From Nitrospinota bacterium (GTDB lineage: Bacteria; Nitrospinota_A; UBA7883; JACRGQ01): a stretch of 64,000 nt of DNA. Under the pieces are notes generated by a model. The model was not told the origin of the DNA and did not search any database. It saw only the letters and a list, made by a program, of their open reading frames with translations. This document shows, piece by piece, positions 1 to 64,000 of the stretch. The stretch is taken from contig JAOUMJ010000001.1 of NCBI GenBank assembly GCA_029881495.1, positions 62,001 through 126,000 on the forward strand. Reading direction: 5' to 3'. The translations under genes were made by a program, and so were the position numbers. Numbering within the stretch: the first letter of the stretch is position 1; every line of letters begins with the position of its first letter.

Positions 1-3000
1 ATGCCGAGCCTTGAACCTGCAATTCGAAGGAGCATCGCATCGAAAAGTTTTTGCGCCTTTTCCGGCGGTTGTCCATACCTGTCGGTTATCTCGCCTGTTA
101 TCTGCTCCAGCTCTTCCGGGCTTTCGCACCGGTATAGCCTGTTGTAAAAATCCATCCTCTGATCAAGCGCAGGGATGTAGCTCTCCTCTATCTTTCCGGC
201 AAATTCAAGATCAAGCTCCGTTTCAACTTTGGAGGAGGCCTTGCCGGTTCTTATCTCCTCGACCGCTTCGGAGAGCATCCGGCAGTATGTCTCGAACCCG
301 ACAGCCGACACCTGCCCCGACTGCTGTGAACCAAGAAGATTACCTGTCCCCCTTATCTCCATATCGCGCGACGCGAGCTTGAATCCCGATCCGAGTTCGG
401 AGAGCTCTTCAATCGCTTTTATCCTTTTCCTCGCGATAGGGGTTAGGGAATCGGGAACCAACAGATAAGCGTAGGCGCGATGCTTGTCCCTCCCGACCCT
501 TCCGCGTAGCTGATATAGCTGAGCCAGTCCGAACTTGTCGGCCCTGTTCACGATTATGGTGTTCGCGTTTGGAATATCGAGTCCCGATTCGATAATCGTC
601 GTGCAGAGGAGGATATCCACCCTGTGATGGACAAAAGCCTCCATCGCCTTTTCCAGGTCCGCGCTGTTCATCTGCCCGTGCGCCACCATTATCCGAGCGT
701 TAGGGACAATGCTTTTCAGATGACTCCCCGCGCCATGGATGGTCTCTACGGAGTTATGGACGAAGAATATCTGCCCCCCCCTGCTTAGCTCCCTGTTAAC
801 CGCTTCCTTTATGACCTCGTCCCCTTTACGCCTAATCAATGTTTTTATCGACAGCCTGTTCGGAGGCGGGGTGTTGATGATGCTTATGTCCCTTATCCCC
901 GAAATGGACATATGAAGTGTGCGCGGGATCGGCGTTGCGGTAAGGGTAAGGACGTCGACTGTCGCGCGGAGTTTTTTCAGCTTCTCCTTGTGCGCCACGC
1001 CGAACCTCTGCTCCTCGTCGATGATTATCAGCCCGAGGTCGCCGAATACTATATCTTTCTGCAAAATCCTGTGGGTGCCGATAACGACGTCAACCTTGCC
1101 GTTCCGTATCTTCTCTATCGTCTCTTTCTGCTGTTGCGGCGTCACGTACCGGCTCAGCATTTCTACCGTGATCCCGAACTTCGACATCCTCCGGGAAAAA
1201 TTTTCCCAATGCTGCCTAGCCAGAAGTGTCGTTGGAGCGAGTATCGCCGTCTGTTTGCCGTCCAGCGAAGCGGCGAACGCCGCGCGCATCGCAATTTCCG
1301 TTTTACCGTAGCCGACATCGCCGCATACCAGCCTGTCCATCGGCTTGTCCGATGCCATGTCTCGCAAAACATCGTCGATAGCCGACGCCTGGTCGTCCGT
1401 TTCGCTGTACTCGAACGAATCGGCAAATTCGCTGTTCAGGACGTTGTCGGTAGAGAATCTGTATCCGGTACCGGTCTGACGCTTGGCGTATATTTCGAGG
1501 AGCTCCCCCGCCATTTCGAATATTCCTTTTCTTACCTTCTCGCGGGTCTTCTGCCAGGTCTTCCCCCCCATGCGGTCGAGCGCTGGCCTTGCTCCGCCGC
1601 CGCCTGAATATTTCTCCACAAGATACACGGAAGAGAGCGGGAGGAAGAGGAGCTGGCTCTCCGCGTACTCCAGCTCAAGATACTCGTCGCTCTCATCTTT
1701 CGCCCCGACGCTAACATTGCGGATACCGTTATAGACCCCTATCCCGTGGTCTCGATGGACAACGTAATCCCCCGGCGCGATATCCGAAAAGGCTGAAGAG
1801 AAAACCGCTTCCCGCCTCTGCGCGCGTTTTTTACCGGCAAGCCGGCTTCGCCCGAAAATCTCCTCTTCGGTCGTAAGCGAAAGTTTCAGCCTTTCGGAAA
1901 CAAACCCGGAAGAGAACCGGCCGTCTACAGTAACCATTATTCGCGGCGCGTTATCGCCCCCTGAAAGAGACGTAGAGACCAGCCCGTCAATATCGCCTGC
2001 CGATATCCTTAAAATGCCGACCTCTTCCCCCGCCATGAATTTCTCGACCCGCTCAATGGAACCTTCGGCACGAACCACAATAAGTGTCGAGACCCCCTTT
2101 TTGGCAAGCTCCAGCGCGTCGAATACAAACCTGTTGAACGAGCCGTGATACCTGTCGGAGTCCCTTGCGGGTATGGAGAGGCATTTCTCACTCTCTTCAA
2201 AAGCCGATATCTCGTAAAACTCCGCAACCTTTGATTCATTTAGAATTTTAGAAATTTCATTTTCGTCGGCGTAAAGCTCCGCGGGTGACGGAAAAAAGTC
2301 GCCTCTCTTTATCGCTTCGGCATAACCGGTTTCAATTTCCGCGAGAAAAAGCTCTCTCCTCTCGTCGCACCTCTCCGGCTCACATACGAGCACATCGTAA
2401 TCATCAGGCAGGAATCGTATCGGCGACGGCGACTCCCTGTAAAAATATGGGAGGTAGAGTTCCATCGCCGGGAAGAACTCCCTTGCCGCGAACTTCTGTT
2501 TTACATCGGCGAGGTTTGCGGAGTGCCGCTCCTCCAGGGTGTTAAGGTTTTTCATCAGCCAATCGATGTCGATAGTGCCGTACGGGGTCTCCTTCAATGG
2601 TGGTATTTCAACGGAGTTCTGCCATTCAATGGAGCGCTGTGTATCGAGATCAAAGCTCCTTATGGAGTCCACCTCGTCGCCGAAAAGCTCTATGCGAAAC
2701 GGATGTTGCGAAGATGGGGGAAAGATATCGAGGATTCCCCCTCGAAAGGCAAAGCACCCCGCTTCGTCTACAGGGTCGTTAAAAAAATATCCAGCGGAGA
2801 CGAGGAAGCTTTTCAACCTGTCGACATCCACCTCCTCCCCCTTTTTTATAGTAAAGGAGCCAGAACCGGCAACCTCCGTCGGCGGACATTTCTGCATCAA
2901 GGAAGCAATTGTCGTAACGCAGATCACGGGGGCCGATCCGTTCTTTGCTTCAAGCAGACGCTGCAGGGCATTGCGTCTGGCGGAGGCGATGTCGACATGC

Positions 3001-3251
3001 GGGGATAATGGCTCGTATGGGAGTATCTCCCATTGGGGGAGATAGATCACCCCTTCGCCTCTCCCTAGAAAAAAGGAGATATCATTCGCGATCCTTTCGG
3101 CCTCTCCATTGTCCGAAGTAAGAATGAGAGAGCTTCTGGATGACTTGCTGAACATACCGGCAATGACAAGAGCCTGCGCCGAAGCGGTCAAGCCCTGCAT
3201 ACGGAAAGCGTCGCCTTTTATAAACCGGCTGAACGGAAGATTGAAAATCAT
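1..3251 (-). CDS. mfd: Transcription-repair coupling factor Mfd (3' end beyond window)
   Basis: Mfd is a DNA translocase that removes RNA polymerase stalled at lesions and recruits UvrA for nucleotide excision repair. The reading frame is open from the ATG at 3251 to the left edge, so about 1083 residues are visible of the roughly 1150 usual for the family; the C-terminal end is missing. Visible in order are a UvrB-like N-terminal module, a CarD-like RNA polymerase interaction domain near residues 485-560 (PGDYVVHRDHGIGVY), helicase motif I GDVGYGKTE near 645-651, the DEEQ box near 743 and the motif VI region QLRGRVGRDKHRAY. No strong ribosome binding site precedes the start. It is transcribed away from pgsA, its neighbour on the same strand, with about 158 bases between them. 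Confidence 0.95.
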   Translation of the reverse strand, partial: MIFNLPFSRFIKGDAFRMQGLTASAQALVIAGMFSKSSRSSLILTSDNGEAERIANDISFFLGRGEGVIYLPQWEILPYEPLSPHVDIASARRNALQRLLEAKNGSAPVICVTTIASLMQKCPPTEVAGSGSFTIKKGEEVDVDRLKSFLVSAGYFFNDPVDEAGCFAFRGGILDIFPPSSQHPFRIELFGDEVDSIRSFDLDTQRSIEWQNSVEIPPLKETPYGTIDIDWLMKNLNTLEERHSANLADVKQKFAAREFFPAMELYLPYFYRESPSPIRFLPDDYDVLVCEPERCDERRELFLAEIETGYAEAIKRGDFFPSPAELYADENEISKILNESKVAEFYEISAFEESEKCLSIPARDSDRYHGSFNRFVFDALELAKKGVSTLIVVRAEGSIERVEKFMAGEEVGILRISAGDIDGLVSTSLSGGDNAPRIMVTVDGRFSSGFVSERLKLSLTTEEEIFGRSRLAGKKRAQRREAVFSSAFSDIAPGDYVVHRDHGIGVYNGIRNVSVGAKDESDEYLELEYAESQLLFLPLSSVYLVEKYSGGGGARPALDRMGGKTWQKTREKVRKGIFEMAGELLEIYAKRQTGTGYRFSTDNVLNSEFADSFEYSETDDQASAIDDVLRDMASDKPMDRLVCGDVGYGKTEIAMRAAFAASLDGKQTAILAPTTLLARQHWENFSRRMSKFGITVEMLSRYVTPQQQKETIEKIRNGKVDVVIGTHRILQKDIVFGDLGLIIIDEEQRFGVAHKEKLKKLRATVDVLTLTATPIPRTLHMSISGIRDISIINTPPPNRLSIKTLIRRKGDEVIKEAVNRELSRGGQIFFVHNSVETIHGAGSHLKSIVPNARIMVAHGQMNSADLEKAMEAFVHHRVDILLCTTIIESGLDIPNANTIIVNRADKFGLAQLYQLRGRVGRDKHRAYAYLLVPDSLTPIARKRIKAIEELSELGSGFKLASRDMEIRGTGNLLGSQQSGQVSAVGFETYCRMLSEAVEEIRTGKASSKVETELDLEFAGKIEESYIPALDQRMDFYNRLYRCESPEELEQITGEITDRYGQPPEKAQKLFDAMLLRIAGSRLG

Positions 3252-3409
3252 TTTATGATTCTAACAGCATCGGAAGGTCAGCATATAGAAGACGCAAAGC
3301 AGAAGTTTTCAGAAACAGCCGTCCGCCTCAATAAGGATATCGTATAAGGCCGTTCTATTTCGCGCTCCGCAGAGCTTCCATAACCGGCCTTTCAGACCAA
3401 ACAGGCTTC

Positions 3410-3949
3410 CTACCGCTCTTCAAAATACTTCGTGAAGTAATTCGTTGCGGATGCCAGACTGAATACAAGCGCGATAAGAAGGCAGATCATACCAGCGGTC
3501 TGGAAATGAATGATGCCGAGATCCCATTGCAACAGCAGCAGTTCCATGGCCGCTATCTCAAACCCTGTCTTGAATTTCCCGAGCCTGTCCGCCGCGATGA
3601 TCTTGTTTTCCGAAGCCGCCATAAGCCTTACGCCTGTTACCGCAAACTCCCTTGCGATCATGATGGTAGCAAGCCACGCTGGCACGCGGCCAAGCGCCAC
3701 CATTGGTATCAGCGCCGAAAGTATCAGCACCTTATCCGCAATCGGGTCAAGCAGTTTGCCTATCGCCGTAACGGAGCCGGTGGTCCTGGCAAGGTGCCCG
3801 TCAAGGTAGTCGGTGATCGCTCCCGCGCCGAAAACCAGCGCCGCCAGAAATGAAAAGAACGGTGTGGGGGACATAAGAAGAACAACAATCACAGGCACCA
3901 CGCCTATCCGAAAAAGCGTCAACCTCGTCGGTAGATTTATCCTCCTCAA
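3410..3949 (-). CDS. pgsA: CDP-diacylglycerol-glycerol-3-phosphate 3-phosphatidyltransferase
   Basis: This inner-membrane enzyme makes phosphatidylglycerophosphate, the committed step to phosphatidylglycerol and cardiolipin. The 179-residue protein has the CDP-alcohol phosphotransferase signature with all key residues: D47, D50, G51, A54-R55, G64, D68 and D72. Hydrophobic segments flank it, as expected for a six-helix membrane protein, and the length is normal. The start is TTG, giving MRRINLPTRLTLFRIG, which matches the family N-terminus; a GGAGG run lies about a dozen bases upstream. The family also contains PssA, but the short length and N-terminal NLPTxLTLxR motif favour PgsA. Confidence 0.93.
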   Translation of the reverse strand: MRRINLPTRLTLFRIGVVPVIVVLLMSPTPFFSFLAALVFGAGAITDYLDGHLARTTGSVTAIGKLLDPIADKVLILSALIPMVALGRVPAWLATIMIAREFAVTGVRLMAASENKIIAADRLGKFKTGFEIAAMELLLLQWDLGIIHFQTAGMICLLIALVFSLASATNYFTKYFEER

Positions 3950-3973
3950 ATTTTTCCTGCCTCCTTTTATGTG

Positions 3974-4687
3974 TTAATTGTCTGAAACAAATATCGGCGT
4001 GTCCGTTATATGCAGTACGCCTTCATCATCGATATATCTATAAATTTTCGCTTTCCCTTCAGCGCTTTTTCCCGCCTTATAGGGGCGGTCGTAATAATTA
4101 TCCATCACTCTTCTAATGAATCCAATCGTCTCCGGGTACGGCGGTATTCCGGAATATTTCTCCACGGCGTTCTCGCCAGCGTTGTATGCCGCCAAGGCAA
4201 GCTCCTTGTTGCCATTATACTTCTCCAGCAGGTACTTTAGATACCTTGTTCCACCCCTTATATTATCTTCCGCAATAAAGGGATTCAAAACGCCGTAATT
4301 TTTCGCGGTTGCCGGCATAAGCTGCATGAGCCCTACCGCCCCGGCGCTGGAGATGGCATACCTGTCAAATGCCGATTCCGCCTTGATAACGCTTTTTATG
4401 AAACGAGGTTCCATCCCTTCCTCGACAGAGAGCTTGTAAATTTCATCCCTGTAATCGGCGTATGATTCTCTCCCCCCCTTTTTCCTCTTTATAGACACAC
4501 CTCTTTTCACCTTTTTTTGCTCCGGTTTCTCGCGGATGTATGGAGTGCTGCCGGAAGATATCCTTTTATCCGTGAACTGGACCGTGCCGTTCTCATCAAC
4601 GTACCTGTATACATCTGCATATGCCTCGAGGGGTGTGGAAATGAAAAATACCAACAAAACGGCAGAACAGAATCTATTTGTCTCCAT
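3974..4687 (-). CDS. Lytic transglycosylase with DUF4124 modules at both ends
   Basis: This is a predicted exported murein lytic transglycosylase of the Slt/MltC-like fold, cleaving the MurNAc-GlcNAc bond. The 237-residue protein begins with a signal peptide (about residues 1-24). A DUF4124-type segment follows (VYRYVDENGTVQFTD, 26-40), then a basic linker, then the SLT domain with catalytic Glu104 in the ES motif, GLMQLMP at 119-125 and AYNAGE at 167-172. A second segment like the N-terminal one (IYRYIDDEGVLHITDT) lies at 215-230, so the catalytic domain is bracketed by two copies of the same small module. It is 24 bases upstream of pgsA and could be cotranscribed with it. Confidence 0.88.
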   Translation of the reverse strand: METNRFCSAVLLVFFISTPLEAYADVYRYVDENGTVQFTDKRISSGSTPYIREKPEQKKVKRGVSIKRKKGGRESYADYRDEIYKLSVEEGMEPRFIKSVIKAESAFDRYAISSAGAVGLMQLMPATAKNYGVLNPFIAEDNIRGGTRYLKYLLEKYNGNKELALAAYNAGENAVEKYSGIPPYPETIGFIRRVMDNYYDRPYKAGKSAEGKAKIYRYIDDEGVLHITDTPIFVSDN

Positions 4688-4849
4688 CTATCGGTAAGTC
4701 TAGTTATAAAAAGATGCACAGTCAAACCGTAAAATATGATATAAAAACTCTTTTAAGGGGGGTAATGCGCGATTGGAGGCAACCTTTCCAGCCTTGTACA
4801 TTTTTAAACCGGCATTGTACCGGCGCATTCCTCGGAAGGAGTAATCTGG

Positions 4850-5506
4850 ATGGAAACGTCTGCTGACGGTATCTGGCTGTTCACCGTCTTTCAAAGGGGC
4901 GGTCCCATGATGTGGCCCATCCTCGTCTGTTCCATACTGGCAGTCGCAATTTCAATAGAAAGATTCATAAAACTCCAAAAAGAGAAGGTTATCCACCCCG
5001 GTTTTCTGAGCGAGGTACGCAGGGAGTGGCAGGAAAAAAAATTCGACCGGGCGATGGAAGTCTGCAATCGGCATTCTACGCCTGTCTCACGGATAGTGCG
5101 CGCCGGACTGCTCCGATGGAAGATGGGGATACTCGAGATAGAAAGGGCGGTCGAAGGGGCAGGAAATCATGAATCGACCCTGCTTAACGCCAACCTTCGC
5201 GGCCTCGGAGTGATAGCAAACATCGCCCCGATGCTAGGACTGCTTGGCACGGTCGCTGGAATGATCAAGGCGTTTAACGTGATCTCCACCTCCGGGAGCG
5301 GAAACGCGGCCCTGGTCGCGAACGGAATTTCCGAAGCGCTCATTACCACCGCATCGGGCCTCATAGTAGGGATACCGACGCTTGCCATCTACCATTTTTT
5401 TAAGGGGAAGGTTGAACAGCTCATATTCGAAATGGAAGAGGTATCGATAAACTTCATAGAAGAGATAGGCTATTCGCTCGTCAGTGACGAAGAGGAGCCG
5501 GGATGA
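4850..5506 (+). CDS. exbB: MotA/TolQ/ExbB proton channel family protein
   Basis: This is the proton-channel subunit of a Ton/Tol-type energiser in the inner membrane. The 218-residue protein has an N-terminal membrane helix (MWPILVCSILAVAISIERF), a cytoplasmic loop, and the conserved paired helices with the GVIANIAPMLGLLGTVAGMIKAF region and a TTASGLIVGIPTLAIYHFF segment. GGAAGGAG lies just upstream of the ATG. The next gene starts inside its stop region (ATGA overlap at 5503), so the two are translationally coupled. ExbB is preferred over TolQ because no tolA, tolB or pal follows, but the family alone cannot settle that. No TonB-like gene is present in the window. Confidence 0.88.
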   Translation: METSADGIWLFTVFQRGGPMMWPILVCSILAVAISIERFIKLQKEKVIHPGFLSEVRREWQEKKFDRAMEVCNRHSTPVSRIVRAGLLRWKMGILEIERAVEGAGNHESTLLNANLRGLGVIANIAPMLGLLGTVAGMIKAFNVISTSGSGNAALVANGISEALITTASGLIVGIPTLAIYHFFKGKVEQLIFEMEEVSINFIEEIGYSLVSDEEEPG

Positions 5507-5901
5507 AATTTTTAAAAAGAACGGAAGAGGATTTCTCTCTGCAACTTACCCCCCTCATAGACGTGGTATTCCTTCTCCTCATCTTTTTCATGGTATCTAC
5601 AGCGTTTGTCGATTTCACTAGGCAGATCGACATCAATCTCCCGAAAACCGCCGCCGGGGACCTCCCGGCTGAAAAAAAAGTGTTTACGATAGAAATTTCC
5701 CGCGAGAAGGAAATTTTTCTTGACGGGAAACAGGTGACGTTCACGGAACTAGAAGAGCGGATCGCGGGAAGCGGAGGGGCCAAGCGCTCAGTGATAATCA
5801 GGGCCGACAGTGAAGTTGATTACGGCACTACCGTCGGAATAATGGGGATGTGCAAATTGAACGGCATCGAAGAGATCGGGCTTTCGGTATCGGAGAGATG
5901 A
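5503..5901 (+). CDS. exbD: ExbD/TolR family biopolymer transport protein
   Basis: This is the partner of the preceding channel gene: a single-helix membrane protein with a periplasmic domain. The 132 residues show the family pattern, a short cytoplasmic N-terminus, then LQLTPLIDVVFLLLIFFMV, which holds the membrane aspartate needed for proton use. A periplasmic domain follows, ending in IIRADSEVDYGTTVGIMGMC. Start and stop overlap its neighbours by four bases on each side, so exbB, exbD and the following gene form one tight operon. Confidence 0.9.
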   Translation: MKFLKRTEEDFSLQLTPLIDVVFLLLIFFMVSTAFVDFTRQIDINLPKTAAGDLPAEKKVFTIEISREKEIFLDGKQVTFTELEERIAGSGGAKRSVIIRADSEVDYGTTVGIMGMCKLNGIEEIGLSVSER

Positions 5902-6611
5902 TGAACAAAAGATCCGCAATATCGTTCTTCCTGATACTTCTTCTGGCTATTCCTGTGTATGCCGCCGGAAAACAGTCGCGCAAAGCTCAAAAGAAGGAGC
6001 CTGAAGAAAAGTTCCTCTGCGGCACCGAAAAGAAAGAGCCGATACCCTACAACGAAAAGGACGTGCATATTTATATGGACGCTTCAACTTTCAACTTCAT
6101 GCTGGACAACCTCCCGCTCTGCGGCAAACTCGCCAAGGAACTCGGGATAACGGAATTTCAGGTATCGTACAAGAAACCGGAGTTTCAATTCGAGGAGAGC
6201 GGATTCAGAATATCTCTGAAAAACAAGAAACGCCTCAAGGGGAAAAACAGGCACCAGCTTCTTTTCGACTATTTGATAGGCGCCAACGGCCCCCTGCCGC
6301 TTAACGTGCAAGGGGAGGGGAACGTAAAGATCGTGTTCAAGACCGGAAAGGGAAACTCGATAGTGGCAAATTTCAACACCGATCTATGCCCCGGCTCCTC
6401 GGTTTTCGACAGCCTTGCATACAAATCTCCGACAATAATAACAACGGTATTTACAGCAAAGATGGAAAAAGTGTTGCGGCAGGCGGAAAATTTAAGCGAT
6501 TATATTAAAAATGACGCCCCCTATCTTTTGGAATTGATGGATGAATCGGACGACATATTTACGCGTTCTGAAATAGACCTGTTCAAGAAATTTTTAAAGG
6601 GAGAAACGTGA
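5898..6611 (+). CDS. Exported protein of unknown function, third gene of the exbBD operon
   Basis: I do not recognise this family. The best start is the ATG at 5898, which overlaps the exbD stop; an upstream in-frame start at 5850 would lie inside exbD. The resulting 237-residue protein starts MMNKRSAISFFLILLLAIPVYAAG, a clear signal peptide. A Lys-rich stretch follows, then a mostly beta-strand-like mature part with two cysteines (LCGTEKKEP and PLCGKL) and a third near DLCPGS. The C-terminus is helical and acidic. Position and coupling suggest a periplasmic or envelope-attached substrate or effector of the ExbBD motor in place of TonB, but that is inference. Confidence 0.75.
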   Translation: MMNKRSAISFFLILLLAIPVYAAGKQSRKAQKKEPEEKFLCGTEKKEPIPYNEKDVHIYMDASTFNFMLDNLPLCGKLAKELGITEFQVSYKKPEFQFEESGFRISLKNKKRLKGKNRHQLLFDYLIGANGPLPLNVQGEGNVKIVFKTGKGNSIVANFNTDLCPGSSVFDSLAYKSPTIITTVFTAKMEKVLRQAENLSDYIKNDAPYLLELMDESDDIFTRSEIDLFKKFLKGET

Positions 6612-6614
6612 CAG

Positions 6615-8306
6615 ATGAAAAACTCATCCGCTTTCGCTTCCATTCTGGAGATCCTTGGTGAAACAGGCGATCCCAGATCCGCATCCAGCATCCTCCCATC
6701 CGTTCTGAAAAAACTTCTTTCAAGCACAAATATGAAAACCGGGCTGATACGGCTCGAACACGTGACAGGCGATCTTGACATCAGCATGGATATTTCTGAG
6801 AAACTCCCTACATTCTGTTTCACCGGGCTTGACGCGCCGGGATGCGTCTGCGGTGAATCGATAAATTCAGGACTGTGCTCAGCCTCCGACAAATTTGAGG
6901 AACAGTTTTGCAATCAGGCAGGATTCGGCACCGTAATAAGCATACCTGTAAGGGTCGGGGAGAAACCTGCCGGCTTTATCTTTCTGGCTGGGGACGAATC
7001 CCGATCCGATATAGACATGGAAGAGCTGATGCTGGTGGCCAAACATGTCGGCATGGCGGTGCGGCGCATAGAAAAATTTTATGAGACAGAGAAACGGCTC
7101 AAAACGCTTGAAACCGTCTCCCATATAGGAACGATAATAACGAGCCATCTTGACCTGAAAGAGCTGACTCGCGCGGTGGTCGACCATCTCGGCAAGGTGA
7201 TCAAGAACGACCGCGTAAACCTTGTCCTATACAACCAGAAGGATGAGACCCTCGAATTTATCGCCTCTTTCATGTCGGGGGAGATGGATACCAAAAATTC
7301 CGAGATCTACCCGTTAAGCGACGGCATGAACTCGTGGATAGTTAAAAACCGGAGACCGCTTCTAATGAAGGAGAACACGGTCGAGGAGTGCAAGAAGATG
7401 GGTATCCGGCACGGAGGGAAACCTGCCAGATCGTGGCTTGGCGTACCGATACTCCACAGGGGGATGATACTCGGAGTGCTGAGCGTTCAGAGCTACAACG
7501 AACCTTTTCTCTACAACAACGCTTCAATAGAACTTCTGAACATGGTGGCTACACAGGTGGCAGTCGCGATAGAAAACACCAGGCTTTACGAAACAACAGC
7601 AAAGAGGGAAATAGAAAAGCAAAGCCTCTACTACTCCTTGACGCACGACCTTCTTTCGCTTGTGACTCCAATATCGGGATTCAGCGAAGTGATGCTGAGA
7701 ATGGATGAAAATGAATTCAAAAGCAAGCATGTCGAAATTGGAAACAGCCTGAAGCAGTCAGCCAGCAGGATCATCCAGTTTGTTGAGGACATACTTACGT
7801 TCTCAAAGATCCAGTCCGGGAAACTGGAACTTCATCCCGAAAACGCCAACCTCTACCAGATAATCGATCACTCGGTATCAAACTTCCATTCGGAACTTAA
7901 CCTGCGGAAACTGGATCTGTACATTGAAGGGGAAAAGGTCATGCAGGCCTCCTCCCGATTTCCAAAGAAGGTTGTGACATGCGATACGCTCCAGATAGAG
8001 CGCGTGCTGAATAACTGCCTGCAGAACGCTGTAAAACACGCCTCTTCGCGCGTAGAACTGAAAACATCGGTGAACAACAAGAAACTGTTCTGCACCATTT
8101 CGGACGACGGCAACGGCATGTCGCGCGATCTCTCGCATAAGATATTCGACGAATATTTCCAGGCGTCTAACGGCAAAAGCGGCGTAGGGCTGGGCCTCCC
8201 TTCCGTAAAGAGAATAGTGGAACTGCACGGCGGAAAGGTCGAAGTCGAAACCGACATCGGAAAGGGTTTCGCGTTTACATTTTCGCTTCCGGTAAATAAC
8301 GGGTAG
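6615..8306 (+). CDS. Cytoplasmic GAF-domain sensor histidine kinase
   Basis: This 563-residue kinase has no membrane segment. Residues about 1-150 look like a GAF-type domain with two cysteines close together (GCVCGES); about 165-325 is a clearer second GAF domain. The phosphoacceptor is His344 in SLTHDLLSLVTPISGF, a slightly divergent H-box. The ATPase part has the N-box (NNCLQNAVKHA), G1 (DDGNGMS) and G2 (GVGLGLPSVKRIV) motifs. It lies 3 bases after the exbBD operon and 11 bases before an NtrC-type regulator, which is its likely partner. Its signal is unknown; GAF domains bind small ligands or sense redox state. Confidence 0.9.
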   Translation: MKNSSAFASILEILGETGDPRSASSILPSVLKKLLSSTNMKTGLIRLEHVTGDLDISMDISEKLPTFCFTGLDAPGCVCGESINSGLCSASDKFEEQFCNQAGFGTVISIPVRVGEKPAGFIFLAGDESRSDIDMEELMLVAKHVGMAVRRIEKFYETEKRLKTLETVSHIGTIITSHLDLKELTRAVVDHLGKVIKNDRVNLVLYNQKDETLEFIASFMSGEMDTKNSEIYPLSDGMNSWIVKNRRPLLMKENTVEECKKMGIRHGGKPARSWLGVPILHRGMILGVLSVQSYNEPFLYNNASIELLNMVATQVAVAIENTRLYETTAKREIEKQSLYYSLTHDLLSLVTPISGFSEVMLRMDENEFKSKHVEIGNSLKQSASRIIQFVEDILTFSKIQSGKLELHPENANLYQIIDHSVSNFHSELNLRKLDLYIEGEKVMQASSRFPKKVVTCDTLQIERVLNNCLQNAVKHASSRVELKTSVNNKKLFCTISDDGNGMSRDLSHKIFDEYFQASNGKSGVGLGLPSVKRIVELHGGKVEVETDIGKGFAFTFSLPVNNG

Positions 8307-8317
8307 GATTAATAAAT

Positions 8318-9712
8318 ATGATTACAAGAATCGTGACCATCGACGATGACATAAACACGCTGAAATCGCTTGAACAGCTTCTTGAGCTGAAAAAGTTCAA
8401 GGTATTCCCGCATCTTACAGTCAATGACGCGATGAACAATTTCGACAAGGACGATCCTCATATCGCCATCATAGACTTCTATCTTGACGACATTACCGGC
8501 GTGGAACTGATGAAAAAGATACATCAGAGAAATCCCGATATTCCTGTGATCATCCTGACCGCCTCAAGAGAGATAAACACCGCGATAGAATCTATCAAGG
8601 CTGGAGCGTATCACTACCTTGTCAAACCGGTTCAGCCGGACGAACTTTACAGCACCATCGACAAACTCGTGGAGAGCCAAAGGCTCAAGGAGGAGAATCT
8701 CCGCCTGAAAAACGAGCTTACGGCGAAATACCGTTTTGAAAATATTATCGGCAAATCGGCGGCGCTTGAGGAGATGTTCGCCATCCTGGCAAAAGCTGTC
8801 CAGACGAAATCGACCATACTTATCACCGGCGACTCGGGAACCGGGAAAGAGCTTGTCGCGCGCGCGGCCCACTATAATTCCCCGAGGAAGGACCACCCCT
8901 TCATAAAGGTGAACTGCGCCGCCATACCCGAATCAATGCTTGAGGCGGAGCTCTTCGGCATAGAAAAGAATGTCGCCACCGGCGTCGCCATGAGACCTGG
9001 GAAATTCGAACTTGCCGACGGCGGCTCGATATTCCTGGATGAGATAGGGGATATGGCCCCCTCCACGCAGGCAAAAGTGCTCAGGGTGCTGCAGGAACGG
9101 GAAGTCGAAAGGATAGGGGCCTCCGCCCCGAGAAAGGTCGACATCAGGGTCATTGCCGCGACCAATATAGATATTGCCAAGGCGGTAGAGGAGAAAAAAT
9201 TCCGGCAGGATCTCCTCTATAGATTAAATGTTTTTCATATCCATATCCCTCCCCTGTCGAAAAGGAAGGACGACATCCCCTTGCTCGCCGAGCATTTCAT
9301 TCAAAAATACTCGAAGGAGAACGGCATGGAGCCGAAAAAGATTGAACAGGAAGCGATGGAGTACCTTTCGAACAGGGATTGGCCGGGAAATATAAGGGAG
9401 CTTGAAAATACCATTGAGAGGGCCATCGGGATATCAGACAGCGACATGATAAAGGTCTGCGATTTTGACCAGGGGATAGCATTCAGGTCCCCTGCGAAGA
9501 GCGCGACCGTTCTCCCTCCTGTCGGACTTGACGGAAAAAGCCTTGATGATATTGTCGCGGATTTCGAAAAGGACATCATAACCAACGCGCTTGTGGAAAA
9601 CAGGTGGAAACAGAACAAGACCGCTGAACAGCTCGGAATTTCCGAGCGAAGCATATGGTACAAAATCAAAAAACTTGGAATAGACATGAAAAAGGTCGAT
9701 TCCGAGGAGTGA
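8318..9712 (+). CDS. NtrC-family response regulator with altered GAFTGA loop
   Basis: The 464-residue protein is built as receiver (phosphoacceptor Asp53, acidic pair D10-D11, Lys103), AAA+ domain and a Fis-type helix-turn-helix at the end (KTAEQLGISERSIWYKIKKLG). Walker A GDSGTGKE is at 171-178 and Walker B is GSIFLDEIGD. The loop that normally reads GAFTGA and contacts sigma-54 instead reads NVATGV at 218-223, in the context ELFGIEKNVATGVAMRPG. The protein may therefore not activate sigma-54 in the usual way. It is probably the cognate regulator of the kinase immediately upstream. Sequences of this ELFGIE-type variant exist in other bacteria, so this is not a sequencing slip. Confidence 0.9.
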   Translation: MITRIVTIDDDINTLKSLEQLLELKKFKVFPHLTVNDAMNNFDKDDPHIAIIDFYLDDITGVELMKKIHQRNPDIPVIILTASREINTAIESIKAGAYHYLVKPVQPDELYSTIDKLVESQRLKEENLRLKNELTAKYRFENIIGKSAALEEMFAILAKAVQTKSTILITGDSGTGKELVARAAHYNSPRKDHPFIKVNCAAIPESMLEAELFGIEKNVATGVAMRPGKFELADGGSIFLDEIGDMAPSTQAKVLRVLQEREVERIGASAPRKVDIRVIAATNIDIAKAVEEKKFRQDLLYRLNVFHIHIPPLSKRKDDIPLLAEHFIQKYSKENGMEPKKIEQEAMEYLSNRDWPGNIRELENTIERAIGISDSDMIKVCDFDQGIAFRSPAKSATVLPPVGLDGKSLDDIVADFEKDIITNALVENRWKQNKTAEQLGISERSIWYKIKKLGIDMKKVDSEE

Positions 9713-9778
9713 TACAGCAAGAGTCGATTGCTTATTAAGCATTTTTTCTATACCATACCGTTCTTGCATTTAGAGCAC

Positions 9779-9855
9779 GCGCCCATAGTTCAGTTGGATA
9801 GAACGCCAGATTGCGGTTCTGGAGGTCAGAGGTTCGAATCCTCTTGGGCGCGCCA
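9779..9855 (+). tRNA. tRNA-Arg (anticodon GCG)
   Basis: The 77-base cloverleaf closes fully: acceptor GCGCCCA/TGGGCGC, D stem GTTC/GAAC, anticodon stem CCAGA/TCTGG with loop TTGCGGT, T stem AGAGG/CCTCT with loop TTCGAAT, discriminator G and encoded CCA. The anticodon is GCG, which reads the Arg codons CGC and CGU. Most bacteria use ACG (later inosine) here, so this is uncommon. Two tandem repeat units, each ending in a copy of its last 21 bases, follow immediately. Confidence 0.95.
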
Positions 9856-10019
9856 TTATAATGCTGATGGTGTTTTTGTGAGGATTCGAAAGCGAGTTTC
9901 CGGTTGCGACCGAAAAGGGAGCAGCGCCAAACAGGACGTTTGGCGAGGAAACGAGTCGGGGTCGAGCGAGCGATTTCAGGAGAAATCGCGAGAGTGACCG
10001 AATCCTCTTGGGCGCGCCA
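9856..10019 (+). repeat. tRNA-linked structured repeat, Arg type, copy 1
   Basis: This 164-base unit starts right after the CCA of tRNA-Arg and ends with CGAATCCTCTTGGGCGCGCCA-like sequence identical to the tRNA 3' end (T-arm 3' strand, acceptor, CCA). It contains an outer arm GAGGATTCG that pairs with the tRNA-derived CGAATCCTC. It also has an inner pair GTTTCC/GGAAAC, a small hairpin CGGT-TGCG-ACCG, a hairpin CGCCAAAC/GTTTGGCG with loop AGGAC, and a hairpin GCGATTTC/GAAATCGC with loop AGGA nested in GGTC/GACC. It does not look protein-coding. I do not recognise the family. Confidence 0.9.
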
Positions 10020-10183
10020 TTATAATGCTGATGGTGTTCTTGCGAGGATTCGAAAGCGAGTTTCCGGTTGCGACCGAAAAGGGAGCAACGCCAAACAGGA
10101 CGTTTGGCGAGGAAACGAGTCGGGGTCGAGCGAGCGATTTCAGGAGAAATCGCGAGAGTGACCGAATCCTCTTGGGCGCGCCA
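10020..10183 (+). repeat. tRNA-linked structured repeat, Arg type, copy 2
   Basis: This is a second 164-base unit in exact tandem with the first. I see only about three substitutions (in the spacer before the 5' arm and one in the AGCAGCG/AGCAACG linker), none of which break a hairpin. It again ends with the tRNA-Arg 3' end including CCA. The near identity points to a recent duplication. Confidence 0.92.
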
Positions 10184-10224
10184 TTGTTATTCGAAGAATA
10201 CCGGCGTTGTGTAACAGGATATCC

Positions 10225-10604
<380 letters not shown>

Positions 10605-10844
10605 GCCGCAGAAAGACCCTTTCGGATTGAAAAACTGCAAAAGATCCTGAAAAAATATCGGCTCGAAAATACTTTTGATCCAAAAACGAGCTTCTATTAT
10701 TTTTAGTTGGACTACTTCCATTTTCCTTGTTACTACATATACTGAAAACTTAAACAAGCACCCAACAATGACGAAACAATTAAGGATTAGCTTTGATGAT
10801 TCATTGAAATAAAATTTATGGTAAATATAGCAACGGGAAAAATT

Positions 10845-11543
10845 ATGAATTTTGAAAGAAAGATCGCCAGAATAGCCGGAACACTTTTTATTATTGGCAC
10901 GGTTGCGGGCATACTAAGCATTGCTCCAGCTATAGATGCTCCTGATTATCTTACTAAAGCTTCTGAAAATGCTAATCAAGTATTAAAAGGAGCATTTTTC
11001 CAGTTTATTATGGCGGTTGCATATATTGGATTTGCAATTTTGTTGTACCCAATTCTAAGAAGATATAATGAAAGTCTTGCAATTGGATTTGTTGGTTTCA
11101 GGTTTATTGCTGGAGTATTCAACATTATTGGTGTAACAAGCATCCTACTACTATTGACATTAAGTCAGGAGTTTACAAAAGCTCCTAATTTAAATTCATC
11201 CTATTTTCATACTTTAGGTGAATTATTGCTGGCTGGACGAGATTTCGTGGACCATGTGGCAATGATACTGGCACAAAGCATAGGCAGCATAATGTGTTAC
11301 TACATCCTCTATCAAACAATGCTGGTTCCTCGATGGTTATCCGTATGGGGTTTAGCTGGAGCCACTTTGACTATATTTGCAAGCTTTCTTGTAATGTTCC
11401 ATCTAATCGGTATTATTACGCCGGTTTACCTTGCTCTGCTCCTTCCGTTGGCATTACAAGAAATGTTTTTGGCGGTATGGCTGATTGTAAAAGGGTTTAA
11501 TCAATCTGTGGTCATTTTTGAAAACTCAAGAACGGCATATTAA
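10845..11543 (+). CDS. DUF4386 family membrane protein
   Basis: This is a multi-pass membrane protein of the DUF4386 family, whose function is unknown. The ATG at 10845 gives MNFERKIARIAGTLFIIG, the usual family N-terminus; an earlier in-frame ATG at 10818 adds nine residues. The 232 residues form about six hydrophobic helices with RFIAGVFNIIGV and LAGRDFVDHVAMIL loops. Base composition is much lower in GC than the flanking genes, which supports recent acquisition. It ends 6 bases before the next cargo gene. Confidence 0.8.
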   Translation: MNFERKIARIAGTLFIIGTVAGILSIAPAIDAPDYLTKASENANQVLKGAFFQFIMAVAYIGFAILLYPILRRYNESLAIGFVGFRFIAGVFNIIGVTSILLLLTLSQEFTKAPNLNSSYFHTLGELLLAGRDFVDHVAMILAQSIGSIMCYYILYQTMLVPRWLSVWGLAGATLTIFASFLVMFHLIGIITPVYLALLLPLALQEMFLAVWLIVKGFNQSVVIFENSRTAY

Positions 11544-11549
11544 GAAGTT

Positions 11550-12239
11550 ATGAAAAAGATTTGTATTGTTGGGGCGTCAGGGAAACTCGGGCAGTATATG
11601 GTGCAGCATGCGTTGGATCGGGGCTACGAGGTGGTTGGCGTTTGCCGGAAGCGGAGCATAGGCAAACTCGATGCGTTCAAAGGGCGCATCACAGTCATTC
11701 CCGGCATGACGAACGACCGCGAGGTTATCAAAGAAGCTGTCGCAGGGTGTGACGGAGTACTCACCGTGCTGGTACCTTGGGGTGTTCACCAGTACTCGTC
11801 TGGAACGGCCAAAGCAGTACTCGACTACGCGCATCCAGATGCACGCCTCATATTCTCCTGCGGCTGGCATATCGCTCGCGATAACCGGGATATTTACTCG
11901 CGAAAATTCAAAGCGCTCGTGAAGATCGCCAGCTGGCTCGGATGGCTTCTTCGGGCCATTGATATAGACGACCAGGTGGAAGCGTGTCGACGTGTGTTTG
12001 CCAGCGACACCCTGTGGACGGTTGTGCGTGGGAGTGACCTAGAAGAGGGGGAGAGCCAGGGCTTGCCCGTGTGGAGTCGGCATGTGGGTGATCCAATTCT
12101 CGAGAGCAATAAGACGCGCCGCGTGGACTTCGCCCTATTTATGGTAAAGAGCCTTGAAAATGACGATTTGATCCATGAAGCCCCGGCAATTGTCGGCTGC
12201 CGAACACCATCGGCGCTTGCATTCAAGTCAGGAAGCTAG
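11550..12239 (+). CDS. NAD(P)-binding oxidoreductase, NmrA/atypical SDR type
   Basis: The 229-residue protein begins MKKICIVGASGKLGQYMVQ, a Rossmann GxxGxxG nucleotide-binding loop of the atypical short-chain dehydrogenase (NmrA/SDR_a5-like) type. Substrate and reaction cannot be read from the sequence; a classical YxxxK catalytic pair is not obvious, so it could be a redox sensor rather than an enzyme. It follows the DUF4386 gene by 6 bases and is the second cargo gene of the cassette. Its base composition is close to the chromosome average and unlike its partner. Confidence 0.8.
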   Translation: MKKICIVGASGKLGQYMVQHALDRGYEVVGVCRKRSIGKLDAFKGRITVIPGMTNDREVIKEAVAGCDGVLTVLVPWGVHQYSSGTAKAVLDYAHPDARLIFSCGWHIARDNRDIYSRKFKALVKIASWLGWLLRAIDIDDQVEACRRVFASDTLWTVVRGSDLEEGESQGLPVWSRHVGDPILESNKTRRVDFALFMVKSLENDDLIHEAPAIVGCRTPSALAFKSGS

Positions 12240-12390
12240 AGATTGATAAAACGTATTCTGAAAATTAAGAAAGAATTTAGTCGCTAAAGAAATACTTGAA
12301 ATCGTCCAATCCTAAAGATGCGATTCTGTGGGCGTTAAGATGTTCTTGTCCCCGTTTCTTTTTATTTTTAATCAATACAGGAAAGCGGGC

Positions 12391-12529
12391 ACACGACGTG
12401 CACGCGAGGGTAGGCGAATCCTTCTTCCCTTTCCGCCTTCTCTTCTCTTCCTTCTTCAAACAAGACGTTTGGCGAGGAAACGAATTTGGGTCAAGTGAGC
12501 GATTTCAGGAGAAATCGCGAGAGTGACCG
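12391..12529 (+). repeat. 139-bp direct repeat, right copy
   Basis: A nearly perfect copy of 10445-10583, in the same orientation, directly after the cargo genes. It ends GAGTGACCG followed by CTCCCCCCAT, a degenerate remnant of the tRNA-Ser 3' end seen after the left copy. The rest of 12240-12649 shows no gene. Confidence 0.9.
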
Positions 12530-12649
12530 CTCCCCCCATCTATTCCCTGCACCCCTCATTTCCGCAAATCCAGGGACTTAAAAAAAATATCATCGAGAGA
12601 TGGTATCGGAATATGGAAATGGGATAAGCTATCACCCTGAACTTGAAAC

Positions 12650-12740
<91 letters not shown>

Positions 12741-12925
12741 TTTTTGCGAAAGAGGCATAGGCCTCTTACGTAAAAATAATAGATAAGGTCGGGATTCGAA
12801 CGCGGACTGGCGGCCCGAGCGGATAGCGAGGGCAAATTGACACGACGTCAATTTAGCCAGGGAGTCGGGGCCGATGGAGCGTTGCAGGAGCAACGCGAGA
12901 GTGGCCGATCCCTCTCTCTCCGCCA
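12741..12925 (+). repeat. tRNA-linked structured repeat, Ser(CGA) type, copy 1
   Basis: This 185-base unit starts after the CCA with an AAAGAGGCATAGGCCTCTT palindrome. It carries a GGGATTCGAA arm complementary to the tRNA-Ser T-arm, a hairpin AAATTGAC/GTCAATTT with loop ACGAC, and a hairpin GCGTTGC/GCAACGC with loop AGGA nested in GGCC/GGCC. It ends in ATCCCTCTCTCTCCGCCA, the 3' end of tRNA-Ser(CGA). The loops match the Arg-type unit but the stems differ completely. Confidence 0.9.
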
Positions 12926-13180
12926 TTTTTACGAAAGAGGCATAGGCCTCTTGCGTGAAAATAATAGATAAGGTCGGGATTCAAAACAAGCTTCCTTAAT
13001 TTCTCCAACAGAGCGAAGTTTCTGCGAGTACGGCGTTAGCCGCACGGAGCTAAACGCGAGTTTCCGTTTGCGAGCGGATAGCGAGGGCAAATTGACACGA
13101 CGTCAATTTAGCCAGGGAGTCGGGGCCGATGGAGCGTTGCAGGAGCAACGCGAGAGTGGCCGATCCCTCCCTCTCCGCCA
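12926..13180 (+). repeat. tRNA-linked structured repeat, Ser(CGA) type, copy 2 (long form)
   Basis: A 255-base unit repeating the spacer and palindrome of copy 1, then the long-form insert (CGGCGTTAGCCG hairpin region) shared with the Ser(GGA) unit, then the same ACGAC-loop and AGGA-loop hairpins as copy 1. It ends CTCCCTCTCCGCCA, again a tRNA-Ser 3' end. It stops 21 bases before the recG stop codon. Confidence 0.9.
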
Positions 13181-13201
13181 TTTAATGTTAGTCGAATTGA
13201 A

Positions 13202-15322
13202 CTACCCGATGTCACCGAGGAGGAGGCGTTCGCTCCAGTTTCTTTCTATCTCCTTGCGCAACGGCTGATGTTCGGGGAGTTTCAGCGTCGGATCCTTTCC
13301 GATAACCGCGAACGCTTCATCCTTCGCGTTTTTTAAAATATCAAAATCGCGCAGGAGGTTTGCCATTTTGAATTCAGGAAGGCCGCTCTGTTTCGTCCCC
13401 AGAATGTCGCCTGTTCCTCTAAGCTCGAGATCCTTTTCGGCGATGATGAATCCGTCGGTTGTTTTCGTCATCACTTTCAGCCTCTCTCTCGCCACGTCGC
13501 TTATGGGATATTCGATAGCGAGGAGGCAGTAGGAGCGCTCGGTCCCGCGCCCGACCCGTCCGCGAAGCTGATGGAGCTGGGCGAGGCCGAAACGCTCGGA
13601 GTGTTCCACCATCATCACGGTTGCGTTCGGCTGATCGATGCCGACTTCGACGACGGTTGTCGATATGAGTACGTCGAGTTCCCTGTTCATGAACGAGTGC
13701 ATCACAGACTCTTTTTCGTCCGCTTTCATCCGCCCATGCACCAGGCCTATCTTGAGATCTGGAAATATCTTTTTGCGGTAGTTCTCGTACATCTCCGTGG
13801 CCGCCTTCAATTCCGATTTCTCGCTCTCCTCGACAAGCGGATAGATGATGTACGCCTGCCTCCCTTTTTTTACTTCCCGATGTATCTGTATCCTCGCCTT
13901 TGTCATCTCGTTCGGCTTTATCACTTTTGTTTCAATAGTCCCGCGCCCCTTCGGCATCGTCTTTATGACGGAGACGTCGAGATCGCTGTAGATCGTTAGC
14001 GCGAGCGTGCGGGGGATCGGGGTTGCGGTCATGATAAGGGTGTTCGGCCTTGCCCCCTTTGATATCAATTCCGCGCGCTGTTTCACGCCGAAGCGGTGCT
14101 GTTCGTCAATCACTACGACGCCTAGATTTTTAAACGAAACATCTTCCTGTATCAGGGCGTGGGTGCCGATGATGAGATCGACTTCGCCGGAAGCGATCCT
14201 CTCCTTCGCCTCCTTCTTCCCTTTGGTGCTCGCCTTGAGAAGTTCGAGTTTGACCGGGAACTCCGTTTTAATGTTCGAAATATTCTTGAAGTGCTGTTCC
14301 GCGAGGATTTCCGTAGGCGCCATTATCACCGCCTGGTACCCGTCCTTTATTGCGAGCATCATTGTCACGGCGGCGACGATCGTCTTTCCGCAGCCGACAT
14401 CCCCCTGCAAAAGACGGTTCATCGGGTGAGGGCCGCGCATATCGCCAGTAATCTCGCCAAGGACATTCATCTGATCGTCCGTAAGGGTGAAGGGGAGGGA
14501 GGATATTATTTTTTCTACATCTCTGTCGCCGACGTTTATCTTTACGCCTTCAACGGTATCGGTATTCCTGCTCCTCTGTATCGCCATTGCCGTTTCAAGA
14601 AAGAAGAATTCCTCGAAGATCATCCGTCTCTGCGCGGGTGTTCTGAACCGGTTCAGATCCGCGGGATCCGTATCGTTCTCCGGTGAGTGAAGCGCCGCTA
14701 CCGCTTCGCCTCTTGACGGGAAGCGATGCTTATCGAGAATATCGGGCGGAAGCGGCTCGGATAGCGCGGAGAGAGCTTTTCGGGAGTTTTCCAGGGCTCT
14801 TGTCACGAGCGAGTTCATCACCTTCTGGTTGATCCCTTCGGTGAGAGGGTATACGGGGACGAATCCGGCAGGATTTGTCCCGCTATCGTCGTCCTCCCCC
14901 TCTTCGATGATAGTTATATCGGGGTGCGCCATTTCGAAACAGCGCTGGAACCTGCTCATCGCGACCTTTCCTGTTACGATAATCTGAAGGCCGGGAGTAT
15001 ATTTTTTCGAGAAGTAATCACCCCTCACCATGAACCAGATACAGCTGAGTATCCCGGTATCGTCCCTCAGCGAAAGCTGAAACATCTTTTTGCCGAAACG
15101 TCTCCTTATCTCCTTGGCTTCTGCGATTTTGGCCTTTACGGTCTGGATCTTTCCCTCTTCCAGTTTGTCGATTGTCAGGAGGTTTCTTCTGTCTTCATAT
15201 CTGGATGGAAAATGAAAGAGGAGATCGCCCACGGTACGAAGGCCGAGTCGCAATAGATTTTCAGCCCTCTTTGGGCCTACCCCCTTGAGGAACTGTATGT
15301 CGGTTGAAATGTCTATACTCAA
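13202..15322 (-). CDS. recG: ATP-dependent DNA helicase RecG
   Basis: RecG remodels stalled replication forks and recombination intermediates. The 706-residue protein shows the N-terminal helix-hairpin-helix-like segment (LKGVGPKRAENLLRLGL), the OB-fold wedge domain, and a superfamily 2 helicase core with motif I LLQGDVGCGKT near 303-313, DEQH in VVIDEQHRFGVKQRAEL, TATPIPRTL, and motif VI QLRGRVGRGTERSY. The C-terminal RecG region ends FDILKNAKDEAF. Length is normal. It is transcribed towards the tRNA repeat region. Confidence 0.96.
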   Translation of the reverse strand: MSIDISTDIQFLKGVGPKRAENLLRLGLRTVGDLLFHFPSRYEDRRNLLTIDKLEEGKIQTVKAKIAEAKEIRRRFGKKMFQLSLRDDTGILSCIWFMVRGDYFSKKYTPGLQIIVTGKVAMSRFQRCFEMAHPDITIIEEGEDDDSGTNPAGFVPVYPLTEGINQKVMNSLVTRALENSRKALSALSEPLPPDILDKHRFPSRGEAVAALHSPENDTDPADLNRFRTPAQRRMIFEEFFFLETAMAIQRSRNTDTVEGVKINVGDRDVEKIISSLPFTLTDDQMNVLGEITGDMRGPHPMNRLLQGDVGCGKTIVAAVTMMLAIKDGYQAVIMAPTEILAEQHFKNISNIKTEFPVKLELLKASTKGKKEAKERIASGEVDLIIGTHALIQEDVSFKNLGVVVIDEQHRFGVKQRAELISKGARPNTLIMTATPIPRTLALTIYSDLDVSVIKTMPKGRGTIETKVIKPNEMTKARIQIHREVKKGRQAYIIYPLVEESEKSELKAATEMYENYRKKIFPDLKIGLVHGRMKADEKESVMHSFMNRELDVLISTTVVEVGIDQPNATVMMVEHSERFGLAQLHQLRGRVGRGTERSYCLLAIEYPISDVARERLKVMTKTTDGFIIAEKDLELRGTGDILGTKQSGLPEFKMANLLRDFDILKNAKDEAFAVIGKDPTLKLPEHQPLRKEIERNWSERLLLGDIG

Positions 15323-15362
15323 TTTTACCTAAGACAGAGAAACAGGTTCAGGGTTGAAAAGA

Positions 15363-15388
15363 CCGCCCCTCGCAGGGACGAGGGGCGG
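15363..15388 (-). terminator. Intrinsic terminator after cytochrome c gene
   Basis: A perfect 10-base-pair stem CCGCCCCTCG/CGAGGGGCGG with a 6-base loop, followed on the minus strand by TCTTTTC. It lies 5 bases past the stop of the cytochrome c gene. Confidence 0.85.
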
Positions 15389-15393
15389 CGGAT

Positions 15394-15738
15394 CTATTTC
15401 GTCATTAAAAAATCGGTTAAGTTGGCTATGTCGCCTTCCGTCATCTCCTTCGGATTTTTATGTCTCGGCTTTTCCTTTCCGTTTGTCCTTTTCTTCAGGT
15501 CTGCGGTGATAGGGTCGTTCGCGGCCCACACACCTTCAGTATCGGCCAGCCATTTTTTAAGCCACTCCGGATTCGCTCTTTTTGAAATGTCTGCAAGATC
15601 CGGCCCTACCTTCTTCTTTCCAAAATCGTGGCATGCCTTGCATTTTTTATTGAAATAGGCTTCTCCCTCCGTTACGCCTGCAATCGCGGCAGAAGAGATG
15701 CTGAAAACGAGGAAGAGCAGTAATGCGAAAAACTTCAT
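15394..15738 (-). CDS. Small exported cytochrome c
   Basis: This is a 114-residue class I type cytochrome c with a signal peptide (MKFFALLLFLVFSISSAAIA), the heme motif C33-K-A-C36-H37 and a likely axial Met99. It would shuttle electrons in the periplasm. It has a clear paralogue at 29824-30183 with the same spacing and the same WLxKWxADxxxVWxxND block. GGAGG precedes the start. It appears monocistronic, ending at the strong terminator just downstream. Confidence 0.9.
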   Translation of the reverse strand: MKFFALLLFLVFSISSAAIAGVTEGEAYFNKKCKACHDFGKKKVGPDLADISKRANPEWLKKWLADTEGVWAANDPITADLKKRTNGKEKPRHKNPKEMTEGDIANLTDFLMTK

Positions 15739-15895
15739 GATGAGCCTCCAAAAAAAATTAGTGATCCCCGGTTAATGTTGTTATGCAGACTATGTTATAT
15801 CCGGTTGACTCCAAAGGCAATCGGCATAAGGGCAGTAACGATTATATGCCTATGGCTTTCGTGACATAGAAGCGGTCTATTGATCTGGAGATGAT

Positions 15896-16312
15896 TTAGA
15901 TAGCGAGTTTTTCGTATTCAGGGTATGTAGTCGATTCTTCCTTCTTGGTTCTCTCCATAAAACTGTGAATGAATTTATCCAGCTCTTCATGGTGGTCGCT
16001 GTCAATTTCCCCAGCCTCGAACTTTTCAAAAAAATCCTCAGCCTCCTGTATCAGCTCCCCTATCTCCGCCGTCTCCTGGGCCATGATCTTCGCGATCCGG
16101 GTGTCCTTTTCTGCCGCCTTGTTCAGCGTCGGATAAATTTTCTTTTCCTCATCTTCAAGATGTCTATACAGTTTTTTCTTCGCTTTCTGTATCTGCATAT
16201 TCCCCTCTTTGGAGCTTATGCCGAAAAATTTCGCTTCGGATAAGGCTGTGGCTATGATGACGTGATCTCTTCTAAGTTCGTCGGTAATCTTCTTCATATA
16301 CTGTCCGATCAT
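15896..16312 (-). CDS. Hemerythrin-like HHE domain protein
   Basis: This is a 138-residue four-helix protein of the hemerythrin HHE family, which usually binds a di-iron centre for O2 or NO sensing or scavenging. Candidate ligands are H17 in RRDH, His and Glu in HLEDEEKKIYP, and His and Glu in IHSFMERTKKEE. The third helix, which normally supplies another histidine, reads AQETAEIGELIQ and has none, so the metal site may be incomplete or different. It stands alone between the cytochrome c and tsaD genes. Confidence 0.8.
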   Translation of the reverse strand: MIGQYMKKITDELRRDHVIIATALSEAKFFGISSKEGNMQIQKAKKKLYRHLEDEEKKIYPTLNKAAEKDTRIAKIMAQETAEIGELIQEAEDFFEKFEAGEIDSDHHEELDKFIHSFMERTKKEESTTYPEYEKLAI

Positions 16313-16382
16313 TATTTTGATGAGGTTCCTTACCGTTGAAATTCTACATGTATTTGGCGGGCAAGTGAAGATAGATTTTAAA

Positions 16383-17399
16383 TTATTGACCGGCTCCCGG
16401 GGGGGGAAGTTTCAGGTTCGCCTCGCCGTCGAGCGCGAGAAAATTCCGGAAATCCGGATTCTCGGTATTATTCAAGAAGATATGGTGCCCCGCCAGGGCG
16501 ATCATCGCACCGTTGTCGGTGCAGAATTTCGGCTCAGGCCAGACTGTGTGAAAACCTCGTTTTTGCGACTCACGCTCCATTTCGGTTCTCAGCGCCTTAT
16601 TGCAGGCGACACCCCCCGCAAGGACGATGTCTTTCAAGCCTAATTTTTCCGCCGCCAGCATTGTCTTTGTCACCAGGGTTTTTACCACGGTCGCTTGAAA
16701 CGCGGCGGCGACATCGCAGGTTTTGGGCGAACTCTTCATCGCGTTGCGCACGGCGGTCTTCATCCCGCTGAATGAAAAGGCGAGCGGGTCGTTTTTCACA
16801 TTCGGGACCGAGAACTGCAACTTGAGCGGATCTCCGTCGACTGCTTCCTTCTCGACGGCAGGTCCCCCCGGAAAGCCGAGACCGAGCATTTTTGCAACCT
16901 TATCAAACGCTTCCCCTGCGGCGTCGTCGCGCGTGGATGATATCTCGAAGAATTCAACGGGTGAATCTATCTTGAAGAGTGAAGTATGCCCCCCCGATAC
17001 AACGAGGCAGAGATGGGGGTAGCGCAATTCGTGGTTTAATCCCGCGGCCACGATATGTCCATGCAGATGATGAACCGGGACAAGGGGTTTCTTTTCCGCC
17101 CACGCGAGCCCCTTGGCCGCCGCTATCCCTACCAGGAGCGCACCCAGGAGTCCGGGACCCTGAGTCACCGCGATGGCGTCCAGATCCTTGAGTGCTATTC
17201 CGGATAATTCCACCGCTTCGGCAATGACGATCGGGATGTTTTCAATGTGGCGTCTTGAAGCAAGCTCGGGGACTATCCCGCCGTACTTGGAATGGATCTC
17301 GTGCTGTGACGACGTGACGCTGGAGAGGACGGTTTTCCCGTTCTTTACAACAGCGGCGGCGGTATCGTCGCAGGAGCTTTCAATTCCGAGTATCAGCAT
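16383..17399 (-). CDS. tsaD: tRNA N6-adenosine threonylcarbamoyltransferase
   Basis: TsaD transfers the threonylcarbamoyl group to A37 of ANN-decoding tRNAs. The 338-residue protein begins MLILGIESSCDDTAAAVV, the family signature, and carries the HxxxH metal site within VPVHHLHGHIVAAGL, the VVSGGHTSL loop and the DNGAMIALAG motif near the end. It overlaps the start region of the upstream yibQ-like gene by one base, so the two are probably cotranscribed. Confidence 0.97.
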   Translation of the reverse strand: MLILGIESSCDDTAAAVVKNGKTVLSSVTSSQHEIHSKYGGIVPELASRRHIENIPIVIAEAVELSGIALKDLDAIAVTQGPGLLGALLVGIAAAKGLAWAEKKPLVPVHHLHGHIVAAGLNHELRYPHLCLVVSGGHTSLFKIDSPVEFFEISSTRDDAAGEAFDKVAKMLGLGFPGGPAVEKEAVDGDPLKLQFSVPNVKNDPLAFSFSGMKTAVRNAMKSSPKTCDVAAAFQATVVKTLVTKTMLAAEKLGLKDIVLAGGVACNKALRTEMERESQKRGFHTVWPEPKFCTDNGAMIALAGHHIFLNNTENPDFRNFLALDGEANLKLPPPGAGQ

Positions 17400-18352
17400 C
17401 AGCGCACCAGCTCGGAGGCGTAAACTAGTTTTACCCCGGCCTTTTTGAATTCATCTTTCATTTCACCCAGTACCTTAATGGTTACTGAATAGGGATGTCC
17501 AATCGCAATTGTGGAGCCCCTTCTTTTTGCGTGGCGTATGGCTTGAAAAAGGGCTTTCCTGATGTTTTCCTCATTCCTGTCATCATCGATGAAAATGTCC
17601 CGCCCCGCGCTCTTTATCCCCTTTTCCCTGGCAGTTGACTGCGCGAGGCTCCATGGCGTGGTAAGGGAGTCGATGAAATATAGATGAGCGCCCTTGATCT
17701 CTTCCATTATTATCCGCATGCTCCCGGAGTTCTGCGTGAGGAGGGAGCCCATATGGTTGTTTGCTCCTGCGGCGTACGGAATTGATTTGATCAACTCGCG
17801 CGCAAGGCTCTTTAACTCTTCCGGCGAGTGAGAGAGGAGGAGAGTATCCTTGTCGATATTCTCCCCGTTTCCATCTATCGGTTCCATCGGGAGGTGTAGC
17901 ATTACTTCGTGTCCGGCTTTATGTATCTCTTCGGCTAAATTCCTGGAGTGCGTCTGGCCGGGGAGGATGGAAAAGGTGATCGGTACATCAATCTCCAGAA
18001 GCTGGCGAACCGGATGTTTATTTACCCCTACATCGTCGATAATAATAGCCATGCGCGCGTTTGATCTCCCTGATGGCATCATCAAGGCATCTTCGAGGCG
18101 GTTTGCGTCCGAGCCGCGCCTTTCGGCTGATGAACCTTCGTGAATATCCCCCTTTCCAGGGATGGACGTCGCGGGCATTTTGTCTATTGTGATGGATAAG
18201 GGTTTTGTAGCGGCAGTTTTTGGGGGGGACATTTTTGGGAGGACAAACAGGGAGCCGATAACGGCGATGCCGACCAGAGTTACAAAGAGCGCCAGCGAAA
18301 GAACCGCCAGGCGCTCATGCTCATTCTTCTTTTTCTTTTTTTTTCCAGGCAT
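17399..18352 (-). CDS. Divergent polysaccharide deacetylase (YibQ family)
   Basis: This 317-residue protein has a Lys-rich cytoplasmic start, one membrane helix (about residues 14-36), a linker and a C-terminal deacetylase-like barrel of the YibQ/DUF610 family. Recognisable blocks are MAIIIDDVGVNKHPVRQLLE, PITFSILPG, GHEVMLHLPMEP and AIGHPYSVT. The family is thought to act on envelope carbohydrate but its substrate is not established. Its end overlaps the first base of tsaD. It often sits beside ctpA, which is the next gene upstream here. Confidence 0.88.
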   Translation of the reverse strand: MPGKKKKKKNEHERLAVLSLALFVTLVGIAVIGSLFVLPKMSPPKTAATKPLSITIDKMPATSIPGKGDIHEGSSAERRGSDANRLEDALMMPSGRSNARMAIIIDDVGVNKHPVRQLLEIDVPITFSILPGQTHSRNLAEEIHKAGHEVMLHLPMEPIDGNGENIDKDTLLLSHSPEELKSLARELIKSIPYAAGANNHMGSLLTQNSGSMRIIMEEIKGAHLYFIDSLTTPWSLAQSTAREKGIKSAGRDIFIDDDRNEENIRKALFQAIRHAKRRGSTIAIGHPYSVTIKVLGEMKDEFKKAGVKLVYASELVR

Positions 18353-18518
18353 GATGCTTCTGATTATAGGGGGTAAGGAAGAGGAAACGAAAAGTCCAAG
18401 AGGGCAAATCGGGGCCTTGGCTTTGGAGGCTTGTGTGCGATCTCATCTTTAAATTTGCCGGTTGAGTGTATGTTCCCTAAAGGGAGATGACGAACCGGGT
18501 ATGTTGCGAAAGGATCTG

Positions 18519-19934
18519 TCAGCCGGCTTTCGGTATGTTTTTGACCTTGCCGCCTGAAAGTTTTTTCACGACGGAAACGGCTTTCCTCAGCTGATTATCT
18601 TCCTCAAGGTTGAAGACCTTATTTCTGTCCCTGATCTTCTTTTTTATGGCTTTCTTGGCATCCTTGCTGTCTTTCTTTTTGCCACCGTCTTCATCTTCGG
18701 CATCACTGTTATTGTTGAGATGTCTTCTGTCCACCTCGCCACGGAAACTGTCGATGAGGTCCTTTTCTCTCAGCGGTTCGGGGAGTTCAATGTCCTTGCC
18801 GTCTTCATCCTTCACGATAAGTTTTTCGGAAATATCGGGCTCGATGCCTATCCCGTGGATCATGATATCAGCCGGAGTGAAGTATCGCGCCGTGGTGAGG
18901 CTCAATCCGCTTCCGTCGCTGAGCTGTCGGATTGTCTGCACGGAACCTTTACCGAAGGTGCGCTGTCCGACTATAACGCCGCGCTTCAGGTCTTTCATTG
19001 CTCCAGCAACGATTTCAGAAGCCGATGCCGACCCGGCGTTTACAAGCACAACAAGCGGAAGGTCGGTATGCCCACCCCATGAGTTCGACATAAACACCGA
19101 ATTCTGATCCGGGGTTCTCCCTTTAGTGGATACGATTACGTTGCCTTTCTCAAGAAAGAGATCGCTGACGTCTATGGCCTGCTTGAGAAGCCCTCCCGGA
19201 TTGTTCCTCAAATCGAGAACGAGGCGCTTCATCCCTTTCGCCTCCATCTTCTTGATGGCGTCGTTCGCTTCCGTAGCGGTGTTCTGCGAGAAGGTGAGTA
19301 TTCTAAGATATCCAGTGTCGCTGTCGATCATCGCGTATTTCGCGGATTTGATCTTGATGACATCCCTCACTATCTTTATGTCGAAAGTGTCGTTGGCGCT
19401 TTCACGGAAGATAGTGAGCGTAATCGGCGTGCCGACGTTCCCCCTCATCTTTTTCACCGCATCCATGAGATACATGTTCTTGGTGGTAACCCCTTCGATC
19501 TTGAGTATGATGTCGCCGGCTTCCAGTCCCGCTTTTTCTGCAGGCGTGTCCTCGATGGGGGCGACAATGCCGATGTAGGAATCCATTACAGTTATTTCAA
19601 TGCCGAGTCCCCCAAATTTTCCTTCGGTCTCCTGTTTCCGGCTTTTATAATCCTCCACGTCCATGAATGACGAATGTGGGTCGAGAGTTCTTAAAAGGCC
19701 CCTTATCGCGCCATCCGCGAGATCCTTGGTTGTTTTTTCCTCGACATAATAATTTTGTATCAGTGTAAGAACTTCGGCGAATATCCTCAGGTCGTCGTAG
19801 GATGTCGCGGCCTGGGCCACGCTCCTTGAGCTTACAGCGGCGCCGGCTGAAAATCCGGCAAGGACTGCGACGAATATCCAGAGGCCGAAGCTTCGTATGA
19901 ATTTATTTAAATTGAAACCGCCAGTTTTTTTCAT
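18519..19934 (-). CDS. ctpA: C-terminal processing peptidase, S41 family
   Basis: An exported or membrane-anchored serine protease of 471 residues. An N-terminal helix (FGLWIFVAVLAGFSAGAAV) is followed by a helical region, a PDZ domain (GGLGIEITVMDSYIGIVAPIEDTPAEKAGLEAGD) and the S41 core. The catalytic Ser is in NAGSASASEIVAGAM and the Lys in QRTFGKGSVQTI. The C-terminal 60 residues are very charged (EDEDGGKKKDSKDAKKA) and of unclear role. It processes periplasmic or cell-wall proteins. Confidence 0.94.
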   Translation of the reverse strand: MKKTGGFNLNKFIRSFGLWIFVAVLAGFSAGAAVSSRSVAQAATSYDDLRIFAEVLTLIQNYYVEEKTTKDLADGAIRGLLRTLDPHSSFMDVEDYKSRKQETEGKFGGLGIEITVMDSYIGIVAPIEDTPAEKAGLEAGDIILKIEGVTTKNMYLMDAVKKMRGNVGTPITLTIFRESANDTFDIKIVRDVIKIKSAKYAMIDSDTGYLRILTFSQNTATEANDAIKKMEAKGMKRLVLDLRNNPGGLLKQAIDVSDLFLEKGNVIVSTKGRTPDQNSVFMSNSWGGHTDLPLVVLVNAGSASASEIVAGAMKDLKRGVIVGQRTFGKGSVQTIRQLSDGSGLSLTTARYFTPADIMIHGIGIEPDISEKLIVKDEDGKDIELPEPLREKDLIDSFRGEVDRRHLNNNSDAEDEDGGKKKDSKDAKKAIKKKIRDRNKVFNLEEDNQLRKAVSVVKKLSGGKVKNIPKAG

Positions 19935-20080
19935 AAGTTAAAAATAATAACACGCAAACAGTTATTTCCAAAGCGGATATATTTTTCAGGTATTTGGGGA
20001 TCTCCGGCGTTACATTCAGAATCGGGTCTGGGATGGGTGAAATTGACATAAGCTTATATGCTATTTATAATCCTTCGGTT

Positions 20081-21415
20081 ATGTTTGACCAACTTGAATC
20101 GCGCCTTTCAGGGGTGCTTAAGAAAATACGAGGCCTTTCGAAGCTTACCGAATCGAATATGGCCGATGCTCTGCGCGAGGTGCGTCTCGCCATGCTTGAG
20201 GCGGACGTTGCCCTTCCAGTTGTAAAGGATTTCATTGCCAGGGTAGAGAAGGAGTCGAAGGGGGCAGATGTCCACAAGTCGCTATCGCCCGGCCAGCAAC
20301 TTATAAAGATAGTCCACCTTGAGCTTGTGAAACTGCTCGGAGGGGGAACCGCAGAGCTTGAAAGGGCGAAAAAGGGGCCAACCGTCATACTGATGGCCGG
20401 TCTGCAAGGCTCAGGTAAAACCACATCGACCGCAAAGCTCGCCCTGCACCTCTCCAAAGAGGGGCTGAATCCGATGATGGTCTCGACCGACGTCTACCGA
20501 CCTGCGGCAAGGGAACAGCTTGCGGTGTTGGGTGAACAGCTGGGGATACCGGTATTCAGGGGCGAAGGTCTAAGCGATCCGGTAAAGATCGCGAAAGCGT
20601 TCTTGAAACATGCGAAAGATGAATCGGCGAACGCTCTATTAATAGATACGGCCGGACGGCTTCAGATAGACGACGAGATGATGGTCGAGCTGGAGTCGAT
20701 AAAGAAAGTGATAAACCCTACCGAGATACTGTTCGTCGCGGACGCCATGACAGGCCAGCAGGCGGCGGAGGTTGCAAGGATATTCCATGACAGGACACAG
20801 CTTACAGGAGTTATCCTCACCAAGCTCGACGGTGACGCGAGAGGCGGCGCGGCGCTGTCGGTAAAATCGGTTACCGGATGCCCTATCAAGTTTTCAGGTA
20901 TCGGAGAAAAGCCCGAACAGTTCGAAGTGTTCCATCCCGAGAGAATGGCGCAGAGGATCCTCGGAATGGGGGATGTATTAAGCCTTATCGAGAAGGTGGA
21001 GAAGGCATCGGACGAAGAGGAGACCGCGAGGCTTGCCAAGAAAATCGGCTCCGGCGATTTCGACTTTACCGATTTCCTCGACCAACTGAAGATGATAAGG
21101 AACCTCGGCCCGATGGATCAGGTGATGGGGATGATACCCGGTTTCAAGCCGCCCCCGGGGGCCAATGTGGACGACGGTCAGCTGGATATCGCTGAAGCAA
21201 TAATTAATTCAATGACAAAAGAAGAACGCAGGTCATATAATATCATCAACGGGAGCAGGAAGAGCCGAATCGCCGACGGAAGCGGAACAACCGTTGCCGA
21301 CGTGAACCGGTTGTTGAAGCAGTTCGTGAAGATGAAAAAGATGATGAAGAACTTTAAGAAACCAGGGTTTATGGAACAGATGATGTCCATGGGCAGACCC
21401 GGTTTCGGAAATTAA
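20081..21415 (+). CDS. ffh: Signal recognition particle protein Ffh
   Basis: Ffh binds signal sequences and SRP RNA and docks with FtsY. I place the start at the ATG at 20081 (MFDQLESRLSGVLKKIRG), the normal family N-terminus, rather than in-frame starts up to 87 bases upstream. The 444 residues contain the N domain, the G domain with GLQGSGKTTSTAKLA and DTAGRLQID, and a Met-rich M domain ending MKKMMKNFKKPGFMEQMMSM. It heads the ffh-rpsP-khpA-rimM-trmD-rplS operon. Confidence 0.96.
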   Translation: MFDQLESRLSGVLKKIRGLSKLTESNMADALREVRLAMLEADVALPVVKDFIARVEKESKGADVHKSLSPGQQLIKIVHLELVKLLGGGTAELERAKKGPTVILMAGLQGSGKTTSTAKLALHLSKEGLNPMMVSTDVYRPAAREQLAVLGEQLGIPVFRGEGLSDPVKIAKAFLKHAKDESANALLIDTAGRLQIDDEMMVELESIKKVINPTEILFVADAMTGQQAAEVARIFHDRTQLTGVILTKLDGDARGGAALSVKSVTGCPIKFSGIGEKPEQFEVFHPERMAQRILGMGDVLSLIEKVEKASDEEETARLAKKIGSGDFDFTDFLDQLKMIRNLGPMDQVMGMIPGFKPPPGANVDDGQLDIAEAIINSMTKEERRSYNIINGSRKSRIADGSGTTVADVNRLLKQFVKMKKMMKNFKKPGFMEQMMSMGRPGFGN

Positions 21416-21435
21416 ACGGAACTTAAGGAGGAATT

Positions 21436-21708
21436 GTGGCAGTAACATTGAGAATGGCCCGCTTTGGTAGGAAGAAAAAACCTTTCTACCGGATAGTGGC
21501 CGCCGACAGACGTTTTTCGCGTGACGGAAGGTATCTTGAAATAGTGGGGACCTACGATCCGGCCAATAAAAAATCGGAGATAAAAAAGGAATCCGCCGAG
21601 AAGTGGATCAAGGAAGGCGCAATGCTTTCACCGACGGTAAAGGATATCCTGACAAAGCAGGGTGTCTCGTTCCCGGCTCCCGGCAAGAGTGCCAAAGAGG
21701 CGAAATAA
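21436..21708 (+). CDS. rpsP: 30S ribosomal protein S16
   Basis: A 90-residue S16 (MAVTLRMARFGRKKKPFYRI). The start is GTG, supported by AAGGAGG 7 bases upstream. It sits 20 bases after ffh and before khpA, the usual order in this operon. Confidence 0.97.
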   Translation: MAVTLRMARFGRKKKPFYRIVAADRRFSRDGRYLEIVGTYDPANKKSEIKKESAEKWIKEGAMLSPTVKDILTKQGVSFPAPGKSAKEAK

Positions 21709-21754
21709 TCCTGTTGGTACCGTTTCTTTTTCGAAATGAGAGTGGAGGCGCTTC

Positions 21755-21985
<231 letters not shown>

Positions 21986-22068
21986 CTCCCCGCGTCCCTT
22001 CATGTTTATTTGTGTCGGGCTGGCCGGCAGTGGTTCGCCATCCCCGTGAAATGACTGGGAGAGAGTAA

Positions 22069-22608
22069 ATGCGCCGCCCTATAATATCCATAGGACGATT
22101 TTTAAAACCGTTCGCCGTGAAGGGCGAGATAAAATTCGAGCCGTACTACCCGGACCAGCTGTCGCACAAGGACATCAAGCCGGGTTTCACTGGCGTTGCC
22201 GAAAGCGCCGAGGCCGACGACCCTTTCAATTCAGGCAAAAAAATAAAAATTACCGCCTCCAGGCAGATGAACAGGTTCTGGATGTTCCGGTTTGCCGAAT
22301 ACAACAGCCCGGAGGAGGTTTCGGAGCTGACCAATCTTGATCTCTGGGTGGAGCGCAGCTCTCTCCCTTCATTGTCGAATGACCAGTATCTCGACGCCGA
22401 CCTAATAGACTGTTCGGTGTTTGACGAGGAGGGGAAGGAGCTTGGCGTCATTTACGACGTGATCATAACCGGCGCGAACGACGTATGGGAAGTTCACGCA
22501 AAAGACGGGAAAGAGATAATGATCCCGGTGATCGACGAGGTGGTGCTGAGCGTCGACATCGATGAGGGGAAGATCACCGTTCGTCTGCTGGACGGTCTTC
22601 TCGAATGA
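22069..22608 (+). CDS. rimM: Ribosome maturation factor RimM
   Basis: A 179-residue 30S assembly factor with an N-terminal RimM barrel (ISIGRFLKPFAVKGEIKFEP) and a C-terminal PRC-like barrel (DVIITGANDVWEVHAKDGKEIMIPVIDEVV). It binds S19 in the 30S head. Its stop overlaps the trmD start by four bases. Confidence 0.95.
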   Translation: MRRPIISIGRFLKPFAVKGEIKFEPYYPDQLSHKDIKPGFTGVAESAEADDPFNSGKKIKITASRQMNRFWMFRFAEYNSPEEVSELTNLDLWVERSSLPSLSNDQYLDADLIDCSVFDEEGKELGVIYDVIITGANDVWEVHAKDGKEIMIPVIDEVVLSVDIDEGKITVRLLDGLLE

Positions 22609-23873
22609 TGCGAATAGATATCCTCACCATATTCCCCTCCATCTTTGATTCGTTTTTGGGGGAATCTCTTCTCTCAAAGGGGATCGAAAAAGGTCTCATT
22701 GAGATCCATCTCCACGATATCCGGAAATATTCAACCGACAAACACAGGAAGGTGGATGACATGCCGTACGGCGGCGGAGCCGGGATGGTCATGTCCCCGC
22801 AACCGATAGTCGACGCGCTAAGGGGGATAAAGGGGAGCGGCGAACCGGGGAGGACGCTTCTCCTCTCGCCAGGCGGGAAGCCGTTCACACAGGAAACTGC
22901 GGAAAGATTCTCCCGCGAAAAGAGACTGGTACTCGTTTGCGGTAGGTATGAAGGGATTGATCAGAGGGTTCGCGACGGTTTTGTGGATGAGGAGATATCG
23001 ATAGGTGATTTTGTAATGAATGGCGGTGAGGTTGCCGCCATGGCGGTGATAGAGTCGGTGTTCCGGTTGATACCGGGCGCAGTCGGTAGCGAGGAATCTG
23101 TCGAGCTGGAGAGCTTTCACAGGAACCTGCTGGAGCATCCGCACTACACCAGGCCGGATGATTTCGAAGGGATGAAGGTGCCGTCGGTGCTCCTCTCCGG
23201 CAACCACAAGGAGATAGAAAAATGGAGAGGGGAAAAGGCTCTGGAAAGGACGGAAGCTGTCCGCCCCGATATCCTGGAGAGAGGGCTTGATGAGATAAGG
23301 CAGAATATCAAGTTTTCGATGGCGCTTGTCCACTACCCTGTCCTCGGCAAGGAGGGGGAGACGATCACAGGCTCCATCACAACTCTTGATGTTCACGATT
23401 TTTCCCGCATAGGGAAGACATACTCGGCCGAAACCGTCTATGTGATCACTCCGGTGGAGGATCAGCAGAGATTGATAAACCGTCTCTGCAGACACTGGAC
23501 GGATAGCGAGATACTAAAGGAGCTCGACGGAAGGCGGACCGAGGCTCTCGATATCGTGAAGGTGGTCCCATCGGTCGATGCTATGCTGAAGGACGCTAAA
23601 AAGAGGGGGCGAAAGATAAAGATACTGGCGACAAGCGCGGTTTTGGCGCCAAACGCGGTATCTCCGGCAAGATGGCTGAAGAGCGTGCAGGAGGGGGAGG
23701 AGTGGATAGTCCTTTACGGCACCGCCTACGGCCTTGCCCCGGAGCTGATAGAGAGGGCCGACGCGGTGCTCGAACCGGTTTCCGGGAGGGGTGAATTTAA
23801 CCATTTGCCTGTGAGGGGCGCTTCTGCTATTATTACAGACCGTTTATTAGGAAATTTGAGGAGACAAAAATGA
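22605..23873 (+). CDS. trmD: TrmD fused to a second SPOUT-type RNA methyltransferase domain
   Basis: At 422 residues this is almost twice the usual TrmD length. Residues 1 to about 235 are a complete tRNA (guanine-N1-)-methyltransferase that methylates G37, with the trefoil-knot motif [20 protein letters not shown] and [13 protein letters not shown]. From about 240 to the end is a domain matching the Methyltrn_RNA_4 (PF09936) family: [33 protein letters not shown]. In Desulfovibrio-like bacteria that domain is a separate gene lying between trmD and rplS. The frame is open throughout, start and stop overlap the neighbours by four bases, and the order rimM-trmD-rplS is conserved. Confidence 0.95.
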
Positions 23874-24286
23874 ACCCGATTATCGCGTCAGTTGAGAAAA
23901 CATATATTAAGAAAAATCCGCCCAAATTCGACATTGGCGACAAGGTAAAGGTTCACATGAGAATCGTCGAAGGGGAGAAGGAGAGAATCCAGGTTGTCGA
24001 AGGAATAGTCATCCGCAAGCGCGGTTCCGGCACAAGCGAGACATTTACCGTCCGCAAAGAGTCGCATGGTACAGCCCTTGAGAGGATTTTCCCGATCCAT
24101 TCCCCCCGTGTTGAAAAGGTTGAAGTGGTCCGCCATAACAAGGTACGCAGGGCGAAGCTCTATTACCTCCGCGACAGGTCTGGAAAATCGGCCCGTCTTA
24201 CAGAGAAGTTCATCTCCGCTTCCAAGGCCGAGAAAGCAGAAGCCGAAGAACCGGCAGTTGAAGCGCCGGAAAAAGAAGCCGAATAA
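23870..24286 (+). CDS. rplS: 50S ribosomal protein L19
   Basis: A 138-residue L19 with the family core ([60 protein letters not shown]). An extra acidic, Ala/Glu-rich tail of about 25 residues makes it longer than the usual 115. It overlaps the trmD fusion by four bases and ends the operon. Confidence 0.97.
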
Positions 24287-24307
24287 GGCTTTTCCCTTTT
24301 TTTATTC

Positions 24308-24332
24308 CACCTTTCCCACGTCGGGAGAGGTG
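24308..24332 (+). terminator. Probable terminator hairpin after rplS operon
   Basis: CACCTTTCCC and GGGAGAGGTG form a 10-pair stem with one G-T wobble and a 5-base loop, 22 bases past rplS. A T-rich tract precedes it rather than follows, so it may act as a stability or attenuation hairpin. An earlier AAGCC/GGCTT hairpin with a T tract also overlaps the stop codon region. Confidence 0.5.
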
Positions 24333-24422
24333 CGTCCGTTTGCCGGTGTAAAACCGCATCGGCGTGAATTTCCTGTTTGACGGTTTCTTCAAGCCGTCAC
24401 TCGGGGTTATGCTAATCGGATA

Positions 24423-25325
24423 ATGAAACTCTTTGTATTCGAGTATGCCTCTGCCGGAGGGGAAGGTGGAGAGCCTTTCCTGAAAGAGGGGACGCATATG
24501 CTCTCATCCCTCCTTGGCGACCTTGCGCGTCTCAAGAGTGTGGAGGTCTCCACGATTCTTTCCCCCGAAGTAAAGGGGGCCGATTTTCCGGCACACCGTA
24601 TCGTAAGACCGATCAGGAATTTCAACCGGGCGGTCGAGGATGAGATGAATATCTCCGGCGCGGTATGGCTCATAGCGCCGGAGACCGGCGGCATACTCAT
24701 GGATATCACACGGATGGCCGAAGCGATGGGAAAAAGGATAATTGGCTCTACCTCGCGAGCGATCGAACTGTTTAGCGACAAGATGAGCACGGCAAAGAGG
24801 TTCGAAGGTCTTGTGCCGATGCCGCGAACGGCAGAGTTGAACGGAAACCTTCCGTTCATACCCGCGATAATAAAACCGGTTGACGGCGCGGGGTGCGATG
24901 GGATTTTCAGAGTTGACGAAACTTCCCTCCTCCCATCGGTGAATGGCAGATACATCTGCCAGCCGTTCATTGAAGGCGACACCCTATCAGCAGGTGCGAT
25001 AGCCGATGCAAAAGGTATAAGGCTTCTTGGAGTATGCAGGCAGGATATTGAAGTTCGCGGACGTGTCACCTTCAAAGGGGTGTCGGGGCCTGTCGAGTAT
25101 CGGCGCTCGAAAGAGCTGCTCGATATTCTTGGCAGGCTATGGGAAGTCTCGGATCGGCTTGCTGGCTATTTCGGCGTCGATTTCATCGACAATGGGAAGG
25201 AGATCATTATCATCGAGGTCAATCCGCGCCTCACTACTTCTTATCCGCTATATTCGAAAAACTTTCCAGGGAACCTTGGCGGGGAGATTCTCTCTGCATG
25301 CGGAGCTGAGCTGGTCGTTCAATGA
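24423..25325 (+). CDS. ATP-grasp ligase, MfnD-like (tyramine-glutamate ligase type)
   Basis: The 300-residue protein has an ATP-grasp fold: MKLFVFEYASAGGEG start, FSDKMSTAKRF, IIKPVDGAGCDGIFRV, an acidic FIEGDTLSAG, and EVNPRLTTSYPLYSKN at the metal/ATP site. The last motif is typical of the ligases linked to methanofuran synthesis, including MfnD, which joins glutamate to tyramine. The next gene, overlapping by four bases, is an MfnF-like protein, which supports the assignment. Other tetrahydromethanopterin-pathway genes are not in the window, so the product's real substrate is inferred. Confidence 0.75.
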   Translation: MKLFVFEYASAGGEGGEPFLKEGTHMLSSLLGDLARLKSVEVSTILSPEVKGADFPAHRIVRPIRNFNRAVEDEMNISGAVWLIAPETGGILMDITRMAEAMGKRIIGSTSRAIELFSDKMSTAKRFEGLVPMPRTAELNGNLPFIPAIIKPVDGAGCDGIFRVDETSLLPSVNGRYICQPFIEGDTLSAGAIADAKGIRLLGVCRQDIEVRGRVTFKGVSGPVEYRRSKELLDILGRLWEVSDRLAGYFGVDFIDNGKEIIIIEVNPRLTTSYPLYSKNFPGNLGGEILSACGAELVVQ

Positions 25326-26314
25326 ACATATTTTCCCTCGATATCGGCGGCGCATTTATCAAGAGCGCCTATCTGCCTGAAATTGGGAGGCCGAAACAGG
25401 GGATACTCCCATTCAAAATGTACAGGGAACCGGAAAGGCTTTTTTCCGTACTGAAGAAACTGAAGCCGAAAACAAAAAATGTCCAAACCATCGTTACCAT
25501 GACAGGGGAACTATGCGATTCGTTCGCGACGCGCATGGAAGGGGTTCGTCATATCGTCGAATGTTGCGTGACGGCTTTCGGCAGGGAGACGTTGTTTCTC
25601 GGACGCCGCGGTGAACTTTTCACTGGCGCACGGGCAAAACGGCTCCACGAGGAGGTTGCTTCAGCGAATTGGGTCGCTATCCCGCTCTTTCTCTCTATGT
25701 GCGCCGGCATGAAGGATTTCCTGCATGTCGATATAGGCTCTACGACAACGGATCTGACGCGCGTAAAAGGGGGAGAGATAGCGAACAGAGGCTGGGACGA
25801 TTTCGGACGCCTGGCAAACGGGGAGCTTGTCTATACCGGATATCTTAGAACTCCGCTTCACTCGGTCTCTGCGAGTGTGACCGTAGACGGAAGGAGCGTC
25901 CCCCTCTCGAGCGAATATTTTGCCGTGATGGGCGATGTCTACCTTGCGCTTGGGAGGATCGGCGCCGGGAAATACTCCATCGATACGCCGGACGGCAGGG
26001 GAAAAACAAAAGCGGCGGCATTATCCAGGATCGCGCGAAGCGTTCTTTCCGAGCGAGGAGCGCTGGGAGACGTGGCCATCATAGACATGGCGGGACAGCT
26101 GGCAAAAGCTCAGAGCGAGACAGTCCTGAAAGCCGCATCCGGGATTGGAGGGGATGTCGTCGTCACTGGAACAGGTTCATTCATCGCGGAACGTTTTGCG
26201 CGGAAGGTGGAAATGGTAGAAGGAATTCTGCCGCGCGATTTTGGCGTTTCAGACATCGATCCGTCGCTGGCGCTCGCCTTACTCGCAGGGAAAGGGGTGC
26301 TCAAAACGGCCTGA
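25322..26314 (+). CDS. MfnF-like / H4MPT-linked C1 pathway hydantoinase-fold protein
   Basis: The 330-residue protein belongs to the ASKHA/hydantoinase-like family called H4MPT-linked C1 transfer pathway protein (TIGR03123), which includes archaeal MfnF, the enzyme condensing the furan and tyramine parts of methanofuran. Motifs are MNIFSLDIGGAFIKSAYLP (phosphate 1), VTMTGELCDSF, FLHVDIGSTTTDLTRV and VVVTGTGSFIAERFA. It is translationally coupled to the MfnD-like gene. In methylotrophs the pair serves a formaldehyde-oxidising or C1 pathway with a methanofuran analogue. Confidence 0.8.
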   Translation: MNIFSLDIGGAFIKSAYLPEIGRPKQGILPFKMYREPERLFSVLKKLKPKTKNVQTIVTMTGELCDSFATRMEGVRHIVECCVTAFGRETLFLGRRGELFTGARAKRLHEEVASANWVAIPLFLSMCAGMKDFLHVDIGSTTTDLTRVKGGEIANRGWDDFGRLANGELVYTGYLRTPLHSVSASVTVDGRSVPLSSEYFAVMGDVYLALGRIGAGKYSIDTPDGRGKTKAAALSRIARSVLSERGALGDVAIIDMAGQLAKAQSETVLKAASGIGGDVVVTGTGSFIAERFARKVEMVEGILPRDFGVSDIDPSLALALLAGKGVLKTA

Positions 26315-26385
26315 CCCTCCATTCTCTTGCGCGGATTAGCGCGGAACTGCGGATTTGCCATGCAGATGGCGCGCCACAAAAGATG

Positions 26386-27861
26386 TCAGATAGTAAACCT
26401 TCTCATACGGGGGAGAAATTCGGTCAAGACTATTGGTTTGGTTGCAAAATCGTTTGCTCCCATAGAGAGTGATTTTTCGCGCCCTTCCATTTGACCGTGA
26501 CCCGTTATCACGACGACCGGAATATTTTCCAGTTTGGGATTGCTTTTTAGGTCAGCTAACACATCAAAACCGTTCATTGTCGGCATATTCAAGTCTAAAA
26601 GGATCAGGTGAATTTGGCGCTCCTTCGCAATTTCAATAGCCTCCCTGCCATTATATGTAACGATCACTTCGACCTCAGGAATGTTCGTGCTTAATATCGA
26701 TTCCATAAGTTTTGCGTAATTGGGGTCGTCGTCCACAATAAGAGTCACAGGTTTTTCAGTCGGCAATTCAATAAAGAACGTAGTTTCCTTGTTCAATTCG
26801 GATTCGGCGTAAAGTCTCCCATTATGAGCTTCCATAATGTCATGTGAGAAAAGAAGGCCAACACCGGTACCTGTTTCACCTTTGGTCCCTTTGGTCGATT
26901 TCTTTTGCGTAGAGGTAAATATGGATTTTAAATGTTCAGGCTCAATGCCTATGCCGGTATCTTTTATCGCGATTGTGGACGGTTTGTTTTCAGGAGCGTA
27001 AAAAGTGATTGTGTCGCCTTCGCGGCAGAATTTTATCGCGTTGGTAACGATATTTTGTATCACCTCATAAAATAGAACCTTGTCCGCGTAGATGCGAAAT
27101 TTCTGGGGGATCTCATCAACTATTGTGATCCCTTTTTTTTCTGCCAGGTATTCAAAATGAAAAATTGATTTTGTGACAAGCGTTTTTGCGTCCAGAAATT
27201 GCTTGTTCGGTTTTATCTTTCCGGTTTTTATCATGCTTCGATTTAACAGTGCTTCGATAAGAAGGAGCATGTTCTCTCCGGTTTCGATCACTGATTCAAA
27301 CAGCTGTTTTTTGCCTGTATCCAGCAGATCTGAAATGTCGCGGATGGCAAGCCTGAGAAAATGTATCATTGAGGCAAGCGGAGCCTTTAAGTCATGAGAT
27401 ACAAGGGTTACATACTCATCTTTTACCCTTACAGCATCTTCTGCATTTTTCCTGGAAAGAAGAAGTTCGTCTTCGTACGCTTTTCTTTCCGAAATATCGT
27501 GGAACGACAATACGTAGCCTAGCAGTTTGCCATCCTCTTTTATTGAAGTGGAAACATGCGCGACGGGAAATAGAGTGCCATCCTTTTTCGTATACTGTAT
27601 TTCCGAACGGAATGATTCATTGCCATTATTTAATGCGAGCATAACCTGACAATTTTCAGGAGATATCGAATTGCATTCAGGATCTTTGCATTTTGTTGCC
27701 TCAGCGCAACCCTTCCCAAGAAGGTCACCCTCTTTCATCTCCAGCAATTTCAAAGCGGCCGAATTCACATAGGTTATTTTCTTGTTTGGATCTAGAACAA
27801 TTATGCCGTCGCCTATAACCGACGTAATGTAGCGGTGTATATCCTCATTAAATCCTGACAC
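26386..27861 (-). CDS. PAS hybrid histidine kinase with C-terminal receiver
   Basis: The 491-residue cytoplasmic protein runs PAS (about 10-125, with several cysteines CAEATKCKDPEC that resemble a small metal or redox site), HisKA with SHDLKAPLASMIHFL, HATPase (NIVTNAIKFC, DTGIGIEPEHL, GTGVGLLFSHDIMEAHNG) and a C-terminal receiver with LLDLNMPTMNGFDV. Having the receiver last suggests internal phosphotransfer or feedback. The start is GTG with GGATG upstream. It is a single gene with no obvious partner nearby. The 27862-28094 gap holds nothing I can identify. Confidence 0.92.
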   Translation of the reverse strand: MSGFNEDIHRYITSVIGDGIIVLDPNKKITYVNSAALKLLEMKEGDLLGKGCAEATKCKDPECNSISPENCQVMLALNNGNESFRSEIQYTKKDGTLFPVAHVSTSIKEDGKLLGYVLSFHDISERKAYEDELLLSRKNAEDAVRVKDEYVTLVSHDLKAPLASMIHFLRLAIRDISDLLDTGKKQLFESVIETGENMLLLIEALLNRSMIKTGKIKPNKQFLDAKTLVTKSIFHFEYLAEKKGITIVDEIPQKFRIYADKVLFYEVIQNIVTNAIKFCREGDTITFYAPENKPSTIAIKDTGIGIEPEHLKSIFTSTQKKSTKGTKGETGTGVGLLFSHDIMEAHNGRLYAESELNKETTFFIELPTEKPVTLIVDDDPNYAKLMESILSTNIPEVEVIVTYNGREAIEIAKERQIHLILLDLNMPTMNGFDVLADLKSNPKLENIPVVVITGHGQMEGREKSLSMGANDFATKPIVLTEFLPRMRRFTI

Positions 27862-28094
27862 GACACATCCTTTTCATGAAAAATGCACAGTCCGGCAGTG
27901 TGAAAGTATCTCTGTTTGAATAGCGCCTCTCAAATACACCAACCGTTGAACATTTTATCATGTTGCCGACTGGTGCCCAAATAAGTCTATTGATATCTCA
28001 TGAGAATGTATATGCGCTGTTTATCGGCATGAAACGTAGCGCAACAGTTCTGTTTATGTCTGGCCCTGTGGCTTGATGATGGAAGCTGGTTTCG

Positions 28095-29633
28095 CTAGAC
28101 CGCGCGGTACTGAATCGCCTCGGCGACATGCTCCGTTTCGATATTTTCAGTACCTGCCAGGTCGGCTATTGTTCTAGCCACCTTCAGGGTTCTCATGTAC
28201 GCGCGGGCGGAGAGACCGAGCCTGTCCATCGCGTTCCGTATCAGCTTTTCCGACTGCTCGCCAAGTGCACAATATTTTTTTATCTGTCTTGGCCCCATAT
28301 CGGAATTGCGGAAAGTCTTTTTTGCAGATTTTTTTCCGCTGTTCTGAGCGCTGAACCTTTCGTTCTGGATTTTATGAGCCGCTTCAACCCTGTCGCGGAT
28401 CGAACCGGATGATTCGCAGTCGACTTCCGATTTCAGTTCCTGGTATTTGACCGAAGGGACATCGATATGAATATCTATCCTGTCGAGAAGCGGCCCGGAT
28501 ATCTTCTGTCTGTAGCGGTTGATCTGCGGTGGGGTGCAGCGGCACTCCTTGGCAGGGTCGGTGGCGTATCCGCATGGGCATGGATTCATGGCGCAGAGGA
28601 GCATGAAGTTCGCCGGAAAGGTTATAGAATGGCTCGCGCGTGAGATGGTGACGTGGCCGTCCTCAAGCGGCTGTCTTAGCACCTCAAGGGCCCCCCTTCT
28701 GAACTCCGGAAGCTCGTCGAGAAATAGGACTCCGTAATGGGAGAGCGATACCTCTCCCGGCAGAACGGGGTTGTGCCCCCCGCCTACGAGCCCCGCCTCG
28801 GATACGGTGTGATGCGGCGCCCTGAAGGGGCGATGTGGCAAGAGCGACATCCCGTGCGGGAGTAGCCCCGCGACTGAATGCACCCTGCTTGACGAGATTG
28901 CCTCGTCGAGGGTCCATGTTGGGAGAATGGTCGGCAGTCTCCTTGCTATCATCGACTTGCCGGAGCCTGGAGGGCCGATCATCAGGACATTGTGCCCCCC
29001 GGCGGCGGCTACCTCTATCGCCCGCCTTACATGTTGCTGCCCCTTCACGTCGAGAAAATCGACTTCATCTCTGTAAACGGCGTTGGTCCCCGCGAGGTCG
29101 GGAACGGCCGGTATTATCTCTGTTTCGCTGTTAAGCCATGCCACCGCCTGCGCCAGGTTTTCCACAGGGATAACCTCTACCCCCTCTACCACAGCGGCTT
29201 CGCGGGAGTTCTCTGCGGGTGTGATAACTGTCCCATGTCCGTTATCCCTGACCGCGACCGAAATGGAGAGCGCTCCGCGAACCGGCTTTACCCTTCCGTC
29301 AAGCGCAAGCTCACCGACGAGGTAGGTGTTACTCAATCTGTCGGGTGAGATCACCCCCTGCGCCGCGAGTATTGCCACCGCGATTGGGAGGTCGAACGCG
29401 GAGCCTTCCTTCCTTATGTCGGCGGGGGCGAGATTTACGGTTATTCTCTTTATTGGGACGTTGAAGCCGGAGTTCTTTAGCGCGGAGAGTATCCTGTTCT
29501 GGCTCTCTTTTACCGCCGCGTCAGGGAGGCCGACGGTTACATATGAAAATACCCCCGGCGTCAGGTCTACCTCCACTTCCACCGGAAACGCCTCGATTCC
29601 AAGATGTGAAGCTGAATGAACTTTTGAGATCAT
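28095..29633 (-). CDS. comM: YifB/ComM family Mg-chelatase-like AAA+ ATPase
   Basis: The 512-residue protein has the ChlI-like N-terminal domain (KVHSASHLGIEAFPVEVEVDL, VNLAPADIRKEGSAFDLP), AAA+ motifs IGPPGSGKSMIARRLP and LFLDELPEFRRGALEVLRQP, a cysteine cluster in CAMNPCPCGY and KECRCTPP, and the C-terminal lid. ComM is a helicase for branch migration in natural transformation; in non-competent species its role is unknown. Family membership is certain, the function less so. Confidence 0.93.
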   Translation of the reverse strand: MISKVHSASHLGIEAFPVEVEVDLTPGVFSYVTVGLPDAAVKESQNRILSALKNSGFNVPIKRITVNLAPADIRKEGSAFDLPIAVAILAAQGVISPDRLSNTYLVGELALDGRVKPVRGALSISVAVRDNGHGTVITPAENSREAAVVEGVEVIPVENLAQAVAWLNSETEIIPAVPDLAGTNAVYRDEVDFLDVKGQQHVRRAIEVAAAGGHNVLMIGPPGSGKSMIARRLPTILPTWTLDEAISSSRVHSVAGLLPHGMSLLPHRPFRAPHHTVSEAGLVGGGHNPVLPGEVSLSHYGVLFLDELPEFRRGALEVLRQPLEDGHVTISRASHSITFPANFMLLCAMNPCPCGYATDPAKECRCTPPQINRYRQKISGPLLDRIDIHIDVPSVKYQELKSEVDCESSGSIRDRVEAAHKIQNERFSAQNSGKKSAKKTFRNSDMGPRQIKKYCALGEQSEKLIRNAMDRLGLSARAYMRTLKVARTIADLAGTENIETEHVAEAIQYRAV

Positions 29634-29762
29634 GTAGTGCTATTTAACAGTAATAAACATGGAACGGTCAATATGGATTGGAATATTTATTATATGGGAC
29701 GCCTCTACGGCGGGTTTATGAAATGGGAGATGAAAAAAATGAACGAAAAAAATGCCGAAGCA

Positions 29763-29788
29763 TGCCGGACAGCTAATTCTGTCCGGCA
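29763..29788 (-). terminator. Terminator hairpin after second cytochrome c gene
   Basis: A perfect 10-base-pair stem TGCCGGACAG/CTGTCCGGCA with a 6-base loop, 36 bases past the cytochrome c stop. On the minus strand it is followed after about 10 bases by a run of seven T. The rest of 29637-29823 shows no convincing gene. Confidence 0.75.
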
Positions 29789-29823
29789 CTCCGGTGGATT
29801 ACTATCAGTTTCTCTTTTCGGGT

Positions 29824-30183
29824 TTAAAGCGTCTTGAGATAGTCGATTATGTCCGGGATACTGTTGGAATCTATCTTCAGCTTCATTTTTGTTTTGTCCC
29901 TTTTAGCGCCGTCTTTCATCCTGCTTTTGAGTTCCTGGGTTTCCTTGTCGTTTTCTTTCCAGACCGCCTGCGGATCTGCTATCCATTTTGTCAGCCATGC
30001 GTCGGTATGCCGTTTGGTGATCCCTGCCAAACCTGGCCCCACCTTTGCCTTGTCGTTAATATTGTGGCAAGCGGCACATTTCTTCTTGAATAACTCCTCA
30101 CCCTTCATCGGGTCTGCTTTCGCTGAAGCGGAAAATGTGAAGAGAAACAGAAGTGTTGTTACAAGAGTAATTAAAGTTTTCAT
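29824..30183 (-). CDS. Small exported cytochrome c, paralogue of 15394-15738
   Basis: A 119-residue periplasmic cytochrome c with a signal peptide (MKTLITLVTTLLFLFTFSASA), C36-A-A-C39-H40 and a likely axial Met100. It aligns with the earlier cytochrome throughout the mature part, including VGPxLAxIxKR and WLxKWxADxxxVWKEND. GGAGG lies in front of the start. Two similar low-molecular-weight cytochromes suggest different electron donors or growth conditions. Confidence 0.9.
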   Translation of the reverse strand: MKTLITLVTTLLFLFTFSASAKADPMKGEELFKKKCAACHNINDKAKVGPGLAGITKRHTDAWLTKWIADPQAVWKENDKETQELKSRMKDGAKRDKTKMKLKIDSNSIPDIIDYLKTL

Positions 30184-30235
30184 ATTGACCTCCTCAACGG
30201 AATTAAAATTACATCAGAAGACGGATAAAACAGTT

Positions 30236-31108
30236 CTATTGGCTATTATAAATCCTATATCGCTTTTTTCCTAAATAGCCATATATGAACGCCACGGGGA
30301 GAGCGAGAACCAGTATAGCGATCACCCCTGTTCTCCCGCCGATCAGCGGATCGGCATTCGGGAAAAGGATGAGCCATATGCCGTACGCCTGTGCGTTGAA
30401 TACACCGTGGGCGAACGAAGCAAGGAGTGTGCTACCAGAGGCAAGCCAGAGAAAACCGAACAGGATACCGAGGAGTGTCAGCACTATCGTAAAGAGCGCC
30501 GCTCCGACAAGGCGGTTCTCCTCAAAGGCAAAGCCGAGCAGGAGAACAAAGGGGACATGCCAAAGGCCCCAGATGAATCCGGAAAGGACGAGGGCTCTCC
30601 ATTCGCCCAAAGGGAGGAGTTTCGGCAACAGGTAGCCTCGCCAGCCGTATTCCTCCCCGAACGAGGGGATGAAGTTCAGAATCGGCCCTGTCAGGAGCGA
30701 GGCCGCGAATACGGCGGCGATGATCACCTCTTGAGGCGCGAAGAGATCCTCCTGGGTCATCCCGTATTTTTCGAAAAAACCTTGAAGCGTGAAATCCGGC
30801 GCGGCATCGAATATCCACGTCAGTGAATATAACAGCAGAAAAAGTAACGGCATTCCCCCCCAAACATACAGGTAGTATTTCCCATGGCCCCATTTCATGC
30901 CGGCATTGCCGAAACCCTCACGCGTGATGAATTTACGGACTATGAAAGCGGAGAGTCCTGGAGAGAACATCAAGGCCAATACCAAAAACTGGATCGTGTG
31001 GCTTCTGACTGATGCGTTCCTGTCCGTGGCGAAGAGAAGAACCGCGAGCGTGACCCCGAATACGAATGCAAGGAACCAGGCCAATCCTCTTTTATCCAGT
31101 TTTTCCAT
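30236..31108 (-). CDS. CPBP family intramembrane glutamic endopeptidase
   Basis: A 290-residue membrane protein with about seven helices and the CPBP (Abi, Rce1-like) active-site motifs: EEYGWRGYLLP (EExxxR) and FIWGLWHVPFVL (FxxxH), then FAHGVFNA with another His. Members include CAAX prenyl proteases and bacteriocin self-immunity proteins; the substrate here cannot be told. It is a single gene divergent from polA. Confidence 0.9.
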   Translation of the reverse strand: MEKLDKRGLAWFLAFVFGVTLAVLLFATDRNASVRSHTIQFLVLALMFSPGLSAFIVRKFITREGFGNAGMKWGHGKYYLYVWGGMPLLFLLLYSLTWIFDAAPDFTLQGFFEKYGMTQEDLFAPQEVIIAAVFAASLLTGPILNFIPSFGEEYGWRGYLLPKLLPLGEWRALVLSGFIWGLWHVPFVLLLGFAFEENRLVGAALFTIVLTLLGILFGFLWLASGSTLLASFAHGVFNAQAYGIWLILFPNADPLIGGRTGVIAILVLALPVAFIYGYLGKKRYRIYNSQ

Positions 31109-31246
31109 TCGGAGCCTTCCGAAAAAGAGTTTTAAAGATACAAATATTCTATTTCACGCTCGACAGAAATCAAATTTTCCTCAATCTTGTCTGGCAAAAC
31201 CGGAATATAGTGTATTGCCTAAAGGGGTGGAGCGGGGGATAATCCG

Positions 31247-33916
31247 GTGATGGAGAAAAAACGGTTATTCCTTATAGACGCGCCGGGATTCTACTATCGC
31301 GCCTTTTACGGACTGAAAGGGAACCTCAGGTCCGCAAAGGGGGAGCCGACGAACGCTGTTTACGGTTTCGTGAAAATGATGGGGAAGATCATCCGCGAGG
31401 AGAAGCCAGACGCCGTGGCTATAGCCCTTGACTCAAAAGAGAAGACATTCAGGCACGAGATGTATCCGAAATACAAGGAGAGCCGGATGAAGATGCCTGA
31501 AGAGCTGAGCGTTCAGCTTCCATATATCGAAAAGCTGATTGAGGCGTTCCGCATTCCGATACTCAAGGAGAGCGGGCTTGAAGCGGATGACCTCCTCGGT
31601 TTCGCGGCGCACAAGGGGGTTGAAGAGGGGTACAACGTAGTCATCGTCAGCGGCGACAAGGACCTGATGCAGCTCGTGGGGGGGAACATCACGATGTTCG
31701 ACCCGATAAAGGAGAAGTATATCGACTCCGAAGGGGTGAAGGAAAAATTCGGAGTGGAGCCGGGGAAGGTGATCGAGTTTCTCGGGCTTTCGGGCGATTC
31801 GTCCGATGACATACCGGGGGTTCCGGGTATCGGCCCGAAGACCGCGTTGAAGCTCCTCGAAAAGTACGGCGACATCGATACCATACTCGCGAATGTCGAG
31901 GAGATCGATAAACCGAAGCTGAAACAGTCCCTCATCGATAACGCGGATAATGCCAGACTGAGCAGGAAGCTGGCGACCATAAAGGTGGACCTTGAGATCA
32001 AACTCGACATTGAGTCGCTAAAGCTTGGCGAGCCGGATGTTGAAACCCTAAATTCGTTATACAGGGAGCTTGGTTTCAAATCGCTTATAGAAGAGACTAA
32101 AACCGCTCCGCGAACGGAAGTGAAAACGGAATATAAAACGGTTCTTGCCGAGGAAGATCTGGACGCGATGATAAAGAGGCTTCGGGAGGCCGGAGGTTTT
32201 GCGGTCGATACGGAAACGACATCGGTCGAGCCGATGCGCGCGGAGCTGGTTGGCCTTTCGTTTTCCTGCAGTGAAGGGGAGGGGTATTACGTTCCGATCG
32301 GCCACGACTATATGGATGTGCCAAAACAGATTCCGAAAGATGTCGTCATCTCAAAGCTCAGGCCGATCCTTGAGGATGCTTCGCTTGAGAAGTGCGGACA
32401 GAATATAAAGTACGACATGATAGTCCTTGCCCGCGAAGGGATACACTTGGCATCTGTATCGTTTGACACTATGATAGCCTCCTATCTGCTTAACGCGGAG
32501 GAGAGGAGGCATAACCTCTCGTTCCTTTCGGAAAAATATCTGGGTCACGCTATGATCGAATACGAGGATGTCGCCGGCAAGGGGGCGAAGGAGATATCCT
32601 TCAAAATGGTTGAGGTGGAAAAGGCGGCGCACTATTCGGCGGAAGACGCGGATATTACATGGCGGCTTTCTGGGATCCTGAAACCGGAGCTGAAGCGCGA
32701 GGGATTGGAGAAGCTTTATTACGAGATTGAAATCCCTGTTATCGGAATACTTGCGCGGATGGAGATGAACGGGATAGCGATAAGCGAAGAGAGGCTTAAG
32801 GCATATTCCGTGGAACTCGACAGGAAACTGCAGGAATTGGAAAAGAAGATCTACGATGCGGCGGGGGAAGAGTTCAACATCGCCTCTCCCAAACAGCTCG
32901 GGGTGATCCTTTTCGAGAAGCTGGGACTGTCAAAGGTGAGAAAGACAAAGACAGGGATCTCCACAGACCAGAAAACGCTCGAAGCGCTTGCCGGGGAGCA
33001 TCCATTGCCCGATCTTCTCCTTGAATACAGGATGCTTGCGAAACTCAAGTCGACCTATGTCGACCCCCTCCCCCAGCTGGTGCAAAGTGATACCGGCAGG
33101 ATACATACTTCATTCAACCAGGCGATGGCGGCGACAGGGAGGCTCAGCTCATCGTCACCGAACCTGCAGAATATCCCGGTCCGCTCAGAGGAGGGGAGGA
33201 AGATACGCGAGGCGTTTCACGGCGGCGAGGGGATGCTGCTTATATCGGCCGATTACTCGCAGATAGAACTGCGACTCCTCGCCCACCTGAGCGGCGATCG
33301 CCTGCTGGTGGAGTCGTTTCAGCGCGACGAGGATGTCCACGCGCGCACCGCGAAGGAGATCTTCGGCGCGCTTGCAGGTGAATCAGAGGAGATGCGGAGG
33401 ATAGCGAAGGCGGTGAACTTCAGCATCATTTACGGGAAGACGGCATTCGGCCTTGCCAGGGATCTGCGAATACCGAGAGGCGAGGCGTCTACGTACATCA
33501 ACGACTATTTTTCACGGTATGCCGGGGTGAGGGATTTCATCGAGAAGGTGAAGGGTGACGCAAGGCGTGACGGCTTCGTGAAGACTATGTACGGCAGGGT
33601 GAGATATTTTCCCGACATAAATTCATCTAACAGGACGGTGCGGGAGATGGCCGAACGGATGGCTGTGAATACTGTCGTTCAGGGCTCCGCGGCGGACCTT
33701 ATGAAAAAGGCGATGATAGCGGTAGACGCCGCATTGAAGGGGAGCGGCGCAAGAATGTTATTACAGGTTCACGATGAACTTATAATGGAGGCTCCTGAAG
33801 CGGATATGAAATCGGTGATGGAAACGGTTCGCCCGGCGATGGAATCTGCCGGGAAGCTGGATGTCCCGTTGAAGGTTCAGGTGAGTTTTGCGGATAACTG
33901 GGGGAGCCTCCATTAG
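31247..33916 (+). CDS. polA: DNA polymerase I
   Basis: An 889-residue polymerase I of normal size. The 5'-3' exonuclease is about residues 1-290 (DAPGFYYRAFYGL, SGDKDLMQLV, GVPGIGPKTALKLL). The 3'-5' proofreading domain keeps its acidic residues (VDTETTS near 320, NIKYDM, YSAEDADI), so it should be active. The polymerase domain has SADYSQIELR, RRIAKAVNFSIIYG and LQVHDELIMEAP. It fills repair gaps and removes RNA primers. The ATG is preceded by a GGGG-rich stretch. Confidence 0.97.
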   Translation: MMEKKRLFLIDAPGFYYRAFYGLKGNLRSAKGEPTNAVYGFVKMMGKIIREEKPDAVAIALDSKEKTFRHEMYPKYKESRMKMPEELSVQLPYIEKLIEAFRIPILKESGLEADDLLGFAAHKGVEEGYNVVIVSGDKDLMQLVGGNITMFDPIKEKYIDSEGVKEKFGVEPGKVIEFLGLSGDSSDDIPGVPGIGPKTALKLLEKYGDIDTILANVEEIDKPKLKQSLIDNADNARLSRKLATIKVDLEIKLDIESLKLGEPDVETLNSLYRELGFKSLIEETKTAPRTEVKTEYKTVLAEEDLDAMIKRLREAGGFAVDTETTSVEPMRAELVGLSFSCSEGEGYYVPIGHDYMDVPKQIPKDVVISKLRPILEDASLEKCGQNIKYDMIVLAREGIHLASVSFDTMIASYLLNAEERRHNLSFLSEKYLGHAMIEYEDVAGKGAKEISFKMVEVEKAAHYSAEDADITWRLSGILKPELKREGLEKLYYEIEIPVIGILARMEMNGIAISEERLKAYSVELDRKLQELEKKIYDAAGEEFNIASPKQLGVILFEKLGLSKVRKTKTGISTDQKTLEALAGEHPLPDLLLEYRMLAKLKSTYVDPLPQLVQSDTGRIHTSFNQAMAATGRLSSSSPNLQNIPVRSEEGRKIREAFHGGEGMLLISADYSQIELRLLAHLSGDRLLVESFQRDEDVHARTAKEIFGALAGESEEMRRIAKAVNFSIIYGKTAFGLARDLRIPRGEASTYINDYFSRYAGVRDFIEKVKGDARRDGFVKTMYGRVRYFPDINSSNRTVREMAERMAVNTVVQGSAADLMKKAMIAVDAALKGSGARMLLQVHDELIMEAPEADMKSVMETVRPAMESAGKLDVPLKVQVSFADNWGSLH

Positions 33917-33973
33917 CGGGTCTTACTTAATAGGCAGGAACCGGCTTTCTGATATCAGATTTAATGCCACTGT

Positions 33974-34168
33974 TCAAATTTTCTGTGATTCAGCCCTCTT
34001 TTCATACTCCAGGAGAAAAAGGGAGATAGACCTTCTTACGATCTCCGATTGTGAAATCCCCAGATCCTTCGCGATCTTCTGAAGCGGTTTGAGCTGGTCG
34101 TGGTGCAGATGAAAAGTCCTTGAAACCATGTCTGTTTTCGGCGTGGCCTCGAAAATATTGTTATGCAT
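33974..34168 (-). CDS. Small ribbon-helix-helix DNA-binding protein
   Basis: A 64-residue protein whose middle and end (RTFHLHHDQLKPLQKIAKDL, then SQSEIVRRSISLFLLEYEKR) match a CopG/Arc-type ribbon-helix-helix fold. GGGGGGAGAAAT gives a good ribosome binding site. Such proteins are often antitoxins, but no toxin gene is adjacent (polA and rph are its neighbours), so it may be a solitary repressor. Its AT-rich upstream region (34170-34230) is a plausible autoregulatory site. Confidence 0.75.
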   Translation of the reverse strand: MHNNIFEATPKTDMVSRTFHLHHDQLKPLQKIAKDLGISQSEIVRRSISLFLLEYEKRAESQKI

Positions 34169-34352
34169 ATTTCTCCCCCCTAATAGCTAAATATTATATT
34201 AATAACGAATAATAAAATTCATAACCATATTCTGTTAAATCTATCGGCGCATGTCAACCCCCCCCTATTCAAAAATTTCAGATTATTGTCCAGAGATGTT
34301 ACATTACCTCACAAAACATTATGAGTTATTGAATTTGGCAGGAGAGGGGAAT

Positions 34353-35096
34353 ATGACTGAAGCAGGCAGGGAACGTGACAACGGCAGGAAAGTGGATGAA
34401 TTAAGGCCGATAATTATTGAAACCGGGGTAAACATGCACGCGGAAGGCTCCGTGCTAATTTCAATGGGGAAAACAAAGGTGATATGCACCGCATCTGTGG
34501 AAGAGAGGGTTCCCCCGTTCCTGAAGGGGAGCGGCAAGGGCTGGGTATCCGCCGAATACTCGATGCTCCCCCGCGCGACCAATACGAGGACACAACGAGA
34601 AGCGTCAAAGGGGAAGCTCGGTGGCAGGACCATGGAGATTCAGCGACTCATCGGTAGGGCGTTAAGGTCGGTTGTGGATTTTGAAGCTATGGGTGGGGAG
34701 ACATCCATATTGATAGACTGCGACGTGATCCAGGCCGATGGCGGAACGCGCACTGCTTCCATAACCGGAGGTTTCGTTGCGATGTATCTCGCGTTTGGAT
34801 CGCTTATCAAGAAAGGCCTGATCAATAAAATACCGGTGCACGATTTTGTGGCCGCTATAAGCGTAGGCATAGTCAAAGGACGTCCAATGCTCGATCTCAA
34901 TTATGAGGAGGATTATCTCGCAAGCACAGACATGAATGTGGTGATGACCGGAGGTGGGAAGTACGTCGAGCTGCAGGGGACAGCGGAGGAGCATCCTTTC
35001 AGCAAGGAAGATCTGGAAGGGATGACGTCGCTTGCGGAGTCCGGAATAATGCGGCTGGTTCAGGTGCAGAAGGAAGCTCTCAAGGGGGTGCTGTAA
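34353..35096 (+). CDS. rph: Ribonuclease PH
   Basis: RNase PH is the phosphorolytic exonuclease that trims tRNA 3' ends. I place the start at the ATG at 34353, which has GGAGAGGGG just upstream and gives the standard 247-residue length; an in-frame ATG at 34251 would add 34 unlikely residues. Motifs are [71 protein letters not shown] and [20 protein letters not shown]. Its last bases overlap the convergent downstream gene by 17. Confidence 0.96.
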
Positions 35097-35490
35097 GCGG
35101 AGGTACGGGATCGTTCTTTTCGCTCCCGATATCCCTTGAGCCGTCCTCGTAGAAGCGGAAAACAAGATCGTCTTTGCCGACCATGTTCAATTTTTCCCTG
35201 GCGAGCTTTTCGATATTATGGGGATCTTCACGCGCGGTTTTTATCCGGTATTTAAGGAGTTCGTTTTCCTCCTTAACCCTCTTTAGGAGTTCCTTCTCGG
35301 AGAGGATTTTCTTTTCAGTTTTGAAAATGTTGCGGAATCCGTCGTCCTTGAAATAGGAAAAGACCGAGACCGCAAGGGCGAGGGCAAGGGTGAAATAGAA
35401 AAGGATCTTGGGCCGCAGTCCATGCGTCACCGCGTCGTCTTTTCTGGGGCCTGATGTCTCGTACCCCCCTCTGCCGGTATCAATTTTCAT
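35080..35490 (-). CDS. FtsB/DivIC-type septum formation initiator
   Basis: The 136-residue protein has a short cytoplasmic part, one membrane helix ([19 protein letters not shown]), a coiled coil ([20 protein letters not shown]) and the small C-terminal domain [20 protein letters not shown] typical of FtsB/DivIC. FtsB links FtsL and FtsQ in the divisome. It lies next to eno, as in many Proteobacteria and relatives, which supports the call. The N-terminal tail is longer than usual. Confidence 0.85.
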
Positions 35491-35602
35491 TTGTCAGGAA
35501 TGTTCTCCGAAAGCGATACAGTTTTGCAAGATTTTACTTATATCCGACTATCGTCTCGCCTCTCTTTTGCCAAACTCAATAGGCCTCACGCGTGGAGGGG
35601 TT

Positions 35603-36913
<1,311 letters not shown>

Positions 36914-37058
36914 TTATCGGCCTTACTGACCAGTTTATCGTAAATCCCCCCTGATAACCATCACGCTATCCTGCAGATAAAGAGATTTACAATAAATTTC
37001 AGTTGAATGCTAAAATATAAACTATAAATGTTTCTGTGTGAGGAGTCGATAAGAAGAA

Positions 37059-37880
37059 ATGTCGGAACTTAAAAAGGGTCCAAGCGGAAGCGCGTTGCGC
37101 CTCATCAGGGAGGAGAAGATCGCCTTCAGGAGGTTCAAGGACGAAGTCCGCAAATTCCGCGTCCTTTTACCCTACATTTCCGGCCGCTCCGGGATGCTGG
37201 AAAAAAAGATCAGCCACCTGATGGAGCACAGGGAGAAGGAAGAGGGAACCTTAAAGCTCATCGAAGAGAAGCTGGAGAAAAACGTAAAGCGGCTCCGAGT
37301 TATAAGCAAAAAAGAGAAGGAGTATTTCACCAAGAAAGACGAGCTTACGCAAAGATATAAATCAATGCTTGCCGGCGATTTTTCCAGAGACGAAGTCCCA
37401 TCACTTGAGGGTGCTTCCGTGGAGGAACTAAGAAAGGGGAAGGAAGATCTGTTAAATTCACTTTCAGGCAAATTTGAAAAAATAGAAGCCGAGATAGAAT
37501 CCCTTGGCGCAGAGAGGGTGGAGTTGCTGGCAAAAAGAGATAGATACAGCTCCAGGAAAGCAAAGCTGGAGACAAAACTCGAAAGGGTAAGGGAAAAAGT
37601 GGCTTTGTACCGGTTTGACATTCAGAAAAACATACTGGAATTGAATAACCATCTTGGAAATGAGCGGGAGATAAAAAAGCAATACGCGGAGATTGTTGAT
37701 AACATGAAAAAGAGCCCCAAACTTTCCGAGTGGGGGAACAAGGTTTTCAGGGAGGCATTTTCCACAAAGATGCCCGACAAAACCATCATTGAACTGAAGG
37801 GCTCCATTGGTGGGCCGCGCGATGTCATCAGCTCAGTCAGTGATGATTCACTCTCTTCCGATAATTCCTCTCTTCATTAA
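37059..37880 (+). CDS. Coiled-coil protein of unknown function
   Basis: I do not recognise this 273-residue protein. It has no signal peptide or membrane helix. Residues about 45-215 are rich in Lys, Glu and Leu with heptad-like spacing and are predicted to form long coiled coils; the last 20 residues are Ser/Asp-rich. It lies 5 bases before acpS and is probably cotranscribed with it. Confidence 0.75.
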   Translation: MSELKKGPSGSALRLIREEKIAFRRFKDEVRKFRVLLPYISGRSGMLEKKISHLMEHREKEEGTLKLIEEKLEKNVKRLRVISKKEKEYFTKKDELTQRYKSMLAGDFSRDEVPSLEGASVEELRKGKEDLLNSLSGKFEKIEAEIESLGAERVELLAKRDRYSSRKAKLETKLERVREKVALYRFDIQKNILELNNHLGNEREIKKQYAEIVDNMKKSPKLSEWGNKVFREAFSTKMPDKTIIELKGSIGGPRDVISSVSDDSLSSDNSSLH

Positions 37881-37885
37881 TAAAG

Positions 37886-38266
37886 ATGATCCTTGGCCAC
37901 GGAATTGATGTAGTCGAAATTCCGCGGATGCAACGGATAATCGAAAAATACGGCGAAAGGTTTTTGGAAAAATATTTTGATGTTTCCGAACTGGAGTATG
38001 CGCGTGGTCTCAAAAATATCGCGCCTTATTTCGCTTCAAGATTTGCCGCCAAGGAGGCTTTTTCAAAAGCGTCAGGAACCGGGTTTACAGGTTTTGGATT
38101 CAAGGATGTTTTTGTAACGCGGGAAAGCGGCGAGCCTCCGAAGTTTGGATTTTCTGAAAAGCTGAAAACGGTTCTTCCCGGAATCAGGGAATCGGACTTT
38201 TTTTTATCCATCTCGCATGAAAAAAAAGTTGCCGTTGCATCCGTGATTTGGGTTCAAAAAAAGTAA
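37886..38266 (+). CDS. acpS: Holo-[acyl-carrier-protein] synthase
   Basis: AcpS moves the phosphopantetheine arm from CoA to acyl carrier protein. The 126-residue protein has the family motifs MILGHGIDVVEIPRM (Mg-binding Asp8) and RFAAKEAFSKASGTG (Glu and Lys), and ends in the usual beta strand with LSISHEKKVAVASVI. Length is normal. Confidence 0.95.
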   Translation: MILGHGIDVVEIPRMQRIIEKYGERFLEKYFDVSELEYARGLKNIAPYFASRFAAKEAFSKASGTGFTGFGFKDVFVTRESGEPPKFGFSEKLKTVLPGIRESDFFLSISHEKKVAVASVIWVQKK

Positions 38267-38390
38267 AATTAACTTGCGGAAAATGCCTGTTTTATGTAAT
38301 CTATCGCAGATTTCGATGGTCGAAAAGCATTTAAAAGTATGGTTGATAGGTTGGTAAATATTTTTTTCAAGAAGTAGGGGGTAAATTTAA

Positions 38391-38681
38391 ATGGCCGGGA
38401 AAGCAATGACAAAATCCCAGATAGCTGATCACATCGCGAAAAACGCGGAGATCACCAAAAAACTTGCACTCGACATCATGGAGTCGATTGCAGAGTTGGC
38501 ATATAAAGAAGCAAAAAACGGGTTTACCTTACCTGGGCTTGGCAAGCTTGTTATCCAGAACAGGAAAGCGCGCATCGGAAGAAATCCTCAGACGGGTGAA
38601 GAGATCAAAATTCCTGCAAAGAGAGTTCTAAAGTTCCGCATTGCAAAAGCTTGCAAAGATTCAGTTCTCGCTAAGAAATAA
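38391..38681 (+). CDS. HU-family DNA-binding protein
   Basis: A 96-residue HU/IHF-type nucleoid protein with the DNA-binding arm segment GLGKLVIQNRKARIGRNPQTGEEI and KIPAKRVLKFRIAKACKDS. The first ten residues are slightly longer than in HU-beta. GGGGGT lies upstream of the ATG. It is a single gene with a hairpin just after it. Confidence 0.93.
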   Translation: MAGKAMTKSQIADHIAKNAEITKKLALDIMESIAELAYKEAKNGFTLPGLGKLVIQNRKARIGRNPQTGEEIKIPAKRVLKFRIAKACKDSVLAKK

Positions 38682-38705
38682 TTTACTTTCGTAACACGCT
38701 GTTAT

Positions 38706-38741
38706 CCGGGTGTTTCGATTTATGACTATCGAAACCCCGGG
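38706..38741 (+). terminator. Hairpin after the HU gene
   Basis: GTTTCGAT/ATCGAAAC and CCGGG/CCGGG form a stem of 13 pairs with one mismatch and an 8-base loop, 24 bases past the HU stop. No strong T run follows, so termination is likely but not certain. Confidence 0.6.
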
Positions 38742-38789
38742 TGGCATTTAAAGATATTCCGCTACTCGCATAAGGTAAAATAGCGTGAA

Positions 38790-40337
38790 ATGCTAAAAAT
38801 TTTATCTACCGCGCAGATTAGGGAAATTGACCGCGCTTCAATTTCTGATTACGGCATACCCGAAACCATCCTCATGGAGAACGCGGGGATTCGCTCGTTG
38901 AAATTCCTTAAAAAGGTCTATGGGACGCTTACCGGTATGCGGGTGGCTGTTTTTTGCGGAAAAGGGAATAACGGCGGAGACGGCTTCGTTATCGCCCGGC
39001 ATCTCCTCCTTTCCGGCGTCGAGGTGACTGTTTATCTTCTTTCGGAGCAGGCCGCTCTCAAGGGGAACGCCCGGCTGAACATGGAAATATTCCTGAAGAT
39101 CGGGGGGCGGATAAAAGAGCTTGTTTCCGAGGTGGATATCAAAAAACATACGATTCCGCTAAGGCATTCGGATATTTATGTGGACGCCATGCTAGGCACG
39201 GGAATCGCCTCGGAGCTCAAAGGGATCTACCTCGCGGCTGTACGCAAAATAAACGAATGGAAAAAGTTTGTCCTGGCCGTAGATATTCCGACCGGTATCT
39301 GCTCGGACAAAGGGACCATATATGGAGATCATGTAAAAGCTGATGCGACAATTACGTTTGGTTTTCCAAAAAAAGGGATGATCTTTTTCCCGGCGGCGGA
39401 ATCGGTGGGGACATTGGAGTGCGCGAATATAAGTTTTCCGCCTGAGCTTCTGGAATCTTCTCCATGTGAAGCGTTCCTTCTTGACGGTGAATGGGTATCG
39501 AAATTTCTAGGAAGGCCGTCGCCATCCGCTCATAAAGGGAATTTCGGCCACGCAGTTGTCTGCGGTGGATCACCCGGCATGGGCGGGGCAGTTGGACTTG
39601 CCTCTCTTTCAGCCCTTAAAGTCGGCGCTGGACTTTCAACAGCCGTTGTTTCACCGGAACTGTCACGTTTGTTTGAACTCTCCATCCCTGAGGTAATGTC
39701 TTTTCCGCTGAACGGCAACTACGATGAGGCATATGCTGAAAGTCTCCTTGCGTTCGCTTCCGGCAAATCATCCCTGCTTATCGGGCCCGGTATGGGGAAG
39801 AGCGGCAACGTCAAGGGATTCGTTGAAACGGTTATTAAAAAGTCTGAGGTTCCGCTGGTGATAGACGCGGATGGCCTGAACGCCATCGCGGGATCGCCTG
39901 ATATCCTGAAAAATTCCAAGGCGCAGGTTACGGTAACTCCGCATCCGGGGGAGATGGGGAGACTGACTGGAATGAGCGCCGCCGAAGTTAACGAAAAAAG
40001 GCTCGAGGCGGCAAAGGAGTTTTCGGAAAAATATGGTTGCGTGACCGTATTGAAAGGGGCGCGAACGGTTATCGCCTCTCCGGGCGGAATACCAAGGGTA
40101 AATCCAACGGGGAATCCGAATCTTGCAAGCGGCGGTACCGGCGATGTTCTGGCAGGCATGGTGGCAGGTTTTATTGCGAGGGGAATTGAGCCGACCGATG
40201 CCGCTACCGTGGCTGTCTATTTACACGGGCTAGCGGCTGACATTTATTCCGTTGAAGTAGATGATTATTCTTTGTCGGCTTCGGATCTCGTCAGAAATAT
40301 AGGTAAAGCGATAGCCAAAGTTTCCTCAGGGTCTTGA
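38790..40337 (+). CDS. nnr: Bifunctional NAD(P)H-hydrate epimerase/dehydratase
   Basis: This enzyme repairs hydrated NAD(P)H. The 515-residue protein fuses the YjeF-N epimerase (CGKGNNGGDGFVIARHLL near 52-69) to the ribokinase-like dehydratase (KGNFGHAVVCGGSPGMGGA, LLIGPGMGKSG, VTPHPGEMGRL, GGTGDVLAGMVAGFIARG). The fusion is the common bacterial form. Its 3' end overlaps the convergent SCO gene by 12 bases. Confidence 0.96.
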   Translation: MLKILSTAQIREIDRASISDYGIPETILMENAGIRSLKFLKKVYGTLTGMRVAVFCGKGNNGGDGFVIARHLLLSGVEVTVYLLSEQAALKGNARLNMEIFLKIGGRIKELVSEVDIKKHTIPLRHSDIYVDAMLGTGIASELKGIYLAAVRKINEWKKFVLAVDIPTGICSDKGTIYGDHVKADATITFGFPKKGMIFFPAAESVGTLECANISFPPELLESSPCEAFLLDGEWVSKFLGRPSPSAHKGNFGHAVVCGGSPGMGGAVGLASLSALKVGAGLSTAVVSPELSRLFELSIPEVMSFPLNGNYDEAYAESLLAFASGKSSLLIGPGMGKSGNVKGFVETVIKKSEVPLVIDADGLNAIAGSPDILKNSKAQVTVTPHPGEMGRLTGMSAAEVNEKRLEAAKEFSEKYGCVTVLKGARTVIASPGGIPRVNPTGNPNLASGGTGDVLAGMVAGFIARGIEPTDAATVAVYLHGLAADIYSVEVDDYSLSASDLVRNIGKAIAKVSSGS

Positions 40338-41207
40338 TTGTCTGCCAGACTCTTTTTCTGTCTGGATCTCCAGCTTCTTTCCTGTCAGCAGGATTTTGAT
40401 ATCGTTTATCACTTCCCAGAGATTGTAGTTCATCCCCTTGTAGATTCGCACTACTTCACCTGATCTGTCCAACAGGAAAGTGCGAACGCTGTGATCATAT
40501 GCCTGCTCCTTTTCGTTCCATATAAAGATGATTCCATACTTTGCCGCAATGTCTGCGATATCCCCCTTTTTCCCGGTAAGAAAAGCCCAGCGCGAAGGAT
40601 CAGACTCCCATAACGCGGAGTACTCTTTAAGCATGGTGACGGTGTCTACATCCGGATCAAAGGAGACGGTAACAAGCTGAATATCGGCTCCGAGCCGGTC
40701 TGGAAACTTTCTCCCGATAAAGTTCATTCTTTTTGTTAATAACGGGCAGTGGCCATGCCTGCATTCTAGATATATAAAGGATAAAAGGACGATCTTCCCC
40801 TTGTACTGTTCAAATGTGATCCGGTTACCATCCTGGTCGATGAGGTAGCCGACGCGCGGAAGTCCGTCGTCAAGGAGGTATTCGCTTTCGGATCCAGATT
40901 GATTTTCATCAATTTGTTCTTCGGATCCGGTCTCAGGTGGATTTGCCTCATCCTGCATTTCGGGAGATTCGGCAATTTCGTCGCTTATGAAACTGTTTGA
41001 GTCGTCGGGCCTGAACACCCGTTCCGGTTCGGGTTCTTCAACTTCGGCTTCTTTCAGAATTATCAGACCACTCGACCCCTCTTCGATCGAGTTTTTGACG
41101 CCGTTCGTTGATTCGGCGTCTTCAGCGCCGGCAATTGGAGTAAAACAGTAAAAAAGCGCGCATAGCACCGCAACAGCCGCCGGATAAATCCTCTTCACTT
41201 TACTCAT
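40326..41207 (-). CDS. SCO1/SenC family protein with unusual CX4C site
   Basis: SCO proteins deliver copper to, or reduce, cytochrome c oxidase. I take the ATG at 41207, giving a signal peptide (YPAAVAVLCALFYCFTPIAGA); an in-frame TTG 30 bases earlier lacks support. An acidic linker of about 100 residues follows, then a thioredoxin-like SCO domain. The metal histidine is present in DHSVRTFLLD. The cysteine motif reads C-RHGH-C, with four residues between the cysteines instead of the usual three, and with two extra histidines. The function may differ from a classical oxidase assembly factor. Confidence 0.85.
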   Translation of the reverse strand: MSKVKRIYPAAVAVLCALFYCFTPIAGAEDAESTNGVKNSIEEGSSGLIILKEAEVEEPEPERVFRPDDSNSFISDEIAESPEMQDEANPPETGSEEQIDENQSGSESEYLLDDGLPRVGYLIDQDGNRITFEQYKGKIVLLSFIYLECRHGHCPLLTKRMNFIGRKFPDRLGADIQLVTVSFDPDVDTVTMLKEYSALWESDPSRWAFLTGKKGDIADIAAKYGIIFIWNEKEQAYDHSVRTFLLDRSGEVVRIYKGMNYNLWEVINDIKILLTGKKLEIQTEKESGRQSRP

Positions 41208-41417
41208 TTTCACAGTGAATGATAAACCAATACGCAAAACAAAAAAAGGAGAATGTATTATGAGCGTTTAAAGTCCAAACATGTAATATCTAAAAAATCG
41301 TACTATAATGGACAACAGCAAATTGATAGACTGTTTGCAGGTCGGTCGTATAATGGAAATCAGATGACAACGCCAAAGATGTTTTTTCATTGGATTCGGA
41401 ATTACTGGAGGATTGAA

Positions 41418-42887
41418 GTGAGTAGAAATATAACTTTGAAAAAATATAAGTTTGTAATTGCGATAGCTCTAGCGGTTTTCGCAGGTTATTTTTTCTCCGA
41501 TATAGGCCGGGAGGAAAAAGGGAAAGCAAGCGCGCAGACTGCTACCCAGATAAACAGCGAAAAGAATATTTTCGTCGGCATCGCGAAACGTGAAAAGCTG
41601 AAAGTTGTGAACATCTATACCACTTCAACTCCAAAACAGAGTCAGGTTCCCCACGGAGGGGGCGGACCGGGGGATCCGAACTGGGAGTTTTTCGAGCGCT
41701 TTTTCGGCGGTCAGATGCCTTCAGTACCGAGGCGTTCGCTTGGCTCCGGCTTTATCATCGATAAGGAGGGATACATCCTCACGAACAACCACGTAGTGGA
41801 AAAGGCCGATGATATCTCCGTAAAGATGTTCGACGGCAAGGAATATAAGGCCAAGGTTATCGGTACCGATCCTGAAACCGATATCGGACTCATCAAGATT
41901 GAGCCGAAGGAAGATCTCCCCGTTGTCGAGTTCGGCGATTCGGACGGCCTTGAAGCTGGTGAATGGGTGCTTGCCATCGGAAATCCCTTCGGTTTGACCC
42001 ATACGGTAACGGTAGGTGTGGTGAGCGCGCTTAACCGCGACATAGGCGCGGGGAAATACGACAATTATATTCAGACGGACGCTTCAATAAATCCCGGCAA
42101 TTCGGGAGGACCACTTTATAACATCGACGGCAAAGTTGTTGGCATCAACGGCGCAATCCTCCCCGGCGGAGGAGGGGGAAATATAGGCATCGGGTTTGCC
42201 ATACCCATAAATATGGCCAAGCTGATACTGAATGATCTCAAGTCTGCAAAAGGTGTCAGCCGCGGATGGCTCGGCGTGGTTATCCAAAAACTGACCCCCG
42301 AATTGAAAGCGGCATTAAAACTCAAGGTGGAACATGGCGCTCTCGTTGGGGACGTGACGAAAAACGGACCGGCTGAGAAAGCCGGATTGCAAAGAGGAGA
42401 TTTGATAACGAAATTCGGGGATTCGGAGATCGCCGATTACCATATGCTCCCACGCGTAGTAGCCTCTCACAAACCCGGAGCAAAGGTAGACGTTACAGTC
42501 ATAAGGAACGGGAAAGAGCAAAAGTTCAAGGTAAAACTTGGCGATCTAAAGGCGGCATTTGAGGCCAAAGGTAGAGAAGCTCCCCAAGAGGAAGAGCAGT
42601 CCAGCAATCTTGGGCTTCTGGTAAGGACGCTTACTCCGGATATGCAGAGGAGATACGGACTGAAAACGGACGCAGGCGTGTTGGTAGCGGAAGTTCAGCC
42701 AAGCGGGGCCGCTTCAAAAGCAGGCATACAGCCTGGTGACATTATTGAAGAAGTCAACAGGAAGCCGGTAAAGACTGCCGAAGAGTTTAACAGTGTTGTT
42801 TCAAGGATAGAAAAGGACGAGCCTATTCTGCTGGTTGTAAGGCGAGGGGAGTCCTCTAATTTTGTTATTGTCTATCCGAATCAATAG
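41418..42887 (+). CDS. Do-family periplasmic serine protease (DegP/HtrA-like)
   Basis: The best start is the GTG at 41418, which has GGAGG at the right distance and leads straight into a membrane or signal segment (FVIAIALAVFAGYFF); longer in-frame starts lack a well-spaced site. The 489 residues contain the trypsin-like domain with catalytic His (NNHVVEKA), Asp (TDIGLIK) and Ser (NPGNSGGPL), then two PDZ domains. It handles misfolded envelope proteins. A perfect hairpin follows the gene. Confidence 0.94.
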   Translation: MSRNITLKKYKFVIAIALAVFAGYFFSDIGREEKGKASAQTATQINSEKNIFVGIAKREKLKVVNIYTTSTPKQSQVPHGGGGPGDPNWEFFERFFGGQMPSVPRRSLGSGFIIDKEGYILTNNHVVEKADDISVKMFDGKEYKAKVIGTDPETDIGLIKIEPKEDLPVVEFGDSDGLEAGEWVLAIGNPFGLTHTVTVGVVSALNRDIGAGKYDNYIQTDASINPGNSGGPLYNIDGKVVGINGAILPGGGGGNIGIGFAIPINMAKLILNDLKSAKGVSRGWLGVVIQKLTPELKAALKLKVEHGALVGDVTKNGPAEKAGLQRGDLITKFGDSEIADYHMLPRVVASHKPGAKVDVTVIRNGKEQKFKVKLGDLKAAFEAKGREAPQEEEQSSNLGLLVRTLTPDMQRRYGLKTDAGVLVAEVQPSGAASKAGIQPGDIIEEVNRKPVKTAEEFNSVVSRIEKDEPILLVVRRGESSNFVIVYPNQ

Positions 42888-42912
42888 AACTGCGGTTTTT
42901 TTAGCACAATTG

Positions 42913-42942
42913 TCAGCCCACAGTCTGCGGACTGTGGGCTGA
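42913..42942. terminator. Perfect 13-bp inverted repeat after the Do protease
   Basis: TCAGCCCACAGTC and GACTGTGGGCTGA pair perfectly around a TGCG loop, 25 bases past the protease stop. There is no T run on either side long enough to make a textbook terminator, but the position fits termination or 3' end protection. Confidence 0.65.
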
Positions 42943-43084
42943 TTAAATATGTCTTGTCTCCGAATCGGGCAGGTTGAAAAGGTGTTATAACCGTTCTTGC
43001 CGTAGCGGCCGGGTTTCCAAAGGGAATTACGGCATTTGCCGCGGTATTTCATTGCAAACAGTGAATTGAAGGTCTGGAAGAATA

Positions 43085-43510
43085 ATGGGTGATTACCACA
43101 GGAATCTGAAAGCTCTGGGCGAGGGGAAAACGGAATATCAGTACGATAATCCCACTGCGAACATACTTGAAACATTTCCTTCGCCGATAAGCGAGACCAA
43201 TCAATCTGAGATCGTCATCGAGGCGCCTGAATTTACATCGCTCTGTCCCGTGACCGGCCAGCCGGATTTCGCAAGAATCGTCATTGCCTACACCCCAGAT
43301 AAATTGTGCGTTGAAAGCAAGTCGTTGAAACTTTATCTGGGCGCTTTCAGAATGCACCGGGGATTTCACGAGGAGTGTGTAAACAGAATAGTAGACGACC
43401 TGGTAAGCGTGCTGAATCCCGTGAGAATAAGAGTCGAAGGGCAGTTTACTCCGAGAGGGGGGATAAAGTTATGGCCTTCGGTAACATGGGAGAAAAAAGG
43501 GGCTTCCTGA
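43085..43510 (+). CDS. queF: NADPH-dependent 7-cyano-7-deazaguanine reductase
   Basis: QueF reduces preQ0 to preQ1 in queuosine synthesis. The 141-residue protein is the short, YkvM-like form, with the catalytic Cys in EFTSLCPVTGQPDFA and the NADPH-binding segment SLKLYLGAFRMHRGFHEE. It stands alone, with a 197-base upstream region in which I find no clear preQ1 riboswitch. Confidence 0.95.
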   Translation: MGDYHRNLKALGEGKTEYQYDNPTANILETFPSPISETNQSEIVIEAPEFTSLCPVTGQPDFARIVIAYTPDKLCVESKSLKLYLGAFRMHRGFHEECVNRIVDDLVSVLNPVRIRVEGQFTPRGGIKLWPSVTWEKKGAS

Positions 43511-43613
43511 CAGCGAATTGTTCCTTGATTATGATTGACGGCTCCGTACTTCTTGCAGCCGGGCACCGTGTCAGTTTTTAACTTCGTTTTTAATGACGGG
43601 GCTAAAGAGTCTG

Positions 43614-45059
43614 TTACAGATCGAAACTGAGAGTTATCTGGTTCCCTTTTTCATTGAATGATATCCCGGACGCAAATGTGCGAATCAGTATTATTCCGCG
43701 ACCATGAGTCTGCATGATATCGTCAACGTCTTCCTTTTTCAGGAAATATTTCCAGTCGAATCCAGGTCCTTCATCCTTTATGGAGTATACCGCTCTTCTG
43801 TTCTCATAATGGTAATTTATTAAAACCTTTCGGCTCATATATGGCTCCGCCTGTCTCCGTTCATTGAACATGGCGTTGAATTTCTCAAAACTTTCGTCTT
43901 TGAGTTTTGACGGAACCTCAAGGTTTCCGTGCACTATTGCGTTTGTTATCGCTTCCTCTACTGCCAGTTCAACCGACCGTTTTTTAACGTTTTCCCCCCT
44001 GTCGGGCAAAAGGCTTGTAAGAAAAAGAGTTGTAGGCATGATATGAACGGGATCGTTTGGCAGGGTGATGGACTTGTTTTCATAGTCCACAAAATCGTAG
44101 ATCGCTTCAATCAACTCGGTGGATTTGTATTTTTTAGCCGCCTCGGAGAAGCGGTTGACTATCCATTGCGCGTCATCCTTGTCCTTGATGCCGATGCTGT
44201 CAGCATGTTCGAGAGCGAAAATCCTGATTTCTTCATTGAATTTTCTCTCCTCTTCAATGGCAATATCCCTTTCGATCTTTCGTGTTTTCAGTATTTGGGC
44301 GGTATTTTGAACCTGGTCTACCAGTATGCCGATCTCTTCGGTCCTCGGTTCCGGAAGAACGGCATTAAAGTTCTCATGTTTGATCAACTCTATTGCCCCC
44401 GCGATCCTGTTTATAGGGTAAATAATATGGCGCGATAAAAGACGATAGAATCCAACCGAAAGAAGAATGAAGAGCACGGCAACCTCAAAGGCGATCTGAT
44501 AGACAATCTCCCGCGCCTCATGGTTTCGCTCCTTGAGGTCGAAAATGAACTCCGCGACACCTATCACTTTTCCCGGCGGTATTGGTTCGTCATTCAAACC
44601 GTGGTGGCATTTTTGGCACGTCTCGTCGGAAAAGAAGGGGGTGAGCAACCTTAAGGAATCTCCCGACAATCCGATATACTCGCTCATATTTCCGTTCATG
44701 ATATTTTCTTCTATTTCATCCTTTGGAATTTCTCCATCACGGACTCCGTACTGGCTCTGGACATATTTGCTCCTGACCATCCTGAACTCAAAATTCTTGA
44801 CCTCTTTGAATTTGTCGACAGTATTTCTTATCTCAGTCTGGTCACCGGTGTTCATCATCACTGAAAGAAGCCCGGATTTGATCAGTGCAACAGCGGTATA
44901 GGCCTCCTGTTCAATATTCGCAATATCGCGCTTGTTAATTGAGTATGGAATAAGAAATGATAGGGAAATGATTCCGAGAATGGCGATCGCGAACAAGACC
45001 TGAAGCATCTTTATCCGCAATTTCGGCAATTTTTTTAGTAACTTCAACCTACCCCTCAC
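43614..45059 (-). CDS. Membrane sensor with periplasmic heme-type CXXCH and RsbW-like ATPase
   Basis: The 481-residue protein has an N-terminal helix (VLFAIAILGIISLSFLIPY), a periplasmic domain of the DUF3365/Tll0287-like type containing CQKCHHG (a CXXCH heme-attachment motif), a second helix, HAMP (YRLLSRHIIYPINRIAGAIELI), a coiled coil and a C-terminal HATPase_c of the anti-sigma/RsbW kind (EEAITNAIVHGNLEV, DEGPGFDWKYFL). There is no HisKA, so it may be a serine kinase or switch rather than a histidine kinase. The start is GTG. It probably senses redox or gas through heme. Confidence 0.85.
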   Translation of the reverse strand: MRGRLKLLKKLPKLRIKMLQVLFAIAILGIISLSFLIPYSINKRDIANIEQEAYTAVALIKSGLLSVMMNTGDQTEIRNTVDKFKEVKNFEFRMVRSKYVQSQYGVRDGEIPKDEIEENIMNGNMSEYIGLSGDSLRLLTPFFSDETCQKCHHGLNDEPIPPGKVIGVAEFIFDLKERNHEAREIVYQIAFEVAVLFILLSVGFYRLLSRHIIYPINRIAGAIELIKHENFNAVLPEPRTEEIGILVDQVQNTAQILKTRKIERDIAIEEERKFNEEIRIFALEHADSIGIKDKDDAQWIVNRFSEAAKKYKSTELIEAIYDFVDYENKSITLPNDPVHIMPTTLFLTSLLPDRGENVKKRSVELAVEEAITNAIVHGNLEVPSKLKDESFEKFNAMFNERRQAEPYMSRKVLINYHYENRRAVYSIKDEGPGFDWKYFLKKEDVDDIMQTHGRGIILIRTFASGISFNEKGNQITLSFDL

Positions 45060-45221
45060 TTAATAAATACATATATATGTCATTATAAATATACCATTTA
45101 GGGGGCCGGTATGGAATGAATCGTTATGCTTGACTCAGCCAGTGCGGACAAATCTTGCTATTACGCAAAATGAGTTCCGATAGGCCTGAATAGCACCGTA
45201 GGATAGCGAGAGGAGGGGCTA

Positions 45222-46181
45222 CTAGTTATCCCGCGGGATAGCCAGCATTCTTTCAAGTGCCTTTCGAGCGCCCGAGAGGATCGGCTCCACGACTTTTATA
45301 ACGTGCTTCATATCCCTCAGTGCGTCGCGCAGATCCTCAAGTGTAGTGATCTTCATGTTCGGACAGACAAGGTTATTCGAAAGGAGGATAAACTCCTTTT
45401 CGGGATTATTTTTCCTGAGCCGGTAGAGTATTCCGAGTTCGGTTCCGACAATTATTTTTTTTGCGGATGACTCTTCGGCGAATTTATAGATTCCGCTTGT
45501 GCTTCGAACCTCGTCCGCCATTGTCACTACCTCAGGTCTGCATTCAGGGTGCACCACTACTGGCGCTCCGGGATTTGCCTCTTTTGCTTTTTTCACCTCT
45601 TCTTCCGTCACGAGCTGGTGTGTCGGGCAAAATCCTTTCCAGTAATCCACCTTTTTATTCGTTTTCATGGCGGCATATCGGGCTAGATTCATGTCGGGCG
45701 TCATGTAAACAGAATCCCCTGGGAGAGAATTTACGACAGCGACTACATTCGCGGACGTACAGCATATATCGCTTTCGGCCTTTACTGCGGCGGAGGAGTT
45801 TACATATGTGACTACGGGTACGCCGTTTAAAGTCTCTTTTTTCTTTTTGAGTTTTTCTGCGGTGATCATGTCCGCCATGGGGCAGCCCGCATCCTGATTT
45901 GGAAGAAGTACGGTTTTTTCGGGGGCGAGAATTGCCGCGCTTTCAGCCATGAAATGGACGCCGCAAAAGGCGATAACATCGGCCTTGCTGTTAGCGGCTA
46001 TCTGGCTTAGCGCGAGAGAATCTCCGCAGTGATCGGCCAGTTCCTGTATTTCGTCCCTTTGGTAATTGTGCGCGAGGATAACCGCGTTACGTTCCTTCCG
46101 CAATTTTCCTATCTCGGCAATAAGGCTTTCCATGGTCTCCATAATGGGGGATAGAGTGTCACAATATCCTGCGTCATTCAA
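45222..46181 (-). CDS. nadA: Quinolinate synthase
   Basis: NadA condenses iminoaspartate with dihydroxyacetone phosphate, using a [4Fe-4S] cluster, in NAD synthesis. The three cluster cysteines are in [24 protein letters not shown] and [11 protein letters not shown]. The 319-residue call uses the TTG at 46181; an ATG at 46142 ([12 protein letters not shown]) is an equally plausible start. It is a single gene, divergent from the metal efflux operon. Confidence 0.95.
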
Positions 46182-46246
46182 GTGGCTCTTTTGCGTTGTA
46201 AAATCATGTTGGGTAGAGTCTTGCTGTTTGTTATATAATAAAAACG

Positions 46247-46567
46247 ATGAAGAAAATATTCTCGTGGGTCACGATCGTAAGCCTTGTCGGGCTTTCAGTC
46301 TGTTCAAACAGCTTCATCTCCGCATTTGACGGACCGGCCGCAATCTCTCCCCACACGTCAGCCCATCACCACGGCATGCCGGAAGATTCTTCCGAAAATA
46401 TGCTGGGACATTCCATGGAGTGTTGCGCGGTCGTTTCTTCGGGGCTTATCCTTCCAGATAACCTCTCGGTATCAGTTTATTTTGCCATAGTATTTTTTGT
46501 CCTCGTTTACAGATTTATTGTTCCTCCAAGGATACTTCTCCCCGTTTATCACCCTCCAAGACCGTAA
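46247..46567 (+). CDS. Small His-rich exported protein at the head of the metal efflux operon
   Basis: I do not recognise a precise family. The 106-residue protein has a signal peptide ([20 protein letters not shown]), a His/Met/Cys-rich segment ([25 protein letters not shown]) and a C-terminal hydrophobic helix. It resembles the small DUF2946-like proteins found with copper or silver efflux genes. About 95 bases later comes the TolC-like gene of a CusCBA-type system, so a metal-binding or sensing role is likely. Confidence 0.75.
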
Positions 46568-46662
46568 TCCAATTCACCAACAGGACAGGTGCGTCCGCAT
46601 TTCACGCTCTTTCCGCACACTGTTGAGTCTTGAATAGATTTTTTTAGAGGATTGGTATTTTG

Positions 46663-47976
46663 ATGCGTATTTACATGGCAATTGCCATTTTAATGATGTC
46701 CGCCTCCACTACCGCGTTTGGGCTGGAGGAGGCTAAAGGTTCGTCTGACGGGAAGACCATGCTTCCGGAGATCGCAGGTTTTTCCGACTACGCGCGGAGA
46801 CTTTTCAATACCCACCCGGATTTGAAAAGTCTGGACGCATCTCTCGAAGCGGTGAAGAACGTGCCGGCGAGGGCCTATTCCCTTTCCAATCCGGAAATCT
46901 CGTTTGGGTTGATGAACGTCCCTGTTGGCTCATATTCCCTTTCAGACGAAGGGATGACACAGAAAACTGTGGGGGTCTCCCAGAAATTTCCCGCGCCCGG
47001 CAAAAGAGGATTGATGAAACAGATCGCCAAGGATGACGTGGAAATCCAATCGGCTCTAATCCCGGAAAAGAGGCTTGAACTGATAGAGAAGGTTTCGATA
47101 CTTTTCCTGGAGCTGGAATATCTGCAAAAGGCGAGGCGGGTTGTCAAATATAACACTTCCGTCATGGAAGGTTTTGTGAAGGTTGCCCTTGCGAAATATA
47201 CGGTCGGCGCCGGGTTGCAACAGGATGTATTGCATGCCCAGACGGAGGTATCAAAGATGAGCGCATATCTGCTGGAGTTGGAGGAACGGTCAGGGATAGT
47301 TACAGCGAATCTTCTCCTGCTGGCTGACCTGCCGGAAGGGACCGATCTGGGAAGGGTTAAACTCCCGGATTACCAGATACCTTCTGGTGGAGCAGAGGAA
47401 CTCGAGGCTCTGGCGGAAGGGGGTCGCCCGCTGTTCTCCTCTTTGCGGAGCAGGATAGAGAAAGCGGAAAGGAACGTGAAGCTTTCCCGGAAGGATATGC
47501 TGCCGGACTACATGGTAAGCCTTACCTACGGGCAACGTGATGATATTCCGGTTACAAAGGACGACCTGGCATCCGGTATGTTGACGCTTTCCGTGCCGCT
47601 TTGGAGCAATTCAAGGCAGAAACGGAAAATCGCTGAAGACTACATGCGCGTCGAGGAAGCAAGGGAGATGTACAATTCTGAAAAACAGAGATTGCGCATA
47701 GCTATCGCGGAATTGACTGCCGCTGAAAGCCACAAGGCTAAAATACTTGCCGTTTATGATGAAGGGCTTCTCCAGCAGGCGTCACAAACTGTGGACGCTA
47801 CCTTGTCGGCCTATCAGGTAAACAAGGTAGATTTTCTTACGCTTGTCACAAACCAGGTATCCCTTTTCAACTACGGGATTAAGCGTGACCAGATCAATTT
47901 TCAGCGCAAGGCATCAATAGTTCGACTGATGCGTGTGCTGGGCGAACTGCCTACGGAGGTTGCAAATGTCGAATGA
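46663..47976 (+). CDS. Outer-membrane efflux protein, CusC/CzcC (TolC family)
   Basis: A 437-residue TolC-family outer-membrane channel: signal peptide (MAIAILMMSASTTAFG), two repeated helical-barrel halves (LEYLQKARRVVKYNTS; LRIAIAELTAAESHKAKI) and NPEISFGLMNVP near the start. I use the ATG at 46663, one codon after an in-frame TTG. It overlaps the next gene by 11 bases and forms the outer part of a Cus/Czc-type tripartite metal pump. Confidence 0.88.
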   Translation: MRIYMAIAILMMSASTTAFGLEEAKGSSDGKTMLPEIAGFSDYARRLFNTHPDLKSLDASLEAVKNVPARAYSLSNPEISFGLMNVPVGSYSLSDEGMTQKTVGVSQKFPAPGKRGLMKQIAKDDVEIQSALIPEKRLELIEKVSILFLELEYLQKARRVVKYNTSVMEGFVKVALAKYTVGAGLQQDVLHAQTEVSKMSAYLLELEERSGIVTANLLLLADLPEGTDLGRVKLPDYQIPSGGAEELEALAEGGRPLFSSLRSRIEKAERNVKLSRKDMLPDYMVSLTYGQRDDIPVTKDDLASGMLTLSVPLWSNSRQKRKIAEDYMRVEEAREMYNSEKQRLRIAIAELTAAESHKAKILAVYDEGLLQQASQTVDATLSAYQVNKVDFLTLVTNQVSLFNYGIKRDQINFQRKASIVRLMRVLGELPTEVANVE

Positions 47977-49417
47977 AAAGAGTTCCGAATTTTACAGGAG
48001 AAGATTTATTGCGATCCTTCTGGCCTCATTCATCCTTGGGGGGCTTTACCTGGCGCGACACCCAATAGAGCGGATTTTTTCAGGCGACCGGAAAATGGCG
48101 GAAAAATCTGTAGCGGTCAATGAGGAGCGGAAGATCAAATACTGGGTTGCTCCGATGGACCCTTCCTTTCGTTCCGATAAGCCGGGCAAGTCACCCATGG
48201 GGATGGATCTGGTCCCGGTGTATGAGGATGACCCGTCAGGCGGCAGAGGCGTAAGAATAGACGCCGCCGTTGAGCAGAGCATAGGCGTGAAGCGTGCAAA
48301 GGTTGAGATTCGCGAAATTTCCAAGGCGATAAAAACTGCCGGACGAGTCACTTATGACGAGAGGAAGATAGTGCGTGTAGAGAGCAAAACAAAAGGCTGG
48401 ATAGAGAAATTATACGTCGATTCCACTGGACAGACCGTCAAGAATCACGATTACCTGCTTGAGATATACAGTCCAGAGCTTGTGGCCACTTCCGAGGAGT
48501 TCATCCTCGCCCTCGGTTATCGTGACGCTATTGGGAAGAGCCAGATTAATAATGTCGTCAAGGGGGGGGAGGCTCTCCTCGAGGCGTCGCGACGACGTCT
48601 GGAATTTTTCGATGTCCCTGAACACCAGATAAATGAGATGGAAAAAACCCGAAAGGTGAAAAAGACACTTCATATCCACTCCCCGGTCAACGGCGTGGTA
48701 ACGGATAAAAATGTCGTTACCGGAATGCATGTCGCGCCGGGCATGGTTCTGTATACGATTGTCGATCTATCGACCGTATGGGTCATCGCGGAGATATATG
48801 AGTATGAAATACCCTGGGTAAGGGAAGGGCAGAATGTGTCCATGGAACTGCGTTCGATGCCGGGGAAGGTTTTCTCCGGAAAGGTAGCCTATATCTACCC
48901 CTACATGGAGGAAAAGACAAGAACCGTACAGGTGAGAATGGAATTTGACAACACTGACCTTGATCTAAAGCCGGAGATGTATGCCGATGTGGAGATACTT
49001 TCCGACGTACGCAGGAAAGGCGTGGCTGTTCCGAAAGGGGCGGTCATCAGGTCCGGCTCGAAGAGCATAGTCGTGCTCTCCAAAGGTTCCGGTTTCTATG
49101 AACCGCTTGAGGTGCGGCTTGGAGTCGAAGGGGGGGATTATTACGAGGTGATGGAAGGGCTCAATGAGGGTGATGAAGTGGTCACTTCCGCGAATTTCCT
49201 TATCGATTCCGAGAGTAACCTGAAAAGCGCTGTAAGCGGAATGTTGAAGACAGGAAAGATTGACGGGAATAGAGGGGTGAACAGCGGTGCCAGGATGGAG
49301 ATGGAACGTCAGGATGATCCCAAACCAGATATGGATCACTCAAGCATGGATCATTCAAAAATGCCGCAACCCGAAATGGATCATTCAAAGATGGAGATGG
49401 ATCATGGAAAACATTAA
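47966..49417 (+). CDS. Efflux periplasmic adaptor (CusB type) with metal-binding ends
   Basis: The start at 47966 (MSNEKSSEFYRRRF) has GGAGG at the right distance. The 483 residues begin with a membrane anchor and a heavy-metal-binding module (YWVAPMDPSFRSDKPGKSPMGMDLVPVYED region). Then come the usual lipoyl, hairpin and barrel domains of the membrane fusion family. The last 35 residues are a Met/His/Asp-rich tail with repeated MDHSxM units. It links the RND pump to the outer channel and probably ferries Cu(I) or Ag(I). Confidence 0.9.
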   Translation: MSNEKSSEFYRRRFIAILLASFILGGLYLARHPIERIFSGDRKMAEKSVAVNEERKIKYWVAPMDPSFRSDKPGKSPMGMDLVPVYEDDPSGGRGVRIDAAVEQSIGVKRAKVEIREISKAIKTAGRVTYDERKIVRVESKTKGWIEKLYVDSTGQTVKNHDYLLEIYSPELVATSEEFILALGYRDAIGKSQINNVVKGGEALLEASRRRLEFFDVPEHQINEMEKTRKVKKTLHIHSPVNGVVTDKNVVTGMHVAPGMVLYTIVDLSTVWVIAEIYEYEIPWVREGQNVSMELRSMPGKVFSGKVAYIYPYMEEKTRTVQVRMEFDNTDLDLKPEMYADVEILSDVRRKGVAVPKGAVIRSGSKSIVVLSKGSGFYEPLEVRLGVEGGDYYEVMEGLNEGDEVVTSANFLIDSESNLKSAVSGMLKTGKIDGNRGVNSGARMEMERQDDPKPDMDHSSMDHSKMPQPEMDHSKMEMDHGKH

Positions 49418-49442
49418 GGCGTTGCCATGCGGAGATAATTAA

Positions 49443-52400
49443 ATGCTGGGGAAAATAATCGAGTGGTCGGTGAAAAACCGGTCAATGGTTTTGCTGGCGA
49501 CAGCTTTTACAGTGCTCGCCGGGTACTATTCCCTGAAAAGTTTGCCTCTCGACGCGATACCTGATCTAAGCGATGTCCAGGTCATTGTTTACACAAAATA
49601 CAAGGGGCAAGCCCCTCAGGTCGTGGAGGATCAGGTAACCTATCCAGTTTCCACTACTATGCTAGCGGTCCCTTTTGCCAAGGTTGTAAGGGGATACTCT
49701 TTTTTCGGAGTTTCGTTTGTATATGTGATTTTCGAAGACGGGACCGACCTCTACTGGGCGAGATCCCGCGTTCTGGAACAGTTAAGCGCCGTATCGCAGA
49801 AATTGCCTGAAGGGGTAATGCCGGAGCTTGGGCCAGATGCAACAGGGGTAGGCTGGATTTACCAGTACGCGATCGTGGATAAAACCGGCAGGCGCGACCT
49901 CTCGGAGCTTCGATCCATTCAGGATTGGTATTTGAAATTCGAACTTCAGACCGTGCCGGGCGTGGCGGAAGTCGCATCGCTGGGGGGATTCGTAAAGCAG
50001 TATCAGGTGGAGGTAAACCCGAACCAGCTTCAATCGCTCGGAATTCCGATTACCAAGGTTGGAGCCGCGATAAGGAACAGCAACTCCGATACCGGGGGGA
50101 GGCTCCTTGAAATGGCGGAAACGGAATTCATGGTGACCGGGCGGGGATACATACACGGCATTGAGGATATTGAAAATATAGTCCTCGATGTGAGCAAGAC
50201 CGGTGTACCGGTCTACCTGAAGGATGTCGCAACGGTAAGGCTTGGCCCGGAGCTGAGAAGAGGGGTGACGGATCTCAATGGCGAAGGTGATGTCGCCTCG
50301 GGGGTTGTTGTGATGCGCTATGGCGAGAACGCGCTTGAGACCATACGGCGCGTCAAGGAGAGACTGGAAGAGCTGAAATCCGGTCTCCCCGAAGGGGTTG
50401 AGATCGTCCCGGTCTATGACAGGTCGTCCCTCATCAAAAGGGCTATATCGTTCCTTAAAGATAAACTGGTGGAAGAGATGGTTGTAGTTTCCCTCGTCTG
50501 CATGATTTTCCTAATGCATGTTCGATCGGCGCTGGTGGCGGTTCTCTCCCTGCCGGTAGGGATACTTATTGCGTTCATCATCATGAAATGGCAGGGGATA
50601 AACGCAAACATCATGTCTCTTGGCGGGATAGCCATCGCCATCGGAGCGATGATCGACGGCGCTATCGTAATGATTGAGAACGGCCACAAGCACCTGGAGC
50701 GGGATGGCGGGAAAAAGGAAAGAATAGATATCATTATTGAATCTGCAAAAGAGGTGGGACCATCCCTTTTCTTCTCCCTTCTGATTATCACCGTTTCATT
50801 TATGCCGGTATTCGCGTTACAGGCGCAGGAAGGGAGGCTCTTTTCCCCGCTTGCATTCACCAAGACGTATTCGATGGCCGCCGCAGCCTTCATAACGATC
50901 ACCCTTGTCCCGGCTTTAATGCTTATATTCGTTAAAGGGGATATAGTCCCGGAGAAAAAAAATCCTATCAACAACTTTCTGATAGGGATTGTCTCTCCCA
51001 TGATACGTTTTTCGCTTGGGAGGAGGAGGGGCGTAGCGGCGGCAGTCCTCCTTCTGTTTGCTACAAGTATTTATCCCGTATATAAAACCGGGTCGGAGTT
51101 CATGCCACCGCTCAATGAAGGGGACATACTTTACATGCCAACGACTCTGCCTGGAGTTTCCATAGCCAAGGCAAAGGAGATTTTGCAGCAGACCGACAGG
51201 ATCATAAAAACATTTCCTGAAGTAGTAACCGTCTTTGGAAAGGCTGGAAGGGCGGAAACGGCAACCGATCCCGCGCCTCTCTCCATGATAGAGACGACCG
51301 TAACCCTGAAACCGAAGGAGGAGTGGCGCAAAGGTTTGACGATGAGCGGGCTGATGTCCGAAATGAACGAGGCGATAAACTTCCCCGGCCTGACCAACGC
51401 ATGGACAATGCCGATAAAAACACGCATAGATATGCTGGCGACCGGTATTAAAACTCCGGTGGGGATAAAGATCGCAGGCAACGACCTTGAAGAACTTCAG
51501 ACTATCGGGCGCGAAATCGAAACCATATTAAGAGCAGTTCCCGGTACGCTGTCGGTCTACGCGGAGCGGACCGCAGGGGGCAATTACCTCGATTTCGTGA
51601 TTGACAGGCGCGCCGCTGCACGTTACGGCCTCCTCGTTGGCGACATACAGGCGGTTATAGCCTCGGCAATAGGGGGGATGAACGTGACCGAAACCGTGGA
51701 GGGGCGCGAGCGGTATCCGGTAAACGTCAGGTACAGCCGTGATCTTCGGGATAATATGGAAGACCTCAAGAGGGTGCTTGTGCCTACAAAATCTGGGGAA
51801 CGAATTCCCCTTGCTCAGATCGCTGAAATCAAGCTGAGAAAGGGCCCGGGCATGATAAAAAGCGATAACGCCCGACTGAACGCGTATGTCTATGTCGATT
51901 TAAAAAGCAGTGACGTTGGGGGATATGTAAAAAAGGCAAAGGGGGCACTTGAAGAGAGATTGAAGCTTCCGCCTGGCGTTTCGCTGTCATGGAGCGGGCA
52001 GTTTGAATATATGGAGCGGGCAAAAAAGAGGCTCATGCTTGTTGTTCCTTTTACGTTGATTATCATTTTCCTCCTCCTTTTTATAAATTTCAGACGGATC
52101 AGCGACAGTCTTATAGTCATGCTGTCTATACCGTTCGCGTTGGTTGGATCTGCATGGCTGGTGTGGGCGCTGGGTTACCACTATTCGGTCGCCATCGGCG
52201 TGGGAATGATAGCTCTCGCTGGGGTGGCGGCGGAGATTGGCGTACTGGTACTTTTATACATAAACAATGAGATAAAAGCGAGAAAGCCCGAAAGCCGAAA
52301 GGAGCTGGTCGAAGCAGTCATCTCAGGCACGGTCGAAAGAGTTCGTCCGATAATTATGACGGCGGCCGCTGTCATTGGCGGACTTCTCCCTATCATGTGG

Positions 52401-52547
52401 GGCGGCGGCACCGGTTCCGAAGTGATGAAGCGGATCGCTACACCGATGATTGGAGGGATGGTAACGACAGTGATGATATGTCTGCTTGTTCTTCCGGTTG
52501 TCTATGTGGCTGTGTACGGGAGAGAATATCCCGGAGATGACAAGTGA
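49443..52547 (+). CDS. CusA/CzcA family heavy-metal RND transporter
   Basis: A 1034-residue inner-membrane RND pump driven by protons. It opens MLGKIIEWSVKNRSMVLLATAFTVLAGYYSL, has about twelve membrane helices in two halves with large periplasmic loops, and carries family signatures such as PLDAIPDLSDVQVIV, DGAIVMIENGHKHLE and GVAAEIGVLVLLYINNEI. The accompanying Met/His-rich adaptor favours copper or silver (Cus) over zinc, cobalt or cadmium (Czc), but the metal is inferred. It is 25 bases after the adaptor gene. Confidence 0.92.
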   Translation: MLGKIIEWSVKNRSMVLLATAFTVLAGYYSLKSLPLDAIPDLSDVQVIVYTKYKGQAPQVVEDQVTYPVSTTMLAVPFAKVVRGYSFFGVSFVYVIFEDGTDLYWARSRVLEQLSAVSQKLPEGVMPELGPDATGVGWIYQYAIVDKTGRRDLSELRSIQDWYLKFELQTVPGVAEVASLGGFVKQYQVEVNPNQLQSLGIPITKVGAAIRNSNSDTGGRLLEMAETEFMVTGRGYIHGIEDIENIVLDVSKTGVPVYLKDVATVRLGPELRRGVTDLNGEGDVASGVVVMRYGENALETIRRVKERLEELKSGLPEGVEIVPVYDRSSLIKRAISFLKDKLVEEMVVVSLVCMIFLMHVRSALVAVLSLPVGILIAFIIMKWQGINANIMSLGGIAIAIGAMIDGAIVMIENGHKHLERDGGKKERIDIIIESAKEVGPSLFFSLLIITVSFMPVFALQAQEGRLFSPLAFTKTYSMAAAAFITITLVPALMLIFVKGDIVPEKKNPINNFLIGIVSPMIRFSLGRRRGVAAAVLLLFATSIYPVYKTGSEFMPPLNEGDILYMPTTLPGVSIAKAKEILQQTDRIIKTFPEVVTVFGKAGRAETATDPAPLSMIETTVTLKPKEEWRKGLTMSGLMSEMNEAINFPGLTNAWTMPIKTRIDMLATGIKTPVGIKIAGNDLEELQTIGREIETILRAVPGTLSVYAERTAGGNYLDFVIDRRAAARYGLLVGDIQAVIASAIGGMNVTETVEGRERYPVNVRYSRDLRDNMEDLKRVLVPTKSGERIPLAQIAEIKLRKGPGMIKSDNARLNAYVYVDLKSSDVGGYVKKAKGALEERLKLPPGVSLSWSGQFEYMERAKKRLMLVVPFTLIIIFLLLFINFRRISDSLIVMLSIPFALVGSAWLVWALGYHYSVAIGVGMIALAGVAAEIGVLVLLYINNEIKARKPESRKELVEAVISGTVERVRPIIMTAAAVIGGLLPIMWGGGTGSEVMKRIATPMIGGMVTTVMICLLVLPVVYVAVYGREYPGDDK

Positions 52548-52710
52548 GGAGCCGTTCCCTGTTTTCGAGGGTCTGTTTCTGTTCCAGCACTTCTGAATCT
52601 CAATACGAAGAGGTGTAATATATTGGAATAAGTTTGGGTTTGGGTTATCATATAGAAAACCGGATAATAATTTTTCCTGCGGATTTAAACTTTTCGAACG
52701 GAGATTCATC

Positions 52711-53355
52711 ATGAAGGAAAATATTTTGGTAGTTGATGATAACCAAAGTATTCTGCAGATCGTAAGCGTGAAGATGGGGAAAGCAGGATACGCAGTAACG
52801 ACAGCCGAAAGCGGAGCAGAGGCGCTAAAGTTAATTACAAACGGTTCCGCCGGAATCGACATAATACTCCTCGACCAGATGATGCCTGAGATGGACGGTA
52901 TGGAAACATTTGGCAAAATTAAGGCCCATAGCCCAAACCTCCCGGTAATTATGCTGACCGGCCACGGCTCATTAAATCTGGCGATAGCATTCATGAAGGA
53001 AGGGGGTGCAGATTTTATCGAAAAACCGGTAGATTTCAGCATTCTGGAGGTGAAAATAAGGCAGGCGCTGGCAAAATCCGACTTGCAAAAGGAGATGGCC
53101 GTTTTAAAGGCTGAAAGAGCCTCGCTTTCAGGCACGCTTGAAATAATCGGGGAATTGACCCATAAGATAAATAATCCTCTGAATACGCTTTTTACTCACG
53201 TTGGTCTGATGATCGAAAAAAAGGAATGCATTGGCAATGCTGAAAAACTTCAGGACGCAATGGACAAGATCCATCTTGTTCTGATTGAACTTGAAAAGAC
53301 GCTGGAAGAGAAAAAGGAAAAGATCGAGAAAGGCCTGAATTCCATTCGGAACTAG
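52711..53355 (+). CDS. Receiver domain joined to a DHp-like helix pair without a kinase domain
   Basis: A 214-residue protein. Residues 1-120 are a receiver with Asp55 as phosphoacceptor, D9-D10 and Lys105. The rest carries GELTHKINNPLNTLFTHVGL with His151, an H-box of the HisKA dimerisation type, then an amphipathic helix (ELEKTLEEKKEKIEKG). No ATPase domain follows, so it could accept phosphate on both Asp and His, or act as a phosphorelay or dimerisation decoy. GGAG precedes the ATG. Its location between the Cus operon and the pilB-like gene gives no firm partner. Confidence 0.8.
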   Translation: MKENILVVDDNQSILQIVSVKMGKAGYAVTTAESGAEALKLITNGSAGIDIILLDQMMPEMDGMETFGKIKAHSPNLPVIMLTGHGSLNLAIAFMKEGGADFIEKPVDFSILEVKIRQALAKSDLQKEMAVLKAERASLSGTLEIIGELTHKINNPLNTLFTHVGLMIEKKECIGNAEKLQDAMDKIHLVLIELEKTLEEKKEKIEKGLNSIRN

Positions 53356-53625
53356 CGACGTCTGCTTCTGTATACCCCCTGTTTCACCCTTCTGTTGACA
53401 GGTATCTCTGTGACATCAGGAATATTCTTTCCCATTCACCTTGGTCTTGGCAGAGAGCCGTCGGTCTAAAAGCAAATTTTTCAAATGTTCACCGCTCTGT
53501 TCGACCGTCAGATATTTGTTTCCGGGGGATATCATAAAGATTGTAGTCAAATGTATACCAATGATAAAATTACATGATTATATAACGTTTTGAAAAACAT
53601 GCTTATGGTTGGGAAGATAGAATAG

Positions 53626-55818
53626 ATGGCGGTTACGAAAGGTCAGTCCAGCTTTAAAAAGACCATCCAGGATGAAACCAGGCATGAAAAGCTTGGTGAC
53701 ATGCTCAGGAAGGATGGGCGAATTACCGGGCGCCAGCTGAAACTGGCCGAGGAAGTTCAAAAAAAGAAGAGCGACTGGATAGGAAATATATTAATACAGC
53801 TCGGTTTCATTACCGAGGACGCGCTTGTCAACTTTATCTCGAAAAATCTTACGGTAGCAGTATTCGACGCAAAAAATGACTCCGTCTCCCCTGCGGCCGT
53901 AAAACTTGTTGAGTACAAAACCGCCAAGGACAATATGCTTATCCCTGTCGAGACCGACGGGAAGAGCCTGATTCTGGCCATGCGGGATCCTACCAATTTC
54001 AAGGCGATCGAATTTGTCGCGGGATCTACCAAGCTGTCAGTAAAAACAAAAGTCATAAGATTGCAGGATCTCGCGGACGCCTATAAGGCCAATTACAAGA
54101 TATCAGATGAAGAATACAAGACGCTGTTCCCCAAAAAGAAAGAGGATGAGGATAAACAGCAGGAAGAAGCTACTTCAGAAGTCTCTTTCGATCTTGGCGA
54201 GATAATAACCAGCGCTGAGGAAGAGCTCGAAATTGCCGGTGACGAGGATATAGGTCCAGATGAGATAACCGCCGGCGATGCGGCGATCGTCAAGCTTGTC
54301 AACGGTATCCTGATCAACTCGGTGAAAAAGGGGAGTTCTGATATCCACATAGAGCCTTATGAGAAGAAACTTCGCGTACGGTATCGCGGCGACGGAAAAT
54401 TGAGCGAAGACATGCAGCTCCCTCTGCAAATGAAGAACGCGCTCATATCAAGAATAAAGATCATGGCAAACCTGAATATCGCCGAAAAACGGGTCCCCCA
54501 GGATGGGCGAATAAAAATCAGGATAGGCGGCGGGAAGGTGGTCGATTTCCGCGTTTCCGTACTCCCTACTCTCTTCGGAGAGTCGGTCGTTATGCGACTC
54601 CTCGATCAGAGCAAGCTCCAGGTAGATATGACGAGGCTCGGATTCTCGGAAGTAGGATTGGCAAAGTTCAACAGGGCGATCGAGGCGCCACAGGGGATGG
54701 TACTGGTAACAGGCCCTACCGGTTCGGGTAAAACGAATACGCTTTACTCCGCGATAAACGCATTGAATAAGGAAGACGTCAAGATACTTACAGCGGAAGA
54801 TCCTGTCGAGTTCAACTTTGAGGGGATTAACCAGGTGCAGGTGCGAAATGAAGTCGGGATGACGTTCGCCGCCGCCCTGAAGGCGTTCCTGAGGCAGGAT
54901 CCGGAAATAATCCTGGTGGGAGAAATAAGAGATATTGAAACTGCGGAGATAGCCATCAAGGCCGCCATGACCGGGCATCTGGTCTTCAGCACGCTTCATA
55001 CCAACGATTGTCCTTCGACGATAGGAAGGCTCCTTGATATAGGCATCCCCGGCTTCATGATCTCATCTTCCCTTGTTATGGTTGTTGCTCAGAGGCTTTT
55101 GAGGAAGATGTGCCCGGAGTGCAAGGAAGAAGTGAACAAATATTCTCCGCAACAGCTGTTGGACATGGGATTCCACAAGGAAGAGCTTGCGAGCTTGAAA
55201 ATATATCAGGGTACCGGGTGCCCGAAATGCAACGGCGGATACAAGGGACGTCTCGGCTGTTTCGAGATCATGGAAGTAAACGAAGAGTTGAAGACTGCGA
55301 TAACCGCGCAGGTCCCGGAAGATCAGCTGAGAAAAATCGCCATCAAGGAGGGGATGAAGACACTTCGCCGGGACGGTCTGGACAAGGTTGCGGAAGGGAT
55401 TACTACTATCGACGAGGTGTTGGCAAAAACTGTTCTTCAGAAGGAGGCACTCCCCGCGTACCTGCTTACTCCGGATGAGCTTGTTTTCGAGGATGGAGAT
55501 CTCATTATCCGGGAAGGGAACACGGACAAGAACTTCTATCAGCTGTTGCAGGGCGCGCTGGTAATAATCAAAAATGGCAGGGTTGTGGGAGAGATAACCC
55601 AGCCTGAGGAGTATTTTGGCGAAATGTCCGCATTGTTGAATCAGCCGAGAGTAGCGACCATCAAATCCAAAGGAAAGAGCGTTGTAAAGGTATTTCCAGG
55701 AGAAAAACTTGAAGAGACCCTCGCGAACCATCCTGATATCTCGCTTAGGATAGTTAAATCACTGATAGGCAGACTTACCGAAGCTGACAGGCTCCTTGCG
55801 AGGCTTTTGGAAAAATAA
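53626..55818 (+). CDS. PilB/GspE-type secretion ATPase with C-terminal cyclic-nucleotide-binding domain
   Basis: The 730-residue protein starts with an MshEN-like domain (LGDMLRKDGRITGRQLKLAEE, about 23-90), then the hexameric ATPase with Walker A GPTGSGKTNTLYS near 363-370, AEDPVEFNFEGINQVQV, Walker B IILVGEIRDIETAEIA and a tetra-Cys zinc site (CPECKEEV, CPKCNGGYKGRLG). From about 612 to the end is a cyclic-nucleotide-binding (CRP-like) barrel (FEDGDLIIREGNTDKNFYQLL, VGEITQPEEYFGEMSALL). Such a fusion is not standard for PilB or GspE. It would let a nucleotide or other ligand control a type IV pilus or secretion motor. No other pilus genes are in view. Confidence 0.92.
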   Translation: MAVTKGQSSFKKTIQDETRHEKLGDMLRKDGRITGRQLKLAEEVQKKKSDWIGNILIQLGFITEDALVNFISKNLTVAVFDAKNDSVSPAAVKLVEYKTAKDNMLIPVETDGKSLILAMRDPTNFKAIEFVAGSTKLSVKTKVIRLQDLADAYKANYKISDEEYKTLFPKKKEDEDKQQEEATSEVSFDLGEIITSAEEELEIAGDEDIGPDEITAGDAAIVKLVNGILINSVKKGSSDIHIEPYEKKLRVRYRGDGKLSEDMQLPLQMKNALISRIKIMANLNIAEKRVPQDGRIKIRIGGGKVVDFRVSVLPTLFGESVVMRLLDQSKLQVDMTRLGFSEVGLAKFNRAIEAPQGMVLVTGPTGSGKTNTLYSAINALNKEDVKILTAEDPVEFNFEGINQVQVRNEVGMTFAAALKAFLRQDPEIILVGEIRDIETAEIAIKAAMTGHLVFSTLHTNDCPSTIGRLLDIGIPGFMISSSLVMVVAQRLLRKMCPECKEEVNKYSPQQLLDMGFHKEELASLKIYQGTGCPKCNGGYKGRLGCFEIMEVNEELKTAITAQVPEDQLRKIAIKEGMKTLRRDGLDKVAEGITTIDEVLAKTVLQKEALPAYLLTPDELVFEDGDLIIREGNTDKNFYQLLQGALVIIKNGRVVGEITQPEEYFGEMSALLNQPRVATIKSKGKSVVKVFPGEKLEETLANHPDISLRIVKSLIGRLTEADRLLARLLEK

Positions 55819-55847
55819 TAATTCTGTTTCGTTCTTTCACGGTTGTT

Positions 55848-57425
55848 ATGGCAAAAAAATATATTTTCTTTCTCCTGTGCGTCATATGCGTTTTATGCGA
55901 AACCGCCGATATCGCCTATTCGCAAAAGCCTGCCGGTGAAAACGGTTCCGATATCGTCATTGGCGAGAAGGAAGCTCTCCTCATAGCCCTGAAAAACAAT
56001 TTTGATATCTTAATTACCCGGTCCGTTCCTCAGATAGGGGAAAGAAATCTCGGGCTGGCAGAATCGGAATTCGACCTTTCCCTCTATGGATCAGTGAACC
56101 GCACAAATAGCATTACCCCCTCCACATCAGTATTCGCAAATCCGGAGGTTGGCGAACAGTTCAAGGAGACATATTCTGTCGGTGTAAGGCAGAAGCTGAA
56201 ACCGGGAACCAGGGTGGAGCTTGCATACGAAAAATCGACCACAGAGACAAATTCCACTTTCTCTGGGGTGAATCCGCAGTTTGACAACTATCTCAAATTG
56301 TCCATCAATCAGCCTTTGATGAAAGGGATGGGCCTCGACGTGAATAACACAAACGTCTACATCGCCAAAAACAGCATGAAGATTGACGAGAACGAATACC
56401 GGATGAGGGTAATGGACGTTCTCTCAAAGGTGAGGGATACATACTGGGACACGGTTTACCTTAGCAAGGAGCTGGAGGTTCAAAAAGAGTCGCTCGCCTT
56501 GGCGATAGATTTCCGGGAAAGAATAAAGTTGCAGGTAAAAGTCGGCGCGCTGGCTCCCATAGATATCGTAGCGGCTGAAGCATCGGTTGCGCTTCGGGAA
56601 GAAGCGCTGATAGATATTGACGAAATGATCCAGAATAACCAGGACGCGCTCAAGGCGATGCTGAATATGCGGGAGGCGAGACCCGGTTCGCCTGTCAGGA
56701 TCGTTCCGAAGGACGAACCTCTCTTCAAGGCTGTAAAGGCGGATGTCGAGTCGCTGAAGAAAACAGCCTACGAGAACAGACCCGATTTCAAAAAGGCTCA
56801 GCTTCTAGTGGATATGAGAAGAAGAGAGTTGAAGTACAACAAAAATCAGCTCCTTCCGACAGTTGATTTGCAGGGCTCGGTGAGGCTGAAGGGTGTCCGC
56901 GGTGAAGGGCAGGAGGTTGTGGGGCTTGACGGTAAACCGGTGGTCAGCAATTTCGCCGGGACACAATCCGATTCTCTTGAGGATATGAAAAAAGGGGATT
57001 ACTACGATTACTCCGTCGGCGTAGTGGCTGAAATGCCGCTGTTCAACAGGCCGGGGAGGCACCGGGCGGCAAAATCAAGGCTTGAAACCGAGATGGCGGA
57101 GAACTCCCTATTAAATGCCAGGCAGGCGATAGATGTCGGAATTCACAAGGTCGTAAGGGAGGTTGAAACGGCGGAGAAGCGGATATCGGCCAGCAAACTG
57201 TCGTTAAAGCTTGCGGAAAAGAAGCTGGAAGCGGAAGTGAAGAAGTATGAAGTAGGCTCCTCCACAAGTTTTGCGGTTCTGGAATACCAGAAGGATCTTG
57301 CCGCGGAAAAGACAAAGGCGATAAAGGCGGTAATAGATCATATCAAGGCTCTTTCGCACATGGAGCTGGCGACGGGGACTCTCCTCGATAAAAACAACAT
57401 ATCGCTGGAATTTAACGGCGAGTGA
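55848..57425 (+). CDS. TolC-family outer-membrane efflux protein
   Basis: A 525-residue outer-membrane channel protein with a signal peptide (YIFFLLCVICVLCETADIAYS), two repeats of paired helices (RVMDVLSKVRDTYWDTVYL; AEKKLEAEVKKYEVGSS) and the beta-barrel strand YDYSVGVVAEMPLFNR. No adaptor or pump gene is adjacent. Instead it is 29 bases after the secretion ATPase and overlaps a sigma-54 regulator by four bases, so it may serve a dedicated export system with unknown partners. Confidence 0.88.
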   Translation: MAKKYIFFLLCVICVLCETADIAYSQKPAGENGSDIVIGEKEALLIALKNNFDILITRSVPQIGERNLGLAESEFDLSLYGSVNRTNSITPSTSVFANPEVGEQFKETYSVGVRQKLKPGTRVELAYEKSTTETNSTFSGVNPQFDNYLKLSINQPLMKGMGLDVNNTNVYIAKNSMKIDENEYRMRVMDVLSKVRDTYWDTVYLSKELEVQKESLALAIDFRERIKLQVKVGALAPIDIVAAEASVALREEALIDIDEMIQNNQDALKAMLNMREARPGSPVRIVPKDEPLFKAVKADVESLKKTAYENRPDFKKAQLLVDMRRRELKYNKNQLLPTVDLQGSVRLKGVRGEGQEVVGLDGKPVVSNFAGTQSDSLEDMKKGDYYDYSVGVVAEMPLFNRPGRHRAAKSRLETEMAENSLLNARQAIDVGIHKVVREVETAEKRISASKLSLKLAEKKLEAEVKKYEVGSSTSFAVLEYQKDLAAEKTKAIKAVIDHIKALSHMELATGTLLDKNNISLEFNGE

Positions 57426-58777
57426 ATCTCCCAAAAGTACTTGTTTATGAAACCGACTATCACAGGGCCTCAAGACTATGCAGAATTCTTGAAAGCGGGG
57501 GATATGTAACCCGCTCGGTTTTTTCCAGAAATGAAGCTGAAGGGGGGGGCAAAGGTTTCGATATCATTATCGCCTCGTTTGACCTCTTCCCTTTACCGCA
57601 GTTTTTCGACGGGATGGACAAGATCATCTCCGCTCCCCCCGCATTTTTCGACAGTGTGGAAAAGCTTGCCAAGCAGTACAATGCCCCCTGCGTAACCCAT
57701 CCCTATAATGCAGGCGAAGTCCTCCCGATAGTAGGCGCCGTCGCCGAAAAGGTTGAACAGTCCTGGTCTACCAGCGGTGCGACCGAAACAGTCGAATCGG
57801 ATTTGTTTCCTGAAATAATCGGGAATTCCCCGCAGATAAAAAGCATGAAGGAAATGCTTGTGCTGGCGGCGAGGTCGGACAGCACGATCCTCATCCTGGG
57901 GGAGACAGGAACGGGAAAAGAGCTGGTGGCTTCGGCGATCCACCGGATGAGTAAAAGATCGAAAGGCCCTTTCGTGGCTGTGAATTGCGGCGCGTTTGCC
58001 GAAGGACTTCTTGAAACGGAACTGTTCGGACATGAAAGGGGAGCGTTCACTGGAGCAGTTAAAAAACATATGGGTAAGTTCGAACTGTCGGATGGGGGGA
58101 CGTTATTCCTAGACGAGGTTGGCGAAATGTCGAAGGCGCTTCAGCAAAAACTCCTCAGGGTGCTGGAGCAGGGGAATTTCTACAGGGTAGGAGGAGAGCT
58201 CTCGGTGAACGTGGATGTGCGCGTAGTATGTGCGACAAACAGGGATATCTTCGATATGGCCCAAAAGGGGGAATTCAGGAGGGATCTTCTTTACAGGCTG
58301 AACGTCCTCGCTTTGAAGGTTCCTTCACTTCGAAGCCGCGGGGGGGACAAGGAGTTTCTTGCGAGAATATTCCTCGACAGATATTCGAAAAGATACGGGA
58401 AGAGTATCGTCGCCCTATCTGAAAAAGTGGTAACGATGATCAACGAATATACCTTCCCCGGAAATGTGAGAGAACTTATGCACGCCGTTGAACAAGCGGT
58501 TTTACGAACGCACGGCGATGTTATAGATGACATTGAGTTCGGCGGAAGATCGATGATGGACAGATGGAATCCTCCGGTGATGGACGGGCTGCTGGCAAAG
58601 GAGTTTGCTGATATGAAAAACTCCGTACTCGAAGCGTATGAGAAGGAGTATCTTGACAGGCTCCTCGCTCTGGAAAAAGGCTCGCTCCAAAAAGTCTGCA
58701 AGAGATGCGGTCTTGACCGAAAGACGCTCTACAGGAAGATGAAACAGTACGGTCTGGATAAAAAGGGTTATAAATGA
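57422..58777 (+). CDS. Sigma-54-dependent activator with degenerate receiver
   Basis: The start GTG overlaps the TolC stop. Residues 1-110 look like a receiver fold ([36 protein letters not shown]) but lack the normal acidic pocket and phosphoacceptor Asp, so it is a pseudo-receiver. The AAA+ part is complete: GETGTGKEL near 160-168, the sigma-54 loop GAFTGA near 207-212, [20 protein letters not shown], and a Fis-like helix-turn-helix at the end ([23 protein letters not shown]). It is therefore a bona fide sigma-54 activator, probably controlled by something other than a kinase. It overlaps the next gene by four bases. Confidence 0.9.
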
Positions 58778-60000
58778 CAAAACTCTTTATTCCGGCAATT
58801 CACCTGCCGAACGGACGGGACCTTTTCCGCATGTTGCCGTACACACCGTCGGATTATAAGAAGGTTCTAAAGGGTTATGGCGAGCGGAGCCTTCTGGAAT
58901 CGACGCCGGAAGATTTCATTGCGCTTGCCGCAATGCCGGAAGAGGCATATCTCGATTTCCTGTTGTCTGCCGGGATGGGGACACAAAATATTATTCTGTG
59001 CCCCGGCAGGGAGAGCAACATTGCGGGGGATATTCTGGCTGATAAGGAAGTCTTTTCGCAAATTGAAAAGGCATCGGAAAAATGCACAGGGCTTTCTTTC
59101 TATATTCATCTTGAAGAAGAGAACGAGATAGCGGAAAAACTCGCGCGCAAGGAGGAAATTATGCATCCAGCGTTGACCAGGATGTTCAACCGCTACTATT
59201 TCCTTATACGGATTTGCGAGGATCTAGATATTGAATTGAATGAGAGCGTACAGTTGCGTTCCGGAAGGTTCCTGAAGTCGGCAAGGAGGCTTCTGGAAGA
59301 ATGGGGGAAGATATTCGTGCGCGGTAACGAATCTGTTGGCGGGATGCATGCCTTTGCGATCGACGATGAAGCAAACCTGCGTAGGATAGCGGATGCGATA
59401 TCACGGAACGTGAAGATAACCAGATATTTCGTCTCCAGGTATATGAATGTCGATACGAGCTGGAACGTCCAATTTCTGTTTGATGACAGTGGATATACTT
59501 TTTACGGATCAAGCAGACAGATAGTTTCCGGCGGAACTGCCCATGTAGGCAACGAAGGGGGGGCGGGTAATGCTCTGCCGGACGAAGTTTTAAAGCTTTG
59601 CACAAAAATCGCCGACAGGCTGGGCTCGATGGGAGCGAAGGGGCTGATTGGTATTGATGTCATGTCGGCGGACGGCAAGCTCTTTCCGGCGGAGATAAAC
59701 GCGAGGAGAAATACATCCACGCCAGCGCTCTGTCTATATGAAAGGTTAGCCCGCAATGGAGTGGGTGAAAACCTTTTCTTCCGGGTGATGAGCTTGGATA
59801 CACCAGGAGGGACAGGGTTCAATGAGTTCGCAGGGTTGATAGGAAAAGAAAACCTGTTTGATATCAAATCGGCGCGGGGGCTTATCCCTTATCATTTCGC
59901 TTCAAGCAGGGTAACCGGGAAAATTGACGCGGTGTTCTTTTCAGATTCAAAAGAAGAACTAAATGCCATAGTCATGGAGGTGTCTGAACGGCTTGAATGA
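58774..60000 (+). CDS. ATP-grasp superfamily ligase of unknown substrate
   Basis: The 408-residue protein has an N-terminal helical part and an ATP-grasp-like C-terminal region (YGSSRQIVSGGTAHVGNEGGAGNALP, GLIGIDVMSADGKLFPAEINARRNTSTPAL). The EINAR(R)NTST segment is the metal/ATP-binding end of the fold. I cannot name its substrate. It is translationally coupled to the sigma-54 activator and 49 bases before a UbiA-type transferase, so it may act on a lipid- or peptide-linked product of the same pathway. Confidence 0.8.
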   Translation: MTKLFIPAIHLPNGRDLFRMLPYTPSDYKKVLKGYGERSLLESTPEDFIALAAMPEEAYLDFLLSAGMGTQNIILCPGRESNIAGDILADKEVFSQIEKASEKCTGLSFYIHLEEENEIAEKLARKEEIMHPALTRMFNRYYFLIRICEDLDIELNESVQLRSGRFLKSARRLLEEWGKIFVRGNESVGGMHAFAIDDEANLRRIADAISRNVKITRYFVSRYMNVDTSWNVQFLFDDSGYTFYGSSRQIVSGGTAHVGNEGGAGNALPDEVLKLCTKIADRLGSMGAKGLIGIDVMSADGKLFPAEINARRNTSTPALCLYERLARNGVGENLFFRVMSLDTPGGTGFNEFAGLIGKENLFDIKSARGLIPYHFASSRVTGKIDAVFFSDSKEELNAIVMEVSERLE

Positions 60001-60049
60001 AAGAGAAGTAGCTAAATAAGTAATATAGCCGTGGTATTTGGCCTGAAAG

Positions 60050-60946
60050 TTGGTAAAATCGGTACCCGTGGGAAATGAACTGAAAAATTTCATATCGCTT
60101 ATCAGGGCCAAAGACTGGCTGAAGAACACTTTCATTTTCGTCCCGCTTGTTTTCTCTGGGAACATGCTTGATATACAAAAAGGGTTGCTTGCGTTTCAGG
60201 CATTCTGGATATTCTGTTTTCTCTCGAGCGCTATCTATGTCTTCAATGACCTTGCCGATATTGAGGAAGATAAAAACCATCCTGAAAAGAGGAACCGACC
60301 GATTCCTTCAGGGATGGTAGGCACCCAATACGCATGGTCGGTCTTTCTCCTCTTTTTGGCGCTCTCGCTTTTATCCTCTTTGACCATCGGATTAGGGTTT
60401 TTCCTTTTTGCGGTTTTCTATGCTCTATTGAATATTGCCTATTCGTACCGGCTGAAAAGGGTGGTTATTCTGGATGTGTTTATTGTCGCGTCCGGTTTTG
60501 TCATAAGGCTCCTTGCGGGAGCCTCGGCGGTCAATGTGCCAGCCTCGCAATGGCTTTTGATTTGTTCATTCCTCCTCGCGCTCTTTCTCGCGTTCTGCAA
60601 AAGGAGGCATGAACTGGTCATATTGGATGAAAAAGCGGAAAGTCACAGGGATGTCCTGAAAAGCTACAGTTTAAAGTTTCTTGACCAGATGATATCAGTA
60701 GTAACTACCGGGGCGCTGCTCTCCTATATGCTGTACACAATTGACCCGCACACGGTATCTCAGTTTGGAACGGGAAACGTGATCTATACCTCGCTCTTCG
60801 TTGGATACGGAGTATTCAGATACCTCTATCTTGTTTATGAAAGGGATGGCGGGGGGAGCCCCGCGAACACGCTCCTCTCCGATCCGCCTATTCTCGTCAA
60901 TATTTTTCTCTGGTCCCTCGCTGTCGCCTGGATGATCTATAGCTAA
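60050..60946 (+). CDS. UbiA-family prenyltransferase, DPPR synthase-like
   Basis: The 298-residue membrane protein matches the UbiA family and especially the decaprenyl-phosphate phosphoribosyltransferase branch: LIRAKDWLKNTFIFVPLVFS, the first Asp-rich motif NDLADIEEDKNHPEKR followed by RPIPSG, LAFCKRRHEL, and about eight further helices. Those enzymes move a phosphoribosyl group onto a polyprenyl phosphate; others attach prenyl chains to aromatic rings. The start is uncertain: TTG at 60050 or GTG at 60068. It is the last gene of the pilB-tolC-regulator-ATP-grasp run. Confidence 0.85.
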   Translation: MVKSVPVGNELKNFISLIRAKDWLKNTFIFVPLVFSGNMLDIQKGLLAFQAFWIFCFLSSAIYVFNDLADIEEDKNHPEKRNRPIPSGMVGTQYAWSVFLLFLALSLLSSLTIGLGFFLFAVFYALLNIAYSYRLKRVVILDVFIVASGFVIRLLAGASAVNVPASQWLLICSFLLALFLAFCKRRHELVILDEKAESHRDVLKSYSLKFLDQMISVVTTGALLSYMLYTIDPHTVSQFGTGNVIYTSLFVGYGVFRYLYLVYERDGGGSPANTLLSDPPILVNIFLWSLAVAWMIYS

Positions 60947-61056
60947 CCGAACCTGGCTAACGATTATTGCATCGCCGATAAAAGCGCATGATCTCGTTTT
61001 CCGCAAAAGACAAAATAGACAATTAAACAGATTCTCAGGTTTTTTAAAAAGGGGGT

Positions 61057-61088
61057 GGTGTGGGCAGAAGGGGGAATCTGCCCACACC
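61057..61088. terminator. Strong inverted repeat after the UbiA gene
   Basis: GGTGTGGGCAGA and TCTGCCCACACC pair perfectly around an 8-base loop, 110 bases past the UbiA stop. The minus-strand side runs into TTTTT, the plus-strand side does not. The 60947-61473 gap otherwise holds an imperfect repeat and a possible micro-ORF, both described separately. Confidence 0.6.
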
Positions 61089-61220
61089 GGGGAGGTATAT
61101 CATTCGAGGAGGGGTTACCTCTAATATGACTATAAATAGAGCATGAATCATGCCAAACAAAATAGGTAGTATAAACAATATGATAGCTTTACGCCTGAAT
61201 TAAAATATGCGTCAAAAGAA

Positions 61221-61330
61221 CCTCATGTGCTTCTATTGTGCGGTAAATATGCCCAATACACCTACTATTGAGGAGAAATGATGTTGCTAAAATACCTCAT
61301 GTATTTATCTGTTGCGGTAAATAGGTTTGT
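61221..61330 (+). repeat. Imperfect direct repeat pair around a micro-ORF
   Basis: The blocks ACCTCATGTGCTTCTATTG...GCGGTAAATA (from 61221) and ACCTCATGTATTTATCTGTT...GCGGTAAATA (from about 61293) are imperfect direct repeats about 72 bases apart. Each contains ACCTCATGT and GCGGTAAATA. They occupy an otherwise gene-free stretch upstream of the RlmI-like gene. Confidence 0.5.
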
Positions 61331-61349
61331 CCAAGATTTTCCTGGGTGA
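61278..61349 (+). CDS. Possible 23-residue peptide with a strong ribosome binding site
   Basis: From the ATG at 61278 to TGA at 61349 the frame reads MMLLKYLMYLSVAVNRFVQD and three more residues, a hydrophobic short peptide. GAGGAGA lies directly upstream with good spacing. An upstream 18-residue frame (starting 61226, containing C-F-Y-C) ends with its TGA overlapping this ATG. It may be a leader peptide or chance; there is no conservation evidence here. Confidence 0.3.
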   Translation: MMLLKYLMYLSVAVNRFVQDFPG

Positions 61350-61473
61350 ATCAGGAAATTGGCGTTTTCCAGGAAATGACATGAATACTCGAGAGCTTTA
61401 AATTGTGGAAAAGTGATTTAACAAAATACCTTTAGTCTCAATCGCACGAATCTGGTTTATAGTTTGGGCACAG

Positions 61474-62640
61474 ATGGAATTAACACCCTGCAGATACCAG
61501 GCTTCGAAAAAGATAGCACAGGCTATCTTCAGCGGACATCCGTGGGTATACAGGAGCCGATTGAGTTCGGCGATTGATGCGATCCCGCCTGGAAGTTTTG
61601 TGAAGATCGTCGACGGGGGCAACAAATTCATCGCGTATGGCATTAATGAAACGCGCGGTATAGTCGGCTTAAGCATCCTCTCCCGCGACGAGAAATTCGG
61701 TTTCGATTCTCTCCTGGATCGTCTGCGCGAAGTCTCAAACCGGAAGAAGGGGCTTTTCGGCGGCGAAAGGAGCGCGTATCGGCTTTTAAACGGAGAGGCG
61801 GACGGATTTCCCGGTCTTGCCTGCGATGTCTACTCGGATTCGGTAATATGGCAGCCATACCTTTCTTTCTGGGATGCGATAATTCCGCATTTTACCGGCG
61901 AGGTCGATCCGATACTCGGCACAAGCGGCCACTTGCTGAAGTATCCCGCGCATCGCAATGAGGAGAACCCCTGCCGCACTCTTGCCGGTGAAGTTAAGGA
62001 GCCGATCGTTTTCAGTGAGGGAGGGATTGAATTTCATTCTTTCCCCTATACAGGGCAGAAGACCGGTTTTTTTCTCGATCTGAGGGAGGTAAGGAAATTT
62101 CTTCCCGATATCCTGACCGCGGGTAATAGTGTGTTGAACTGTTTCTCAAGTTCGGGCGCTTTCTCCATAATTGCCAAGGCAAATGGGGCGAGCACGGTCA
62201 TCTCGGTAGACAGCGATTCAAAATGCAGGGAACAGCTGGAAGGTCAGCTAAAGCAGAACAATATGCCGCCAACGGAGAATGAGTTTATCAAGGACAATGT
62301 ATTTGAATATCTGGTCGAGGCGAAACTTCTGCCGGAGCGATATGGTCTGGTGATCCTGGATCCCCCCAATATGTGCACAAAAGCCTCGTCTCTCAAGCCC
62401 GCGTTGAAAGGGTGGCAAAAGCTGGCGTCTTCCGCGCTCCCTCTCGTAAAGCCTGGTGGTCACCTCCTCCTTATCAACTGTTCGTCGTTCATGACAAGGG
62501 AGATGTGCGAAAAAAGCCTCAAGTCCATGGAGGCGAATATTACGATTGAAAAGAGCGGGGGATTGCCAAAGGATCACACCGTTTCAAGAACCTTCCCCGA
62601 AGGGGATTATCTGAAGTGGTGGCTATATAAAACCCGATAG
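61474..62640 (+). CDS. Class I SAM-dependent rRNA methyltransferase, RlmI-like
   Basis: The 388-residue protein has an N-terminal PUA domain (GHPWVYRSRLSSAIDAIPPG), the EEHD-like middle (RLLNGEADGFPGLACDVYSD) and a Rossmann methyltransferase with NCFSSSGAFSIIAKANGA, ILDPPNMCTKA and the NCSSFM motif holding the candidate catalytic Cys. E. coli RlmI makes 5-methylcytosine at 1962 of 23S rRNA; this is the likely but unproven target. It stands alone on the plus strand. Confidence 0.9.
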   Translation: MELTPCRYQASKKIAQAIFSGHPWVYRSRLSSAIDAIPPGSFVKIVDGGNKFIAYGINETRGIVGLSILSRDEKFGFDSLLDRLREVSNRKKGLFGGERSAYRLLNGEADGFPGLACDVYSDSVIWQPYLSFWDAIIPHFTGEVDPILGTSGHLLKYPAHRNEENPCRTLAGEVKEPIVFSEGGIEFHSFPYTGQKTGFFLDLREVRKFLPDILTAGNSVLNCFSSSGAFSIIAKANGASTVISVDSDSKCREQLEGQLKQNNMPPTENEFIKDNVFEYLVEAKLLPERYGLVILDPPNMCTKASSLKPALKGWQKLASSALPLVKPGGHLLLINCSSFMTREMCEKSLKSMEANITIEKSGGLPKDHTVSRTFPEGDYLKWWLYKTR

Positions 62641-62713
62641 GGGGTTAATTGTTACTGAAAAAAAAGGGTACAGAGTGTGAATCCGTACCCGTCGCAAACG
62701 ATTATCCTGGAAA

Positions 62714-63127
62714 TTACTTTTCTATCGGCGCGCCCTGAACATGGTTTACGCCAGTCATGCCGGATTCAACGTTTATGACACTCGTAAAACCGTTTTCCGT
62801 AAGGAACCGCGCGGCGGACCTGCTCCTCATTCCTGAGCGGCAGACTACATAGATCGTTTTTTCGCGGTAGCTCTCAAGCTCACTTACCCTTGAGGCAAGA
62901 TCCTGTACCGGGATCAGCTTGGCTCCTTTTATATGACCAAGAGGGCCGTGAAACTCCTGAGGAGTCCTTACGTCAAGAACGAGGCTGCCGTTGCCGCTCT
63001 TTATCGCCTGAACCGCTTCCTGGGGGGAAACCGATTTGAAAGTATCGTTGGATGCAAACAGATCGTATACAGCGCTCATAGCAAACATAATTGTAATTAC
63101 TCCTATCACTAACTTTTTATTCTTCAT
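62714..63127 (-). CDS. Exported single-domain rhodanese
   Basis: A 137-residue protein with a signal peptide (LVIGVITIMFAMSAVYDLFA) and one rhodanese domain: SLVLDVRTPQEFHGPLGH, then the catalytic Cys in VVCRSGMRSRSAARFL. It would move sulfane sulfur in the periplasm. The gene is single, facing away from the sigma-54 microgenes. Confidence 0.88.
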   Translation of the reverse strand: MKNKKLVIGVITIMFAMSAVYDLFASNDTFKSVSPQEAVQAIKSGNGSLVLDVRTPQEFHGPLGHIKGAKLIPVQDLASRVSELESYREKTIYVVCRSGMRSRSAARFLTENGFTSVINVESGMTGVNHVQGAPIEK

Positions 63128-63335
63128 TTGTTCTCCATAATTTCAAACCGCCACCGCCTATTTATTACCGGTGCGTTATCCACTTAGATACCTTTTCTTA
63201 TGACAGGTTTCAAAAATAAATCATGATTAACAGGAAAACAACAGGAATATCCTGTCAGCCAATTATAGACTCACTTATTGGGTATTGAGTCGTTTTCGTA
63301 TCACCAAAATTGCGAGGGGAGCTTTTTCAGGACTT

Positions 63336-63352
63336 TTGGCAGGTGTGTTGCG
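63336..63352 (+). promoter_or_regulatory. Sigma-54 (RpoN) promoter P1
   Basis: TTGGCAGGTGTGTTGCG matches the RpoN consensus: GG at 63338-63339 and GC at 63350-63351 are exactly 12 bases apart (the -24/-12 elements). The expected start site is near 63362, leaving a leader of about 16 bases with GGAGGG before the ATG at 63379. Confidence 0.85.
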
Positions 63353-63378
63353 CCACAGAAAATTGGAGGGAAATAAAA

Positions 63379-63444
63379 ATGGCTAAAAAACTATTATGTA
63401 AAAGGCGAATATACAGATACTTACAGTCTGGGGGTATGGTTTGA
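63379..63444 (+). CDS. 21-residue basic micro-ORF under sigma-54 promoter P1
   Basis: The frame reads MAKKLLCKRRIYRYLQSGGM and V, then TGA. GGAGGG lies 8 bases before the ATG, which is ideal. It is preceded by a textbook sigma-54 promoter and followed by an intrinsic terminator (63496-63526). The whole transcript would be only about 165 bases, so it may act as a small regulatory RNA, a peptide, or both. I know of no family for it. Confidence 0.55.
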   Translation: MAKKLLCKRRIYRYLQSGGMV

Positions 63445-63495
63445 GAAATATTAAAATCTAAAAATGATACAGGGTGGAGAGTGTTAAGAATTACC

Positions 63496-63526
63496 GCACA
63501 TTTTTTTTAAAAACGTGCACTTTTTT
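63496..63526 (+). terminator. Intrinsic terminator of the P1 transcript
   Basis: GCACA...TTTTT pairs with AAAAA...CGTGC across a 3-base loop, followed by AC and six T. The inner part of the stem is A-T only, but the outer GCAC/GTGC pairs and the T run make it a good intrinsic terminator. It lies 52 bases past the micro-ORF. Confidence 0.7.
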
Positions 63527-63626
63527 AGAAATAAAAACCGTATTTGTAGTCTTAAAAAAGCAGGAAAAACAAAAGCATAATTGTAACTGTTTGAATAAAT
63601 AGGGCAAAGTGCCTATGCCCCCCCTT

Positions 63627-63644
63627 TTGGCACCTACCTTGCAC
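63627..63644 (+). promoter_or_regulatory. Sigma-54 (RpoN) promoter P2
   Basis: TTGGCACCTACCTTGCAC is nearly the perfect RpoN consensus: GG at 63629-63630 and GC at 63641-63642, 12 apart. The same CTTTTGGCA start as P1 is present. The expected start site is near 63653, 18 bases before the ATG at 63671. Confidence 0.9.
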
Positions 63645-63670
63645 ACTAGAATGAGCAAGGAGACATAGTA

Positions 63671-63859
63671 ATGAGAGCAAAAACAATAGAACCAAGGGAA
63701 TCGAAAAGAGCGGCTGTAAGGGTCTGCAATCATTGCGGCGGTACATTGAGATTTTACCGCGGATCACTCTCCTGCCTAATGTGCGGCAGGGACGTGGATC
63801 ACTCATGCAAGGATTGTGATGTATCCGCGCAACACCACGTTTTAGCCAAAACAGGCTGA
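63671..63859 (+). CDS. Small double zinc-ribbon-like protein under sigma-54 promoter P2
   Basis: The 62-residue protein has two Cys pairs of a zinc ribbon (VCNHCGGTLRF and LSCLMCGRDVDH) and a third CxxC-like segment (SCKDCDVSAQHH) rich in Cys and His. AAGGAG precedes the ATG by 8 bases. It is preceded by a textbook sigma-54 promoter and appears monocistronic. A regulatory or stress role is inferred; no exact family is recognised. Confidence 0.75.
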   Translation: MRAKTIEPRESKRAAVRVCNHCGGTLRFYRGSLSCLMCGRDVDHSCKDCDVSAQHHVLAKTG

Positions 63860-63893
63860 ACAGCTACTCTTTTTAAAATAGAAACTGTTTGGC

Positions 63894-63917
63894 GGGCACT
63901 TGGATAGCCAGGTGCCC
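63894..63917. terminator. Hairpin after the zinc-ribbon gene
   Basis: GGGCACTTGG and CCAGGTGCCC form a 10-base-pair stem (one G-T pair) around ATAG, 35 bases past the stop. No T run follows. Confidence 0.5.
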
Positions 63918-63947
63918 CTCCAGAGCAGTACAAGCCGATAAAGTTTG

Positions 63948-63976
63948 TTGACCCCCTTCTACCATTCGTTTCTAAT
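63948..63976 (+). promoter_or_regulatory. Possible sigma-70 promoter reading out of the window
   Basis: TTGACC at 63948-63953 and TCTAAT at 63971-63976 are spaced by 17 bases, close to the housekeeping consensus. The gene it would serve lies beyond the right edge. Confidence 0.4.
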
Positions 63977-64000
63977 ATGCCTGCATGAAGATTTCAGGAA

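Follow-up and report, generated by a model that had tools for sequence, protein, structure and literature searches.

The window, a stretch of 64,000 nucleotides from a Nitrospinota contig, carries a gene predicted to encode a type IV pilus ATPase that continues, in the same reading frame, into a cyclic-nucleotide-binding (CNB) domain. The gene, its domains and motifs and the three genes downstream of it are as follows:

53626..55818, + strand: fused PilB-CNB gene, 730 aa, predicted extension ATPase of a type IVa pilus that ends in a cyclic-nucleotide-binding domain
53689..54102, + strand: MshEN N-terminal domain, residues 22-159 (PF05157 at residues 78-159, NF053729 at residues 22-73)
54271..55422, + strand: T2SSE/PilB ATPase core, residues 216-599 (PF00437, 9e-136; TIGR02538, 711 bits)
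54712..54735, + strand: Walker A, GPTGSGKT, residues 363-370
54910..54933, + strand: Walker B, ILVGEIRD, residues 429-436
55111..55230, + strand: zinc site with two CxxC motifs, C496-PE-C499 and C532-PK-C535
55429..55479, + strand: conserved ATPase-CNB junction TVLQKEALPAYLLTPDE, residues 602-618 (mean column identity 0.88 in 40 relatives)
55459..55818, + strand: CNB domain and C-terminal helix, residues 612-730 plus stop (PF00027; structural model; TM 0.83 to CRP)
55615..55662, + strand: phosphate-binding cassette, F664-G665-E666 ... R675-V-A-T-I679 (from the alignment with CRP and PKG)
55771..55773, + strand: C-helix residue R716, which the alignment pairs with Arg123 of E. coli CRP
55848..57425, + strand: TolC-like outer membrane efflux protein (OEP) gene (PF02321), about 30 bp downstream of the fused pilB, conserved in Nitrospinota
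57422..58777, + strand: sigma-54 activator-like gene (PF00158), conserved neighbour in the host family
58774..60000, + strand: ATP-grasp gene (PF02655, at the cut-off), conserved neighbour

In the 730-aa protein, Pfam matches cover residues 78-159 (MshEN), 216-599 (T2SSE, E=9e-136) and 620-702 (cNMP_binding, E=6.4e-14); the last of these, with 52 bits against a cut-off of 27.5, lies far from a chance match. Chance similarity of the CNB region was ruled out by the E-values and the fold. Asp and His boxes are present beside the Walker motifs and the zinc CxxC pairs; all four zinc cysteines are invariant in 19 full-length relatives, and in the alignment of full-length relatives the invariant columns include the catalytic and zinc residues. 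The sequence-only reading had described a CRP-like barrel behind a complete secretion ATPase with a zinc site and an MshEN domain, which is borne out by Pfam, NCBIfam, the motifs and the model. It had placed the barrel at 55470-55818, which is accurate within a few codons; counted together with its junction, the domain covers about 55459-55818.

With 710.8 bits, the fused protein exceeds the curated cut-off (675.65) of TIGR02538, the NCBIfam model of type IV-A PilB. An identity as GspE of a type II secretion system was rejected, as it reached 552 bits against a GspE cut-off of 630 while lying above that of PilB. Its closest solved relative is PilB of Myxococcus xanthus (PDB 3jc8, E=6e-164), with which it shares MshEN, N2D, the ATPase core and the zinc site. 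Besides two PilT, the host genome encodes five GspE/PilB-type ATPases, of which only the fused protein exceeds the PilB cut-off; the four other paralogues scored 514-584 bits with the PilB model, two of them exceed the GspE cut-off and three are encoded next or close to a PilC/GspF of their own. Judged by these matches, the product of ORF 53626-55818 is a complete type IVa PilB ATPase. While an ordinary PilB ends soon after the ATPase domain (the unfused homologues compared have tails of 2-13 residues, one of 43), the fused PilB of the host adds a complete CNB.

Using a profile that spans the junction, we searched 24 Nitrospinota genomes and 361 other sampled genomes. The fusion was found as a single ORF in 21 of the former and in three of the latter; the three Nitrospinota genomes without a detected fusion are G014, G017 and G021, and the assemblies of the last two are incomplete. 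Among the first 60 relatives it occurs throughout the family and class of the host. A search of a genome collection uncovered 61 PilB-CNB loci, assigned by their record titles to Nitrospinota/Nitrospirae, Tectomicrobia and Deltaproteobacteria (among the last Candidatus Adiutrix and strain Smac51, a complete chromosome), and in every sufficiently long ORF among them the CNB is preceded in frame by Walker A. An assembly or frameshift artefact was rejected, since dozens of assemblies that are independent of one another, the complete chromosome CP026657.1 among them, have the same single ORF. The survey of the architecture, named as a check in the sequence-only reading, thus places the fusion across Nitrospinota, in some Desulfobacterota (Adiutrix and others) and in Tectomicrobia. 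In a tree of PilB ATPase cores all fused sequences group together; because node support is low (0.38), a single origin is only suggested. Desulfobacterota of the termite-gut type (Adiutrix-type; L088, L090, L103, L111 and others) carry after the CNB a Pro/Ala-rich low-complexity tail of about 200 aa or more, and several of these tails end in a similar motif, MxPADQTQLxIxKEAAPAAKILREVR.

Within Nitrospinota, the fused pilB is usually followed by the TolC-like and ATP-grasp genes, with the sigma-54 activator gene between these two in the host family. Upstream in the window, a gene at 52711-53355 encodes a response regulator receiver and, behind it, about 90 aa with a histidine-kinase-like stretch, LTHKINNPLNTLF, and no ATPase domain; a response-regulator gene like it also lies upstream of the fused pilB in locus L056. 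Farther upstream, 46660-52547 is occupied by a heavy-metal RND efflux operon of the CusABC/CzcABC type, whose adaptor protein bears a heavy-metal-binding domain.

The likely pilus partners of the fused protein lie elsewhere in the genome. On contig C44 the host has a locus with the gene order pilT, zinc-ribbon gene, CNB gene, pilC and pilS and with no pilB, which is the only type IVa pilus (T4aP) locus seen in this host. The best NCBIfam model for its PilC is Myxococcus PilC, but the score is under the strict cut-off, and its kinase is of the PilS type (6TM_PilS). PilC of the C44 type was found in 23 of 24 Nitrospinota genomes with at least 58% identity, in two of them as fragments or split, and 21 of these 23 genomes also have the fusion; G017 and G021 have this PilC without a detected fusion. 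In a relative from the Desulfobacterota (L078), pilC (53%) and pilS (33%) come immediately after the fused gene. The lack of pilB at the C44 locus, the co-occurrence with PilC and the adjacency to pilC and pilS in L078 together make it likely that the fused protein powers extension of the C44-type T4aP. One gene of this locus encodes a second CNB protein:

L125:8620-9039 (host contig C44): stand-alone CNB protein, 139 aa (PF00027, 5.7e-21; cassette FGEMGLFQDKMR intact)

It sits downstream of pilT, between the zinc-ribbon gene and pilC, and was present at the pilT-pilC locus in each of the 11 host-family genomes; in the 11 readable genomes of other families, no stand-alone CNB gene was found at the pilC locus. 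An ORF at L125:95-889 translates into a tandemly repeated peptide (TISPGSIGFSLWCVRRTQFEIGGKQ...) and is probably a non-coding repeat array.

The C-terminal 125 residues of the fused protein were modelled with AlphaFold from a 40-row alignment. Besides the barrel, this confident model (pLDDT 91, pTM 0.80) shows the short helix of the cassette, helix B and a long helix C. Its Foldseek neighbours include cAMP-bound PKA-R, P. aeruginosa Vfr with cAMP, HCN and SthK, and TM-scores of up to 0.83 were reached with the CRPs of E. coli and M. tuberculosis in complex with cAMP; the solved neighbours are mostly cAMP- or cGMP-bound CNBs. Sequence searches with this region matched PKG and PKA-R down to 8e-19. 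As a pairwise BLASTP of the fused PilB against E. coli CRP gave no useful alignment, multiple alignment and fold search were used instead. The cassette reads Y-F664-G-E666-MSALLNQP-R675-VAT. Its E666 and R675 coincide with the E and R of PKG in phmmer alignments and align with Glu72 and Arg82 of E. coli CRP in the multiple alignment, in which R716 aligns with Arg123. The spacing of nine residues from G665-E666 to R675 matches that of PKA-R and PKG. Among 40 aligned sequences, in which the relatives are 50-86% identical to the host sequence, F664, G665, E666, R675 and R716 are identical throughout, and the residues flanking R675 vary (P/R/A/T/K/V before it and T/S/V/A/N/G/P after it, V in the fused PilB studied). 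The sequence-only reading had asked for the intactness of the cassette by structure prediction: the model has a complete barrel, the cassette, invariant in the 40 relatives, is intact, and the absence of a ligand pocket, by which that reading would have left the barrel a structural role, is not seen in the model. By sequence and model, then, the CNB of the fused PilB is complete with an intact phosphate-binding cassette. It has the fold, phosphate-binding cassette, hinge and C-helix of the CNBs (PF00027) of CRP, PKA-R and PKG, and differs in its output, which there is a DNA-binding domain, a kinase or a channel and here a predicted hexameric pilus motor.

Conservation along the protein is uneven. 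Mean column identity among 23 fused sequences is 0.85 in the CNB, 0.84 in the ATPase core, 0.71 in the zinc domain and 0.62 in MshEN, so that the CNB equals the ATPase core and exceeds MshEN. With a value of 0.88 among 40 relatives, the junction (TVLxKEALPAYLLNPDE) is among the most conserved parts and has no linker of variable length, which suggests that the CNB is attached in a fixed manner and not loosely tethered. The full-length AlphaFold model is poor (pLDDT 62, pTM 0.32) and cannot place the CNB on the ATPase.

The same conservation bears on the possibility that the barrel binds no nucleotide and is a docking or oligomerisation module, recruiting a partner or orienting PilB at PilC. The most conserved stretches of the CNB include the junction KExLPxYLLNPDE (0.88) and VKVFPGDKL, which resemble protein contacts, and two divergent members (G055 L183 and G109 L184) have F-S in place of A-T after the cassette Arg. 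There is also a precedent in cyanobacterial PilB1, likewise a PilB with a lineage-specific C-terminal regulatory extension, which is reported to bind and recruit Hfq and for which no CNB has been described (PMC7690835). However, F664, G665, E666, R675 and R716 are invariant even in the divergent members. The host genome has 12 other CNB matches, and the cassette is gone in about three of them, which indicates that it can decay when not needed; a ligand-free barrel would be expected to have lost some cassette residues likewise, and we consider such a role unlikely. Two similar stand-alone CNB proteins of the host (L053 and L055) have degenerate cassettes with Gly-Glu and Arg replaced and are possibly ligand-independent.

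If a ligand is bound, its identity has to be weighed. Thr127 and Ser128, the base-contacting residues of CRP, are not conserved in PilB-CNB sequences (A/T/S and D/N/G/S, respectively), so a preference for cAMP over other cyclic mononucleotides is not readable from the sequence. The domain might bind cGMP, cUMP/cCMP or even c-di-GMP, which is the reported ligand of the CRP homologue Clp. Apicomplexan cGMP-dependent kinases are among the best sequence matches, the cassette Arg is followed by T or S in 30 of the 40 aligned sequences, and the fold search with the CNB also matched Pseudovibrio PycTIR and Xanthomonas CLP. Yet the fused PilB studied has V, not T or S, after R675, and E. coli CRP binds cAMP in spite of the Ser at this place. 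The cyclases of the host also speak against another ligand, as they carry the adenine-type Lys. Its genome has five matches to PF00211 (class III cyclase), of which at least three have the two metal Asp and the base-contacting Lys, two of them with the base Asp as well. Taking the metal-binding Asp pair and this Lys as marks of adenylate cyclases, at least three look like complete class III adenylate cyclases. Taken together, we regard a ligand other than cAMP as improbable. A PF00211 cyclase was detected in all 24 fusion-bearing genomes out of 27 tested; this co-occurrence is weak evidence because adenylate cyclases and CNB domains are common. The sole genome of the 27 without a cyclase, G014, lacks the fusion and the C44-type PilC as well, which counts for little in a single small genome.

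At the other end of the protein, MshEN is of the same type and in the same place as in MshE-like ATPases, where Arg9, Gln32 and Gln61 were reported as c-di-GMP contacts (PMC5013675). In motif I of the fused PilB, Arg9 is replaced by K22 and the hydrophobic Leu position is E42; in motif II, Arg38 is replaced by W51 and Gln61 by N74. The two RLGxx...LxxxLxxQ motifs of c-di-GMP receptors are not found, with the match retained at the domain level. Among 19 orthologues, the Arg9 position is K, V, I, L or R, the Arg38 position is R, W, F and others, and the Gln61 position is Q in 11. With these key residues changed or lost and variable in the family, binding of c-di-GMP by this MshEN appears doubtful. 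A motor in which one ATPase integrates two signals, c-di-GMP read by MshEN and cAMP read by the CNB, could still be proposed since both domains are present, NF053729, the c-di-GMP motif model, just passes (42 versus 38 bits, 4 bits over the cut-off) and the host has 10 GGDEF matches. The changes at K22, W51, N74 and E42, the variation among orthologues and the fact that Arg9 and Gln61 are ligand contacts in MshE (PMC5013675) make it quite improbable. Of the two nucleotide signals that the sequence-only reading had envisaged, the one at the CNB stands with its intact, invariant cassette, and the one at MshEN meets a degenerate, variable motif (R9K, R38W, Q61N). The sequences reverse the emphasis of that reading, as the N-terminal site is eroding while the C-terminal cassette is fixed; in MshE the contacts lie in MshEN, whereas the fused PilB has them changed and holds a conserved ligand cassette in its C-terminal domain. 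A 157-aa CNB protein of the host (C9:74784-75666, L052), encoded on the opposite strand, adjoins a GGDEF gene and hints at another link between cyclic mononucleotides and c-di-GMP.

We favour a cAMP-gated PilB, and it seems rather probable that PilB is switched, through the junction, by a cyclic mononucleotide (probably cAMP) bound to the CNB. A CNB of the CRP/PKA type is grafted onto the end of the ATPase domain of a predicted type IVa pilus extension motor, where it would bind a cyclic mononucleotide, most likely cAMP from the class III adenylate cyclases of the cell. Once the ligand is bound, helices B and C of the CNB would be rearranged, and the short, rigid, conserved junction would pass this change on to the PilB hexamer, whose ATPase activity, or docking on PilC, would be altered as a result. 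Ligand binding, cAMP as the ligand, transmission to the ATPase and the sign of the regulation are what we infer in this scheme. Pilus extension could then track the level of the cyclic nucleotide without new transcription, and Nitrospinota and some Desulfobacterota would probably control it directly by a small signalling nucleotide.

PilB and CNB domains are both known, and the novelty is their fusion, of which we found no description in the open-access literature text. That text assigns direct control of pilus motors to c-di-GMP, PilZ and FimX, and cAMP to transcription; a 2024 review of PilB control mentions cAMP only at the transcription level, through Vfr, and neither a CNB nor a cAMP receptor within the motor (PMC11656802). 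The fused PilB has second-messenger control of pilus extension in common with cAMP-Vfr and PilB-PilZ-FimX (PMC11656802, PMC8389850), but cAMP acts on transcription through Vfr, while here the candidate cAMP receptor is inside the motor. If this is true, cAMP would act on pilus extension directly and post-translationally, through a receptor borne by the motor, in lineages that have almost no cultivated members. More tentatively, it is possible that these proteins form an undescribed class of T4P motor, a direct allosteric receptor of cAMP or another cyclic mononucleotide in which c-di-GMP sensing at MshEN has largely been replaced, and which the host family pairs with a second CNB protein, whose gene lies between those of the retraction ATPase and platform protein. 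With such paired CNB proteins, one cyclic nucleotide could set extension against retraction in the host family.
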